DNA from: Cloeon dipterum
Taxonomy: Eukaryota > Arthropoda > Insecta > Ephemeroptera > Baetidae
Assembly: GCF_949628265.1 (NCBI RefSeq)
Contig: NC_088786.1
Coordinates: 28,913,681-28,977,680 of the forward strand
Length of the DNA: 64,000 bases
Direction: 5' to 3'
The notes under the pieces were generated by a model. The model did no database searches. It worked only from the letters and a program-made list of their open reading frames with translations, and was not told the DNA's origin. Shown piece by piece: positions 1-64,000 of this stretch (position 1 is its first letter; each line of letters opens with the position of its first letter). The position numbers and the translations under genes were made by a program.

Positions 1-921
1 CTGCTGCTGTATGTAGGAATTTGGCTCGTAAATTTGCACCTTTGCATGGTGCATCTGTACCTGCACCGACTCGTCACCGGCCAGGAGAGTTGGCCTTGTA
101 TTAGCCGCACTCTAACACGTTGGAAAGGGTATCTTCTCAACCTCTCTTCTAACGCCGAACCTTCTCTCGTTGAAACTTGTATTTTTTTCCGAAATTGTAG
201 TTTCTTCTTGATGAAACTTTTGCCAAAATGAAACTGGAAGTACCTGGATTTTCCCGTATCTTCGTCACGGTTCCTCTTACGATGCGCTTGGTTCTTCTTG
301 GTGCCCGGACAGGTCCGCCCCGGGACACCCACGCAAAGGAGCCCTGAATCGGCGATCGCGTCGTGCCTCGCGCCCCGATCCCTTACTGAATTGTCTCTAG
401 TCAGTCACAGTCACCTTTTCCTCCCGGCGGAAAATTTTGTTCGCCTCGTCGCCACTTGAAATGTATGTTGTTGCGGGGTGGCCGGGAAGGAGAAAGGAAA
501 GAACTTCTCAGTTTGACTGCTAAAGATAGACTAATTTATTTCATACTTCGCACTCTCTGCGTGCTCACATTCATGAAATACCTGAGTAGATATTTGGAAT
601 ATAACAATTATGTCTAAATGAGAAAGGGTAAAAACATGTCTCATTACCAGGTTAAATTTTTCTTTTGATAACTGTTTCTAACCAACAAATAATTTCCGCA
701 GACGGTGAGATGAAAGACATCTCCGGAGTATGACATCACTTCACATCATTTGGCAATTAAATTTTGCAAGCTCTCCGTTGTCACTATAAAATTTTAATTG
801 TAGCGCGTCATGCAGGCCTGTCGCCAACAGAAGCAGCAGAATATAATAAATGCGGGTTCGAGTAATGCACCCGTTCTGCTCTGATGACAATATGTAGTTC
901 CAAATTTGACTAAATGTCCCA

Positions 922-1130
922 CATTCAACTCCTGTCCTTACAGCTTTTCCATTGAATTTTGTGAGAGAAGCTGTATAACTATGAATTAACTGATATTTAT
1001 TAGAATACGGGCGGAATGCTTAAAATCCCTTTTTGTCAAGTAAAAATGTGCATTCAACACAAGCCATCTGCTCTCCAGCAGCCCATGTCATACCTGCACC
1101 AATACGCAGCAGATGGTCCTATAAAAATTA
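922..1130 (+). repeat. Diverged direct repeat, copy A
   Basis: Shares several collinear blocks with 1610-1775: CATTCAAC at the left end, TTTTCCATTGAA, TATTTATTAGAAT followed by CGGG, AATCCCTTT followed by TTGTC, and CAGATGGTCC near the right end. The blocks are in the same order and orientation, with a few small gaps. Family and origin are unknown; it could be an old local duplication or two copies of a dispersed repeat. Confidence 0.55.
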
Positions 1131-1609
1131 AAATTATATTACTTGCACACGTTTCTAAACTAAAAATAAATTCTCTGATGTTTTCGAATTATTATCTGGG
1201 AATTTTGTCAGCCCAGCGATTTAAATTTTAATTTCACCTCTCTTGACCTGCTCTTTCAAGACTGCTGTCTGGAAAGGGAATATGTGTATAATTTGAGTTG
1301 TACCTCGGCCCGAAATCTTGTTAATCGGCGTCTTTCATCAAATTTAATATTTCCTGAGGCACAATCAACAGGAAAATGGACATAACGCCATAGTTGGAGG
1401 AGTATTTTGATTTTCCAACTGGGCACAATCCTCTGAGTGAGACAAGAGCTGTCATATCAGTTTCAAAACAACAGGTATGGTAAAAATAATATTGTTTGCA
1501 ATGTTTGTTAGAATAATTAATTTACATGGTGAAAAGTAGTTCAGTGCTTTTGAAATTCGTGCTACAGCTACACTGGCTTGATACCGTTAAAGACCCAATG
1601 AATTAACAT

Positions 1610-1775
1610 CATTCAACCTCCAGCTCTAATTTTCCATTGAAATAGAAATATATCTGAGGGGGTAATGAAATGACACAGAAATTGTTATTTATTAGAATGC
1701 GGGTAGAAAACTCCAATCCCTTTCTTGTCGAGGTCAAACAACTCGATTCAAGCTATAAACACGACAGATGGTCCA
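1610..1775 (+). repeat. Diverged direct repeat, copy B
   Basis: Second copy of the repeat at 922-1130, about 690 bp downstream in direct orientation. The same ordered blocks can be read by eye, including TATTTATTAGAAT and CAGATGGTCC. The spacing between the last two blocks is about 37 bp shorter than in copy A. Confidence 0.55.
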
Positions 1776-4700
1776 TAATTCTATTTCTTGGCTTGAGTGT
1801 ACTATTTTTAGACTGTTATGTAAATTTTCTGAATTATATTTGAAACCTGTTTGAAAGAGATCACTGGTTTTCTCCATTTTTTACGAAGGAAGAACGCACA
1901 AACGGCAGTCTTAAACGAATGGACTTTGTATCGTCGCATCGTCAAGAAATTGTCGACTTTCCTTATTTTCACACACTACTTCTCGAGGTGGCTCTTGTCT
2001 GAACGCGTGCCAAAAATAATCAACAGCCGGCATCGAGCTTGGCTGGAAAGAAATTTAATGGAATGGAAAGGGCTGTGTGCTGAGCAAAAATAATGTGGCG
2101 CAATTGATTGAAAAAGCCATTAATTACAGGCCACCAAATGGCGATAATATTTCGGTGCGTGACATTCATGGAGCACACTAAATCATTTTGCATGCTCTGC
2201 GCACAGGCTGCGATGAGAGCTTAAAGCGGGGAGAAGCAGAAATGAGAGAATTTAACCTTCTAGTTGGTTGCTCCTGCAGATCTTGTTCGTTTAACAAGAT
2301 TCATTGCGTATTTGAAACAATTTGTAGAATTTATTCAACAAATTAAATAAGTTGTTATTGGATTTTGTTTTAATTATCTGATAGTTTCAAAGTTTGCCAA
2401 ATTTAAACACAGCCTCTCACAAGGCTGCATTAGTTCTACAAATGTTTGTGGGACACACAGGTTATGAAAATTTTTATTTGCCTTTATTCCTAAATCGATT
2501 CCTATTAGCAGGCTTATGTATAAATCATTCCGTCTTCTCGAATCTGCAGCTCGGCAGTTTTTACAGTCGGGCGTAAACCGATTAAATTTCAATATCAGCC
2601 ACTTGCAGGCCGGTGCCAATAAAACGCGCATCAGCAGCCCTCCGCGACGCCACCCTCCCCGTATGAATTTTTCAGCAGCGGCAGACGCAGAAGGGAAATA
2701 AAGTTGCGCCGGCTCTTTAGATTTTATATATTATGATGATGGATACGGCGAAATAAAACATTTTTATCTAAACTTTATGATTCGCTTTTTCGCCGCTGTG
2801 TTTTGATGTTTTTATGTATAAATATAAAATCGTGTGCGGTGTTCGCGCAGGAAATGTGCGTCCGACCGCTTGCGGAGGGGTTTATGCATTAAACATGGCC
2901 GGTGCGAGGGAGTATTCGTATTTTGCGCGCAGCAGCCACCCTCGTCAAATGCCGTGTCCATTTTAGATGAGAGTGACCGCGCCTGTCGTATAATGCGCCC
3001 TTATTACATACCTATGTGTATGTACATATGGCTGACGAGAGTGAGAGAGAGCATGTACTTGCACACTCTATATAGGTCTGGAAAGGTTTTCATCTGCACA
3101 GACTCAATGCCAAGCCCCAAATTTTGAGATAAAAGAAAAACGAAATCTGGGGGCTGCATTGCAATTCGAGCTCAAAATAAACTGAGCCTGGATACTTGAT
3201 CCTGAGAGGTGAGAAATTAATTCAATTTCAAGCCTAATAATAAAGTTTAGGCTCTAAATATCAATTAAAGGCAAGTAAAATATTAATTTCCAGCCAATAG
3301 AAAGATGCAAAATTTATAGTCTGTAGAAATGGCACTACGAGCCTGTAAATTTAGAGTCAATGAATCGAATTTTGCGTGAAAGGTGTACGATTTAGATTTA
3401 TAAGATGTTATGCCTTAATTACTCAAACTGCTCGATGTTTGAAACTCGAGTACTCGCTACTCTTTTTTCCAGCCACCTATGCTCTTAATGGTCAAGTGTT
3501 ATGTTGATATTTCAATGAGTTTTTTTATCTTATTTTCCACAACGCTAAAATACTCCTGTAGGGAAAATTGCGGAGGGATCAGAAGTTATACTGTGTCAAG
3601 CTGCAAAGCGGCTGTGATCTTGCAAATCTCGTTTGAATCTTTCTCATTCTTTTCTCGCATTCTCCGCAACTTTCCACAAACTCCGGGGACTTAGAGAGGA
3701 TGATAAATATTTGAAACCAATAAAAAGCGGACTCTGGGCGAGGAGAGATCAAAGAGGCTGAATTCTCGCAGCAATCATCAAATAATGCGCCGGAGAGAGG
3801 GTGGCCGGCCCAGAATGAAAATCACCCGTGCGTATTTTTTCATCCGTAGCATCTTCTCGCTGTCTCTCCTTCACTGGTACACACGCAACCCTCAACACAC
3901 ACAAATGAAACAACCCTGCTGGAGGGAGGAAGAGAGGGGAATCGGGGAGAGTTGATCGTAGACGGTCTTTTTTCGTTTTTTCACTCACACTGGTATATTA
4001 AATGAGATCTCAATAAGAATAATTTTGTAGCTCCTCAATGTCTAAAACTGAATTTATTTTGGGATTGGTGCTTTTGCATGTTTAATTGATATTACTTATC
4101 AATCTGTTGAACAAATGCAAAATGTTTTCTTGGATAAACATTGTAAATATTTAATTGTTATTTTTCACTGAGCGGAGAATTCAATATTTTAGTTTTTCTC
4201 GGAGAACCCTAACATGGTTCTTTATTCATTATGAATTGAAATTATCTGGTATTTCAATTCCTCAAATATTTTAGATCAATAAAAGCAAATAAATTAATCA
4301 AGTAATAAACTAACTATCCATGTTTGAAGTCAAATAATTAAAAAGACAAATAGACCGGGTGGTTTAAGAGAAAGTCTCTTGCTGCAATTAGCCCTTGATA
4401 TCTAGGATGAATTATTTAAGGCTAAAATACATATAATATTGACGTAATGAGCCAACGTCGGCCTTGTACAAGCTACAGTAAATAACCCTGACAGAGCGAG
4501 AAGATTTTTGGATCAGACTGGCAGTGCAATGCAAGCGGTTGGGCAAGACCAGACACACAATCCAGGCCTGTCATTCAGAGGTCTCCTTCCAAATAGACAC
4601 GAGTTCTTCCTCTTTCGGCTGATATGTGTGCTCTGCTGGCAGCACAGAGAGAACGTCTGCCATAGTAAAGAAATTTTCTCATTTCAAACGGAATAACATT

Positions 4701-7700
4701 CCCCACATCAAAATCTTCCATTAGCCAAAAGAAGGGTCTGTCGTTCTTCTTTCTGCGTGGATTTTTTCGCTTCTGCTCTCAGCGTGTTTTGTTTTAATTT
4801 GCTGCGCTTCGCTTTTTCTCTTTCCGAGCCGCACGCACAGACCTAATGAAATTCCTGATCCTTTCCACCCATTGATGAGCTGGGACGCGTCCAACTTTCG
4901 GAAACAGGTGCTGAAGGCAGTGGCTGATGTTATTCTATGCTTTTAATTCTAAACCGGAATGAATGAACACATTATTGCATTTAATCTGTGCTGGATGAAA
5001 AGATCTTAGAGAATATGAGAGTATAGTAAAACTGATTTAATAATTTTAACTATATACGTATAAGCAAAGTGAACGAAACGAACACTTTGAAATTTTTAGG
5101 TAGTAGTAAAAAATTTTATATTTGAGATGTTTTGAGGTACAGAGGATGGTTGAAACAATTAACATCTTGAACGAAACGTTGTAGAGTATAATAAGGATAT
5201 GGACGTGGAGAAGACGGAAAATTTTATTTGAGGAAAGCTGGAATTCAATTGTGCATGAGATCACGATTCAGATCAGACGAATAAATCACAGAGAACGCGA
5301 TTGTTGGTTTTTTGACCCCGAAAATTGGTTAACAACTCTATTTTGCGGAAAGACGGCAGCACGAAGTTGTAATAACTGCATTGACGGTGGCTGCTTTATG
5401 GCCACTTAACATCATGAGAAATCAATTTCGCGGCTTTGGCGTCCGAGCTGCGGCCAAGATAAATGCACGTCAAGCGGCACAGGCGGCAGCGAAAAATGGG
5501 CAGCGTGTGAGCCACATCCCAAGTGCAGCGCGACCAGATTGTTTAATTCGGTATTCCGTGCCGCGAACTCGGCATTATTGTAAATTTAGCTGATAAATCA
5601 CATCAGATAAACACACTCAGTCGTGTCGGCCGTTTGGATGTTACTGCGCTGCGAAACCAGAGATAATAAATGGCACAATCACACCAACGGCTTGTTCAGC
5701 CAATATAAAAAGACGAAAATGCGTATACCGGCTCATCTCTCAGAATTTCGTCCCTCTTTGCATTTTTCTCACTTCTGATAATCATGGCAGGGCAGTGAAA
5801 AAATGGGGTGTTTTCCCAATTTTAATTTCAAATAATAAGGTTAATATAATATTATACATGTGGCGCCTGGAGCGAAGTAGTGAATGTATACACAAATCAG
5901 GTTCATATTTACATATTTCTAGAAATTCTTTGAATAAAGTTTTCTATTTATTTTTATCGATCAAAACTTTCTGGCAATTTTCTTATATTATTATTTAAAA
6001 GACTTTTTCTATTTTGTCAAACAATTTAAATGTTTTACAATTGACAGAATTTAAACTTAATTATTAATTAATTAAAACTCACAAAATTTGGAGTCATTAT
6101 TCAGGAGCTTTTCGCCCCCTTTTGTCGGCCAAAAGTTCAAAAGGGATTTAAACTTTTCAAGAAAGTAGATAAATTAAACATCGATGAATTTTGCCTCCTT
6201 ATTAAAACTCATCATTATTAACGAGAAATTGGCGTTGAAATTCGATTATTAATTATTTTTCAAGTTATATGTATATCTACAATGCTAGTTTTTCCTTCTG
6301 ACCTCAAAAACTCGCTATCGTTGTCAAATTATTGTTTTGAGAAACAAGCGGGGAAATAAACAATGTTATGTTTTACAGCCCCATGGGTTTTTAAAAAATC
6401 TTAAATTATTTTATATGACTATGAAACAAAAGATTTAATTTTGTCAGAATCCAAATCTATGTTGGCTTGCCCCTCGTTCGGTTTCTGCGAAAGCAGACGA
6501 AACAGAAAACAAGAGTGAGAGTGACTCCCCCACGCACACATTACCGTGATGAATATGCAGGCTGGTATGACAACAACACTATACAGCGAGAGACTTAAAA
6601 ATGACCAGACGCTCTCTCGCACGCATGCAATCGCAACTGTCGCTCGGACAGAAAAGGAAATTGTGCCATTTTGACACCCTCGCGCGCGTGCTTCTCTTTC
6701 TCTCGCTGCAGCCCCTTGATGGAAGAGCAGAGATTTTGTGCGTGCGAGCTGCATAATGGCAAGCGTCAGACAGAATACGAGTTTGCTCTCGTGCGGCGCC
6801 GGCAGCAGCACAATCCGAATGCAACGGAAATAATGGCATTTATTTATCATTCTGCTTCAGCCTCTTTCACGAATGACGTAAGTTCGGTTTTTTAAGGGAT
6901 GACAGTGAGAAGATATATTATACTCACGAAGCTCGTTTGGAGGAATTGAATAAGATTGTGAAACATTAGACAATTAATCAGTTTAGATTAAATTTCGTCC
7001 GGAAAAATTAGTCGGAGGAAATTTTAAGTATTCTACGCTTTAGTTAGGGGAATTATTTATTCAACAGTTTTAGTGATTAACGATTCAAAGGTTTGAAAAA
7101 TGACCAAAATTCCAAAATTGATTTGAAATGAAATACTTTTTGTTAAGTTTTGGCGAATTACGGTTTGTAGATTGTACTTGATTTTTATTGAGACTTAGCA
7201 ATTGGTAGCTAATTAAAAAAAAATAGAAAAATCAATTTTCCTTAGAGGGTTCTGGGCTCTTTAATAAGTTCAAATTGTAGAGCAAAAAACTGCACAATCC
7301 AAGAACTGGTATGATTTTTTTTAAATTATACTCATAAGCACTGATTAATCCTTGAAGATTAAAAATCAGATTTTTATATTATATTGTCGATTTAAATAAT
7401 TTTTACTCAAATCGCCCACTTTCAATTAGAAGACTTGTATTATCTTCTCAATCATGTTAGGAATGCAATATCTACTTTTTATGACTAAAATTTAAGTTCA
7501 TTTCCGAAAATTAAACAACAATTTTGTGTTGCTCAAATATTAAACTGAATAAGTGATCACCACATTAAAGCAAAGGACACTTTTCAGTAATAAATAGTAC
7601 GTCTTTAAAACTTCTGGCAAAATAAATGCTACGCAATGCAGAGATTTCTTACTCGCAGAGGCGGCATAATTTCTTATTCATCGCACAACAGCCGCTTGCG

Positions 7701-8589
7701 TGTCACACACAAAGTTGGAACTTTTTCCTATTCGTCGGGGCGCTGCTGGCTTGTGGCTTATTGAATATACAGAAGCTGCAGGAGGTGACCTCGGAGACGC
7801 GGCCCCGGCTCGTGTCTCCTGTCCGTCCAGCACCCTCGTGTCTATGTACTTTCTTTCCCCATAGCTAATGCTACTTTCACACTTCCGACAATGCTGCTGG
7901 GCGGAATAATAAAGCTGCCGCCGGCCGGCAAAAACTTTTCCATCCCGAGCGCTCGCTTTTTTTTCTGCCGCACTCGCTGGGCTCGTTGTGTATGGAAAAT
8001 TGCGCGCGCCTGCCTTATCCTTTAAGCCTGCGTGTGCGCGGCGATAAATCAACGCGTGAACCTCATTTATCGTTGATGACACTAACTCTCTGTTTCCACC
8101 TGCACTCCTGCAATCACCATCAACCCCTGATCTTGGGCAGCCAATTCTCAGAAACAGAGCAACGCTGCATTAATGCATCCGAAAATCGATTCTCAAAGAA
8201 GATTTGATGCACCAGTGCGAAATTATAATGAGGAATATCAATAGGGCCGGGAATTTTAGAACATTTACTTTATTTCTGAGAGTTTCCAATTGTTTTGGCT
8301 CAATCCTCAACAAGATTTTACAGTCAATTTAACTTTTAAATCACAAATTGTAATGAACTTAAAATCTACCAGCCAATTTGCATTAATTTAAATTTACGTT
8401 GGTATTTAAATGAACACGATTTCTTTCAATTTCAAGCTATGAACTAAACTAAAACCACAAGATGAAACTACCAAAACCGTTTACAAACAGAATATAGCGT
8501 AATTCATGCATGTCTGCTGGTTTTGATGTGTGTTGAAAGTTGCTTCCCAAAAGGTTAACTTAGTTGTATTAAAAATACTAGTCATACCG

Positions 8590-9390
8590 GAAGTGCGAGA
8601 GAAAAAGAGAGGACAAGGAGGAGCAGGTGCATGCAACATCGGTGGTTGTTCCATTTGAGAAGGGGTTTTCTGAAAATTTTAAAAACTTCAGCAAGAAAAT
8701 CGCAAATGTGAGGGTGGTTTTTTCAAGTGGGCTTTCCCTAAGAGACCGGTTGATGCGTGTGAAACCTCCATCGGAACCAGTGCTTAAAAACTGTATTTAT
8801 TTAGTGCCATGTGTAGATTGCACGTCGTTATATATATTGGTCAAACAATAAAGAGGCAAGTGCAGCACAGATTAGATGAGCATAGGCGAGCGGTAGGAAA
8901 AAGCACTGGAAGCTCGACGAACAACGCGGTCTCCAGTTAGCGCGGCATGCACAGGAAAAAGGACATACGTTTGATCGGAAGAATGTGGAGATTATGAAGC
9001 AAGAAACAAATTTGTGGAAGAGGGTAGTTTTGGAGGCATTGGCAATGGAATGCTCAGAACCCCAAGACACCTGCTTTTTGATGTTTGAAAGAATATTTAA
9101 CGCGCTGAAAAGGGAAGTTTAAGCTCACGGAACAAAAAGTTCCCTAGCACCTGTGATCGTAGTTTTAACAAAGGGACCTTAGAATTTTCACATTTGGTCT
9201 ATGGAGCTTGCCTCAAGTGCCTCATGAACAGGTGGGTTATATTTGTTAAGAATTGTATGGGATTTTTGTGATTAAAGATTTGACATTATTGTAATGTTGT
9301 ATATGATTGTAATTGTAACTCATGAATAGGACGTATGTGATGACGTCGAAACTGGTCGATGAATAAAAACGACAAATTTTTTAACAACGA
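8590..9390 (+). mobile_element. Penelope-like retroelement 3' remnant (GIY-YIG endonuclease end)
   Basis: The + strand carries the decayed C-terminal end of a Penelope-like element polyprotein. From 8627 the frame reads a block beginning VVVPFEKGFSENFKN and then CIYLVPCVDCTSLYI, the Cys-rich linker and start of a GIY-YIG nuclease. It continues with YIGQTIKRQVQHRLDEHRRA, a stretch ending in HAQEKGHTFDR, and a final block through WKRVVLEALAM to a stop at 9121. A two-base (TA) expansion inside the GIY motif near 8830 and a second frame break near 8935 disrupt it. The 3' tail near 9340-9380 has the CGTCGAAAC/GTCGATGAATAAAA type of ending I associate with these elements. The reverse transcriptase domain is absent, so this is a 5'-truncated dead copy. 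Boundaries are approximate. Confidence 0.75.
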
Positions 9391-12300
9391 GGATGAAGCC
9401 TGGTTTTAACTATATTGAAAATGAAAACAACCTCGAGTGGTCAGATTTTTCACATTATAATAATGTTTCGAATTATACATATATTGCACTATTATAAGGA
9501 CCATTTTAAGTTGAAAACGACTGCTTTAATACTCTTGAAAATTAACAATATTAAATCAATTTAACTTTGAAATCTATGGTTGCACATTCAATTATTATTC
9601 AATCTATTTTAAAAAACCGACAGAAAATTGAAATGTACGTTCTTTCCATTTATATTGTTTATTTGATTCTGCCTTGAGAAGACAACTTTGATGCTTTAAG
9701 CTCTTTAAAATTGATAACAATATGAAAGCATGAAGCGCGCATTTTAAAACTGCAATTAACCACAGGCATATTATGCTCTTGTGCATGTCACGACATCGTC
9801 TGCGCAGAAGGCAAAAGGCTGAAATTCGCTCTCTGCGGTCGGCCAATTAATTCGTCATGTAAATAAATAACCCGTCTTCAGCCGGATCGCGAGAGCCGCG
9901 CACGAGACGCGCCGCTCGAGTGTCTGAAGGGCTGGGTGGTGCTTTGCGCCGTTTTGTTAACCATCCGATTATTAATATATTATATACCACACAGCAGGGC
10001 CGGGCTTCGTTACTTTTGGCGGGCGTTGCGTGCCCATGTTAATGTCTCATTAGGCTTCATTACGTCTCTCTTTCTCCGTTTGCGTCGGACGTGGTGGAAT
10101 TATGGCGCAAACACGGCCGCGCGCAGAGAGCATTGAACAGTAAAAAGCTGACGCGCGGCGGCCACTTCAAAGACAAAGGGGCCGATGAGAATTAAGTAGC
10201 CGCGCGCTCGCTCGCTCGGGCTGTGATCTGCTGCTCCCACGCCGCGCCGGAATACCAAATCAGCGACAAATCGCGATGAAATTTGTGCCCACTAAAAATT
10301 CCAGCCGCTCAGACCACACCGCCACGGATGTTTAATTATTCCGTGAAATCGACGCGCTATGCCCAACTTTCCGCAGAAGGAGCAGATTTTTGGAAGAAAT
10401 GCTTGGATTTTATGGGAAGTACATTAACTGCGCACGCGGAATGCATCTCACACACAAGTTGGGTCTGCCAGCTCCCAAGCCACGTTTGCATATTATGCCG
10501 ACGTTTTACTGTGTCAATGACTCAAGGATTAATTGTTTATAGCTGCTTTGAATAAAATGTGTGTAACGGTGAATTCTCCTTACCTTGTACGAAGTAATAC
10601 ACAGACAGAATATGATATGCAAAAAGACAACAAATTGAGTTTGGGAAAAAAACACCTTAAAAAGCAAATATTTGCAAACAATGGAGTTCAAAATACGATC
10701 AGTTTTATTGTTTGCGAGTTAATTTATATTGCATTTGACTATATTGACTTATAGTTTAAATTTAAATTATATGGATGTGATAGACAGACATCTTAATAAC
10801 CCACATATCCCGGAAAAACACTCCATTACAAATAGCTTGTTGCATTTTCTAGGAAAACGCGTGCATTTAAATAGCAAAAAATGTGATAGATGACAAATTC
10901 TATTGCATTCAGAAAACTACAGTTTGTTCCAAATAAAATCTTCACTCTTAAATTTCCACCCTTATAGATGTCATTTTTGCAACCAAATTCAGAAAACTTG
11001 GAAATAATTGCGAAAAACAGGTATGCATTTTTAATATTGTAAATTTGGTGTTTTTGGGGCAAATTTAATGAGCGTGTCACTTCGCAAATAATTATTATTT
11101 GAAAAAAGTCGCAATCCCTCCAGGGGTAAAAATACCAGTGCTGCTTTAGCTTTCTAAATTTAATCCTGATTAAAACTCTGGCATTGGTAACGGTATAATT
11201 TTTCTCGGCACGAGCCAAATTCATATATCTGGAGCAGCTATGTATAGCATTGCGTGGCCAGGGAAACAGCAAGTGAGATATGAGCGGATGATACACAATT
11301 CTTTTAACTCCCTGCTGCCACATTATTTCTCCTCAGAAGGGCAAGACACACGCTCTTACGAGGTGCCGCGCGTCCTGAATACTCGATGAGACCAAATAAT
11401 GTATACGCGCGGATAAAAAGGCTGCAGCGACGTGTACATACATCTGACTTCCATTTCTTTGTAAATGTAATCCCCATACGCCTCGTACCCTGCATTAGAT
11501 GAGGGATGGAGAAAGGGGATGCCCGGCAGCGTCCGCATGCCCAATGAAAAAAGCTAAAAAGGGTGTGCGCATAGAGTTTTACTCACTGTCGTCTCATCAT
11601 ATATTAACAGGAGTAATCGATTTTGGAAAAAACAAGGACTTTGTCCTTAACTAGATGCATAAAATTAAATTCATTACTAACTCTGAAACACTTAAAACTT
11701 AAAAGTTCTCCGCGTTGCAAGCTTTGAATATAAAGTTAATAAGAGCAAGCTAAATCGTGTGAAGTAATTTAAAATCCACCAAGCAAAGAACGATTTTTAA
11801 TAAAATGCTTAGTATTGAAATCTTACTTCTTGGTAAGATGCCAATGAAGACAGAAGAACGCGAGGTTGTAATAATTGTTAGAGCAAATTAAAATCAACTT
11901 CCTTAGTTAACTATCCGCAGCCCCCGCAGACGGAACAGGAAGCTCATGAATAAGGGCTGCACCCAGTAGCTGAAACTGGTAAAGCAGGATATTTCTGTAG
12001 AAATACGGAAAATATAAACAGCTCACTACACACCCAGGAAGCTGCTTTTATTTGCTGCTGATAAATCTTGCCAATTTTTATTTTTAATCGCTCTCTAAAA
12101 ATAGCAAAAATCAAATCAAACAACATTTGAATTTCTCTTTTGGATCAAATTGTGAAAAAATTGTAGAACTGTAAATTTTCAAAGAAAGTGGTGGAATTTT
12201 CCGTGCATCATTCCCCCAAAAAGCGATAAGGAGCGTCCAGCACCAGGAATAATAAATTCTCCCATGCAAAAAACGCTGCTTTCAGCAGTATAAAGTGGCC

Positions 12301-13489
12301 GCCGCACTTATAACGCACGAGTTTGCCCTAGAGATTTGCTGGATTTTTGCGTGCAAAGAGAAAATCTTGCTTGCAAAGCTGCGGTGAAAGATGAGGGCGA
12401 GTAAACCCCCAGCAGCTTTGCTCCACTCGCGAGGGAACATTTTTGTCGATGCTGTTTCTGGAGAAAAAACTGAATAAACATGATCTCTTATAGGGTTTGC
12501 TTGAGCGCCGGCCATCCTTCTTCTTATCGGCTCAAGAGCAGGGAAAACGCACGCTCGCCTGCCGCCTTTCTGCTAGCTGGCAGCAAAAAAATTTGCCCGC
12601 ACTTAACTTTTTTAAGATGTTCGCACCCCTTCGCCCCTTCCAACCGACAGAAGCTCCAGATTTCCCTCTCTTTTAGTACGAGACTTGAAAGTCCAAGAAA
12701 TAGGTTGGCAGGTTTGTTATAAACAACTCTCATGCAGTTATGTTTAATACCACAGAGTTGGAGCTGTCTAAAAATGGATTTAACTGATTTTTTTAAGGCT
12801 ATATAGGTGCTGCAGAGATTACAGTTTAAGTGTTTCACTGTCAGTAATGACATATAACAATAAACTTTTCAAACAAATTTCAGCACGAGTGGAAAATATT
12901 TATTTGTTTTTATACCTCTTCGTTATCCACTACTCGCTTAAACTAACAAATTTTATCCATAAACCTGATTCTCCGAAGTACTTTTAACTTTAGGGGTAAA
13001 ATTAACGAGGAAATAGTTGACTTCTCTATATACCGGCTGTGAAGTAATAATAAAACGGAATTTTAAAATTTTTATAATCTTTTAATATCATCAATATGAT
13101 TAGATATCTAAATCTAGAGGAATAAAAGCCATTTCCATCACGCAAAATTGTTTTTATTATTTAAATAAGAATCTGACGAAATGTTGAATTTAGTTATGGT
13201 AGAAGCACAAAAATAGTGGTGCGCGAATTTTCCTCCAAACTGGATAGCATACCAAAAGGTGGCTATCAACGTACAAATTAATTTGTTTAGATGGGAAAAT
13301 TTTGTGCATGCTGATGCGGCAAATTACAGGGAGGAATAGAAATGACACATTCGATTCTTCTTCTGCACAAGCATTCTGATGCTTATCTAAACGACTGCTA
13401 AATATTCATTGGCTTGCGTGCTCTGTTGTTTAATGTATGGAAACAAGGGCACGATGAGAGCCAGCCTACCTGCTCGCTCATTTCCACAG

Positions 13490-13510
13490 TGATATGATTA
13501 ATTCATATCA
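13490..13510. repeat. Short perfect inverted repeat (8-bp arms, 5-bp centre)
   Basis: TGATATGA and TCATATCA flank TTAAT, giving a 21-bp near-palindrome with a homeodomain-like TTAAT centre. It could be a dimeric protein-binding site or chance in AT-rich DNA. Confidence 0.4.
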
Positions 13511-14767
13511 TTTATTATTGCCGTGCTCAACAGCAGGTACATACAATTAGCTAACGGTATGGCGCTCTCTCGCATGTGCGCCCGGAAATCTACAAAATAC
13601 CTTTTTTTTACTTCCTCCGGACTCAAGATAGCACGTTAAAATGTGTGAATCAAAATTGTTATATTATTCAATTCGAATTAGCTAGGCATTTTCACAGAAT
13701 ATGTGCTCCGTATTTTTTCATGTTTGTTTGTATTTATTATTTTTAACAAACGGATAGAAAAAGCAGGTAATTAAGTAAATTACGAATCTGTCGGCTCTCA
13801 AATTTTGTATTCTTATGGCTTTTTTACCAGCACAAAACTATGAGAATCAAAACGTAATGGGATCATTAAAAGTAATGGCTCAAATTATACTTTTAAATCG
13901 TTTTAATTGAAAAGCCATTTTATGTTCTCTTTTATAATTTATTGCCGGGTTTGCATCACATTTTCTAGATTTTTAACGGTTTCAAATTTAGCAATTCATT
14001 GCTGATTTAAGTATATTCATGCAACTCAACAAAATGTTGTATTTCCTGGTGTTGCCGATCTCATTATACGTTTGCTGTGATTTTTAATTGAGTGTCGTAT
14101 GTTGCATGGTAATTTCATACTTCAGAATGGAATGAGCAAATGAAATACATATTTCGTTTTATTTAATCAATTCGCAATACTTTAATCAATGACCGAAGTG
14201 TTATTTTAACTGCGATCTCAAACACAAAATTTGTGCATTTTTTAATAAACATTAATCCCAAGAACATGCTATTTAATTTTTTTTTGTATTTGCCATTAAG
14301 ATTATATGAAATTATTTCAAAGTTTCGCTCTGAGAGCCCAAAGTAAATTCATTTGATTTATTACAAAAACATCATGCCACAAACATTACAAACAAATCAT
14401 CAAACTACAACTGATTTATGTTTAAGTAAGTGCATTAATTAGAAGTGTTAAAGGGCTCACCTTCATACAGTTCCACCATATTTTCCATTTCACCACTAAT
14501 ATAGTTAATGTTTTAGACAATTGCAGTTGTGAACTAAAACAGGTCCATCCAAAAATATTCAGGAACCACAGAAATTTCCATTCTGCTCTTAAAATGGTTA
14601 TCCAGGTGATATAATGTCTGTTGGGTTTCATTTCCCAAAAATATATGTCCGTATCACAATAAACAAAGGTCTCAACTAATATTTAACCATGGGAAGTACC
14701 ATCAAAAACCACCAAGAGCTCAAAAGCACTAAAAAGCTCTGCAATAAGTTTAGAAATACTGATTGTC

Positions 14768-15850
14768 ACCCCTTTCACTCTTCAAATTGGCCACTTGAAC
14801 GTGTAAACTGGTTCACAAAGAGCACTTATCTACTGGAGATTCAACAGAGAGGTGTTTGCTGGCTGGTAACCAGTGCAACACTGACTGGGTTGAAAATTCA
14901 AAGTGTATTCGATAGTCTAAGAGCAAGGGAGGAGCCATCCCTCGGACTGCTCCGACTGTGAATATACAGGCACAGGCCCTTAAACAGAGTTGAATCGCAT
15001 GCAAAGCCCCAGAAGGACCAATAGGATCGAGTCTTTGGCCAAAGCAGGGGTTGGTTCGCGTATGGAGGCCTTCGGCTGCTCTCGGAGAGAGCAAACCATA
15101 ATATCGAACGCTCCGGACCCTTCGCTTCCCCATTTAAAAAGCTGGCTGCAATTTTTTTAGCTTGAACGGCACTGCTGCAGCAACCCTTCTATCAAGTAGT
15201 ACAATGCAAACTCTTTTTAATCCTTTCACAACCCCTTTGTGGGGTGGTTACCCCTTTACAGGCACAATGGACCACACCCCAAAGTTAAAAAACAGAAGCC
15301 AAAAGGGGTTCAAATGCACTTTTCACTGTAGTTTTCATCACTGTCGTGTGCACATACACAAACACAGCCACCCCTTTGCCAACCCCTTCATTTCTTGCAA
15401 AAATAGGGTGGTTGAGAGTTACAAAATATGAATTCTGGCTTAGAAATATAAGTATAACATAATTATTACACTGTCAATGCTATTTTAGTTGCAATATGAA
15501 CTGTATTGATTTAGGAAAAGCACTTTTAAATTGTAAATTATTAATTATTCTTGAAATTTGCATAAATTAATGCTAAATATTAAAATTTAGCTTTATGAAT
15601 AAAATCTGTATTTCCCCCATGGTAAAATTTATATTTTTACATAGGATCTAAGCAGAGAGATAATATTAAAAAAAGGTTTTTGCTGGTAAAATAATGAAGC
15701 AGCTTCACTTTAACCCCTTTGCTGCGAGGGGAAACAGGTAGCAGTTGTGTTGCGCAATGTGCGAGGGGAGTCGCAGCCCCTCCCCCTTTTTCAACCCTTA
15801 TGTCACAGCAGCTGAGATTTCTCAAATGGAGGGTACAAATGAAAAGGGGT
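14768..15850. promoter_or_regulatory. Cluster of ACCCCTTT octamers (possible enhancer)
   Basis: The exact octamer ACCCCTTT, on either strand, occurs at 14768, 15231, 15250, 15302 (reverse), 15370, 15713 and 15843 (reverse). A near copy, ACCCCTTC, follows at about 15383. Seven exact copies in 1.1 kb is far more than expected for a random octamer. No tandem unit connects them and the spacing is irregular, which suggests a homotypic binding-site cluster more than a satellite. I do not know the factor. The nearest recognised gene, TMEM147, is over 5 kb away. Confidence 0.4.
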
Positions 15851-18800
15851 GAACGGCTACAATATTTACTATTTAATAAAAATCTCAGCTGCTTTACATT
15901 TTTTGCTCTTTCGCAGAATTCTTCCGTTTTTCCTCCTATGAAACATCGTCGGTTAAGCGCTCTTGTTTGGTAGTTCAATGTGCTTGCTGCTGGTACGTGC
16001 AGACCGCTGAGAACGCCCCTTATCTGAAATAACAAAGAGAAATTAGTATGGAATGAAGAAAAGTATTATTATCTGGACGAGTGGAATAATTATAATGACA
16101 TATGAATAAAACCGATTTACATTTCATTTGGAATGCAAACGACGCACTAATAAAAATTCATTAATTCCATTTCTGATAAGGCCGCGCTGAACAATTAAAA
16201 CAGTCAAATGGATGGTTTTCCTGCACTTTTGCGTCTAATTCAAAGCAGATAAGAATCGGCCATTGTTTCTCAGCCGCTCACTCACTCACTCTCCCGGCTA
16301 AAAAGCGTCACTTGGTATTGAGCGCGAGTTTGATTTATCGTGTGCCCGAATATCACTTTTAGATGCTGTGCTGTTTAATCATTTTCACCAGCAAAAAGAT
16401 TCCCTCGAGTGTGGCTGTCTTCCTCTTTCCTCGCGCACAGGTGTTCCAGTGATTGATAATCCAGCAGCGTCAAAAATAAATTCGCTCTTCCAAGCTCATT
16501 TTCAAGCTAGGCACACAAGCAGGACGCAAATTTGCCGTGGAACAATGCCCATAAATTTAACTCGCACAGTGAAAAATAGCGTTTTCCTCAGCTGGGCACT
16601 CGCAAGAGGACAAAAATAGGCGGTGGCATAAGAAGTGATCAGAGCTGGATACTTTTCTCTCCGACTCAACAAAAAATATTTCCAGGGACTTGATGAAAAA
16701 ATGAGTTGATTGGAAAAATTTTTAACGATGTTTATTTCAAATCTCACTACCGACTTTCAAATTACGAAAAATCAAATAATGCCACACTAATTTTTAATCA
16801 AACTGCTGCTTGGTAAACATTCAGTCAAGATTGTATGACAAGTTTCCTTGAAGAAACAGCACGCAAAAGAGACAGCACAACAGAACAAGAAAATCTTTCT
16901 TTTAATCTCCTGCCGCTTTTTCCCTGTGGCCAAAAATGGTCAAACTTGGCGTTCTCCAATCAAAAGGCATTATTATTGTTATTTTTACAGAATACGCGAT
17001 TAGGAGAAACTGATCGGCCGCGGTGGCGGGGTCACCAAAGGTCAACTCGCAGGAGATGCTTACTGATTGTTCAGATATTAATTGCGCGCTCGTCGTTCTC
17101 CAACGCGCGCAGAATTTTAATTAAAATCTGATTTGCTCACGCACACGTGTTAAGGGTTTGTTTGATCGCGGCGTTTATTGCCTCACGATCCACTTTCATC
17201 GCCTGGCAAAGCGATTTCAACAATAATTTTGCTTCTCAAATTTTAAAAATTATTGTCTAATGCGTAATACGATTTAATGAGCACAGTTCAAGTAGCTAAT
17301 TAAAAGTCTGAACTGGATTTCACACGACATTGGACTGGCCGAAATATTTTTGGGAATTACACGCTTGCAGGCAAACATTTTTCAGGCATTGCAATAATAA
17401 TTATTCCTCGGGAAAACAATGCAGTGTACCTGCATTTTCAGGCAAATATGCTTATTTTAAATTTTCAATAGCCTGATTTCATTTTGACTAAAATGCTGTA
17501 CCGTGAACAATAAACAAAGATACAATATTTTTTATATTGTTATTAGATAATGGTGAGACATCTAAACATCAAGTTAGCAATGTGACAATAAAAATACAAA
17601 TTTTAAACATGCATTCAAATAAAAATCACCAGTATAAGCGAGTAAATTTAATTTGACTATTACATTACAGGTATTAATTTTGGTTCGAAGGTTGTTAAAT
17701 TGAAGTTCAAGCAAAATTTCAGATTAATCGACGAGGCTGTCTCACATTTCACCCCTGTCCCCTGCTATACCATCAGACAGTTAATTCAGCAGCGTTTTGT
17801 ATGATTGAACGCACGAAAATTGTAGTAGGCCCACCCCTGCGGAATAATGCTTGATCTGCACCACAGAATCGACTCTTTTCTGCTCTGCCTCGCTTTTATT
17901 TCTGTTATTTTTACTTTTGTCTCCTGTTTGCCGAGCTGATTGGGAGCCGCCGCGATTCCTTTCTTTCTCTTTCTTCGCTTCCTTCACCCCTGTTGGAATT
18001 ATCGGCCTCATTACGGCGCCGGGCAGAAATGACGTTGGCGCGCAACCAAGCAGCAGCACACATGCTGATTGGAGCGAAAACGTCACCCACGGATGAGCCG
18101 CCAATGCTGATTTATGGCGAGTCGCAATTTTGACTTTCAGTCCGAGAAGGAATGATATAGAGAGAAAGAATAGAGAATAGAGACCCCTGTCATCCAGACA
18201 CGCATCATGTGACCCCAACCCGTTATTGTTATTGCTTCCTCGCCAAGACTCCCTAAAATATGGGCCACTCCCCAGTTGGAGAGATCAAATTTTGATAAGA
18301 AGGAATTCAAAGTTAATTAAATTTTTTCCACTTCTTGCTCTAAATTTGAATTGAGGGCTTTTTACCTTGAAAACGTTAGTAATATCATTAAGAAAAATGC
18401 TATTATATGTTATCTGCCCGTTAGAAATTAATGTGGGTTTTTTATCGCAACTGCTCATTAACAATTCAGCTTAAAATACGGGTCAAATATTTAATTAGTA
18501 GTTTACCTCATTAAACGTTTCCGCATGTAAGGCAAAATATTTTTCATTGATGCCCTTTGTGATTTCGTTTAGAACATTGTTATAATTTGTTAGGGCCTGC
18601 AACTTAGAAGGTCTGCTTGAATGATCATCAACATTATGGGTCGACAACAGATCATCACCAGCTTGTTGTTGCAATCAAAAGCATTCGCTCGTGAATTATT
18701 GCGCCCTCAACCCACTCTTCTTTTCGGCCGAAACCTAGCCAATTATTGCATTTTTCTCCGCGTCGTAAATCCCTTACTTCCAATTTTTTGTTCTCTCATT

Positions 18801-21384
18801 CACGCAGGAATAATTTTGGTTTGTATTGGAAATGAGCGTGTCTGGCAAAAAAGGAGCAAAAAAGAAGCTTCCACGCGGAACCGAACGTGTTAAGCGGCAG
18901 CTGCGCTCGTTCAATAGAATATTATTATTGTTCGTTAAGGCCGCGTCGTGCTTTCATCTTTTCCATAAATTTGGTAAATTGAGAAGTTATCGTGAGACGT
19001 CGATTGTGATCTTCGGCACTAAACAGGCGGCGCACACGATTTTTGGCGCTTAATCGGAGCGTATTTGCTGAGCGTGCTTCCTTTTATGAGACACGTGAGC
19101 TGGGATAGGATGATAAAAATAGTTTTGAACATAAGAAACTGGCGCAAGCAAACTTTAAGGTGTTTAGAGGAATAACAGAAAGAACAGATAAATAAATTAT
19201 AAATTATAATAACTCATTATGAAATATTCAGATCTGACTAGTGATGTTTTTTATAATGTATTTTACTTTATAGTTTGGAGAAAATTAATGATGATACCTT
19301 CAAAATCATCCTTATTATATTAACGAGAGATGACTAAGATTTTCAGTTCACCTAACTCAAACTGTCCACAAGTTATAAAAAAAATATTTTAAATATCTGC
19401 CTTGAAATTAAAATTTTGCATTAACCTGGTGAATCTTAGCATTTGTGGCCAATTGACCTCTAAATTCGCAAGAAACTGCTCGGAGTAATAATGTATATTG
19501 TCACGCTTAACTTAATATTTAATTATAAAATGCCGTAATTTATAGCTTTACTATGTGTGCAAGCTGTGCAACCCAATTACAAAATGCAGTGTCCGCGGTG
19601 CACTTGGCAGAGTAAATTACCGAAAGAACACGCCACTGCCAGAAATAAAAGGCAACGGTCCTTCCGAATCAATTTCTGGGCTCTTTGTGCGGAGCAAATG
19701 AGAGCCAGCGGTGCAGATTCGGCGTAATTCGATTTGCTTTGTGGGCGTCCTTGTGCAATTATCGGCATCTCGCTTGTCGTGATATTCATCGGGAAAGGCC
19801 GTTCTATGAATTTCCATTAGTTAGGCGACAAAAAGCACTTGATTGGCCGCCAGGCGGCGGAAAAAGCTTTCTGCCACTGGCGAATTAATCGAGCTGCCCT
19901 CTTTGTGCGCCGCGCAACAAAGGGAATCCATTATAAAAGATGTTGCCACTCATTAAGAGAAAATTGATCCGCGCGTCTCTTGCAGCGCGGTAATGAGAGG
20001 AAAGCCTCTTACTGCGCCTGCCTGTCAATTATACATTACGACGCTTTTCTTTCATTCTCTCACGTGTGTCTTGGTAGAAACGTTCAGCAACCAAAGCAAC
20101 ACACATTACAGGGGGTAGGAAGTTCTGTACTAAGCTGCCGGAGGAAAGAAGGGTTGAAACTTTTAAAAATGTCAATTTTGCCGTTAAATAGCAAGGTGAT
20201 AAAATCAACGCAAAAAGAATGAAAATCCGAGATATAGTTGCTAAAATAATTCACAAAGTAGAGGCTAAAATGTACATTAAGTTATCTGAAAAATTTTAAC
20301 CGTTAAATAAAAACTTCTTTTATAACACAAATCTTTACATGAAATCGACCCTATTGAGGATATTCCATTTTTTTAATTGAAAAAACTAAAATCCTCTATG
20401 CAGCAACGGTCTGCTATCGGTTGACAAGCATACCCCTCCAGGGTGAGGCGGCACTTTCTCTCTTTCTTCCCAAGTCTTTTCTTTCTTATTTTCCATTCTG
20501 GCCGCGCAACAATGCCCGCGCCCCGCCTGCTTATCGGCCCAGGCGACCCGCTTGACATCCATATTCGCGCTTGGAGGCGTGATTTCTTTCAGGCGGTGAT
20601 TTGCGCAAAGTCATGCGGCCGTTTGCATGGGGCGCTGCGCGCACCCCCAAACTACCCCTAGGCGCCCGCCACCCGATTGATGGTTTCTGCGGTCAACCGC
20701 GCGACAAAACACTATCAATTTCACACAATTGAAACCACCCCTCGTGAATTTCAAATTGAACAAGATATTTAAGAAGTCGACTGTGAAATATAGCAATGTT
20801 ATAGTTGTTGTAACCTTAGAGTCTCATTGGTTAGAGGAAACGATAGTATGAATTGATAATAAGTTATTACATTTTGAGTAAAATAAAATTAATTTTCAAA
20901 TATTTTTAAGTCCACGCTGAATAAAACGATTACATATTTATGTTTTGTGTAGTGATGTGTATGGCAAAAGCAAGACTAAAAAATAATAATAATAAAAAAA
21001 AATCCAAACTAGTTTGAATAGAGTGAATAATATATTAATTGGGTTTGATTGTGTTTTTTAGACTTTATAACTTTGAATTATAAATAATATAAATATTGAA
21101 AAATTCTTTCCTGAGAAACTTCATTCCACTATAATTATAACTCGCGGATTGCGGCGAAGAGAAGGGAGGTGATAAAGCAAGCACAACTTTCAATACATCT
21201 GCTGGCCTCTTTTGACAGTAAACTCAACTCGGTACTGGGGCTGCTGTCACGCCCCCTTCCAACTAGCCAGCAGTGGTGCAAATGTTATTGTAATTCCTCC
21301 ACAAGAGCATGAGCAGCAAAACTTGGTAGTCTCGTCAGACTTTGATATTTTTCTCAACGATTTCCCGGATTTCGATCTCAAAAT

Positions 21385-22522
21385 ATGACGTTTTACCACT
21401 TTGTTAATTGCGTAGCACTGGTCTATGTGCCCTACCACTTCACATACAAACTTTCTGGACTGTGAGTATCAAAATATTGCGTTGAACATCGAAGTGCCGA
21501 GAGCCAAATTTTTGAAGCCGACCGGCTTTGAATTGAACTGTTCGTTGGGTGAATATTTAATTTCGTTTTCATGGTTCTAGATCAGAGTATGGAGCCTTTT
21601 GGAAATGCTTCCAAGCAGCACAGCATTACGTTTTCACGCAGCTGGTCAAAATGATAGTGGTGGCCACATTTTTCCCTGAATCTGAACTGGAAGTCAAAGG
21701 AGACGGCAATGATGCTTTTTCGGTGAGTTCTGTCACGTTTTCAATACTATATCTAAATGATTTGAAATGAAATGGATGTGTAGGCTTCGCACAAAACTAA
21801 CTCATGTAATGAATTTTAGACTCCCCTAAGCACTTGTGAGGTTTCCGTTAAGACTATTTTTGTCTCCAAATTAAATCAATAAACAACATATTATTTATGT
21901 CAACTTGCCACAACAGGAGTGGTTGAAGGCTTCCGTGGACCTGGCTGACCTGGCGGGTCTATATCTAGTCCTGGCAAAAATCCCTGGCAAAGGGCACAAC
22001 AAGATCTTGACTGCTGCCGTGGGATGGGGTGGCGCAGAGATGATTCTCTCGCATGTCTACTCGCTGTGGTTTGGCGCTAGAGGAGCTGAATTCGACTGGA
22101 AGTACATCCAGGGATGCCTTGACTCCAACATCAGTCTGGTAAGCAAATAAAATCCAGTTTGTGATATCCGAATTTCGAAAATACGTTAAGTTAAATGTTG
22201 GCAATAAATACTATTATTTATAAGCATCACATAAAAAAAATTAGATGTAAATATTTTTCTTTACCTCTAGGTCCAGCATATCTCGACGGCCGCCCTGGTG
22301 TGGTTGTGGTCGCGGCATGACTTGAAGAAGACCCTGATGCCAATCGTCTACTTCCTCCTGCTGGCCGCCATTTTCAAGCCAGTACTTTTCAACACTCTGC
22401 TGGTGTCCATGGGCTACGGACCGTGGCTGCGGCTTGCTCTGAAGGCACTGACCACTGGCGCCCTCGGCCTGGTCACCCTCTACATCTACAGCGGCCTGGC
22501 AAAGGCCATAGGTGTCTACTAG
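21385..22522 (+). CDS. TMEM147: Transmembrane protein 147 homolog (ER translocon component)
   Basis: Four coding exons: 21385-21461, 21581-21722, 21917-22138 and 22271-22522, all GT-AG and phase-consistent, giving 230 residues (human about 224). Translation starts [20 protein letters not shown], the family's signature N-terminus. It continues with an exon-2 stretch rich in FWKC/QLVKM, then [20 protein letters not shown] and DSNISLVQH, all familiar from TMEM147, and ends after a hydrophobic helix near the C-terminus. The family is a multi-pass ER membrane protein. With Nicalin and NOMO it forms part of the multi-pass translocon that helps insert polytopic proteins; that role is taken from the family, not from this sequence. 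The start is the only ATG that gives the conserved N-terminus. The gene converges on DCAF8. Confidence 0.95.
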
Positions 22523-23686
22523 CATGCAACCCTCTCCTCTATTTGATACTTTTTCATGCCAAACTACTCAAGAAGTATTGAGAAGACCAACTTCACCAGA
22601 AGATTTGCAAGTTTTGTTTATTGTTGAGAATGAATGCGTGTATCTATTATATCTTTGTTTTATTTGCTGATATAAATCCTCTGTACAAACGACAACTAGT
22701 AACAAACTGAATCAACTTTAACATAACTTGGAAAACTAGAAGGGCAAATGAATATTTCTAAGTATTATTATATTCTGGCTTTCAAAACAAATCATCATCT
22801 GTTTGAAAGCCAAGACAAGAGAAGATAAATGATGACACCACTTTAAACTGGACTTGGTTTCGTATCTTATGCTCATTCCTGCACATTAGATTTGGTTTGA
22901 GCAGTGTTGATAAACAATATCTCTGACACAGGCACTTCATTTCGCCAGAGATATTCAAATCCTACAGCTGCAATAAATATGCGGATGTGCAGTATGTTTC
23001 TAATTACTTGCGCGTGGGAGTGAGTTGACGGGAGAGTTTCAGGGAGCTGAATTGATAAGGGCGAAAGGTTTCTATGCAGAAGTCCAACTCATTTTTGAGT
23101 AACCGAGTTCAAAAGACATTAAAAATTTGCATAGGACCGAATGACAAAACCAAAAAACGCTGCCTCGCTATTGGCTTTCCTTGGAGGAAGACTAGCACAC
23201 AGAAAAGTCAAAAATTAGTTTCACAAAGACGGAACCACATCTATTAGTCAATTTTATTGGAAAGTAGGGTTATGTCTCTGCATTATTTCCTTTCGTCAGT
23301 TACCTGCACGATTTACTAAGAAACCGACAAAATTACAGTTAAACAGTCAAGATTGCCATTTGGTCTTGTGCAAAATCTTATTAAAAAAAACTCAGCCTTC
23401 TGCAAAGGTGGGACCATTTAACCATTCAGCCATACGAATTCAGATTATTGGACTGCTAAAACACCACTTTATACCTTATGAATTGGGGTCTCTAAAGCCC
23501 ACCCAATTCGACAGGCGAAAAATACTTGTTTAACATTTATTCAGATGAACAGGGCACGGAACACTACTTCACAACCGCCGCGATAACTGATCTGAATAAT
23601 ATTGAATAAATATTATCTGACGAGTAGAAAATGGATTGACGTGTTGGAGTGAAAGATTAAAATGTGCCAAGTCTATTCCCTTGATA
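22523..23686. other. Convergent 3' intergenic region of TMEM147 and DCAF8
   Basis: Contains the 3' UTRs of two convergent genes. A + strand AATAAA lies at 22972-22977, about 450 bp past the TMEM147 stop. A minus strand AATAAA (TTTATT at 23536-23541) lies about 150 bp past the DCAF8 stop. An imperfect hairpin with arms at about 22776-22788 and 22801-22812 falls in the TMEM147 trailer. No other coding sequence was seen. Confidence 0.6.
23536..23541 (-). terminator. Candidate polyadenylation signal of DCAF8
   Basis: The minus-strand hexamer AATAAA lies about 145 bp downstream of the DCAF8 stop codon, a usual 3' UTR distance. There is no transcript evidence. Confidence 0.5.
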
Positions 23687-27801
<4,115 letters not shown>

Positions 27802-28587
27802 GTTATTAACAGTTGACCATGAGGTCGTAGTTGATTTCTATACCAAAGACCAGTTAAGATAGTGTTTAGTATTGATACCAGATACATAGATAAAAGGGAT
27901 AAAAGCAAAAACAAAATGCTGTCCACGAATGCAGTACACGATGCAGAGTTAAAGATTAAAATGAGAACGGGATTCTGCAGCAAGACTCATTACATTATAT
28001 TACGTACATATACCAGATACATACATAAAACCAATTTATTAGGAAATATTGAGTGAATTTGATTCAATTCTTGATAAATGGATCAAACATAGTTATCTAG
28101 AGATTTGATCTTCTCACAGATTGGTTGATATGATTAAAACTTAAAACGGCACTTTAGATTCTTATGTATGAATTTTATTTATTTTACGGCGCCATAACAG
28201 ATCGGAAAAATCGCAAGCCAAGTTTTCAACGATGGTTTAGCGTTTGGAACTATTTTTCGGTCTGACAACCACATCCATAGAATAAATTCTAACATATTAA
28301 TTGCATTTTGCGTTCCATCAAAATGTCAACCCACCTTAGAATTCGAATAACTTCGCTTCAACTTGGTCTTCTGCTGCTATTCTAAGTTCTAAGCGATCAA
28401 CATTTTGTTATTATTTTTTCATTCACACATCGGACGTACGTACTACGTAGTGTGTGAAGGTGCCAGTTTGTTTTCATTTGGTGGCAGCACTTTCGCGGCA
28501 TGATGATTGGTTTATTTTTTTTCTCAAAAATAGCGGGAAATTGAATCGGGCAAAAAAAGCAGTGTGGTCACAAGTCACAGTGGTGCT
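27802..28587. other. DCAF8 5' flank up to the transposon insertion
   Basis: No coding gene was seen. It holds the DCAF8 leader, including a minus-strand uORF of four codons and a stop at 27806-27820. Presumably it also holds the DCAF8 promoter, and before the insertion the shared upstream region with the gene now at 37986. Confidence 0.5.
27806..27820 (-). promoter_or_regulatory. Minimal uORF just upstream of the DCAF8 start
   Basis: Minus-strand ATG-GTC-AAC-TGT-TAA (MVNC) ends 4 bp before the DCAF8 ATG. If included in the mRNA it would favour leaky scanning or reinitiation and so lower DCAF8 translation. The leader exon has not been confirmed. Confidence 0.45.
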
Positions 28588-28595
28588 CTTTTTGC
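28588..28595. repeat. 8-bp target site duplication, left copy
   Basis: CTTTTTGC immediately precedes the left terminal inverted repeat and is repeated exactly at 37029-37036 after the right one. An 8-bp duplication is diagnostic of the P superfamily (and also of hAT elements). Confidence 0.95.
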
Positions 28596-28786
28596 CAAGC
28601 TATCATACAGAAGGCAAATCTTTTCGCGCGCAGAGGTCTCGTCGGCGGCGCCTAGCGGCCATCTTCGCAAGTTCATTTGGAGTCCTCTATAGGTCGATTT
28701 TTGTTTTGAGTCGATTTTATTGGCTGTTTTGATTTAAAATTGTACTTTGGCGGCCACAAAGTCGTATCCTCATGACTTTAGGAGTT
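28596..28786 (+). repeat. Left terminal inverted repeat of the P-like element
   Basis: Base x pairs with base 65624-x of the right end over 191 positions with about six mismatches. It contains GCGGCCATCTT at 28655-28665, the reverse of a YY1/Pho-like AAGATGGC site. The repeat is much longer than the 31-bp repeats of the Drosophila P element. Confidence 0.95.
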
Positions 28787-30564
28787 TAATGAAGCTATAA
28801 ACAGATGAAATACTTCGAGCGGGAACGTAAACAGTGGCAAAGACAGACTTCAAGTGTATCACAACTCACAACAACCAGGCCTCAACCCTTGAAGAGTTCT
28901 CTGCGTGGCACGTTGAGGTAAACAAAAGCTCTATTATTTAATTAATACTGCTCTGAAAAAAGATATTTCATTATTGCAGCTACCCAAAATCAAGCATATT
29001 CGGACAGTATGTAAATAATCCAGTGCGTAGAGTTAAAGAGGGCCAGAATGATCCAACCGCGCGTGACAGCTATAGTTGTGTGAAAATACGGAAAATACCG
29101 AAAATACTGTTGTTAGTTTGATGAATAAACCCCGAGGGTGAGTAATTTTCGTAATTTGTTATTGGCACAATCATAAATATGCTTTGATGAAATGAACCAA
29201 ATACTTATTTATATTTTTCCTTATTGTTCCCAGGTGTTGATTGCCAAAATACAACGTGAGTGAGATTGCTCCTAAAACTCCAGGTCTTTATTAGCGCAAT
29301 TTTGCGATATTATCTAGGTTATTTTATGTTAAAAACGCAAAATTGTTACGAGGGTTGACCATCGAATAAGATTTTACGGATTTTATAAACATTTATCGAT
29401 GCTATTCTTGCTATATTTGATGAATTCTTATAGTTGTTATTCATTAATTATTTAAAAGTTAAATATTTTTATTTTGGTTACCAGATAAATACAAGTTTTT
29501 GAAATGTTTGTATTAGAAATAGTTTTATATCTTAAAAAAAGCTCCCAAAATAATAAAAAAGAGGTGCTCTCCTTTGTGCTGGGTTTGGCTGCTCTTGAAA
29601 GCACATTTGAAACTAAAAACCTAAAGAGGCAAAATCTGTGTATAAAATGGCTTTTACGGCTTTTGCTAATGATATGGTCTTGCATGAAAATTTGGAAAAT
29701 TTGCATGATTTAGTTCCCCTGCATGTGCTATAGGTATTTAACTTTTTGTTTGTTCATAAAAAATTATTTACAAAAAAAATAATCAATGTTGCATGTTAGA
29801 TTCTAAAATCCGTTAAAATAATCGCATGTGTAGAAAAATCTCAAAATAAAATAAGCAAGACTAGAAAACATTTACATGGAAAAGCAATGACAATCATCTG
29901 ATATCAAGAGGGATAATAATATTATGCTGTGTGACTGTAAGATTAAGTTACATTTTAAGTGACTCCCAAAGTTCAAAATTTATATTAACCCTTTTGGGAC
30001 CTTAATTTCTTTGGCAATAGTGACCACAATTAAATTTTGAATTTTGTATGTTGGGATGTATCAGCAATATTGCTAATGTTGACTATAGACAATAGAATAT
30101 TATCATACAAGTGTTTTTGAAAATTCGCTTATCGTTTGGTTTTTGATTATTTCTCGAGTGGTCTGCGTTGAATTGAGTAGCATCCCTTAGTATAGTTCGT
30201 GTATATTTTTCAATTGAGATTATCATACAAGTTAGGTTAAAAACTATATCTGAAATGAAAATAAGGAAAATAAAAAATAAATTGATGTTGTTTTAATTAT
30301 GCTGGTTAGTTAACTTATTTAGAATAAATGATGAAAATAAATCAAAATTCAGCGATTCCCCTAGTGATTAATCCTGTATCAACAACTGCCACGAGTAAGT
30401 AAGTGCAGAAAAACTTTATTTGTGTCACTAAAATTGTACTGATTTAGAAATATGAAATATGTGTTTGTACCTTTAACAAATTGTAGCAAATAGGCAATGT
30501 ACTGAAAATAAAAATTAATTTTTAAGACACTAATGATATTTCATTAAGGAATCCCTATAAAGCT
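28787..30564. other. Transposon leader region before the transposase start
   Basis: Apart from the two-exon ORF at 28805-29121 this 1.8-kb AT-rich stretch shows no coding signal. The donor at 29138 and an acceptor-like TTCCCAG near 29234 suggest spliced leader exons of the transposase transcript. Confidence 0.4.
28805..29121 (+). CDS. Two-exon small ORF at the left end of the transposon (84 residues)
   Basis: Exon 28805-28917 starts at ATG (MKYFERERKQWQRQTSSVSQ) and ends at AG|GTAAAC. Exon 28980-29121 follows a TTGCAG acceptor in phase and reads YPKSSIFGQYVNN before a TGA stop. An AATAAA overlaps the region just after the stop (29124-29129), and a strong donor AGG|GTGAGT lies at 29138. I do not recognise the protein; it is basic, glutamine- and serine-rich at the start, and has no obvious signal or membrane segment. 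It begins 19 bp inside the left TIR. It could be a second element gene, a captured host exon pair, or an upstream ORF in the leader of the transposase mRNA. Splicing is inferred. Confidence 0.45.
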
Positions 30565-33500
30565 ATGCAGTGTGCAGTGAATGGTTGCCGTACTAGAAAC
30601 AGGACTACGTACAGCAGGACACAGTTTGAATTGGTAAATTGAAACAGATAATACATAGTTGACAGCATGGTTAAATTAATAATTAAATTCATCCAATTTT
30701 GAATTCACATTTTTTAAAACAAAAATAATTCCACCACACGCTAGATAGATAGTACAAATAAATAAGCATAATAAGCTAATAAAATGAATTATTGAGAATA
30801 TAAACTATCAATAAAAATTTGAAGGTGAAAATATAAATTATTGAGATATAAATGTTTTAAGTTCATTTTTGCAAAGGATTGAATTAAACTGAATTTTCTC
30901 AAGAGGCGTAAAAAAGCAGTGAACAATGAGAAGCTTCCAAAATTTGGAAAATTTGTCATCTTTTGTACACTTTTAGCATTAAATGAACTGTTAACTACAG
31001 ATTGGAATTAAAATAACACATCATATAGGTTCATCCAGTGGTTGGCGTTCGCCTGTTTCGAGTACCTAGCAAATTGAGAGAACCATGGAGCAAAAGCTTG
31101 AAAATCGATGTCACGACCACAAATTGGAATACCACAAGGGTCTGTTCTCGGCATTTTAGTCCAGCACAGCTATACACTGCAAAATTAGAGCGGCTCTTGA
31201 AGACGGGTGAAGCTCTCAACAATGGCAAGATTCTTCTGCCCGCAGCCGTGCCAGACCAATGCTTGCCGGGACAAGCCAGCAACGGTTCTCAATCCAACGT
31301 CCTTTTCAACAAGGAAGTGTATAATGAGTATAAAAAAGCCTCAGAGGAGAACAAGTTGAAAAAGCTTAAAAGGTATTTGAAAAGGAGACACAAATCAAAA
31401 TTTCGAAAACTTCACTGGCTATAAGTACAAAAAAATATTTTTAGGCGTTAATTGAAACTAAATTTCTTTCTAAATAATTAAATTTTCACGCCTTTCTCTT
31501 TCAATTGCCTAAACATTGGGAATTTGCACTTATATAGTAATTGATTTGAAGTGGCTAATAAACGCTGTGTTTATTTACCATTGTTGTACATTTCAATAGT
31601 ATGACTATTTAGCAGGAAAGGGAAGAGAACTGATTTGCCTGGTAGTGATGACAATGACCATGAGCATGGCTTATTCGTTGAGGCAGGTCTAGACGAAAGT
31701 AGCTTAAGTAGCTCAGCAAACAACCTGTAAATAATTTAAAAAATTAATCTCAGCACGTATAACAGTGAAGAATTTGTAGCGACTCACTTGATACCCAAGA
31801 AAATATCTCACTAGAGACATCAATTGATGGTCGTCAGTCAGAATCAACAGATGAGCATCTCAACAGCTCGGCGTCGTCGTCGTCGTCTATCTTTAATCTG
31901 ATCACCTCTGTTGGGTTCCAAACTTCAGCGAGCTATGAAAAGTCAATATTAGTTAAAATGATAATTGAAAGATATTTTAATGGGCGGTAATTAATGTTTA
32001 ACAGGCTAATTGAACGCCTGTATCAGCTGGAAATCCCTGATCACGCTGCCAAAGGCCCCAACTGGCATGAAAAATATCCTTGCGAGGTAGTGAGCAGGTA
32101 ATTTCAAAACTGAATTAAAAGTTAAAAAATCAAAAATGAAATTAACAAAGATTGCATATTCAATTTTAAACTAAATTCAAATCCTGAAAAGGAACTCCAT
32201 TAAAAGGAAAAGAACAATAAATTAAAAAATGGAAATATGCCCACGAATGCGTTTACCAATAATATAAGATGAATAACAGAGAGTCAAAATATTTTAGGAG
32301 GTTCTTGAGTGATGTCAGTGAGGCCTTGAATAAAGCTGACAAGGAGAAGGAGGCGTTGAAAAAAGAGGTCGTCAACTTAACCAAAAAAATAAAAAATACA
32401 GAAGCAAATGCAGTGACTGCAAACAACAAATTGAAGACTGAGCAGCAAAATCGCCATAAAATTATGGAGATGTTGAATAAACAATTTTCAACGCCACAAA
32501 TTGACAGAATACTGTACAACAGGAACACGAAGTGGACGGACAAAAGCCTGACGGAGCACCTGTCACTTTACACCGCCAGTCCAAGGGCTTACAAAATTGC
32601 AAGGACCCTGAAGATCCCGCTTGCGTGCGAGTCCACTCTGCAGAAGTTACTTTCCAAGCTGGATATTAAGCCAGGAATTCTCTTAGACATCATTCGGCTC
32701 ATGGAGTGTGCAGGGAAAGCGATGGAAGAGAAGGAGCGAATTTGCTGCCTATGCTTCGATGAAGTGGCTCTTGACTACAAGGTCAATTACCACAGGGGCA
32801 GGGACCAAATGGTCGGACCCTACCGCAACCTACAAGTCGTGCAGGCAAGCGGCTTGTTCGCAAAGTGGACACAGACTGTTTTTTTTAAAGGAGGATGCCC
32901 CATGACGAAAAAGCTACTGTTTGAAATCATCACCACGCTCGCAGATGCAGGTTTCACAGTCTTGACTCTCGCTTGCGACCTTGGCCGAGAAAACATGAGT
33001 CTCCTCAAAACTTTGAGCGTGGACGAGGACAAGCCCTTCTTTCAAAGCCCAAGTGGAGAGGGGAAAATTTTTGTCGTCCCAGACCCACCACACTGCACCA
33101 AACTTATTCGAAACCATCTGCTGGAGGGCGGGCTTGCACTAGAAAAGACACGCAAAGAGTGTGTGGCATCAAAATTTGCTTTACAAGAGCTAGTCGACGA
33201 GACAGCTCACCTCGAGATGGCTGGACATCCATTGAAGCAGCAACATTTGAATGTGCAAGGGTGTGAGAAACAAAGGTGCCAGCTGGCGTTTGAGACCCTA
33301 TCTCATCCAGTGGCTGATGCATTAGAAGCTATGGCTGAGAGAAGACCAGGAGACAGGGCTATATTCAATGCAAGTTTCATTAATAACGTTTGAATTTTAT
33401 AAAAAATTAGCTTTGTTATAGGCAACAGCAGTAGTTTGTCGCACAGGAGCCACATATCAGCATCTCTATGGCGTGACTAAAGATCTCACCAGAAATTCAA

Positions 33501-35123
33501 ACGCGCCTACAGAACAAATTCCGCCAGAGATGCTGCCATTTGGAAGAGAGCTGGAGGAACAAACCAAGTTGCTGGAACAGATCAAACAGACAATCAAAAA
33601 CTGGAGAAAAATTACTCCCACCGGCAGGCCCAAAAACGATATGATGGAATTCCAGCTTGCAATTATTATTGGCTGTACAGCTCTTCCGCAAATATATTCT
33701 TATCTCAAAGCGCAGTACCCTGACGAAGAAGTTGAGCTACTCACTTCCAGAATTAGCCAAGATGTTTTGGAACGTTTCTTCGGGCTTTTCAGGACACACT
33801 TTGGCCCGAACACACGCCCAGATGCAGTTGAGGCTGAAAGCAGAATTAAGAAGTTGCTCCTGTGCAACAACTTTAGCATGGGCTCAAAAAAATCTAATGT
33901 TGCAATGCAGGAGGCACTGGAAAAAGAAGGCATTAATTTCCTGTCTTTAATCGTGAGTTTAAATTTCAAAAATTATATTTATCAAATCAATCATGGCGTA
34001 CAGTTTTTAACATAAAAAATCTCAACAGTAGTCTCAAATTTACACTGCTCTTATTTAAATCAATTTTAGCTTTAATTGAATCCTAAATAAGAGACGAGTT
34101 CATGTATTGGTAATAAGGATTTTCCAGGCTTTTTCATGGCATCAATCCTCTTTAGGAGTCAAAGAATTAGACCTATTCAATTTAACTGCCGTAAATTAAA
34201 TATTTTTATCTGGAAACTTTCTCGAGTAGGCCATGAAAAATACCATCATTTAACCTTAATTTTAAACTTCCTCACAGAGCCTGAGAGAAGTAAGCGCTTT
34301 GAGTAAGGATGGACAAGCAGGGAAAGAAAACATTGAATCAATTGAAAACCAAGCAAGCCCTGAGGAAGAGCAAGGTGAAGACGACTGGAGTGAAGTGGTA
34401 GAGGAAGAAAATGAGGAAGACGAGGAAGATGATGAAGAGCTAGTCATTACGTTTGAGGGGGACGAAGAAGAAGATACAGTGAAACAGGTCCCAATTTGTT
34501 GGATGCCTCCAGACTCGGAAGCTGACCCGGCTTACCATGCTGGATTGCGTTTTGTAGCCGAACAAATTGCGGGAAAGCTAGGCTCCACTTTCCCAGAGCT
34601 TAGAGGGACAATCGCAGAACCTGGTGAAAGGCCTTCTTGGTTGAAGACGAGCCAGCTGGTTCCTGGAGGTGCTCCAGCGTCCTGCTTTCTGAAACAAAGC
34701 GTATTGGTAATGGATGAATTATTCAGGGAAATCAACAAAGGCAACATCTGCAAGAAGCCAAACTACATCAAGAGGTGAGCAATAAATTTAAATTAATTTA
34801 AATATGATAGAAAAACGAATTAAAAAGACACGTAGATGCCTTACACCAGCAGCATTACGACAAGAAGATCCCCAACGCAGTCTCAAGACTATTTTTTGCC
34901 AAGAGGAGAAATATCAGATGCAAGACGCTTAATATTGAGCTATGGAGCCGCAGGTCAAGAAAGTCAAGAGAGGTGCAGAGACCTTCATATGCAATACCTC
35001 AGTCCAGAGCAGCCAAGAGAAGTAAACTGCATAGGACGTCATACAGGTATAAAAAAGCTTTTTTCCAATTAGTTTTAAAAATTTATTAATTTTGACTTGT
35101 ATTGTATTTCCCTCAGACGCTGA
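30565..35123 (+). CDS. THAP-domain P-element-type transposase (THAP9-like), apparently intact
   Basis: Ten exons: 30565-30633, 31029-31372, 31616-31726, 31780-31941, 32005-32097, 32298-33387, 33422-33952, 34278-34774, 34828-35046 and 35117-35123. They join in phase to about 1040 residues. Residues 1-90 form a THAP zinc finger: MQCAVNGC gives C3 and C8, VCSRHF gives C62 and H65, and the invariant P36 and W43 are present. A Ser-rich linker and a coiled coil (about 265-320) follow. The core has LCFDEVALDYK (D414), LACDLGREN (D487), PDPPHCTKLIRN, and DVLERFFGLFR (E740), which fit the RNase-H-like P/THAP9 fold. Near the C-terminus come a long acidic stretch and a basic RLFFAKRRNIRCKTLNIEL segment. 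It should bind the element ends and cut and paste them. The intron at 31942-32004 and the last junction are least certain; read-through would end at 35089. Confidence 0.88.
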
Positions 35124-35179
35124 GTGCTAACAATAAGTCATCAGTTTGGAACTTTTTTGTAAATAATGTTACTTTTAAG

Positions 35180-35185
35180 AATAAA
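35180..35185 (+). terminator. Candidate polyadenylation signal of the transposase
   Basis: AATAAA 57 bp after the inferred transposase stop, followed by an AT-rich stretch. Confidence 0.5.
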
Positions 35186-35239
35186 ATTTTGAAAATTTCC
35201 ATCGTTTTACAAGACTAGATTAAGCACCCAAAAAGTATT

Positions 35240-35425
35240 TTAAAACTGCTAATAACCTCTTAAGCGTCTCCTTAAGCTGCACTTTAGGCAGGAAGTCCTG
35301 ATCTCGCCTGATTTCACTGCTCCATTCATTTCTTTCTTGAACATGAGCACCAGTTTCAGCTTCTCCCTCTTTTCGACACACAGATATTGAAGTCTGTCCC
35401 CTTCAGCTGAACGCACATAATAAAA
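35240..35425 (-). other. Unidentified protein-like segment antisense in the transposon
   Basis: On the minus strand one frame reads through REKLKLVLMFKKE and a neighbouring frame continues with SSEIRRDQDFLPKVQLKETL. The two are joined by a single frame break, so the segment looks like a decayed coding exon. It lies downstream of the FEN1 copy in the same orientation. I could not match it to the C-terminal part of FEN1. It may be a divergent last exon, a second captured gene, or chance. Confidence 0.3.
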
Positions 35426-35494
35426 TAGTTTTTAATACGCACAGTTTAATAAGTTTAATAAATGAAAACCTTAATTATTTTCCCTGGATCTCAT

Positions 35495-36637
35495 CTCGGG
35501 TTCCACGAAAACTTTCCTCGAGTAGTTTTTTTTTCTTTTCTCGGACACTTTGTACGGCTTGTCCAGGTTGTTGACAATCTGTTCAATGCTAGCTGCCGTT
35601 GCTCCTGATCAGTTCAATGGCCCTTTTCGATCCAACGCCTTTAATCGAGTCGCATTCGAGGAGAATGCACAGGGCGATGAACTAGAATTTAATTTGATTA
35701 AGTTACTGCAAGTGGTTTTTTTTTTCAAAATTCACCTGTTCCTTGATAAGCTCTAGTCCAGATCAAACTTTGTCCAGGTGGAACTCATGATTGGGCATCT
35801 TCCTGGCCTCACTCAAGGTCATGTGCCCGAGCGAAATGTTTGCAAAAGTTCAAAGCGTCAATGTCTTCAGTGGCAAAAACCTTCCCTCATTTTACCAATG
35901 CTTTCGCTTCGCAAGGGGCCTGCTTGTGCATGAACTCAGGGTTTACAATTCGCAAGCGCAAGAGTGACAGCAGGTTTGCATCAACAAAGAGTGTCCCCAT
36001 GAGTGACAGCATTTTCTTGCACTCCTCTAAGGGTGGCTTCTGGTCGCCTTGACTAATCGCTGTTGAACTTGTCCACCTGCTCGGCGTCATCTGCGACCAT
36101 TATACTGTCAGTTTCTGTGCTTGGTTGTCAGTCTTTAAGCAAGTTACCCGCTTCTTCAGCCTTTCCAAGGGTTCTCTGTGCCTCCTGCCTTCGCTCTGGT
36201 CTTTTTCACAGCTCTCCTGACTTGAGCTCCGGATGCTTCCCACCAAAAACGAAGATACACAAGCTTGATGCCATTCGCAACCAGCTAGATTGTGCGGTAG
36301 AAAGTTCCCACGACGTGGCTAAATTTTCAATAGTGATTAGTGAATATATTAATGGACAATTAATTATGTTTCGTATGTACCTTGTGGTCTCTCCGTCAGC
36401 CAAAGTGAGTTGAGCGCCTTCGGAGCGAACGTACGGCAATCAGGAATTGATATAAATTCGATAAATTCATGATGCGTTGATGGCAACCTTGCAGCCTGTG
36501 GCATCCAGTCAATATTGTGTGGTCAAAATAAATTATTAGCAGAACGAACCGAAATATATGTAGTGTTTGATTTCGCTCTCGTCATTGACAGCTCCAGGAG
36601 CCACTCCGAGATCAGTTTTGAGGCCAGGAGTAACCAT
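35495..36637 (-). pseudogene. FEN1: Captured, broken FEN1 (flap endonuclease 1) copy inside the transposon
   Basis: The minus strand shows collinear FEN1 pieces: a start reading MVTPGLKTDLGVAPGAVNDE (36637 down), then CKVAINAS, YQFLIAV, RSEGAQLTLADGETT, GTFYRTI, FGGKHPELKSGEL, ECKKMLSLMGTLFVDA, ATEDIDAL, SEARKMP, ALCILLE, SIKGVGSK and VFVEPEM near 35495. FEN1 removes 5' flaps during Okazaki-fragment maturation and base-excision repair. This copy is dead: stops follow INAS, YRTI and ALVK, and several single-base frame breaks and deletions are visible, including loss around the usual GCDYCES helix. Intron-like sequence remains between GETT and GTFYRTI (ending in TTTAG) and before CKVAINAS. The copy therefore came from genomic DNA, not from mRNA. 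The 5' end points away from the right TIR, antisense to the transposase. Confidence 0.88.
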
Positions 36638-36837
36638 TATGGCTGTTGACGTCGAAAATGCTTACGCTAATTAAGTTAAAATACATTAATTCGCCTTCAG
36701 AGAGCCGTGAAAGAACCGTAACTTGAAGAAAAAGATCCAAAATGCGATTGTTTACAAACTGTATGGAGGCGTTGACCAGCTGCAGATTGGTGGTTACGCC
36801 TAAATCACTCGCGACCACAGGTTATTGTGGCTCTTTT

Positions 36838-37028
36838 AACTTCTAAAGTCGTGAGGATACGACTTTGTAACCGCCAAAGTAAAATTTTAAATCAAAACAG
36901 CCAATAAAATCGACTCAAAACCAAAATCGACCTATAGAGGACTCCAAATGAACTTGCGAAGATGGCCGCTAGGCGCCGCCGACGAGACCTCTGCGCGCGA
37001 AAAGATTTGCCTTCTGTATGATAGCTTG
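36838..37028 (-). repeat. Right terminal inverted repeat of the P-like element
   Basis: Inverted partner of 28596-28786 (about 97% identical, no gaps). It contains AAGATGGCCGC at 36959-36969, close to the YY1/Pho consensus. It ends ...GATAGCTTG directly at the target duplication. Confidence 0.95.
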
Positions 37029-37036
37029 CTTTTTGC
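37029..37036. repeat. 8-bp target site duplication, right copy
   Basis: CTTTTTGC, identical to 28588-28595. Removing the element and one copy restores a continuous locus. Confidence 0.95.
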
Positions 37037-37985
37037 AAGCAATGAACTACTGCCCATGCACATAAATAAGCTGCGTGTAGATGTTAATGCTTTGGTATTT
37101 TCGAAATATATCCGATTGACCCATTTAGGTAATGTATGTATGTAATTTAAATTACGTATTATAGGCTATAGGCTATAGCCATCTATTTTGCTTTTTGAAA
37201 ATTTTATTATTTTCTGTAAAATGCTTAGACATACTGTACATGCATAGATATGTATGTAGTGTGTAGGGTAGGTCCTGCTTTTTGTTGGGAGCCAACTATT
37301 GTCTGCGGTTTGAATTATCGTAATTTTGCATTATCGTTTATCAGCAGAAAGATGATTTCGTCCTGGTCGCGGTAAATTTGCGCATCGCTCAACAAATACC
37401 CAAATTTTCATTGTCGAATGGATTGTTGCCCTTTTCATGCAACAAAGAAATTCGCGTTTGGTTGTTGAAAGTTGCGCAATTTTGCCGCTACCAGGACGAT
37501 TTTATAATAAGAATTCAGTTTTCGCCCGTAGGCCACTCGGTGATGACTGCTGAGTCCGCGTAGGGCCCACGCGAAAGATTGAAAGACTCCTTAGTTGGGA
37601 CCTGCTCAACTAAATTAACAAAAAGGTTTGCCACATTTTACACGAGTTTAATTCGGTCGCGATTGAGTTTCCATAATTTTAAAATCCAGACAAATTTATG
37701 TTGCCTAAGAATTTTCCTTTCTGCCAAAATAAACAAAGACGTAAATTCCAGACAAAAATAATTTCGATAGCTTCACACGCGCTGTGTTCGCTGTTGCATT
37801 TTTTAAATTGGAATAGGAGTTCATGCTCCTTTACATTATTTGCCCTTATCTGAACAATGCGTTAGACACTTCCTGTGCAACAGAGGAATACAGTATGGCA
37901 AAATATACTATTTTTGGAAGTTTAAAAAGTAAAATAAATAAGGTTGATAAATGTTTAACTTTAATTTTCAGAGAGAAGCTTCAAA
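37037..37985. other. 5' flank of the 37986 gene
   Basis: No coding gene was supported. TTTTCAG directly before AGAGAAGC (about 37970) looks like a 3' splice site, so the gene probably has a leader exon in this stretch. A short iterated TATAGGC palindrome lies near 37162-37180. Confidence 0.45.
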
Positions 37986-38930
37986 ATGTCTCAATTCTGC
38001 ACAAAAACTCATAGTTTGGCAACTAGACAAGCCACGCAATTCCGATGGCTTACGACTCAGGAGGACGATTTCCTACCAAATAGTCACCTTGATGACGTAG
38101 ATTCAAGCGGCGCTGCAGTCTCACATGTACCTGCTCTACAACATCAAACCTTTACCCAAATCGACTTTCCTTCATTTACACAACTGGTGGCCGATGATGA
38201 CAAAGTTTTCAAAATGCCTGACCCTTACAAACCCCCACCTGAGCCAAAAAGTCCTCGGGAACTGTCGGAGTTGGCCTGGGTTGCTCTGCAGCAGCTTCCG
38301 CACAAGGACGCCATTCTGCAGGATCTGATCTACACGTTTGAAAATTCCAAAGTAGATATGAAGAGGACCTTGCGGATTGGGCTGTTGGCGCCTCTCACTG
38401 CAGAGCCGTTTCTAAAGACCTTCCTCAGAAAGTGTCCCCTTTTGGAAGACGGAGAATTTTCCTCCTCAGAATCCAGCCAAAGTGATGGTGAAGAGGAGTC
38501 AGATGAGTCCTTGGAGGAGGAAGCTCATCCAGTCCTCCTACGAGGCAAATCAGGACTCACCCAACTGGACATCACACATGATTTGGATATTTCTAGCTCG
38601 GAGGAGGAGCTCATGGACTTTGACGAGGTCCCCAAACCAATCAGTCCTGACATGCCAGAGGGCTCCCTAACTGCCGAGAAGGTATCTTTGGACATGCCAA
38701 ATTTGGAGGGCAAAACGACAGTCGGCACTCAGACCGTGCTCACCATGGAAGACATTGAGAGGCTGTTGAAGAGTAACAAAAGTCACAGCAGGGACAGTCA
38801 GCTCAGTCAAAAACCAAGCGTGGTCAAAAGTAACCAACAGATTCAGCAGGCTAAGGCGAGGCAGAAGAAAAAGTCTACAGTGAGGATTGGACTGTCCAGG
38901 GTGAGGAAGCAAAGAGTCGGCAAGCTCTGA
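37986..38930 (+). CDS. Unrecognised acidic, serine-rich protein (314 residues)
   Basis: A single long open frame with coding-like composition. It has a folded-looking middle part (about residues 85-155, including SELAWVALQQLPHKDAILQD and LIYTFENSKV). Serine/acidic clusters follow (SSSESSQSDGEEESDES; SSSEEELMDFDE). A TVGTQTVLTMEDIERLL segment carries a TQT core like dynein light chain LC8 ligands, and the C-terminus is very basic and ends in STVRIGLSRVRKQRVGKL. There is no signal peptide or membrane helix. The terminal IGLSR-R-like end recalls the tails of some DNA-repair adaptor proteins (for example RAD51AP1), but this is too weak to name it. The ATG lies just after an acceptor-like TTTTCAG, so a leader exon is likely. 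It converges on N6AMT1. Confidence 0.8.
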   Translation: MSQFCTKTHSLATRQATQFRWLTTQEDDFLPNSHLDDVDSSGAAVSHVPALQHQTFTQIDFPSFTQLVADDDKVFKMPDPYKPPPEPKSPRELSELAWVALQQLPHKDAILQDLIYTFENSKVDMKRTLRIGLLAPLTAEPFLKTFLRKCPLLEDGEFSSSESSQSDGEEESDESLEEEAHPVLLRGKSGLTQLDITHDLDISSSEEELMDFDEVPKPISPDMPEGSLTAEKVSLDMPNLEGKTTVGTQTVLTMEDIERLLKSNKSHSRDSQLSQKPSVVKSNQQIQQAKARQKKKSTVRIGLSRVRKQRVGKL

Positions 38931-39459
38931 AAATATAAGTAATATTTAGATCACCAAGACAAGGAAGTGGAAATTAGGGAAATTAAGTGTGTACCAATGC
39001 AATCGAGTGTTAGTTGAATCTAATACTAACAATACGCAGGCCAAATCCTGGGCTATGAAAATTTTCTGTGATGTAATTAAGATATGTTAATTTACTTTTG
39101 ATGTTGCCTGGGACCATCTGCAATAGCACAAATCAGTGCACTTTTAATTACAAACATGTTAAAATAATGTAATTTTCAACTGATAATTCATTCATTTCAT
39201 TTCATCTGAATGAAAATTTGAAATTGTTCCTCTCTGTTACAATGGTTATTATGATTAAAATAACCTAATGATTTAAATTTATCTATGTTGCATCCATACT
39301 CTAGTCCAATTTACAGGGTCAGAAACAGAGAAGAAAATTATATTTTTCTATGAGGTGAAATATTTTGATGTTAGATTAGGTTTAAGTATATATGAGTCAC
39401 CAGCCTTTGCAGAATTTTGATTGGAATTCTATTTAATTTTACCACGTTTTGGACACTTG
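38931..39459. other. Convergent 3' region between the 37986 gene and N6AMT1
   Basis: AT-rich, with no further coding sequence seen; presumably both 3' UTRs. No textbook AATAAA was found on the + strand close to the stop. Confidence 0.5.
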
Positions 39460-40083
39460 TTAAATAATCTTTGCTTTGCTGGCTCGGAGCACACACAGTT
39501 TCTCAATTCCGGCTCTACGCTTCATCACAATTTGGCACTTAAGTCCTTGCATCTGGAGGATTCGCTCCACTTCTTGCGGTCGATTTTGCTCTAGCAATAC
39601 CAAGTAAAGCACTCCCCTTTCAGACAGCAGCTCAGGCAACAAGGGAAACAGTCGGTCCATCACCTGCCGCCCATTCAACCCTCCAGCCCACGTGTGCGCG
39701 ATGTTGCTGCTGGCGACTTCGTAGTTTTCAGTTGGCACGTACGGAGGGTTGAAAATGAGCATGTCAATTTTTCCAGTCACCACGGGCTTCACCAGGTCCG
39801 CGTTCACACACTCAACAATAACTTCAGCCCGCTGAGCCGTCTCACGAGTGGCTCGACACGCAAGGCTATTGATGTCTGTGGCCAGGCAAAACACCTTCAG
39901 GAACTTGGCGACAGCACTGCAAACTATTCCGGAACCACTGCCAATTTCCAGGCAAATTGTTGGCTTCACTGTCTCTCTTAACCAACAGTCATCCGCCTCG
40001 ATGGCATCCATCAGAAGGAAGGAGTCTTCAGCTGGCTCGTAGATATGCTCAAAAGACAGGTGATTAGTGAAAGGCGTCTCCAT
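39460..40083 (-). CDS. N6AMT1: HemK-type glutamine methyltransferase of eRF1 (N6AMT1/HEMK2)
   Basis: A single coding exon of 207 residues (human 214). It has the family's EPAEDSFLLMDA near residues 16-27, SAM-binding motif I EIGSGSGIV (46-54), the acidic SAM contact ATDIN (about 68-72) and the catalytic NPPYVPT at 112-118. AWAGG-like TWAGGLNGRQVMDR and the closing VLRASK complete it. With its partner TRMT112 this enzyme methylates the glutamine of the GGQ loop in translation release factor eRF1, and histone H4 lysine has also been proposed as a substrate. The chosen ATG (METPF) follows a TTCTAG acceptor at 40086. A strong minus-strand donor after 40358 (GGGAG|GTAAGT) predicts a noncoding first exon. 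It shares a short upstream region with BLOC1S6. Confidence 0.94.
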   Translation of the reverse strand: METPFTNHLSFEHIYEPAEDSFLLMDAIEADDCWLRETVKPTICLEIGSGSGIVCSAVAKFLKVFCLATDINSLACRATRETAQRAEVIVECVNADLVKPVVTGKIDMLIFNPPYVPTENYEVASSNIAHTWAGGLNGRQVMDRLFPLLPELLSERGVLYLVLLEQNRPQEVERILQMQGLKCQIVMKRRAGIEKLCVLRASKAKII

Positions 40084-40560
40084 TCCTAGAATAAAAATAA
40101 CAAATAAATTTAAGCTGGTGACCAAAATGCATGGTGTATTCTATAATACAGAAATATCTAATTATGAATTTGATACGATGTATGTATTTTTCATTCTGAT
40201 TTTGATCGAAAATTTGACAACGTAACGCGAATTTGATCATTTTTCGAACCTATCGCAGGAGACGAAGGAGGAATTCATCGTTCATTTACAACTGAACATA
40301 AAAATAAAAAATTACTTTTATCTTTTAACTCAAAAACTTGTATGCGACTTAACTTACCTCCCAGATCACATGCATCACGTGTAAATATTTTTGTTTTGAA
40401 TCTGCAGCTTGTCACGCCCACTCGGGAGCCAATCAGGAAGGATGATTAAATGATCACATGATTGCATGCAATGCATGGCATTTAACCTAAACAAAGAAAA
40501 AAGTGCCAGCTCTCATGGTGTCCTTTCAATATTTTCATAAATTTTGTTTACGTATTTAAT
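40084..40560. promoter_or_regulatory. Bidirectional promoter region of N6AMT1 and BLOC1S6
   Basis: Only 477 bp separate the two divergent start codons, and a predicted N6AMT1 5' intron (40086-40357) takes up part of that. The remainder holds a CCAAT motif (AGCCAATCAG near 40428) and a palindromic E-box CACGTG at 40376-40381 within TCACGTGT. It also holds a run of ATGCAT/GATCACATG palindromes near 40455-40480. No TATA box is evident. Transcription starts are unknown. Confidence 0.6.
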
Positions 40561-41421
40561 ATGGCTGCATGCCCGGAAAACGTTGAGGAACCAGCACACG
40601 TTGAACCTACGAAAAGGTTAGTGTTTGTCTACAGTTTCAAAATTCGTATGATAATATTCCGGAGAGAAAATATAATACATAATACATTTTGTAGATACCT
40701 CATCTTGAAATTAACAAAGTTATGTATTTAGATAATGTGTTTTATATATTTGCAGAAGAGCTATGTATGTACTTAGAAAATATATTGTTAATTTGCATTG
40801 TCTTCTAGCTATGGATTATTATCTGAACAAGAAGCATCAGCCCTTGGGGAATCTCTTATTAATATTTTCGAGCCACCTCTGACAAAGGTCAGGCAGCAGC
40901 TTTCTGAAGCCAGGTTGGTATAAAAATTTTGGGATTTCTGCGAAATGTATGATAGCACATAATATAATCCATGGTTACAGCTCAAAGCAACAGCTGTTGA
41001 TAGAACAAATGCAGTGCGAAAACGAAAGAATAGAACTGAGCCAAAAAGAGTACAATTTGCAAGAAGCGGTATGTATATGAATTTAATTTTTTTTTGCTAA
41101 ATTTTTCCATAAAAAATTGTCCTAACTGTTCACAATATTAATTTTCAGTTTACAAAAATGAAGGTGTATCATGCCAAGCTAGTAAACATTAAAAAAGACA
41201 TGACGATGCTGCATGAAAAGTCGACCAAGCTGAAGGTCTCAAGCTAAATTCGCACCACAGGTGTGTGCAATTTGGCAGCTATGATACTAAAAATTTTCTG
41301 TGTGCAGAAAAGAGCGATGCGCCTTCAGGAACACTGCCAGAAACAAGCCCTTCAAAAGGAACTTGACAAAGAGCGGCAGTTGCAACGCGAGCTCAAATTA
41401 GTCGAGGACACGACCAAGTAG
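40561..41421 (+). CDS. BLOC1S6: BLOC-1 subunit 6 (pallidin)
   Basis: Five exons: 40561-40616, 40809-40913, 40981-41068, 41149-41235 and 41308-41421, all in phase, giving 149 residues (human about 172; the N-terminus is shorter). The diagnostic block YHAKLVNIKKDMTMLHEKST followed by KLKKRAMRLQ matches pallidin closely. The rest is helical and rich in Q, E and K, as expected for the coiled-coil subunit. BLOC-1 sorts cargo from endosomes to lysosome-related organelles such as insect pigment granules, and pallidin pairs with BLOC1S5/dysbindin-side subunits. The fourth donor (AAG|GTCTCA) is weak, but the next exon restores the conserved KKRA. AATAAA at 41541-41546 lies 120 bp after the stop. Confidence 0.93.
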
Positions 41422-42617
41422 CAGGTGCAACAATATTTTAACCTAACATTCCTGTGAAATTATGCAAGTCTGAAACACACCTCAGTGCTGATAAGAGTGC
41501 TTTTGTTACAAACGTTACGAATTTTATTAAACCGCATTGAAATAAACTAGTCTCTAAGCTGACTTCTTTGAAATTTTTCTTTTAAAAACTGAAGAATTAG
41601 GTTCACATTTATATTGGAACTAAAGAATTGCAACTGTGTTGACTATTGTAGTGTTGCAGGTAATTGTTGAAAATTCAAACGCAGTTTTATTCTCGATGAG
41701 AAATTTTATTGGTTTGAGTTTTGACATGACATGCAATATAAAGGAAATTTACTCTCATTACCCTTACTTGTAAAAGTGAGCAGTCTACACACAAAAGTTA
41801 TTCAGAGGTTGAATGGTGATAATTTGAATTTAGCAGCGTTATCCATGAAACCAAAATTCCAACCAGATGCCATCGATTGCTAACAGAAATATACAACTTC
41901 TTGCAATCTCTAGTCTTCTTTGTTTCAGAAACACACGATATTTTATTTTAACAGGTTTGATCTCCCACAGAGAATAATATATCTCAGCTCATAATATAAT
42001 ACGTCGTTAAAAATTATTTAAAATCAATATTAAAATCATGACCTCTAACAATCCCTATTATGGCAGTGCAAAGAACAAAACTCACATAAACTAGAAAATT
42101 ACCAACAACAATAATAAACTAAATAGTTTAAAATTTAATACAAAATCACCTCTTTCTCGGTGCCATAGTTGTTTGTTCCACTGATGGTTACAATGATTTG
42201 AGCTAAGAGTTTGTCATATTGAAGAAATCCCAAAGAATTAGTTAATTTTTACATCACAGCCTGGTATGCAATTAAGTTTCCTCTCGTAATTGTGTCCTTT
42301 TTTCACTCATGCAAAAATTTCAGCTTTTTTCTTTGAGGTCTGACTTGATAAAAAGAAAATAAAACCAAAATCATTGCAGTCAGAAATATACTGTGTCCAT
42401 AAAGAAACTCGGACTTTTTTGGATTTCTAGTCTGAGGAAAAGTTAACTGGCTAGATCACAACTTAAACAGAGAGTGAAATGTACAGAATAAAAAGCGAGC
42501 AGCGATAAAATTGGCGAAAACCCCCCAACACGTCCAATATTGTAGACAATTAACACCAATTTTGGAAGGCTATGGGGTTGAAAAAAGGATACACCAAAGA
42601 TTATTTGCATTGCGTGG
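41422..42617. other. 3' region between BLOC1S6 and PDK
   Basis: Holds the BLOC1S6 trailer with AATAAA at 41541-41546, and presumably the PDK 3' UTR (minus-strand AATAAA at 41705-41710). No coding sequence was seen. Confidence 0.5.
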
Positions 42618-45600
42618 TCAACTCAGCTGCGGCTGGCGTAACCTGTGATGAGTGCCAGTGGTCATGTGGCGTACATTGTTGCTCCAGTCGCCTGCCGGAA
42701 TAGTCGTTTTGTAGAAGCGGCTTGACGTCTTGTTGAACACGGGCAGCAGTTCGTTAGCCTCGCTTGAAAGAGCCTGCAATACCGATTCAAATTAAACTGG
42801 GTAATTTCAGTTTTGGCGGTCCAACATGAACCCACAGATTGCAAACATGAAAAAAGAGATAGTGGTACTTCTCCAAATTTGGAGATTAATTTACATAAAG
42901 CATGGAGTGGAATTGCCAGAAAAGCAAAATTATGTATTTTATGAGTCTGAAATGCTCCTGAACCTAAAGCATTATTAAAATTAAAAAATATTTTACCAGA
43001 GTTCTTATTTTTACTGGCGTTATTTTTAACTTTTAATTCGCAAATCATTTTAAAACCAAGGCAAATGTATCCACGCACAACTTACCTTGAGATAAACAAC
43101 AGCGTCTGTGCCAAAACCTTCACAGGACTGGAGTACGAGGTCTCCCTGAAGATAACGGGCATAAAGACGAGACAGGGGCAGCCCGTAGCCATAGCCAGCC
43201 AAAGGAACAGTGGGTGATGCGCTCTTAGAGGGCTGAGGGGCGGTCGAGTACATGTAGTTGAACAGTAGCTCTATTTGACTCCGCGCTATGCCTCCACCAA
43301 TGTCCGACACCTACAAAGACATATTATTAAAATCATACAAGGGTTTATTAAAAGGGTAATATTAACAGACTCTTTTGCTCCAGATTAACAAATTCATTTA
43401 GTTCAAAATGACACTATTTATAAAGTAAAATAGTCGTGGTTGCTCTCACCTTGATGCAGACGTCCTCGTTTCCGAGAGAAATGTTGGCTACGACAGGAGG
43501 AACGGTTTCTTTGTCGCCATGGAACTCCATGACAGCTCGCATCGAGTTCTTGAACAGCTCAAACAACATGTGGTAAAGGTGAGATGGCACATACACGACC
43601 TGTATCGGCGCATTGGGCATATTTCCTGCAACAAAAAATACCACATTACCACAATTAACAGGTCTCTGGAGGAGCACTTACTGTTGTGCTCAAAGAGTTG
43701 CAGCTCAGGGGACGCCAGGTAGTACTGGTCGCACAGAAATCGCGCATTTTCGTATGCGTCCCTCACAATAGAGACCACGTCGCAGTTTGGATCTATGCTG
43801 CCCACATGTCGGCTGTTGCTTGTCACGTTCAAATCAGTCCCAAATAGCAAAGCTACAATCAAACAAATTTATCTAAATTTCACTGTGAGAATTTCAGGGA
43901 TATAAATGACAGGCAACAATAATAAATCAAGTAGACCTGATAACCTGATGTAAAAAGTAATTATCGATATATCTGTGCAGGAATTACTACTGTATTTCTT
44001 AATTCACAAATAAAATATGTTCAATGTTTCTTACTGTGTTGGTTGATAAGCATTCGAATGCTGATGCGTGACATATAGAGTCGGTCCAAGAAGTATTGAA
44101 TGCTGTTTTCTGTCTGCTGATCCACGGGGTAATTCTCCTTGAGCTCGAGCACTCCCTGTGCCATGGTCTGCACCGTATCTGAGTGCCGATTGCGGATCAT
44201 GATGAGGGACTCGCAAAACCTGGAAAAAGCCACAGCTATATTGTGAAACTCGAATTGGAAACAAAGAGTGAGTATCTTACTGTGTCAGAATCTTGTCTGA
44301 AACTTCCAAATCCTTAAATTTGAGGAGGTCCTTGAAGCTCTGCGCATACCACTGGTTGACAAGATTGGCCGATGGCGTCCGCAGCAGGTTCTCCGGCAGC
44401 AGGTGGATTTCCTTCATGATGTTGGCCAGCCGCACAGGCAGCTCCTTGCGCAGGAAGGTGAACGAGGTGCGCTCGCATGGATTCCGTCCTGAAAATAGGC
44501 AAAATAACAAAAATTTTAATACTAAATTTAACTTTCTTTGAAAATTGTTTAAGACAAATTATGTCTTAAAGGAAACTTTTTTATGAATTACACAACGAAT
44601 CAAATTTACGACCATTTACAGGCTTAAATTTTAATCCGCAACCGGATTTAAATGGGAAATCAAATCAATAATTTTGTGTACTAGTGAAAACAAGCCGCTT
44701 TGCTCTACTTCAAGTTGATAATTTCTCTTTCATTGATTTTTTTCAAAGTTTCTCTGTCCTGAGTGTCCTGCGGTGCTTTAATTTTTTTACTCGATGTCAT
44801 TATAAATTTAAAATTATTCTGTGTTTATTTCTCATTGATAATCATTAAGCTTCATGATTAAAGCTCTAAGAGGAAGATTCTTGGTTAAAACTTGCAAAAT
44901 TCTAGTTCAGGTTAAAAAAAAGTTGCGAGTGCACCCCTCAAAAGATTTTAACTGAGCCATTGAATATTCAAACACATCTTCAACTTCCGCGTGCATGCAA
45001 GAAAACGCGTAATATAACCATGCACCAGCAAAAATTATACACTTTTGCGTTTTCCATGCAAGTCGCTCTCACAGCCGCGTGTCTGTGTCGTTGGGTTCTT
45101 TGCCTCGATCAAGTCTGTTATTGCCCATCCACTTGTCCCCCAGTGCCCCCGTGCCGTCTACGGCCTTGGCTCATTTCGCTTCCTCGCTCTCTACTTTGAG
45201 CGCGAATAATAATCAACATACAGCACGCAAATTTGATCACCAGCACACAGACGACAAGGCCGCGCAGAGCAAACTATGGGCGGACAGAAGAGAGCTTGCC
45301 GACGATTAAAACGATACAAAGGTTGTTTCGATTAAGCCTCAACGCAATTTATAATTAAATATTAAACACAGTCAATAATTTCAATTGTACCAGTAAGACA
45401 TCGTTTCTTCACACATAATTTGTTCAGAACATGGAATAAATAAAAAAATGGGTGCGAGTATAGATAACAAAAAATGGGCGTCAATTTTATTACATTGATT
45501 TAATGGCTTCTCTTTAAATCTCCTTTTAAGTATTGAGCGAAAGATACGTTAAATCGAACTTAAAATCCCTCCTTTTTTACCCTGCTTGGCTCTCCAAAGG

Positions 45601-48600
45601 TTATAACTTATTGTTAGTTAGAGCACATCAAGCGCAGCGTAGCACTAACATTATTTGGTGAGAAGAAATGCTTGCCTTCTCGTGCTTTACTACATCTCAC
45701 TCTGTGATAACAGATTAGAAGACGCAAAAGAAGCCCTTGGAGTGAGTGCGTACCTTGCTCAAATTACATGATCAATGGCTTATGTGAAAGGCCAGTTGTG
45801 ACGTACATTATCTCGCTCGCTCCAAAATAGCGACACAATTTCCGTTGTCAGCATTGATAGTTAAAGAGCATTCCGACGTCAGATACGTTAGAATAGAATG
45901 GAATGACATCAGACATGATCGTTCTTTCATGAATAACAAAACAATTTGTTTATTTTCCATCAACAAACTTTGAGGCAAATTTATACACGGCGCACATCAT
46001 TCAGTTTTTCTCTCCTAAGACGAAAATTCTTCTTTTTTTATTAATAATTTCCAAATAAAAAACGAGAACGTAATATTTATTGTTAGATCCGTGAGAAAAA
46101 TTGGAATGCCAAAGCAACATTTAAAAGTGACTGACAGTTAGACCAATATATCTAAGGGCGGAGAGTTAGTTTGTGGTATGAATAAGATAATTTTTCATGT
46201 TGCTCTCGTAAAAGGTTTTTAATTTATCGAAACTTAAAACAATTATGATTTAAACATGCTAAAATGACGACTGAATGAATTTATTGTATTCCTGTAGAGC
46301 TTGCATGAAATGGAGTTACAGTGAACTAGACAGCCGAAACTAGTAGGCAAAATAAAAAGTTGGCTTTCAATGAGGAATAAGTCACATATTATTTTTAATA
46401 ATTCTTTTATGAATGCATCCTTAAGAGTAACGCAACCTTCATCAACATGGATTGAGAGTGGATTGGAAATAACCAGAAAATTTTTATCTTGGTCTGGACA
46501 GGGAAAGGAATTTCTGCGTGAACTCTGATTTACGGAGGTGTGAACATCGGTTGTTCAATTGTCAATTCAAAAGATTTACTACCCTGATATCATCTGAAGG
46601 TCTTATCAATTATTGGCAAGGCGGCAGTTCGGTTCAGCTCATTGCTCATGCCGACTATCTCGCAGAGAGCACGCGCGTCTGCTAGTTCGGCTAGTTCATT
46701 GACTCTGTTTATTTCTAAGCGACGTTGTCCTCGCTATTGCTCATTTTACACTTGACTCGCGACACATTTTGAGATAAAGCGCAATTTCCGCAAGGCTTGA
46801 GACGTCGAGACGATGATTCTTGGTGGGTGTTTTTAATGCGGAGCAAAATTAGACCCGATGTCTATTTTTGCAGGTATTTTGCGAGCCAGAAAAAGCACCA
46901 GTCTGTGACTTTTGCACATGGACTTGATTTCTGCTTGGTGGTCTGCCAATTTTTGTTTGTTTTCGTTCTCATCGCAGCAAGAATACTAAAATGTATCATG
47001 TTAAGGAATAAGGAATGAATCAAAATTTCTAGACGTGAAACTCACGTTATAATTAATTTTTTCATTTTTATTTGAGCTTTTAAGGAAGTTGACCCTTAAA
47101 TGGAGACTTTAATTTGTTTCCTAAATCAGAAAAATAGCAAAAACTATTTCACTTAAAAACACGTGTGTATCTAACGACAGAAAAAATTATATAATGTTAA
47201 GTGAATGGTCATAGTGACAATAAAAAAGATATACATCACTCAGATATACGGGCCAGTTCGAAACACAAAACACGAGCTTTGATATTGAGGCCCTGAATGA
47301 ATGGCTGCTGATGCACTTATGGCGTGACCTACTTCTGCCGTGAGGTGCGTTCAACCAAACACACGCCCCCGACAAAAACAAGCGACTCTCTGGGGAAATA
47401 ATTCGATAGGCAAATTGCGCACAAACCTGCGTCCAGCAATTTCTAGAGTGCACTACTATTCAATTACTTAATGGACATTTTTAATTCGTCATTACTACGC
47501 AGTTCTGAAAGGCGGTTCTAACTGGTTTACATACGTATATACTCATTTCTCTCGCTCTGTTCAAGGAAACCGGTCTCTCAATGCAATTTTAATATGGAAA
47601 TGTATTGATTACCACGGAAAATAGTTTTTGCAACGCAACGAAGACTCAGATGAGTCGAAACAGCTGCTATCTAGTGCGAGAACGTGCGAGATTGTTTTTC
47701 CACTATTTTATCTTAACATTTGCATCCAATAACGTGGAAACTGTGGACGTGATTTTATCAGTACAAATTTAAAAACTAATTATAATTCCAAATTTTTGTC
47801 TAATAGTGTTATTTTAAAATAAAATTGAAACGAACTGCTTGACGATGTTGTACTTTGTCTGGACTTAACGCAGTAAGCATCATGCGAACTGAGCTCATCG
47901 TCTTCTTGCTCATCAGTCTGACTCAGGTACTTTATCTTTCACCATATTTTAATACAAGGCAGTTTGACACAATCAGCAAAATGTAATTGGGTCATCTCAC
48001 TATATTTCGTCAGATGCGCACTTATTAAAAACGCTACACTTAATTCTTGGTTGATATATAGTTAGTAGAATTATAGTCATTTCATTATTTCAAATGATCG
48101 TTTACCTCCCCCGTTGTAACTCTTCGGCGCTTCTTTGACTATTTTAATTACTTGATAGAGACTATTTTTTATCAAATGTTGGGCTGAGCTGCTGCCAATA
48201 AACGTGAAAAGCATGGAAATGCTGCTGGAGAAGGACATCCAAATCACTGATGCCCCTGTAACGAATAAACCTTCCAGCGTCGTTATCAGTGTAGATGACG
48301 CTCTTCAATTCAGAATGCTCTGTCAGAATGGGCGAATTACGTTGAAGAACAAGCAACTTTTTTAAAGGAGTCTGGATCCGACTACGAAGCCACAATTTCT
48401 CCGGGGAAATGGAGCCTATCATCTTCTGTTGAATTGTATGAAACGTTGATTGATCTGATTGTTTATCTGAGAGCACAAATCTAATTGGAAAATGCACAGC
48501 TCTTAACTGTGTAGACCAGCTCGTCTGCAGTTTAAAATGTGAGAGCAGCAATTTCTTTAAACTTCAATAGAATTTAAGAACTTCTTTGTAATTGGCGTAT

Positions 48601-51600
48601 TTTCATTGCTTATACCTTCACAATATCCTTGAAAGTCAAAATTGGTTTCCACACTTAAATGGAAAAATTAGACCAAGAGAAAAATAGCTTCAAAATGCAA
48701 CATCATTAACATCAATTATATATAGACGAGGGTGCAGAGAACTGATGATATACTTTATTCTTATGCTACAGACAACATTGAATAGTCAGATTTAATTAAT
48801 ATTTAATTTTTTTAGTTTTTAAAATGTTATTTTTTATAAAAATTCTTTTTTATTCTTTATAAAAAATAAAAATAAATTATATTTTATAAAACAATTTTTT
48901 ATTACAAAATAATTTAATAACAATTTTATTGAACGTAAGATAATTCCACGTTTAGAAAATAAAGAAACATTTGCCCTAGCACTGATAACACAAAAAAGAA
49001 AAAGATAACAATCTCTATCTTTTGCTTCATGTCATGTTACGCCTCTCCCTTTCCTTCACAGTTCTATCCCAAACCCCTATTCGACGGATATTCAACCACC
49101 TGAATCATCGCGACGAAGATGAAAATGATAAATGATTTATATTCATAAAGACTTTAATTAAAACCTAATAAAACATTTTTGGGAAGTGTCTGGGTACAAG
49201 CCGGCAAGACTTAGTCTGACCATAAAAAATCCACTACAAAAATGAGAGGAAATTTTATATTATTAGTCTCCAAGTCTAATTCAAGATTCAAGAGGTGGGC
49301 CATGCAGCATTTTATTTCATAGCTTGCTTGAATGCGGTTTTTAATTTAAACGGTCTTGAAGTCACAAAATATGAAAACCTTTTCAACTGTACTAGGAGAA
49401 GAACTTGGGAAAATTGTTTTGACAAAATGTGGCTACCCGGCCTCCAGCTGTTAGCGTTTATCTGCGTAGCGAGCAATTTTAACTTTCACTTTCAAAACAT
49501 GGCTTCATAGCAGTGCGATATACTATGATACTGCAATAAAACCAATATCTGTTTCTCAAATATATATAACCACACAATAATATTTCAAAGAAAAAAATTG
49601 CTTTGTTTTAAGATTTGCGCGGAAAGGAATGTTAGAACAAAATACAAAACTCAATTTTAATTAACGCTAAGCCTATTACTGTCAATAATCGGAAAGATTG
49701 CATCATCTGATAGTAGAGTAAACAACCAGATGATGCAACGAACTCCCACGCCTATGATTGTATAGCTCGCACTTGCATTGTTAACTGAACGGTCTTGAAA
49801 GTACAAAGTACCTGAAGAGATACAGAAGTGGGCCACTCATTGCAAATAGTGGATGCTGCTGATAAAGCAGCACTGCTCGCAATTATTAGATAATTAGAGA
49901 CGCGGCTTGTTGTGCCAACAGATTATCAGCTGAACGCTAAAAGCCATGGTTCATGTGAAAAACATGCAGTGCGCTAAATTTAGAAGAATATATTGTTTCA
50001 AATAATTAACAGTCTGCATCCTTTCAAAGAGGTAAACGACACACCTCTCGCCAGCCTCCAACCAACCAATGAGAGCGCACAAGCGCGGAGGCAAAACGTA
50101 TTTTCGCGACCTTACACTGACCTCAAAACACTTCCTGTACGTGGAGAACACGCTACCAGTCGTGAAGAATAGAAGAACAGTCATAAAATCGCGTCACTAG
50201 ATGTGACGTATTCATGACTTTCCCCATAATTAAAAAAAACTTGGAAAATTACAAACCAGAAGCAACCATAATTTATGTATGACGTATTTTTTTAAGGAAT
50301 TTAGAACTTATAGTTTATTTAGCAAAGGTCAAAAAGCTTTTTAATATTGAGGCTATTTATAGCTCTGACTTGTTATTTATAAGTTTATTTGGGTCTCATC
50401 TACAATAGTCTTTCTTTTCTTGGCGAAGCAGAGCATTTTTATTATTATATATAAAAATAACGGTTTTAAGAAGATTTTAACTAAATTTTTAAACTAAATA
50501 ATTCTGTCAACTTCATCCAAGGTTTAAGAAAGTGTGAATTTAAATCAAAAGTCAATTTAAGTAGGTTACATTCAGGGATCAAGACTTGAGAGATACTAAC
50601 ATTATGGAGAAGGGCCGTTGAAAAGCAGTAACATCCAAAGAAGGAACTAGCCCCCTGTTAAATTTATATTGCCTTCTGAGTGACTCTTGACATCTTTAGA
50701 ATTCCCAACTTCAGTTAAAATCTGGTCATGGACTGAGGTAGATGCAAATTTTCAGTCTTCATCAATAACAGCTATTTTTAGTAAAACTAACTGCGGTGGA
50801 TTTTGTATGCGTCAGCAAAGTATGGTCGAATTAACGAGTGCGGAATTAATTTGAAGCGGCCTCGTGCGTCACTCGAGCGCCACTTTCTTGGCTCTAGTGA
50901 GGAGGGTACACAAGGGATTTTTTCAACAGCACGCACACACACACTCGATCTTGCTTTTACTTCTTCCTCACCCAAGTGCCGAGAATTGTTCTGCCAGCCA
51001 CACCACTCGTGACAATTATTGTTACCGGCTAGCGAACAAAAGCAGGAGATTTGGCACGAAACGAAAGATAGAGGCATCTAAATCTCTTCTTGACTATTTT
51101 GAACTTGCTAAGATAGTCTCTATGAAAATTATTTTTTTTTTAATTTCCTACCACCCTTTCGGTTGCTTAATAAAAGCGGAAGAAAAGAAACGGTATGTTC
51201 TATAATTAAATTGTAGCTGGCATCAAGAAGAAGACTTTCCTCCAGATCAACGCCCTTCAGCCGACCTTGCCCTTTTTTGTGAGGAAGCACGAAGCGCGTC
51301 CCATGTTGTGTCTTATCGATTTGTCGGCAAGCACCTGCTGCCGATCGAAATTTCATCAGCCACAGCAAATGGGCCTGAATCGGTCGACAGCAGGCTGCTA
51401 GAACTTTTCATTTCGGCGCACTGAAAGCTGCCTTAGAGGGGAGCCCAATTAGCGGACCCGTGCGGCTTCGCGTATATAGCACTCCTCGGCTAATTGTTTG
51501 CCGTTTGTTTTGAAAGCGAAAGCGATGTGCATTATTTCAAACGCTTTTCAGAGATTTAATTTTTTTCCAATCGTAATTTATGCAGTCTCAGGGAAAATAA

Positions 51601-52713
51601 AAAAAACTCCTTCGTGAGATGTCTTCTCTAAATTTAATTCAAGCTTGATATAAAATAGCATACAAAATTCAAATTGAAAGATATTGATTTTTTTTTGTAA
51701 ATCAAATGGATTTTGATATCCCAACAGACTCCAGGATATTACTATTTTAAATTTAAAAAAACTCCAGCTTATTTGGTTAATTCAAACATAAATATCAATA
51801 TCAACAAAGCATTTATCTGGATTCAATCCGAACTGACCTTTGGGTCTATTGAGAAAAACATGAAACTCCATAAGAAAATTAGTTTATCAACCAACATTAA
51901 GTTCCTTGAGCGAGCTTCACTTAAAAATAGCCCATCTTTGTTCTGCAGTTTATTATTACGTTAATTTGAATAGAAAAAGCTTGCTCCTAATTTGCTCCAA
52001 GAATAGGACGATAGAGCAACACAGCAGATGCAAAAGTAAAAATTGTAAGCTCAAGGCAAGCGCATAAAATTCGTCTCACTGCTAATGCAAACGCTGCCAA
52101 GAATGCTAATCTTTCTGAGCGCATTTTATTATTGTTTCAAAGATCAGTTGAAATAATGAATACTCATCATCTTAAAATTAGATCTCCCCGTTGCGTTTTC
52201 TGGTTGGCTCCACCTCAAAGGTATTTTGCAAGTGAAAATTTCGGTTGCTTTGGCAAAGCTTTCATATTATGGCCATTTCGAAACTTATTTAATAAAGGGG
52301 TGTAATAAACGCAAGTAGTAATTCACGTGTTACAATTCCGATAAAATAGAGTAATATTTCAAAATTGCAAAAGTATCATCGTAAATTTTTTTTATCAAAA
52401 TTTTAGTTTTACGATCTGGAGATAACAACATAGTCATGTATACAAACAACTTTCATTTTCTCTTAACTTCCTATTCCTGTTGGGGGTTGCGGACAAGCCT
52501 GATTTTGACTGAAAGCGGAACGACCCGTGCACACCACACGCCCGAATAGGTCATCCCCGTCCTCACACCCTCTGCAGCACCCTTGGGCGCGTGTGCGTAC
52601 GTGCGGTACTCACCGAAGTCGATGAACTGCTTGATGGACAAGGGCGACGGGTTGTACTGGGAGAAGTGGTCCAGCATTTTGCTGATATTCCGCACGGCTA
52701 CGGTCGTCCTCAT
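42618..52713 (-). CDS. Pdk: Pyruvate dehydrogenase kinase (mitochondrial)
   Basis: Seven coding exons on the minus strand: 52614-52713, 44281-44488, 44035-44219, 43682-43852, 43450-43625, 43086-43310 and 42618-42773, giving 406 residues, the usual PDK length. Features in order: [18 protein letters not shown] near the start, then [16 protein letters not shown] and [17 protein letters not shown] in the helical domain. The GHKL ATP-binding domain follows, with the N-box ELFKNSMRA (E244, N248), G1 box DIGGG (283-287) and GYGYG (319-323) followed by [10 protein letters not shown]. The C-terminus carries the conserved DWSNN. The enzyme phosphorylates and switches off the E1 subunit of pyruvate dehydrogenase in the matrix. 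The first exon is separated by an 8.1-kb intron, so the N-terminal targeting part could vary through other first exons. The 52713 ATG is the first in frame. Confidence 0.95.
47882..48484 (+). pseudogene. Possible nested small secreted-protein gene with a frame break
   Basis: Exon 47882-47926 encodes [15 protein letters not shown] and ends at CAG|GTACTT. It joins in phase across a GATAG acceptor (exon start 48159) to a frame open for 68 codons (including [18 protein letters not shown]). That frame ends at a TAA inside a six-T run (48358-48363). The next frame, beginning one base earlier at the run, stays open to 48484 and is acidic and protein-like ([32 protein letters not shown]). The hydrophobic start looks like a signal peptide. 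A one-base change in the T run would account for the break, so it is either a recent pseudogene or an assembly error. A 129-codon open frame on the opposite strand (48162-48551) is the rival explanation. I know no homolog. Confidence 0.35.
48775..48960. repeat. Extreme A+T-rich low-complexity stretch
   Basis: About 185 bp made almost wholly of A and T, with repeated TTTTTTATAAAA/TTATTTTATAAA-like words that can pair with one another. No tandem unit of fixed length. Confidence 0.6.
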
Positions 52714-55700
52714 CTCGCCTCTGATTTCCAAAGTTTACTAAACGAAAAGGTGCTGGTTGTTGTGACACTCCTTTCTCATAGTCCACCGCTGCTGCTGGTC
52801 TGCCAGGTCCAGATCAACGTCAAACACTCGCGCCCATGCGACAATAACAATCGCAACCGTTCTCGCTTGCTTTTCTTGCTTGGCTCGACGTGCAACCTCC
52901 CAGACCGTGAGAGAGAGGGGATATGGGGGAAACACAAGGGCAGCTGATGAGACTTACCGCTGTCAATCTACTTTACCGGTTTATTCCTGTCTCAGCACTT
53001 AGTCGAAAACACATAGATAAGAAAAAATAAATTTGAATGAGTTTCACGCCAAAATTTACGTAGATGAAGAAATTAAAGTGAAGCTCAGCTCAAAAATCTG
53101 AGGCATACTCGGAATCATTCGTACAGTTTCATATTGATTAAACCGGTATGTACACTTTTATTAATTTGACTGGCTAACCAACATGAAATTTAAATTGGTC
53201 AATGAATGAAATTAGGCATGTTCTTTCATTGTTTACTTTGTATGAAGGATTTTTTATTTCTCATGATATTATTATTACATGATAGTCTGTAATTAGTTTC
53301 TTTTATTTCCGTCGCCTAATCAGTGGAACTCAGTGTGTTAAAAGAAGTTATGTTGGCAAAATCATCCAATTCATTGTCAGCTCTCTTTGAACAGCGAAAG
53401 CAAGAGCCATCTATTTTGATGTGCTATCAATATTTGGAAGCGCGGCAAGAGCTAAAACCGGCTAGAATGTTCAAAACAAATACATTTTCACCCCTCCTTT
53501 ATTTCTTATCATAAAAGCTAACAACCTTCATCTGACCTACAGTAAATAGTAAATTTGTGTAAATATGGCCCAAGGCCAAAAATTATTTGCAGCCATAAAT
53601 ATCGGCAAAAATAGAAATGATTTAAATTAAAGCAGAAATTTAAAAGAGGTACATTTCACTCTTCATTAATGTTCATATATTGAGTAATTAAATGTAATAC
53701 GAATCAACACTAAACTTTACCGACGCTTTTCTTGCAGAAAAAACCCATGTCGCAATAAGTAGATAACGCTTTTCCCCAGTAACCTCCGACAAAGAAATGG
53801 ATTTTTATTTTTCCGATGTGCGCCAGAAAATATTTATACATTGTTGGATGAAATTATTGGGATTTATTGACGAATCAAATACTTATTGTTGACAGTATTA
53901 TGCATTTTTCATTTATTAAAGGAACATCAAGAAAACTTCAATACACCATTATCGTCATTATCTAAATAAAGCTATGTCATAAAACATAGCAGTATTGTTT
54001 GAAACATAGGTATTTAATTTCACTTTTCTGCTAATGCATGCTATTGTTCCTTAATTTGTTATTAATACAATCCATAATATATATTTTGTGATCTCTTTAA
54101 TTGTATAATTTTGTATCATTTATATAATAAATAAGATGCTTTCCAATCTGTGAAAGTTGAAGCACGTTTTCTTGTTTTTCTTGTGATCTGATTTTCCTAA
54201 AATGTAATCTATACCTGCACAGTTTTCGTTTGTCGAAATTATAAAAAAAGCAGAGAGATATTGAATGAACGCAAATTCGTACTTAGACATTAGAAGATTC
54301 CGGCACTCAAATTCAAAATATTTGCTTTTTACATCAAATTGTACAGGCTATACCAAAATCGAATCAACCAAAAGCATAGTTTCCAATCGAATGCAAACAC
54401 CAAACACATATCAGAATATGAAATCATTCCAAGTCGCTTCGCTTGAAATGAACGAAAAACTCAATTACGAGAGTGAGAAATTAATCGACAGGCACAGCTA
54501 GTGTGTAAACTGAGAACTGATTAATGCGATTATCATAATATGTCACATGGTGAATAATTCATAGTAAAATATAGAATATACAACATACTCTTCTGTGGTT
54601 AAATGAAGTCGGATAATCGAGTACACTGTGGATAAAGTAAGAACACACAAAACGCTTCAAATTGGCATCAAAATATTATATAATGACCAAAAAGCTCCCC
54701 GGGAAGCAGACTTAATTACTACAATCATAATTAGCATAATAATGAGTGCCTATACTGAAAGATTGGTTGATTTGCAAAGTACAATTAGAAACACTCACGC
54801 CTGCAGTTTTGCTAGAATCTTCATGTATTGTGTACATGTGTCTCTCTACCAGTTTGTGGAAGAACTATGGGTTCGAAAAAGTGATCATCCTTACAATGTA
54901 AATGTTTTAACTTTCCTACAAAGATTTCCCCGTGCGAACCCCGTCTCCGAAGCAGCCATATAGTAAGTGTGTATGTACACAATATTTAAAGCTTGCAAGA
55001 CAAGACAGAAACGAGCCCGAATCCAAATTTCTCCTCTACAATAGTTGCAGTGTCCGATCAGAAAGGTGACAGTGGCTGCTGTCGGCGGGGAAAATCAGTT
55101 ATCACGGCTGCCTATTATCCAGCGGAGGCAGGCACAATGTGCGCCGACCTCCGAGGCAAAATCATCACTAGTGTTTAATGATAATCAACACATATCCATA
55201 GGTTATAACGAGGCCAGACAACAGCTGGCTTGTATCACGAGAGATAAATTGAACCTCACATCACAAGTAATTATTACATGATCTTTACATCCATTTTTAC
55301 GCCTAAGCGGACAAACTGCATCAGTGTAGTATTTAGACAGTACATTTCTACACAGATTGATCGGTTGATTTACAAATTATAAGTTCAGTTAGCAAAATTC
55401 AAAAACATTTCTACACTCTGTACACTCAGCGAATAATGGAGTTTGACATGGTGTCAAATTGGCTATCCTTGTCACTTCACAATAGATTTTGAACTTAACC
55501 AACCATTTACTGCAATTTTCCAGACGATTGAAGCGCAAACTGAATTTGACAACCACATCAAGCCCCAGCAGGAAACTCAACAGTAAATTGAGTTAAAGAA
55601 ATTTGAGACAAACAAGAGAAGTATTCCAATTGAGGAGTTGCAGGTGTGTGCTTTCTTGCTACATTTTTTTTCTGATAGATCGCTTGCTTTCTGAGAGAGG

Positions 55701-55768
55701 GCTCAATTAGAAAGTTCCAACTTGCTGGTATCACAGATATTATAAACGTTAATAAGAATTCTCAGCAG
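52714..55768. other. Intergenic region between the PDK start and the Atos stop
   Basis: Contains the PDK promoter side (GC-richer at about 52740-52950) and the 3' side of Atos. Open frames at 54265-54501, 54628-54963 and 54993-55178 on the + strand are low in complexity, are not joined by convincing splice sites and show no family motif. Confidence 0.5.
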
Positions 55769-58700
55769 CTACTTGCGGGGAGAGAATTTCGGGTTGGTTG
55801 GTCCACTGATGAAAGAGCGCAGCTCGTGCGCTGCGGATTCTCCTTCCTCCTCGCAGTGGGCAGTTGCCGTGTCTTGGTCCGACTTTCGGAAAATGATCAT
55901 CCGGATGTCCGAGTGCAGGAAAACACGGCCCGACTTGGAGCTTGAGAACCTACGCGAAATAAATTAGTTGAATTTAAAATTTTCAACTAGTTCAGACAAA
56001 AATTTAATTTTGATTTCGTAATTAAGGTATTGCAATATTGTAAGTAAAGAGTTTCCAATGCGAACCTGAGATGAATGAGGTAGCGGAGATTAGAGGGCTG
56101 CATCTGTCCGTCAGCGTTGTTCTCCTGGCTGGGCAGGTACAGTGTGCGCTGTCTGAGGAACGTTTGTGAGCAGGGCGGCATGTCTGAGAGGTCGTAAGCC
56201 ACCACAAACATCTTCACCACGGTGCCCAAGGGATTGAACAAGGTCACTTGGATGGTACCACTTCTTGGCACGCTATAACCTTTCTTTCCCAAATTTATGT
56301 GACCCTGAAAGCATAATTGGAAAGATACTTTAACATATTCTCTAGTTTTAAATAGTATTAAATTGAATAAAAAAAATAGAGGAATTGCTGTGAAATAAGA
56401 AAAAATACAAAAGATCTCTATTGAAATATCAACATTAATATAAGATTTTTTAAAAAGGTTAAAACTAAACCTCGGATCACATAATAAATGAATAGAGACA
56501 ATTTCCAACTTACCAGGTACGGAGTAGAAACCTTGTCATTGTCGCCAAGGGTGTAAAAGAAGACAGTGACAGGCAGGTTGAGGTGTTTGGGACAAAAGGA
56601 GCCTGATGCTCCGAGTTCCGCAGTGAAGCCATGGACGGTGCTGACTGGCTCGAGCCGCCCGTTTAAAACCGACTCTTCAAACGAGCCAAGTAGGGAACCA
56701 GAGGTGGGCGACCACGAAAGTTTAGGGTGTTGGCATGTGGTGAACGGCGACGGTGGTGTTTCTACGTCAGGGGAGGCAGTGCAGCTGTCCTCGTCGGTGC
56801 ACGCAGGACTTGACAGCGATTGACTATCAAACAGGGCACTGAAAATCGAAAGAGTGAGATGAGTTACTCATGACCGGTTAAATTTGACGTGGGAAGAGAT
56901 TCCTCACCCCTTGATGGCTTGAACTGAGTTGAGTGAGCTGTCAAAGTCAAAGCAAGTGCCTCTTCGGACAGGGGCAGGACTTGAGGTAAGAGGCAGGCCT
57001 GAGCGGAACACCATGGAGGCAGCGGAGTCGAGAGACTGCCTGAACCTGGCTTTGTCCATGGCTGATGGAATTTTCACCCCACTTGGAATCTTCAAAGGAT
57101 ATTTTGATTAAGTTTTATGTAATGTGAGAAGACTTTTGATACTAAAACGAGGAAAGTTTTAATACTGGCTTTAGTGACATAGAGCTTAGATAGCATTGAT
57201 TCAAAGAAGATTTAACTTGAAATTGAAACAATGGTCAAGGTGGAAAAAGAAGATTACCTCTGCTGCAACTCCAGTCTCCTTTCCAGAGATTGTCACAGTT
57301 TTATTAAACATGTGTTTAATCCTCTCCAGTCCTGTGGGCTTTGCCTGGGCTTGGAACGCAATAACATTCTCCTGGCTCGACCGCAGTATGGCCGCCATAA
57401 GTTTGTCCGCCTTATCCACCATCCTTCCATTCTCGAGCGGTTGCTTGGTTTTCGCACCCTTTTCCAGGAAAGACTTGGGCAGTGAGGGTGGCGTTACCAG
57501 CGCCACCATGTTGGCAGCAAGGGTCTTCTCCCCGAGGTGGTCCTTGAGCTGGTCCTTGTGCGGCTGAGTGACTGGCCGCACCCAATACTGCATCACGGCC
57601 AGAACTTCCCCTACTTCTTGCGGACTCAAATTCAGCTTGCTTCCAACCTTCGTCTCCGCTTTCTGGCCCTCAGTCAACTGCTCTTTCGACAGTTTCTCTG
57701 TTTCTTGTACTTTTGATGCACTTTCATCTTTTCTTGTGGTTCCCTGATATGCAATAAAGGTTTTTGTGTAAATAATGGTGCAGTTCAGTAAATAAAAAAT
57801 GCATTGCAATATAAATTCAACTGGCATTCCTTCTGTAAAAAAAAATGATAAGTGAATAGGTTGAAATTACCTCATCCTCGGTGCAGCAATGGTGTTTTCC
57901 AGCCTTGTTGCAGCCAACGTGCATTCTATCATCCAGCACGCTAGTCTTGAGAGAATCCCTCCTTCTTACTCTGTTGTGCCTGCTGGTCCTGTGGTGCGAC
58001 CGATCTTTCTCCTTTGGCGCTGCAGTTTGAACGCCATTAGCAACAGGCTCTAAATCCAAAATCAGCGCCGTACTTTCAACAGGAGTTGGTCTGAACAGAA
58101 GATGGTCCGGCGTCTCCAGGCTAGGAGTCTGGAACTGCCCCACCGCTCCCCTTCTTCTCTCCCGAGGCGGGTCAAGCAAACTAGCTCCAAGAAGTGGTCC
58201 AGCTCCCTTCTCTTCTACGCTGTTTTTTCTCTTTACTCCAGAATTATTAATTGGGAATAATCTGAGAAGAAAAATTTGGATTATAATTAAGTTGTTTTAT
58301 ATGATTTAACATCATGAAACTAATAACAATTCTTTGATAAATTACTTTAAAGTCAAATATTTGCTTTTGCTTACAATTCGTTATTTTTGAGATCATTGGC
58401 AGTGTTGGTTGTTGTACTATTGATGGTCGGGGCTGCAGATGAGCAGATTTCGTCCTGTTTGTGGACGCACAGCAAACTAGGCAGTACTCCACTCTCACCC
58501 CTTGGCAAACTCCTCAAAGAAACCTGAAACAAAATGAGTTTTAGAGCAACTACTTAATTTTTGCACAGGTGTGGTGTAAAAAAGGAATTTGTATATATGT
58601 AAATTATTTTTAGATTCATCAGATAAATTAATACAAATAATCAAATTTGAAGCAAGTGTATTTCAGTCAATGCATGGCCATTTTACCTGAAATGTGACTC

Positions 58701-60218
58701 TATTGTTTGGTCTTCCAATCTTGACTTCTGGAAAGCTGTGTTCCACTGGCTGGCGTTGGAAATGCGAGGTAAAAGGTTCTCCAGGGACGGTCAGCCTGTA
58801 GCAGATGTGTCTCGGAAACCGTCCTTCTGAGCTGGACAACCAAGCGCCCAGCTGGGAGAAGAACAGTTGCGAACGAACAGCCTGCAGCAACGCCCTCACG
58901 CCCATGCCACATCCAACTTCATCTCCACTTCTGAAAACGTGAAATAATTAAATATCTGGTCATAACAATCAATAATTAATGGAGAAGGAAAATTGTTACT
59001 TATTGTTCAATTTTGAGCCAAAAATAGTAAAGATATTCAAGAAAGGAACACAAATTTAACCAAATAATGAAGTTGGAAATAGCAAAAACAATTTAGGCTT
59101 TATAGTTTCCAATTTGAGGCAGAATATTATTTGAATACAGATCAGGGAAGAATTACTAAAGATTTTTTTTTGCTAAACCACTTTTCATTGAATGTTAAGA
59201 GACATGTCATTGGGACATTTAAAATGAGGGGCATATCAGTTGGGTCAAGGTATCTACAGGATCAAAACCAACTGCTTTCAATAAATTTGAAATAATGCAT
59301 GTCTTACATGTCGGGCTGAGCTGAGATTGTCCACTGTTCGAGAAGCAAGTCTGACGGTGACGGCTTCACCGATGGTTCTGAACAAGAGGCTCTTTGAGCT
59401 CCGCAGGCACAGTCGGGACACACGAGCACCTCCAATTTCATGGGTATTCCCGACTGCCACAGCAAGGATATTCTTTTGCGGAATTCTAACTCTCGACGGC
59501 ACTGCAAAAAGGAGCACAAAAATCAGATCGTACAGTGGTATTGTGTTATTAGAGTAGAGAGGATGAGAAACAATGCGAAAGTCCTTGGAAAGTGATATTG
59601 TACCAGCAGTGGCTTTATGTAACCAGCCAGGTGTTGCGTAAATTGCATTATAACAGGTGAAAAGTATGAGAAGGTTGATTGTCAGTAAGCGTGAGAATTG
59701 AGTGCCTCAGGGAGAATTCAGGAACTACTATAGCAGTTAAACCTTACCAGACTATTGCACGATAATTTGCTGTAAATTGCCTTTAGCTGATTATATTTAT
59801 CAACGTTATTGCACTTGCATGCCACTTTTTAAAAGTTTAATAATTAATTGCCCAATACTTTCAAGCTCAAACTTAATACTAAAATTTTTCGAATTTTTAA
59901 CAGAGGCAGGAAAAATACCACAAAAAATGCTGATTTGAAATACATACATCAATTCATTTGTATCAATACTCCTGAGAGCAGTTTAATGAATATTTCAAGA
60001 CCTTCAATATATACACTCACCAGAATATTGGTGTTGGGGTCGCACTGGTGCGGGAGACCAGCGGGGCGAGGCTTGGCCCCGAGGGGTGGGCAGTGGGGTC
60101 CCTCGCCGTAGCCCCGGTCGGTGGCGCCGGGCACGCGGCCTTCGAGCACCAGCACGCCGAGGGCTGCAAACACCTCGTGCGGCTCTGCATCGTCGCCCTC
60201 GAGCACGGCGCAATGCAT
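55769..60218 (-). CDS. atos: Atos homolog (atossa / FAM214 family)
   Basis: Ten coding exons on the minus strand: 60021-60218, 59308-59501, 58687-58930, 58375-58523, 57871-58261, 57258-57743, 56908-57089, 56514-56838, 56063-56304 and 55769-55949. All are GT-AG and in phase, giving 863 residues. The N-terminal family region shows LVLEGRVPG, EGPHCPP, the stretch RISLLWQSGIPMKLEVLVCP, LLLEQWTI and LFFSQLGAWLSSSEG. After a long variable linker with basic RERRR/RHNRVRRR patches, the C-terminal conserved domains follow: LLGSFEESVLNGRLEPVSTV, HINLGKKGYSVPRSGTIQV, LFNPLGTVVKMFVVAYDLSD and SGRVFLHSDIRMIIFRKSD. In Drosophila, atossa is a nuclear regulator needed for macrophage tissue invasion that raises mitochondrial metabolism; that is known of the family. 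The start MHCAVLEGDD follows a TTTCAG acceptor at 60227, so the leader is spliced. Confidence 0.94.
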
Positions 60219-61065
60219 CCCTCCTCCTGAAACACCAATACAAAACACCGGTCAGTCACCATGCAAAGTATCGACTGGTCTGGGTCGGAACGGGGTCACC
60301 GTCCGCCCATTTCGAGAGCATGTTGTGTCGTTACTTTCCAAAGGAAGGGTGGAACACAATTGAAAATCACGTGGCCCTGCGCTAAGGGTCAAAAGGCAAT
60401 GTGGGTCCAATGGCAATAGATCAGGTTACGCCACTGATACCCTGCGTGCTTCCATACTTGGCTGGCTAAACCGTAATTTAAAACAATCAGCGGTTACTGG
60501 AAACTGAAAAGATTTGACGTGCCCTTTTAAATGGCATCAAAAGATAGATAGCCAGAATTTATTAACTTCTTTTCTACTCATTAAACGCGTGTTATTGTAA
60601 TAAAATTTCGATTCACACAAAAAGAGTTGAGACAAATTTTACAAAGAAAATCCTCTGTAAATAATGAACACATTATGAATCTAAATATTTTTCAAAAAAA
60701 AAAATAATTATACAATAAAGCAGAACGTATTGAATTATATGCCTTTCATCTTTTACAAGTTCAAATATTATTTTATAAGAAATAATACAATAACATAACA
60801 TCGTAAGAATTGTTTTCTGTATAAAAGCAAAGTTCAAGACGACTGCTGGAGCTTTAAAATTTAAAGAGAAGTCAGGGCGAATACGGTCTCATTTGAAGTA
60901 GTGTCACAATTGCTTGTAACTTGTAAGGAGTGGTGGTGGTAATTTTGACAGGCTCAGAAAAGGAATCGGGTCACGCCCCCTCAAAAAAACACTATTTTCC
61001 AGGATCCAGGGATAATAGCTGTCAACATCGACTGTCCTTTAAAAATTGGGCGCTTACTGAATGAA

Positions 61066-61167
61066 TCACGTTTTCGAAGCACCCTCGGCGCCGAACGTTT
61101 CGGACAGCACTTCAGGCCAGGACATTGGAGTCCCGTTGGCCGTGAGAACCGATTCAAGCTCAGCCAT
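61066..61167 (-). promoter_or_regulatory. uORF in the predicted Atos leader exon
   Basis: ATG at 61167 opens 33 codons (MAELESVLTANGTPMSWPEV at the start) and stops at TGA 61066-61068, eight bases before the donor at 61058. It is open further upstream too (no stop for 14 codons before the ATG) and looks protein-like. It might instead be part of another coding exon, but the TGA prevents in-frame joining to Atos. Confidence 0.35.
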
Positions 61168-62433
61168 CAGCTGGTTGGCGCAGACTGAGGACGACTGAGG
61201 CGCTTGTGAAGCTCGAGCTTGCAGCTGGCCCCCTCTACGCCGCCGAACAGCGCTTTATGCGCACTTTGCCGCACATTGATTATTTTTTAGCCGCTTGTGC
61301 CAGATTTCCTTCCTGGCCCAATTAAAAATAGAACTTACCCATTTGCCAATAGAAACACCGCACTGTCATTTTTTTCTGCTTTATTTTTTTTCCTTTTTCT
61401 TGTATTGTTCCAAGAAATCGGTCCAAATAGAAACAGCCAGAAATATATATATTTATTAATAAAAAATACGAAACAAAAATAAATTTAATATCATTTTATG
61501 TGTTAAAATACAGACATTTTGTAAGCTACATACAAAAAAACTCAATTTTTAAGCGGAATTTCCAACTTCCCATATTTTGCTAATGGCAGCGGATCCCAAA
61601 TTATGCATTTTGACAGCAATTATAGTCCGTTTTCCGTTCATGATGCACGCGGCTGTCAGATAAGGAAAGACCTTGGATGTGCGGCAAATAATATGCTCAT
61701 TAAATACACACAGAGTCGCGGCCCGACGAGCCAAGGCTACAGAATAAAGAGTCCATCCCTACACCTCACAAGTCCCGGTCCACCTAGCAACAGAATGTGC
61801 CTGTTGTTAACCTGACGCGCAGTCAAGTGTTCTCTCTTCTGTGCCGTTTTGAGATCAACAGTGTTAAGGAGAGTACCTATATTCTCCTTAAACAGTGTCA
61901 CTTCATTTGATATAATTGCTAATTTTTTCACGACTGGTTGTAGCAGCATTATTTAATTTTAATTTTAAGGCGACAAACTTTTAAAATAATATAATGTTTC
62001 TATAATTTATATAAGAACTCCTGTCCCGTGTATAAAGCTGTGGTAAATTTTATAATCGTTCCCATAAGGTAGCAAAATAAATATGCTAGATGTACACGAA
62101 TATTGAAAAGGAACCCCACGCAAAGAAGTGCAAAATCATTGTATGGACGGACAGAGAAATAATTCAGAATCAAGTCCAACAGCCTTGAGAATCTTTAAGC
62201 CTTACCAAGAAGAATCGTTTTATATTTTAACTTATATCTTCCGAAGAAAAAGATTTAAAAATTACTACCGAACACATCGCTTTCGGAGTGCAACACGTGG
62301 ATAGCCAGCTGCTGGGATCGTGTTCGCTCGCTGGGCTGGTTGGCCCGCGGATCGCATGCATCAATATCCAGCCAGCACAGCCGCACCGCGACCAAGCCAA
62401 CCTTTCTGATGTTAAAAGTACCCAGCAGGAAGT

Positions 62434-62449
62434 TTGTGTGTGTGTGTGA
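62434..62449. repeat. Short (GT)n microsatellite
   Basis: A GT dinucleotide run of about seven units followed by GAGTGAG. Confidence 0.7.
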
Positions 62450-64000
62450 GTGAGCTGATCAGCAGGCTTAATTCAGCGACACTTTTTGTGTCTCTAATAG
62501 CCGGGGCGAGCAGAGCAGATTGCATGCGACCCACTTTCCGCACCGTCGAAATGTCAATTATTACTTTGACTAGATTTCGCGTTTGCAATGGAACAGTGAC
62601 GTCACGCAAAATTGATCTATTCGACTCTCACGCCCGAGATGTTAATTATGCCTGAATCTATTCGTTCTAGAGATTCAGAAAACGTGACCTATATATTGTG
62701 TTCTAAAAAGAGAAGTTTGATTGCATTTATGCGGAGAGTGACTATTTGTTTTGCATGCGACACTGCTTCTGACTTCCGTTGACCCATAAAGGAGCAAAAT
62801 TGTCACGACACTCGATGAACCTTTCATAATTCACGTAAAAAGGAATTCAGAATTGATCTCTTTTTTTCTGAATATAATTATTGAAAGTTACCTCCTTGAT
62901 TACGCTAAAAATATCCTGGTGAACATCATTGACGTTTTTTTATTTGCGAAGTTGCGATAAAATAGTTCAAATTTTAAATGAATGTTTTAACTCGCCCCTT
63001 TTTTATCATCTATTTTGAAATCATATTGCATAGTTTTCTGTTACTGATAATTTTTACCATCGATCCATCGATTCAAGACGCTGCAACAATGGCACACTTT
63101 CCTAATATTGCACTCAAAATCGTTAAACACCAGCACGTGTACAGATAACAAGCAACACGTCGAACAAAGGAAAATGATAATAAAGAGAGAACCAGCATTT
63201 GGAAGATGACGACAATAGCACAAAAGAAATACAAGCAGCGCCTTAGACGCTCCTCACCTGCAATTTAAATGGTATTAAACACACTGCTAATCAAGCTGCA
63301 AACGCACTTTTTATCAGAGACAATTGACACAATTTACCGCTGTGCGCCCATTCGTAAAACAAAGAATTGAGGTTAGCATTCACGCAAAGTGCATAATTGA
63401 AAGTCATCATCCATCTCATTATATATACGCCGAGGGAAGTAATGAATCAGTAAGTTGGCGTATAAACAAAGTGTGCGCGCGGCTCGACTTGCAGCACAAT
63501 CTGCTGCTTTCTAACTCTTCATATAGTGATGCTCACTTTTACTCTAAACATTAGAGGCTTCTAATTGTTTTAGAAGGTAAATCACACTGCATGATTCGAT
63601 AGATTTCTCCAGAATTGATGAATCTGAGAAATCGCAGAAGCACGACCACAAAAAGACCGAACGGTAAATCAGACTGGGTAACAATTGTTGAGATAGTAAG
63701 CCATTTTGCAAGCATCCGCTGTCTTGCGAATCAAATTGAATTGCAATTCGTGGCTAAACAGAACCAGAATCGGTCAAGGGATTTCACTTAATGATTTCCA
63801 TTTCTATTGAGTCAGCCCAAGTGCAAGTACGTTGGGTAACTGAAAACCTAGTAAGTTTCAAATTAACCACAAACTGTGGCAAATCCTTGAACTAACATTA
63901 ACCCACTTTTGTGCATACTACACGGATAATGCACAGCAAGTTATAAACTCATTTCGGCTGTGGTTGCCTTTTCGATTGCACGCCCGAAAATTTGGCGAGT

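Follow-up and report, generated by a model that had tools for sequence, protein, structure and literature searches.

The window analysed here, 64,000 nucleotides of contig NC_088786.1 of the mayfly Cloeon dipterum, contains a complete P-superfamily transposon of 8,433 bp at positions 28596-37028. Between its ends lie a transposase gene and, convergent with it, a captured piece of the host Fen1 gene. The features are as follows:

28588..28595, left target-site duplication, CTTTTTGC, directly abutting the element end
28596..28792, + strand, left terminal inverted repeat, 197 bp
30109..30231, no strand, abundant genomic repeat in the element's 5' leader, spanned by both P copies
30565..35124, + strand, P transposase gene, ten predicted exons, 1,055 aa, no stop
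30565-30633, 31029-31372, 31616-31726, 31780-31986 and 32005-32097, + strand, predicted transposase exons 1-5
32298-33387, 33422-33952, 34278-34774, 34828-35046 and 35117-35124, + strand, predicted transposase exons 6-10
34036..34154, no strand, abundant MITE-like repeat in transposase intron 7
35370..36672, - strand, captured host Fen1, from part of the 5' leader through exons 1-6 and six introns to the start of exon 7
35483..35783, no strand, Fen1 stretch of about 300 bp (301 bp) lost from the second copy
36832..37028, - strand, right terminal inverted repeat, 197 bp
37029..37036, right target-site duplication, CTTTTTGC, directly abutting the element end

The two arms, of 197 nt each, are 96% complementary (8/197 mismatches) and start with CA. 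They are not a chance inverted repeat, since the others in the same 10.7-kb stretch have arms of at most 41 nt (25 longest of 27 compared). No tandem array was found in the ends at a score of at least 40. The sequence-only reading had claimed a complete element of 8,433 bp, which the end repeats and duplications confirm, and a perfect 8-bp duplication, which indeed lies directly outside both ends. The inverted repeats it had given as 191 bp with about six mismatches are real, but those 191 bp are only the outer part of arms that extend to 197 bp with 8 mismatches. The length of the element is owed partly to introns, to repeats and to the captured Fen1 gene.

Transposase splicing was predicted from the reading frame and GT-AG sites, the donor at 33388 being weak. 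Joined together, the ten predicted exons form a stop-free frame in both copies of the family, giving proteins of 1,055 aa in the window and 1,061 aa in the second copy described below, in agreement with the earlier claim of an open transposase. In the window protein, exons 1-2 encode an N-terminal THAP domain of the C2CH type (Pfam PF05485, E 4.2e-9, residues 3-98), and an RNase-H N domain was also recognised (Pfam, 8.8e-12). The sole PDB match at E <=0.01 was the P transposase (6p5a/6pe2, E 2.2e-47, residues 298-791), and D429, D502 and E755 align with D230, D303 and E531 of its chain, which we take to be the catalytic acids. The GTP-binding insertion domain PF21788 scored 25.1 bits in a single exon and 22.1 bits in the spliced protein (cut-off 24.8), and its region falls inside the alignment to the P transposase. 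The THAP domain, the three aligned acids and the 8-bp duplication bear out the proposed assignment to the P superfamily, which is also characterised by a staggered 17-nt cleavage and by GTP dependence. Judged from its sequence, this is an autonomous-looking cut-and-paste P-superfamily transposon, whose splicing and present-day activity we infer.

A further insertion with its own 8-bp duplication, the check suggested by the sequence-only reading, exists on contig C2 (C2:32223916-32232046), where a second full copy is flanked by ATAAATAA; the duplications are perfect at both insertions (2/2 copies). A genome-wide scan with the terminal 25-mer, allowing up to 3 mismatches, found four sites, two per element (control pattern, 0), and hence only these 2 full copies; it found no short derivatives bearing the 25-mer. 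Over 8,078 aligned bases the copies show 202 differences (2.5%). Between their transposases dS is 0.063 and dN/dS 0.253 (nonsynonymous 39/2,483 sites, synonymous 41/682, Fisher p 3e-9), and the only exonic indels are of 3, 3 and 12 bases. This dN/dS indicates that selection kept the transposase working: the gene is under purifying selection.

The earlier suggestion of recent activity needs qualifying because the two copies differ by 2.5%. A clean duplication at each insertion speaks for it; against it stand the divergence (dS 0.063), the two genomically abundant repeats that the copies share and a Fen1 cargo 16% off the host gene. With 6% synonymous divergence the copies are not very young, and since there are only two full copies and no short derivatives, activity may be low or over. 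A recent burst is ruled out by the same copy number and divergence. Both would suit an old, immobile relic that looks intact by luck, but we consider such a relic unlikely, given the perfect 8-bp duplications at both sites, the open frames of 1,055 and 1,061 codons, the few small exonic indels and the dN/dS of 0.25 (p 3e-9). Noncoding divergence was 88/2,629 on the left and 27/1,886 on the right (p 5e-5), and the copies look mosaic, as expected from gap repair or conversion. The mosaic reading is not clean, because third codon positions on the right side (31/782) still differ more than noncoding DNA there (27/1,886, p 1e-4), mostly via exon 6.

Both internal repeats are found chiefly elsewhere in the genome. 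For the leader repeat 53 matches were listed, 51 of them away from the two P copies (40 of 58 candidates scored); for the intron 7 repeat the figures are 41 and 39, the latter at 76-84% (40 of 337 candidates scored).

The Fen1 segment had gone unnoticed in the first reading of the sequence. It matches host DNA at C1:4289218-4290395 (79% over 1,177 bases; 16% divergence in a separate alignment), the terminal 29 bp nearest position 35370 being a weak match (E 0.004). The parental host locus, C1:4289206-4290513, lies inside an open FEN1 gene encoding a 376-aa FEN1 without stops, with a best PDB FEN1 match of E 2.9e-159 over residues 1-371. Each of the first six introns of the host gene has an aligned counterpart in the cargo, differing by 12-36%, which rules out a retro-copied Fen1; host Fen1 was captured at the DNA level, as a genomic stretch with introns. 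The exons show 11 frameshifting indels in alignment with the host gene and the cargo is therefore a pseudogene. Presumably because of these frameshifts, the fragments alone gave no Fen1 match in Pfam, NCBIfam or PDB, one of these searches yielding two rhodopsin matches at E 0.5; the identity was established by comparing the DNA.

Fen1 is present in both P copies, with 12/1,001 differences between them. It sits near one element end, and a duplicated Fen1 pseudogene exists elsewhere (C2:14.2 Mb), as might be expected had Fen1 not been copied by repair but acquired by insertion beside a duplicated Fen1 locus, or by an end bypass (transduction) using downstream sequence as a new end. Both routes seem improbable to us. 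The same Fen1 piece occupies a corresponding place inside the inverted ends of two insertions with different duplications, so Fen1 moves with the element, and a simple end bypass would leave an internal third end, of which the terminal 25-mer scan found none. The C2:14.2-Mb pseudogene is not itself a relic of the element: it extends about 470 bp beyond the Fen1 stop and is without the 5' part, and at E 0.01 the element matches locus L030 solely in Fen1 and the shared repeat, which also argues against that reading.

Relative to the host gene, 2-, 6- and 9-bp deletions are common to the cargo and the C2:14.2-Mb pseudogene; the 6- and 9-bp deletions sit between short direct repeats and could therefore have arisen twice by slippage. 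These common deletions, together with the presence in the element of two repeats abundant in the same genome, speak against horizontal transfer from a related insect whose own Fen1 the element had taken up. Such a transfer, which we find rather unlikely, would fit a cargo that is 16% off host Fen1 while the copies hardly differ within it, the longer branch of the cargo compared with the resident pseudogene (85 vs 32 unique substitutions, p 1e-6, in an unrooted comparison) and the very low copy number. A cargo useful to the element, for instance through an antisense transcript against host Fen1, is highly improbable: both copies have retained Fen1, and read-through would be antisense given its orientation opposite to the transposase gene, but 84% identity is in our judgement low for silencing and the C2 copy has lost about 300 bp of the cargo.

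The reading we strongly favour is that of an autonomous-looking P transposon that gained Fen1 by template-switch gap repair and then carried it as a dead passenger, the gap-repair route of capture being likely. The RNase-H-type transposase with its THAP domain should bind the long ends, cut the element out and reinsert it, duplicating 8 bp of the target. When a break within or next to the ancestral element was being repaired, copying would have switched to the Fen1 locus, probably already duplicated and decaying; copying would have brought in genomic DNA with introns before repair returned to the element, and the enlarged element would have continued transposing with the dead Fen1 as passenger.

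Related elements occur in the same genome, where the 11 other transposase matches were examined except L017, L018 and L020. Among 8 P-like loci, L047, L048, L049, L052 and L053 showed no complete ends in the stretches examined. The 3 other elements called complete also have 8-bp duplications (that of L050 by eye), a duplication being part of the calling criterion, and three related elements have long ends (1,082, ~1,424 and ~1,578 bp). Internal parts were searched at L050:790-2000, L051:1180-3100 and L046:1306-3480. Another P element carries a neuron-navigator exon, and a recognisable host gene piece, Fen1 or neuron navigator, is present in 2 of the 4 families with complete elements examined. 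The neuron-navigator piece also occurs in a second, relic element. As the host source of the navigator piece, C1:38847937 was rejected, since it carries a stop in frame and lies directly against P-end sequence. Contig starts showed no clear telomere array. Five odorant-receptor matches above the cut-off mark the genome as that of an insect, while COX1 gave a single match that fell under its cut-off. That long-end P-superfamily transposons here repeatedly capture host gene segments in genomic form and remain mobile, their transposase staying intact ('Pack-P'), is a proposition we hold in even balance.

Like the Drosophila P element, whose ends also begin with CA, the mayfly element has CA ends, 8-bp duplications and a transposase with THAP and RNase-H domains in which the same acids align. 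It differs in its 8.4 kb, its 197-bp ends, its 10 predicted exons and its captured Fen1, the D. melanogaster P element measuring 2.9 kb with 31-bp ends (PMC7776569). The P subfamilies of Anopheles gambiae share the 8-bp duplications and THAP transposases (~880-895 aa, in elements of up to 7.5 kb), but have ends of 27-32 bp, mostly three exons and MITE derivatives (PMC1562414), whereas the mayfly family has long ends and, in the terminal 25-mer scan, no derivatives. The description of the ends as unusually long thus holds against Drosophila and Anopheles P but not against the same-genome relatives or Galileo, a Drosophila member of the superfamily with ends of 0.5-1.2 kb (PMC3688188). One D. 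willistoni Galileo copy has ends of 1,575/1,608 bp, one copy without transposase has ends over 4 kb, and some duplications are 8 bp (PMC4168063). Galileo is a precedent for long ends, and some of its copies share the 8-bp duplication. Its transposases, as far as these sources describe them, contain stops or frameshifts, in contrast to the open mayfly gene; its ends are internally repetitive, whereas the 197-bp mayfly ends lack a tandem array; and its duplications are mostly 7 bp with the consensus GTANTAC, unlike the 8-bp CTTTTTGC and ATAAATAA. The comparison rests on ends, duplications and transposase integrity rather than on transposase grouping.

As in Pack-TIRs, host gene sequence lies between DNA-transposon ends and has been carried to more than one site, each with a duplication of its own; Fen1 with its introns lies between intact ends and the parental host locus is present. 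A survey of 100 reference genomes (Tan et al. 2021, PMC8277862) lists 370 cases, of which 323 belong to hAT or TcMariner; its insect reference genomes contributed none, but one further family, Ssk-FB4, is described from fly populations. Most cases are single-copy, unlike the mayfly carrier with its two insertions and open P transposase. In the open-access literature, judged mostly by title, we found no gene capture by a P element.

The element illustrates a way in which cut-and-paste transposition can reshuffle the genes of animal hosts. In the sources seen, Galileo is the long-end P-superfamily element studied, and its transposases are broken; with 197-bp ends, an open transposase and relatives with 1.1-1.6-kb ends, the mayfly family would make the function of long ends directly testable. 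If the interpretation is true, it would provide a natural 'Pack-P' system in an animal group for which the 100-genome survey lists no Pack-TIRs in reference genomes.

The P-superfamily transposon measures 8,433 bp, and an inverted-repeat scan placed its ends as follows.

Window 28596-28792, left terminal inverted repeat, 197 nt
Window 36832-37028, right terminal inverted repeat, 197 nt

The two arms are 96% complementary (mismatched at 8 of 197 positions), and CTTTTTGC stands immediately outside both as the target-site duplication, bearing out the repeats and duplication described in the sequence-only reading. Other inverted repeats in the same 10.7-kb stretch had arms of at most 41 nt, among the 25 of 27 listed; one with 38-nt arms (84% complementary) lies just beyond the element, at window 37358-37499. 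The insertion is flanked by these frames.

25.5-26.0 kb, minus strand, left neighbour, weakly WD40-like frame
27.2-27.8 kb, minus strand, left neighbour, further frame
37965-38930, plus strand, right neighbour, frame followed by an N6AMT1-like gene

The P element prefers promoter regions, a preference that the gap between these putative divergent gene starts would suit.

The searched genome comprised 190 Mb in 10 contigs, five of them of 33-43 Mb, with the window on contig C1. The proposed search with the 191-bp repeat returned five matches, four of them full-length, and a second copy with its own duplication.

C2:32223916-32232046, opposite orientation to the window copy, second full copy, flanked by ATAAATAA

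The fifth match is a 66-bp remnant, 89% like the element tip (C1:40115517-40115582; 4518-4583 of the fetched locus L007), and no second match was found in the surrounding 9.5 kb. The terminal 25-mer, with up to three mismatches allowed, occurred at four sites genome-wide, which are those of the two elements (control pattern, 0). The two copies differ at 202 of 8,078 aligned bases (2.5%), and the C2 copy lacks 301 bp corresponding to approximately window 35483-35783.

What the sequence-only reading missed is a captured Fen1 gene inside the ends. The homology covers window 35370-36672 on the minus strand, the final 29 bp being weak, and a query with 35484-36660 (minus strand) matched the two elements, C1:4289218-4290395 (79%) and, partially, C2:14215133-14215894 (79%). 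The host C1 Fen1 locus gives a spliced 376-aa protein without stops, with XPG_N and XPG_I domains, whose residues 1-371 match structures of flap endonuclease 1 (best E 2.9e-159). Alignment of the cargo to this gene takes in part of the 5' leader, exons 1-6 with introns 1-6, and the beginning of exon 7; the two differ at 203 of 1,251 aligned bases (16%; 12-36% in introns), and the cargo exons contain 11 indels that are not multiples of three. Judged by its sequence, the cargo is a dead gene, taken up as genomic DNA. Its position inside the ends is identical in both insertions, and it was therefore moved by the element.

The Fen1 match at 14.2 Mb on C2 (about 4134-5260 of locus L030, C2:14211000-14220500) is a separate broken duplicate with introns that extends beyond the Fen1 stop. 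Cargo and pseudogene have in common deletions of 2, 6 and 9 bp relative to host Fen1. Since the 6- and 9-bp deletions remove codons of motifs conserved in FEN1, these two probably represent the derived state, though each is flanked by short direct repeats. Among 735 ungapped sites, the cargo alone differed at 85, the pseudogene alone at 32 and the host alone at 17, with seven sites differing in all three and 594 the same in all. The cargo branch is longer than the pseudogene branch (p 1e-6), perhaps because the mobile copy changed faster, because it spent some time in another lineage, or because the pseudogene began to decay later.

In the window copy, ten exons predicted from reading frames and GT-AG borders, with a weak donor at 33388, give 1,055 aa without a stop; the same predicted exons give 1,061 aa in the C2 copy, exonic indels between the two being of 3, 3 and 12 bases. 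In the predicted spliced protein the THAP and RNase-H N domains lie above the Pfam cut-off and RNase-H C just under it, while the GTP-binding domain is just under in the spliced protein and just over in a single exon. The sole PDB match at E ≤0.01 was P transposase (6p5a, 6pe2; E 2.2e-47); the superfamily had been rightly assigned. D429, D502 and E755 of the element align opposite D230, D303 and E531 of that chain, presumably its catalytic acids. Between the copies dN/dS is 0.253 (39 nonsynonymous changes at 2,483 sites, 41 synonymous at 682; p 3e-9), and therefore the lineages leading to both were selected for a working protein; in a transposon, we read this as a sign of continued movement.

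Calling the element recent was too strong, the synonymous distance of 0.063 between the copies being unlike a fresh burst. Two abundant genomic repeats lie within it, both spanned by the C2 copy.

Window 30109-30231, abundant genomic repeat, at least 53 matches, 51 of those listed lying elsewhere than in the two copies
Window 34036-34154, abundant genomic repeat, at least 41 matches, 39 of those listed lying elsewhere than in the two copies

The family has probably been resident for some time in this or a close genome. Noncoding differences between the copies number 88 in 2,629 left of ~32.3 kb and 27 in 1,886 right of ~33.4 kb (p 5e-5), a fall from about 3.4% to 1.4% across a change-over near 33.4 kb. 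Third codon positions differ at 14 of 274 across exons 1-5 and at 22 of 364 within exon 6; for exons 7, 8 and 9 the counts are 3 of 177, 3 of 165 and 3 of 73. Exchange between copies, by gene conversion or by gap repair, would fit this change-over, and we suspect a mosaic history; counter to a simple mosaic, third positions right of 32.3 kb (31/782) diverge more than the right noncoding DNA (p 1e-4).

The 374-aa catalytic exon had 13 genome matches, two being these copies and the other 11 showing 27-42% identity. Eight P-like loci were taken as 9.9-kb stretches, and three gave complete elements, L050 and L051 after extension.

L046, C5:29887505-29895051, 7,547 bp, ends 1,082 bp (99.5%), duplication CTTTAATC
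L051 extended, C2:36209899-36219962, 10,064 bp, ends ~1,578 bp (99.8%), duplication GTGCTTAG
L050 extended, C4:31421954-31430966, ~9,013 bp, ends ~1,424 bp (99.6%), duplication ATAAATAT

All three have near-identical ends of 1.1-1.6 kb and perfect 8-bp duplications; the palindromic ATAAATAT was trimmed by eye, the script having reported none. Within the stretches examined, none of the other five loci had complete ends. One of them, L049 (C5:1151600-1161500), holds a P-like transposase between long inverted stretches of a GC-rich CGCCAGCCTGGC-like repeat. A stretch at C2:36933264 (L047) matches the left 2.2 kb of L046 at 97%, and a short member of the L046 kindred (~3.56 kb) with both ends, at C3:24887340-24890901, is probably non-autonomous.

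The ends had been described as unusually long, which overstates the case beside these relatives (1,082 to ~1,578 bp) and Galileo. The parts of the literature consulted give Galileo ends of 0.5-1.2 kb, as against 30-50 bp in other members, with THAP sites within the long ends and transposases bearing stops or frameshifts (PMC3688188); D. willistoni Galileo ends of up to 1.6 kb, and of over 4 kb in one copy without transposase (PMC4168063); and Anopheles P elements of up to 7.5 kb with ends of 27-32 bp (PMC1562414). Targeted searches of an open-access library returned no paper on host gene captures by the P superfamily.

Between its left end and transposase, L050 carries a navigator ubiquitin-like domain (1000-1464; PF23092, 9.2e-15). 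The matching host navigator exon (C5:26099750-26100250) is open (PF23092, 4e-20). It aligns with the L050 piece at 88% identity over 393 bases, and this alignment seems to reach slightly into the next intron. A third navigator copy at C1:38847937 (L061, C1:38847850-38848450) has an in-frame stop and adjoins 87 bp that are 96.6% like the L050 end; these two features mark it as the probable remnant of a related element bearing the same navigator piece. With the interiors of the other two searched in part, two of the four families for which a complete element was obtained contain a recognisable piece of a host gene, Fen1 in one and neuron navigator in the other.
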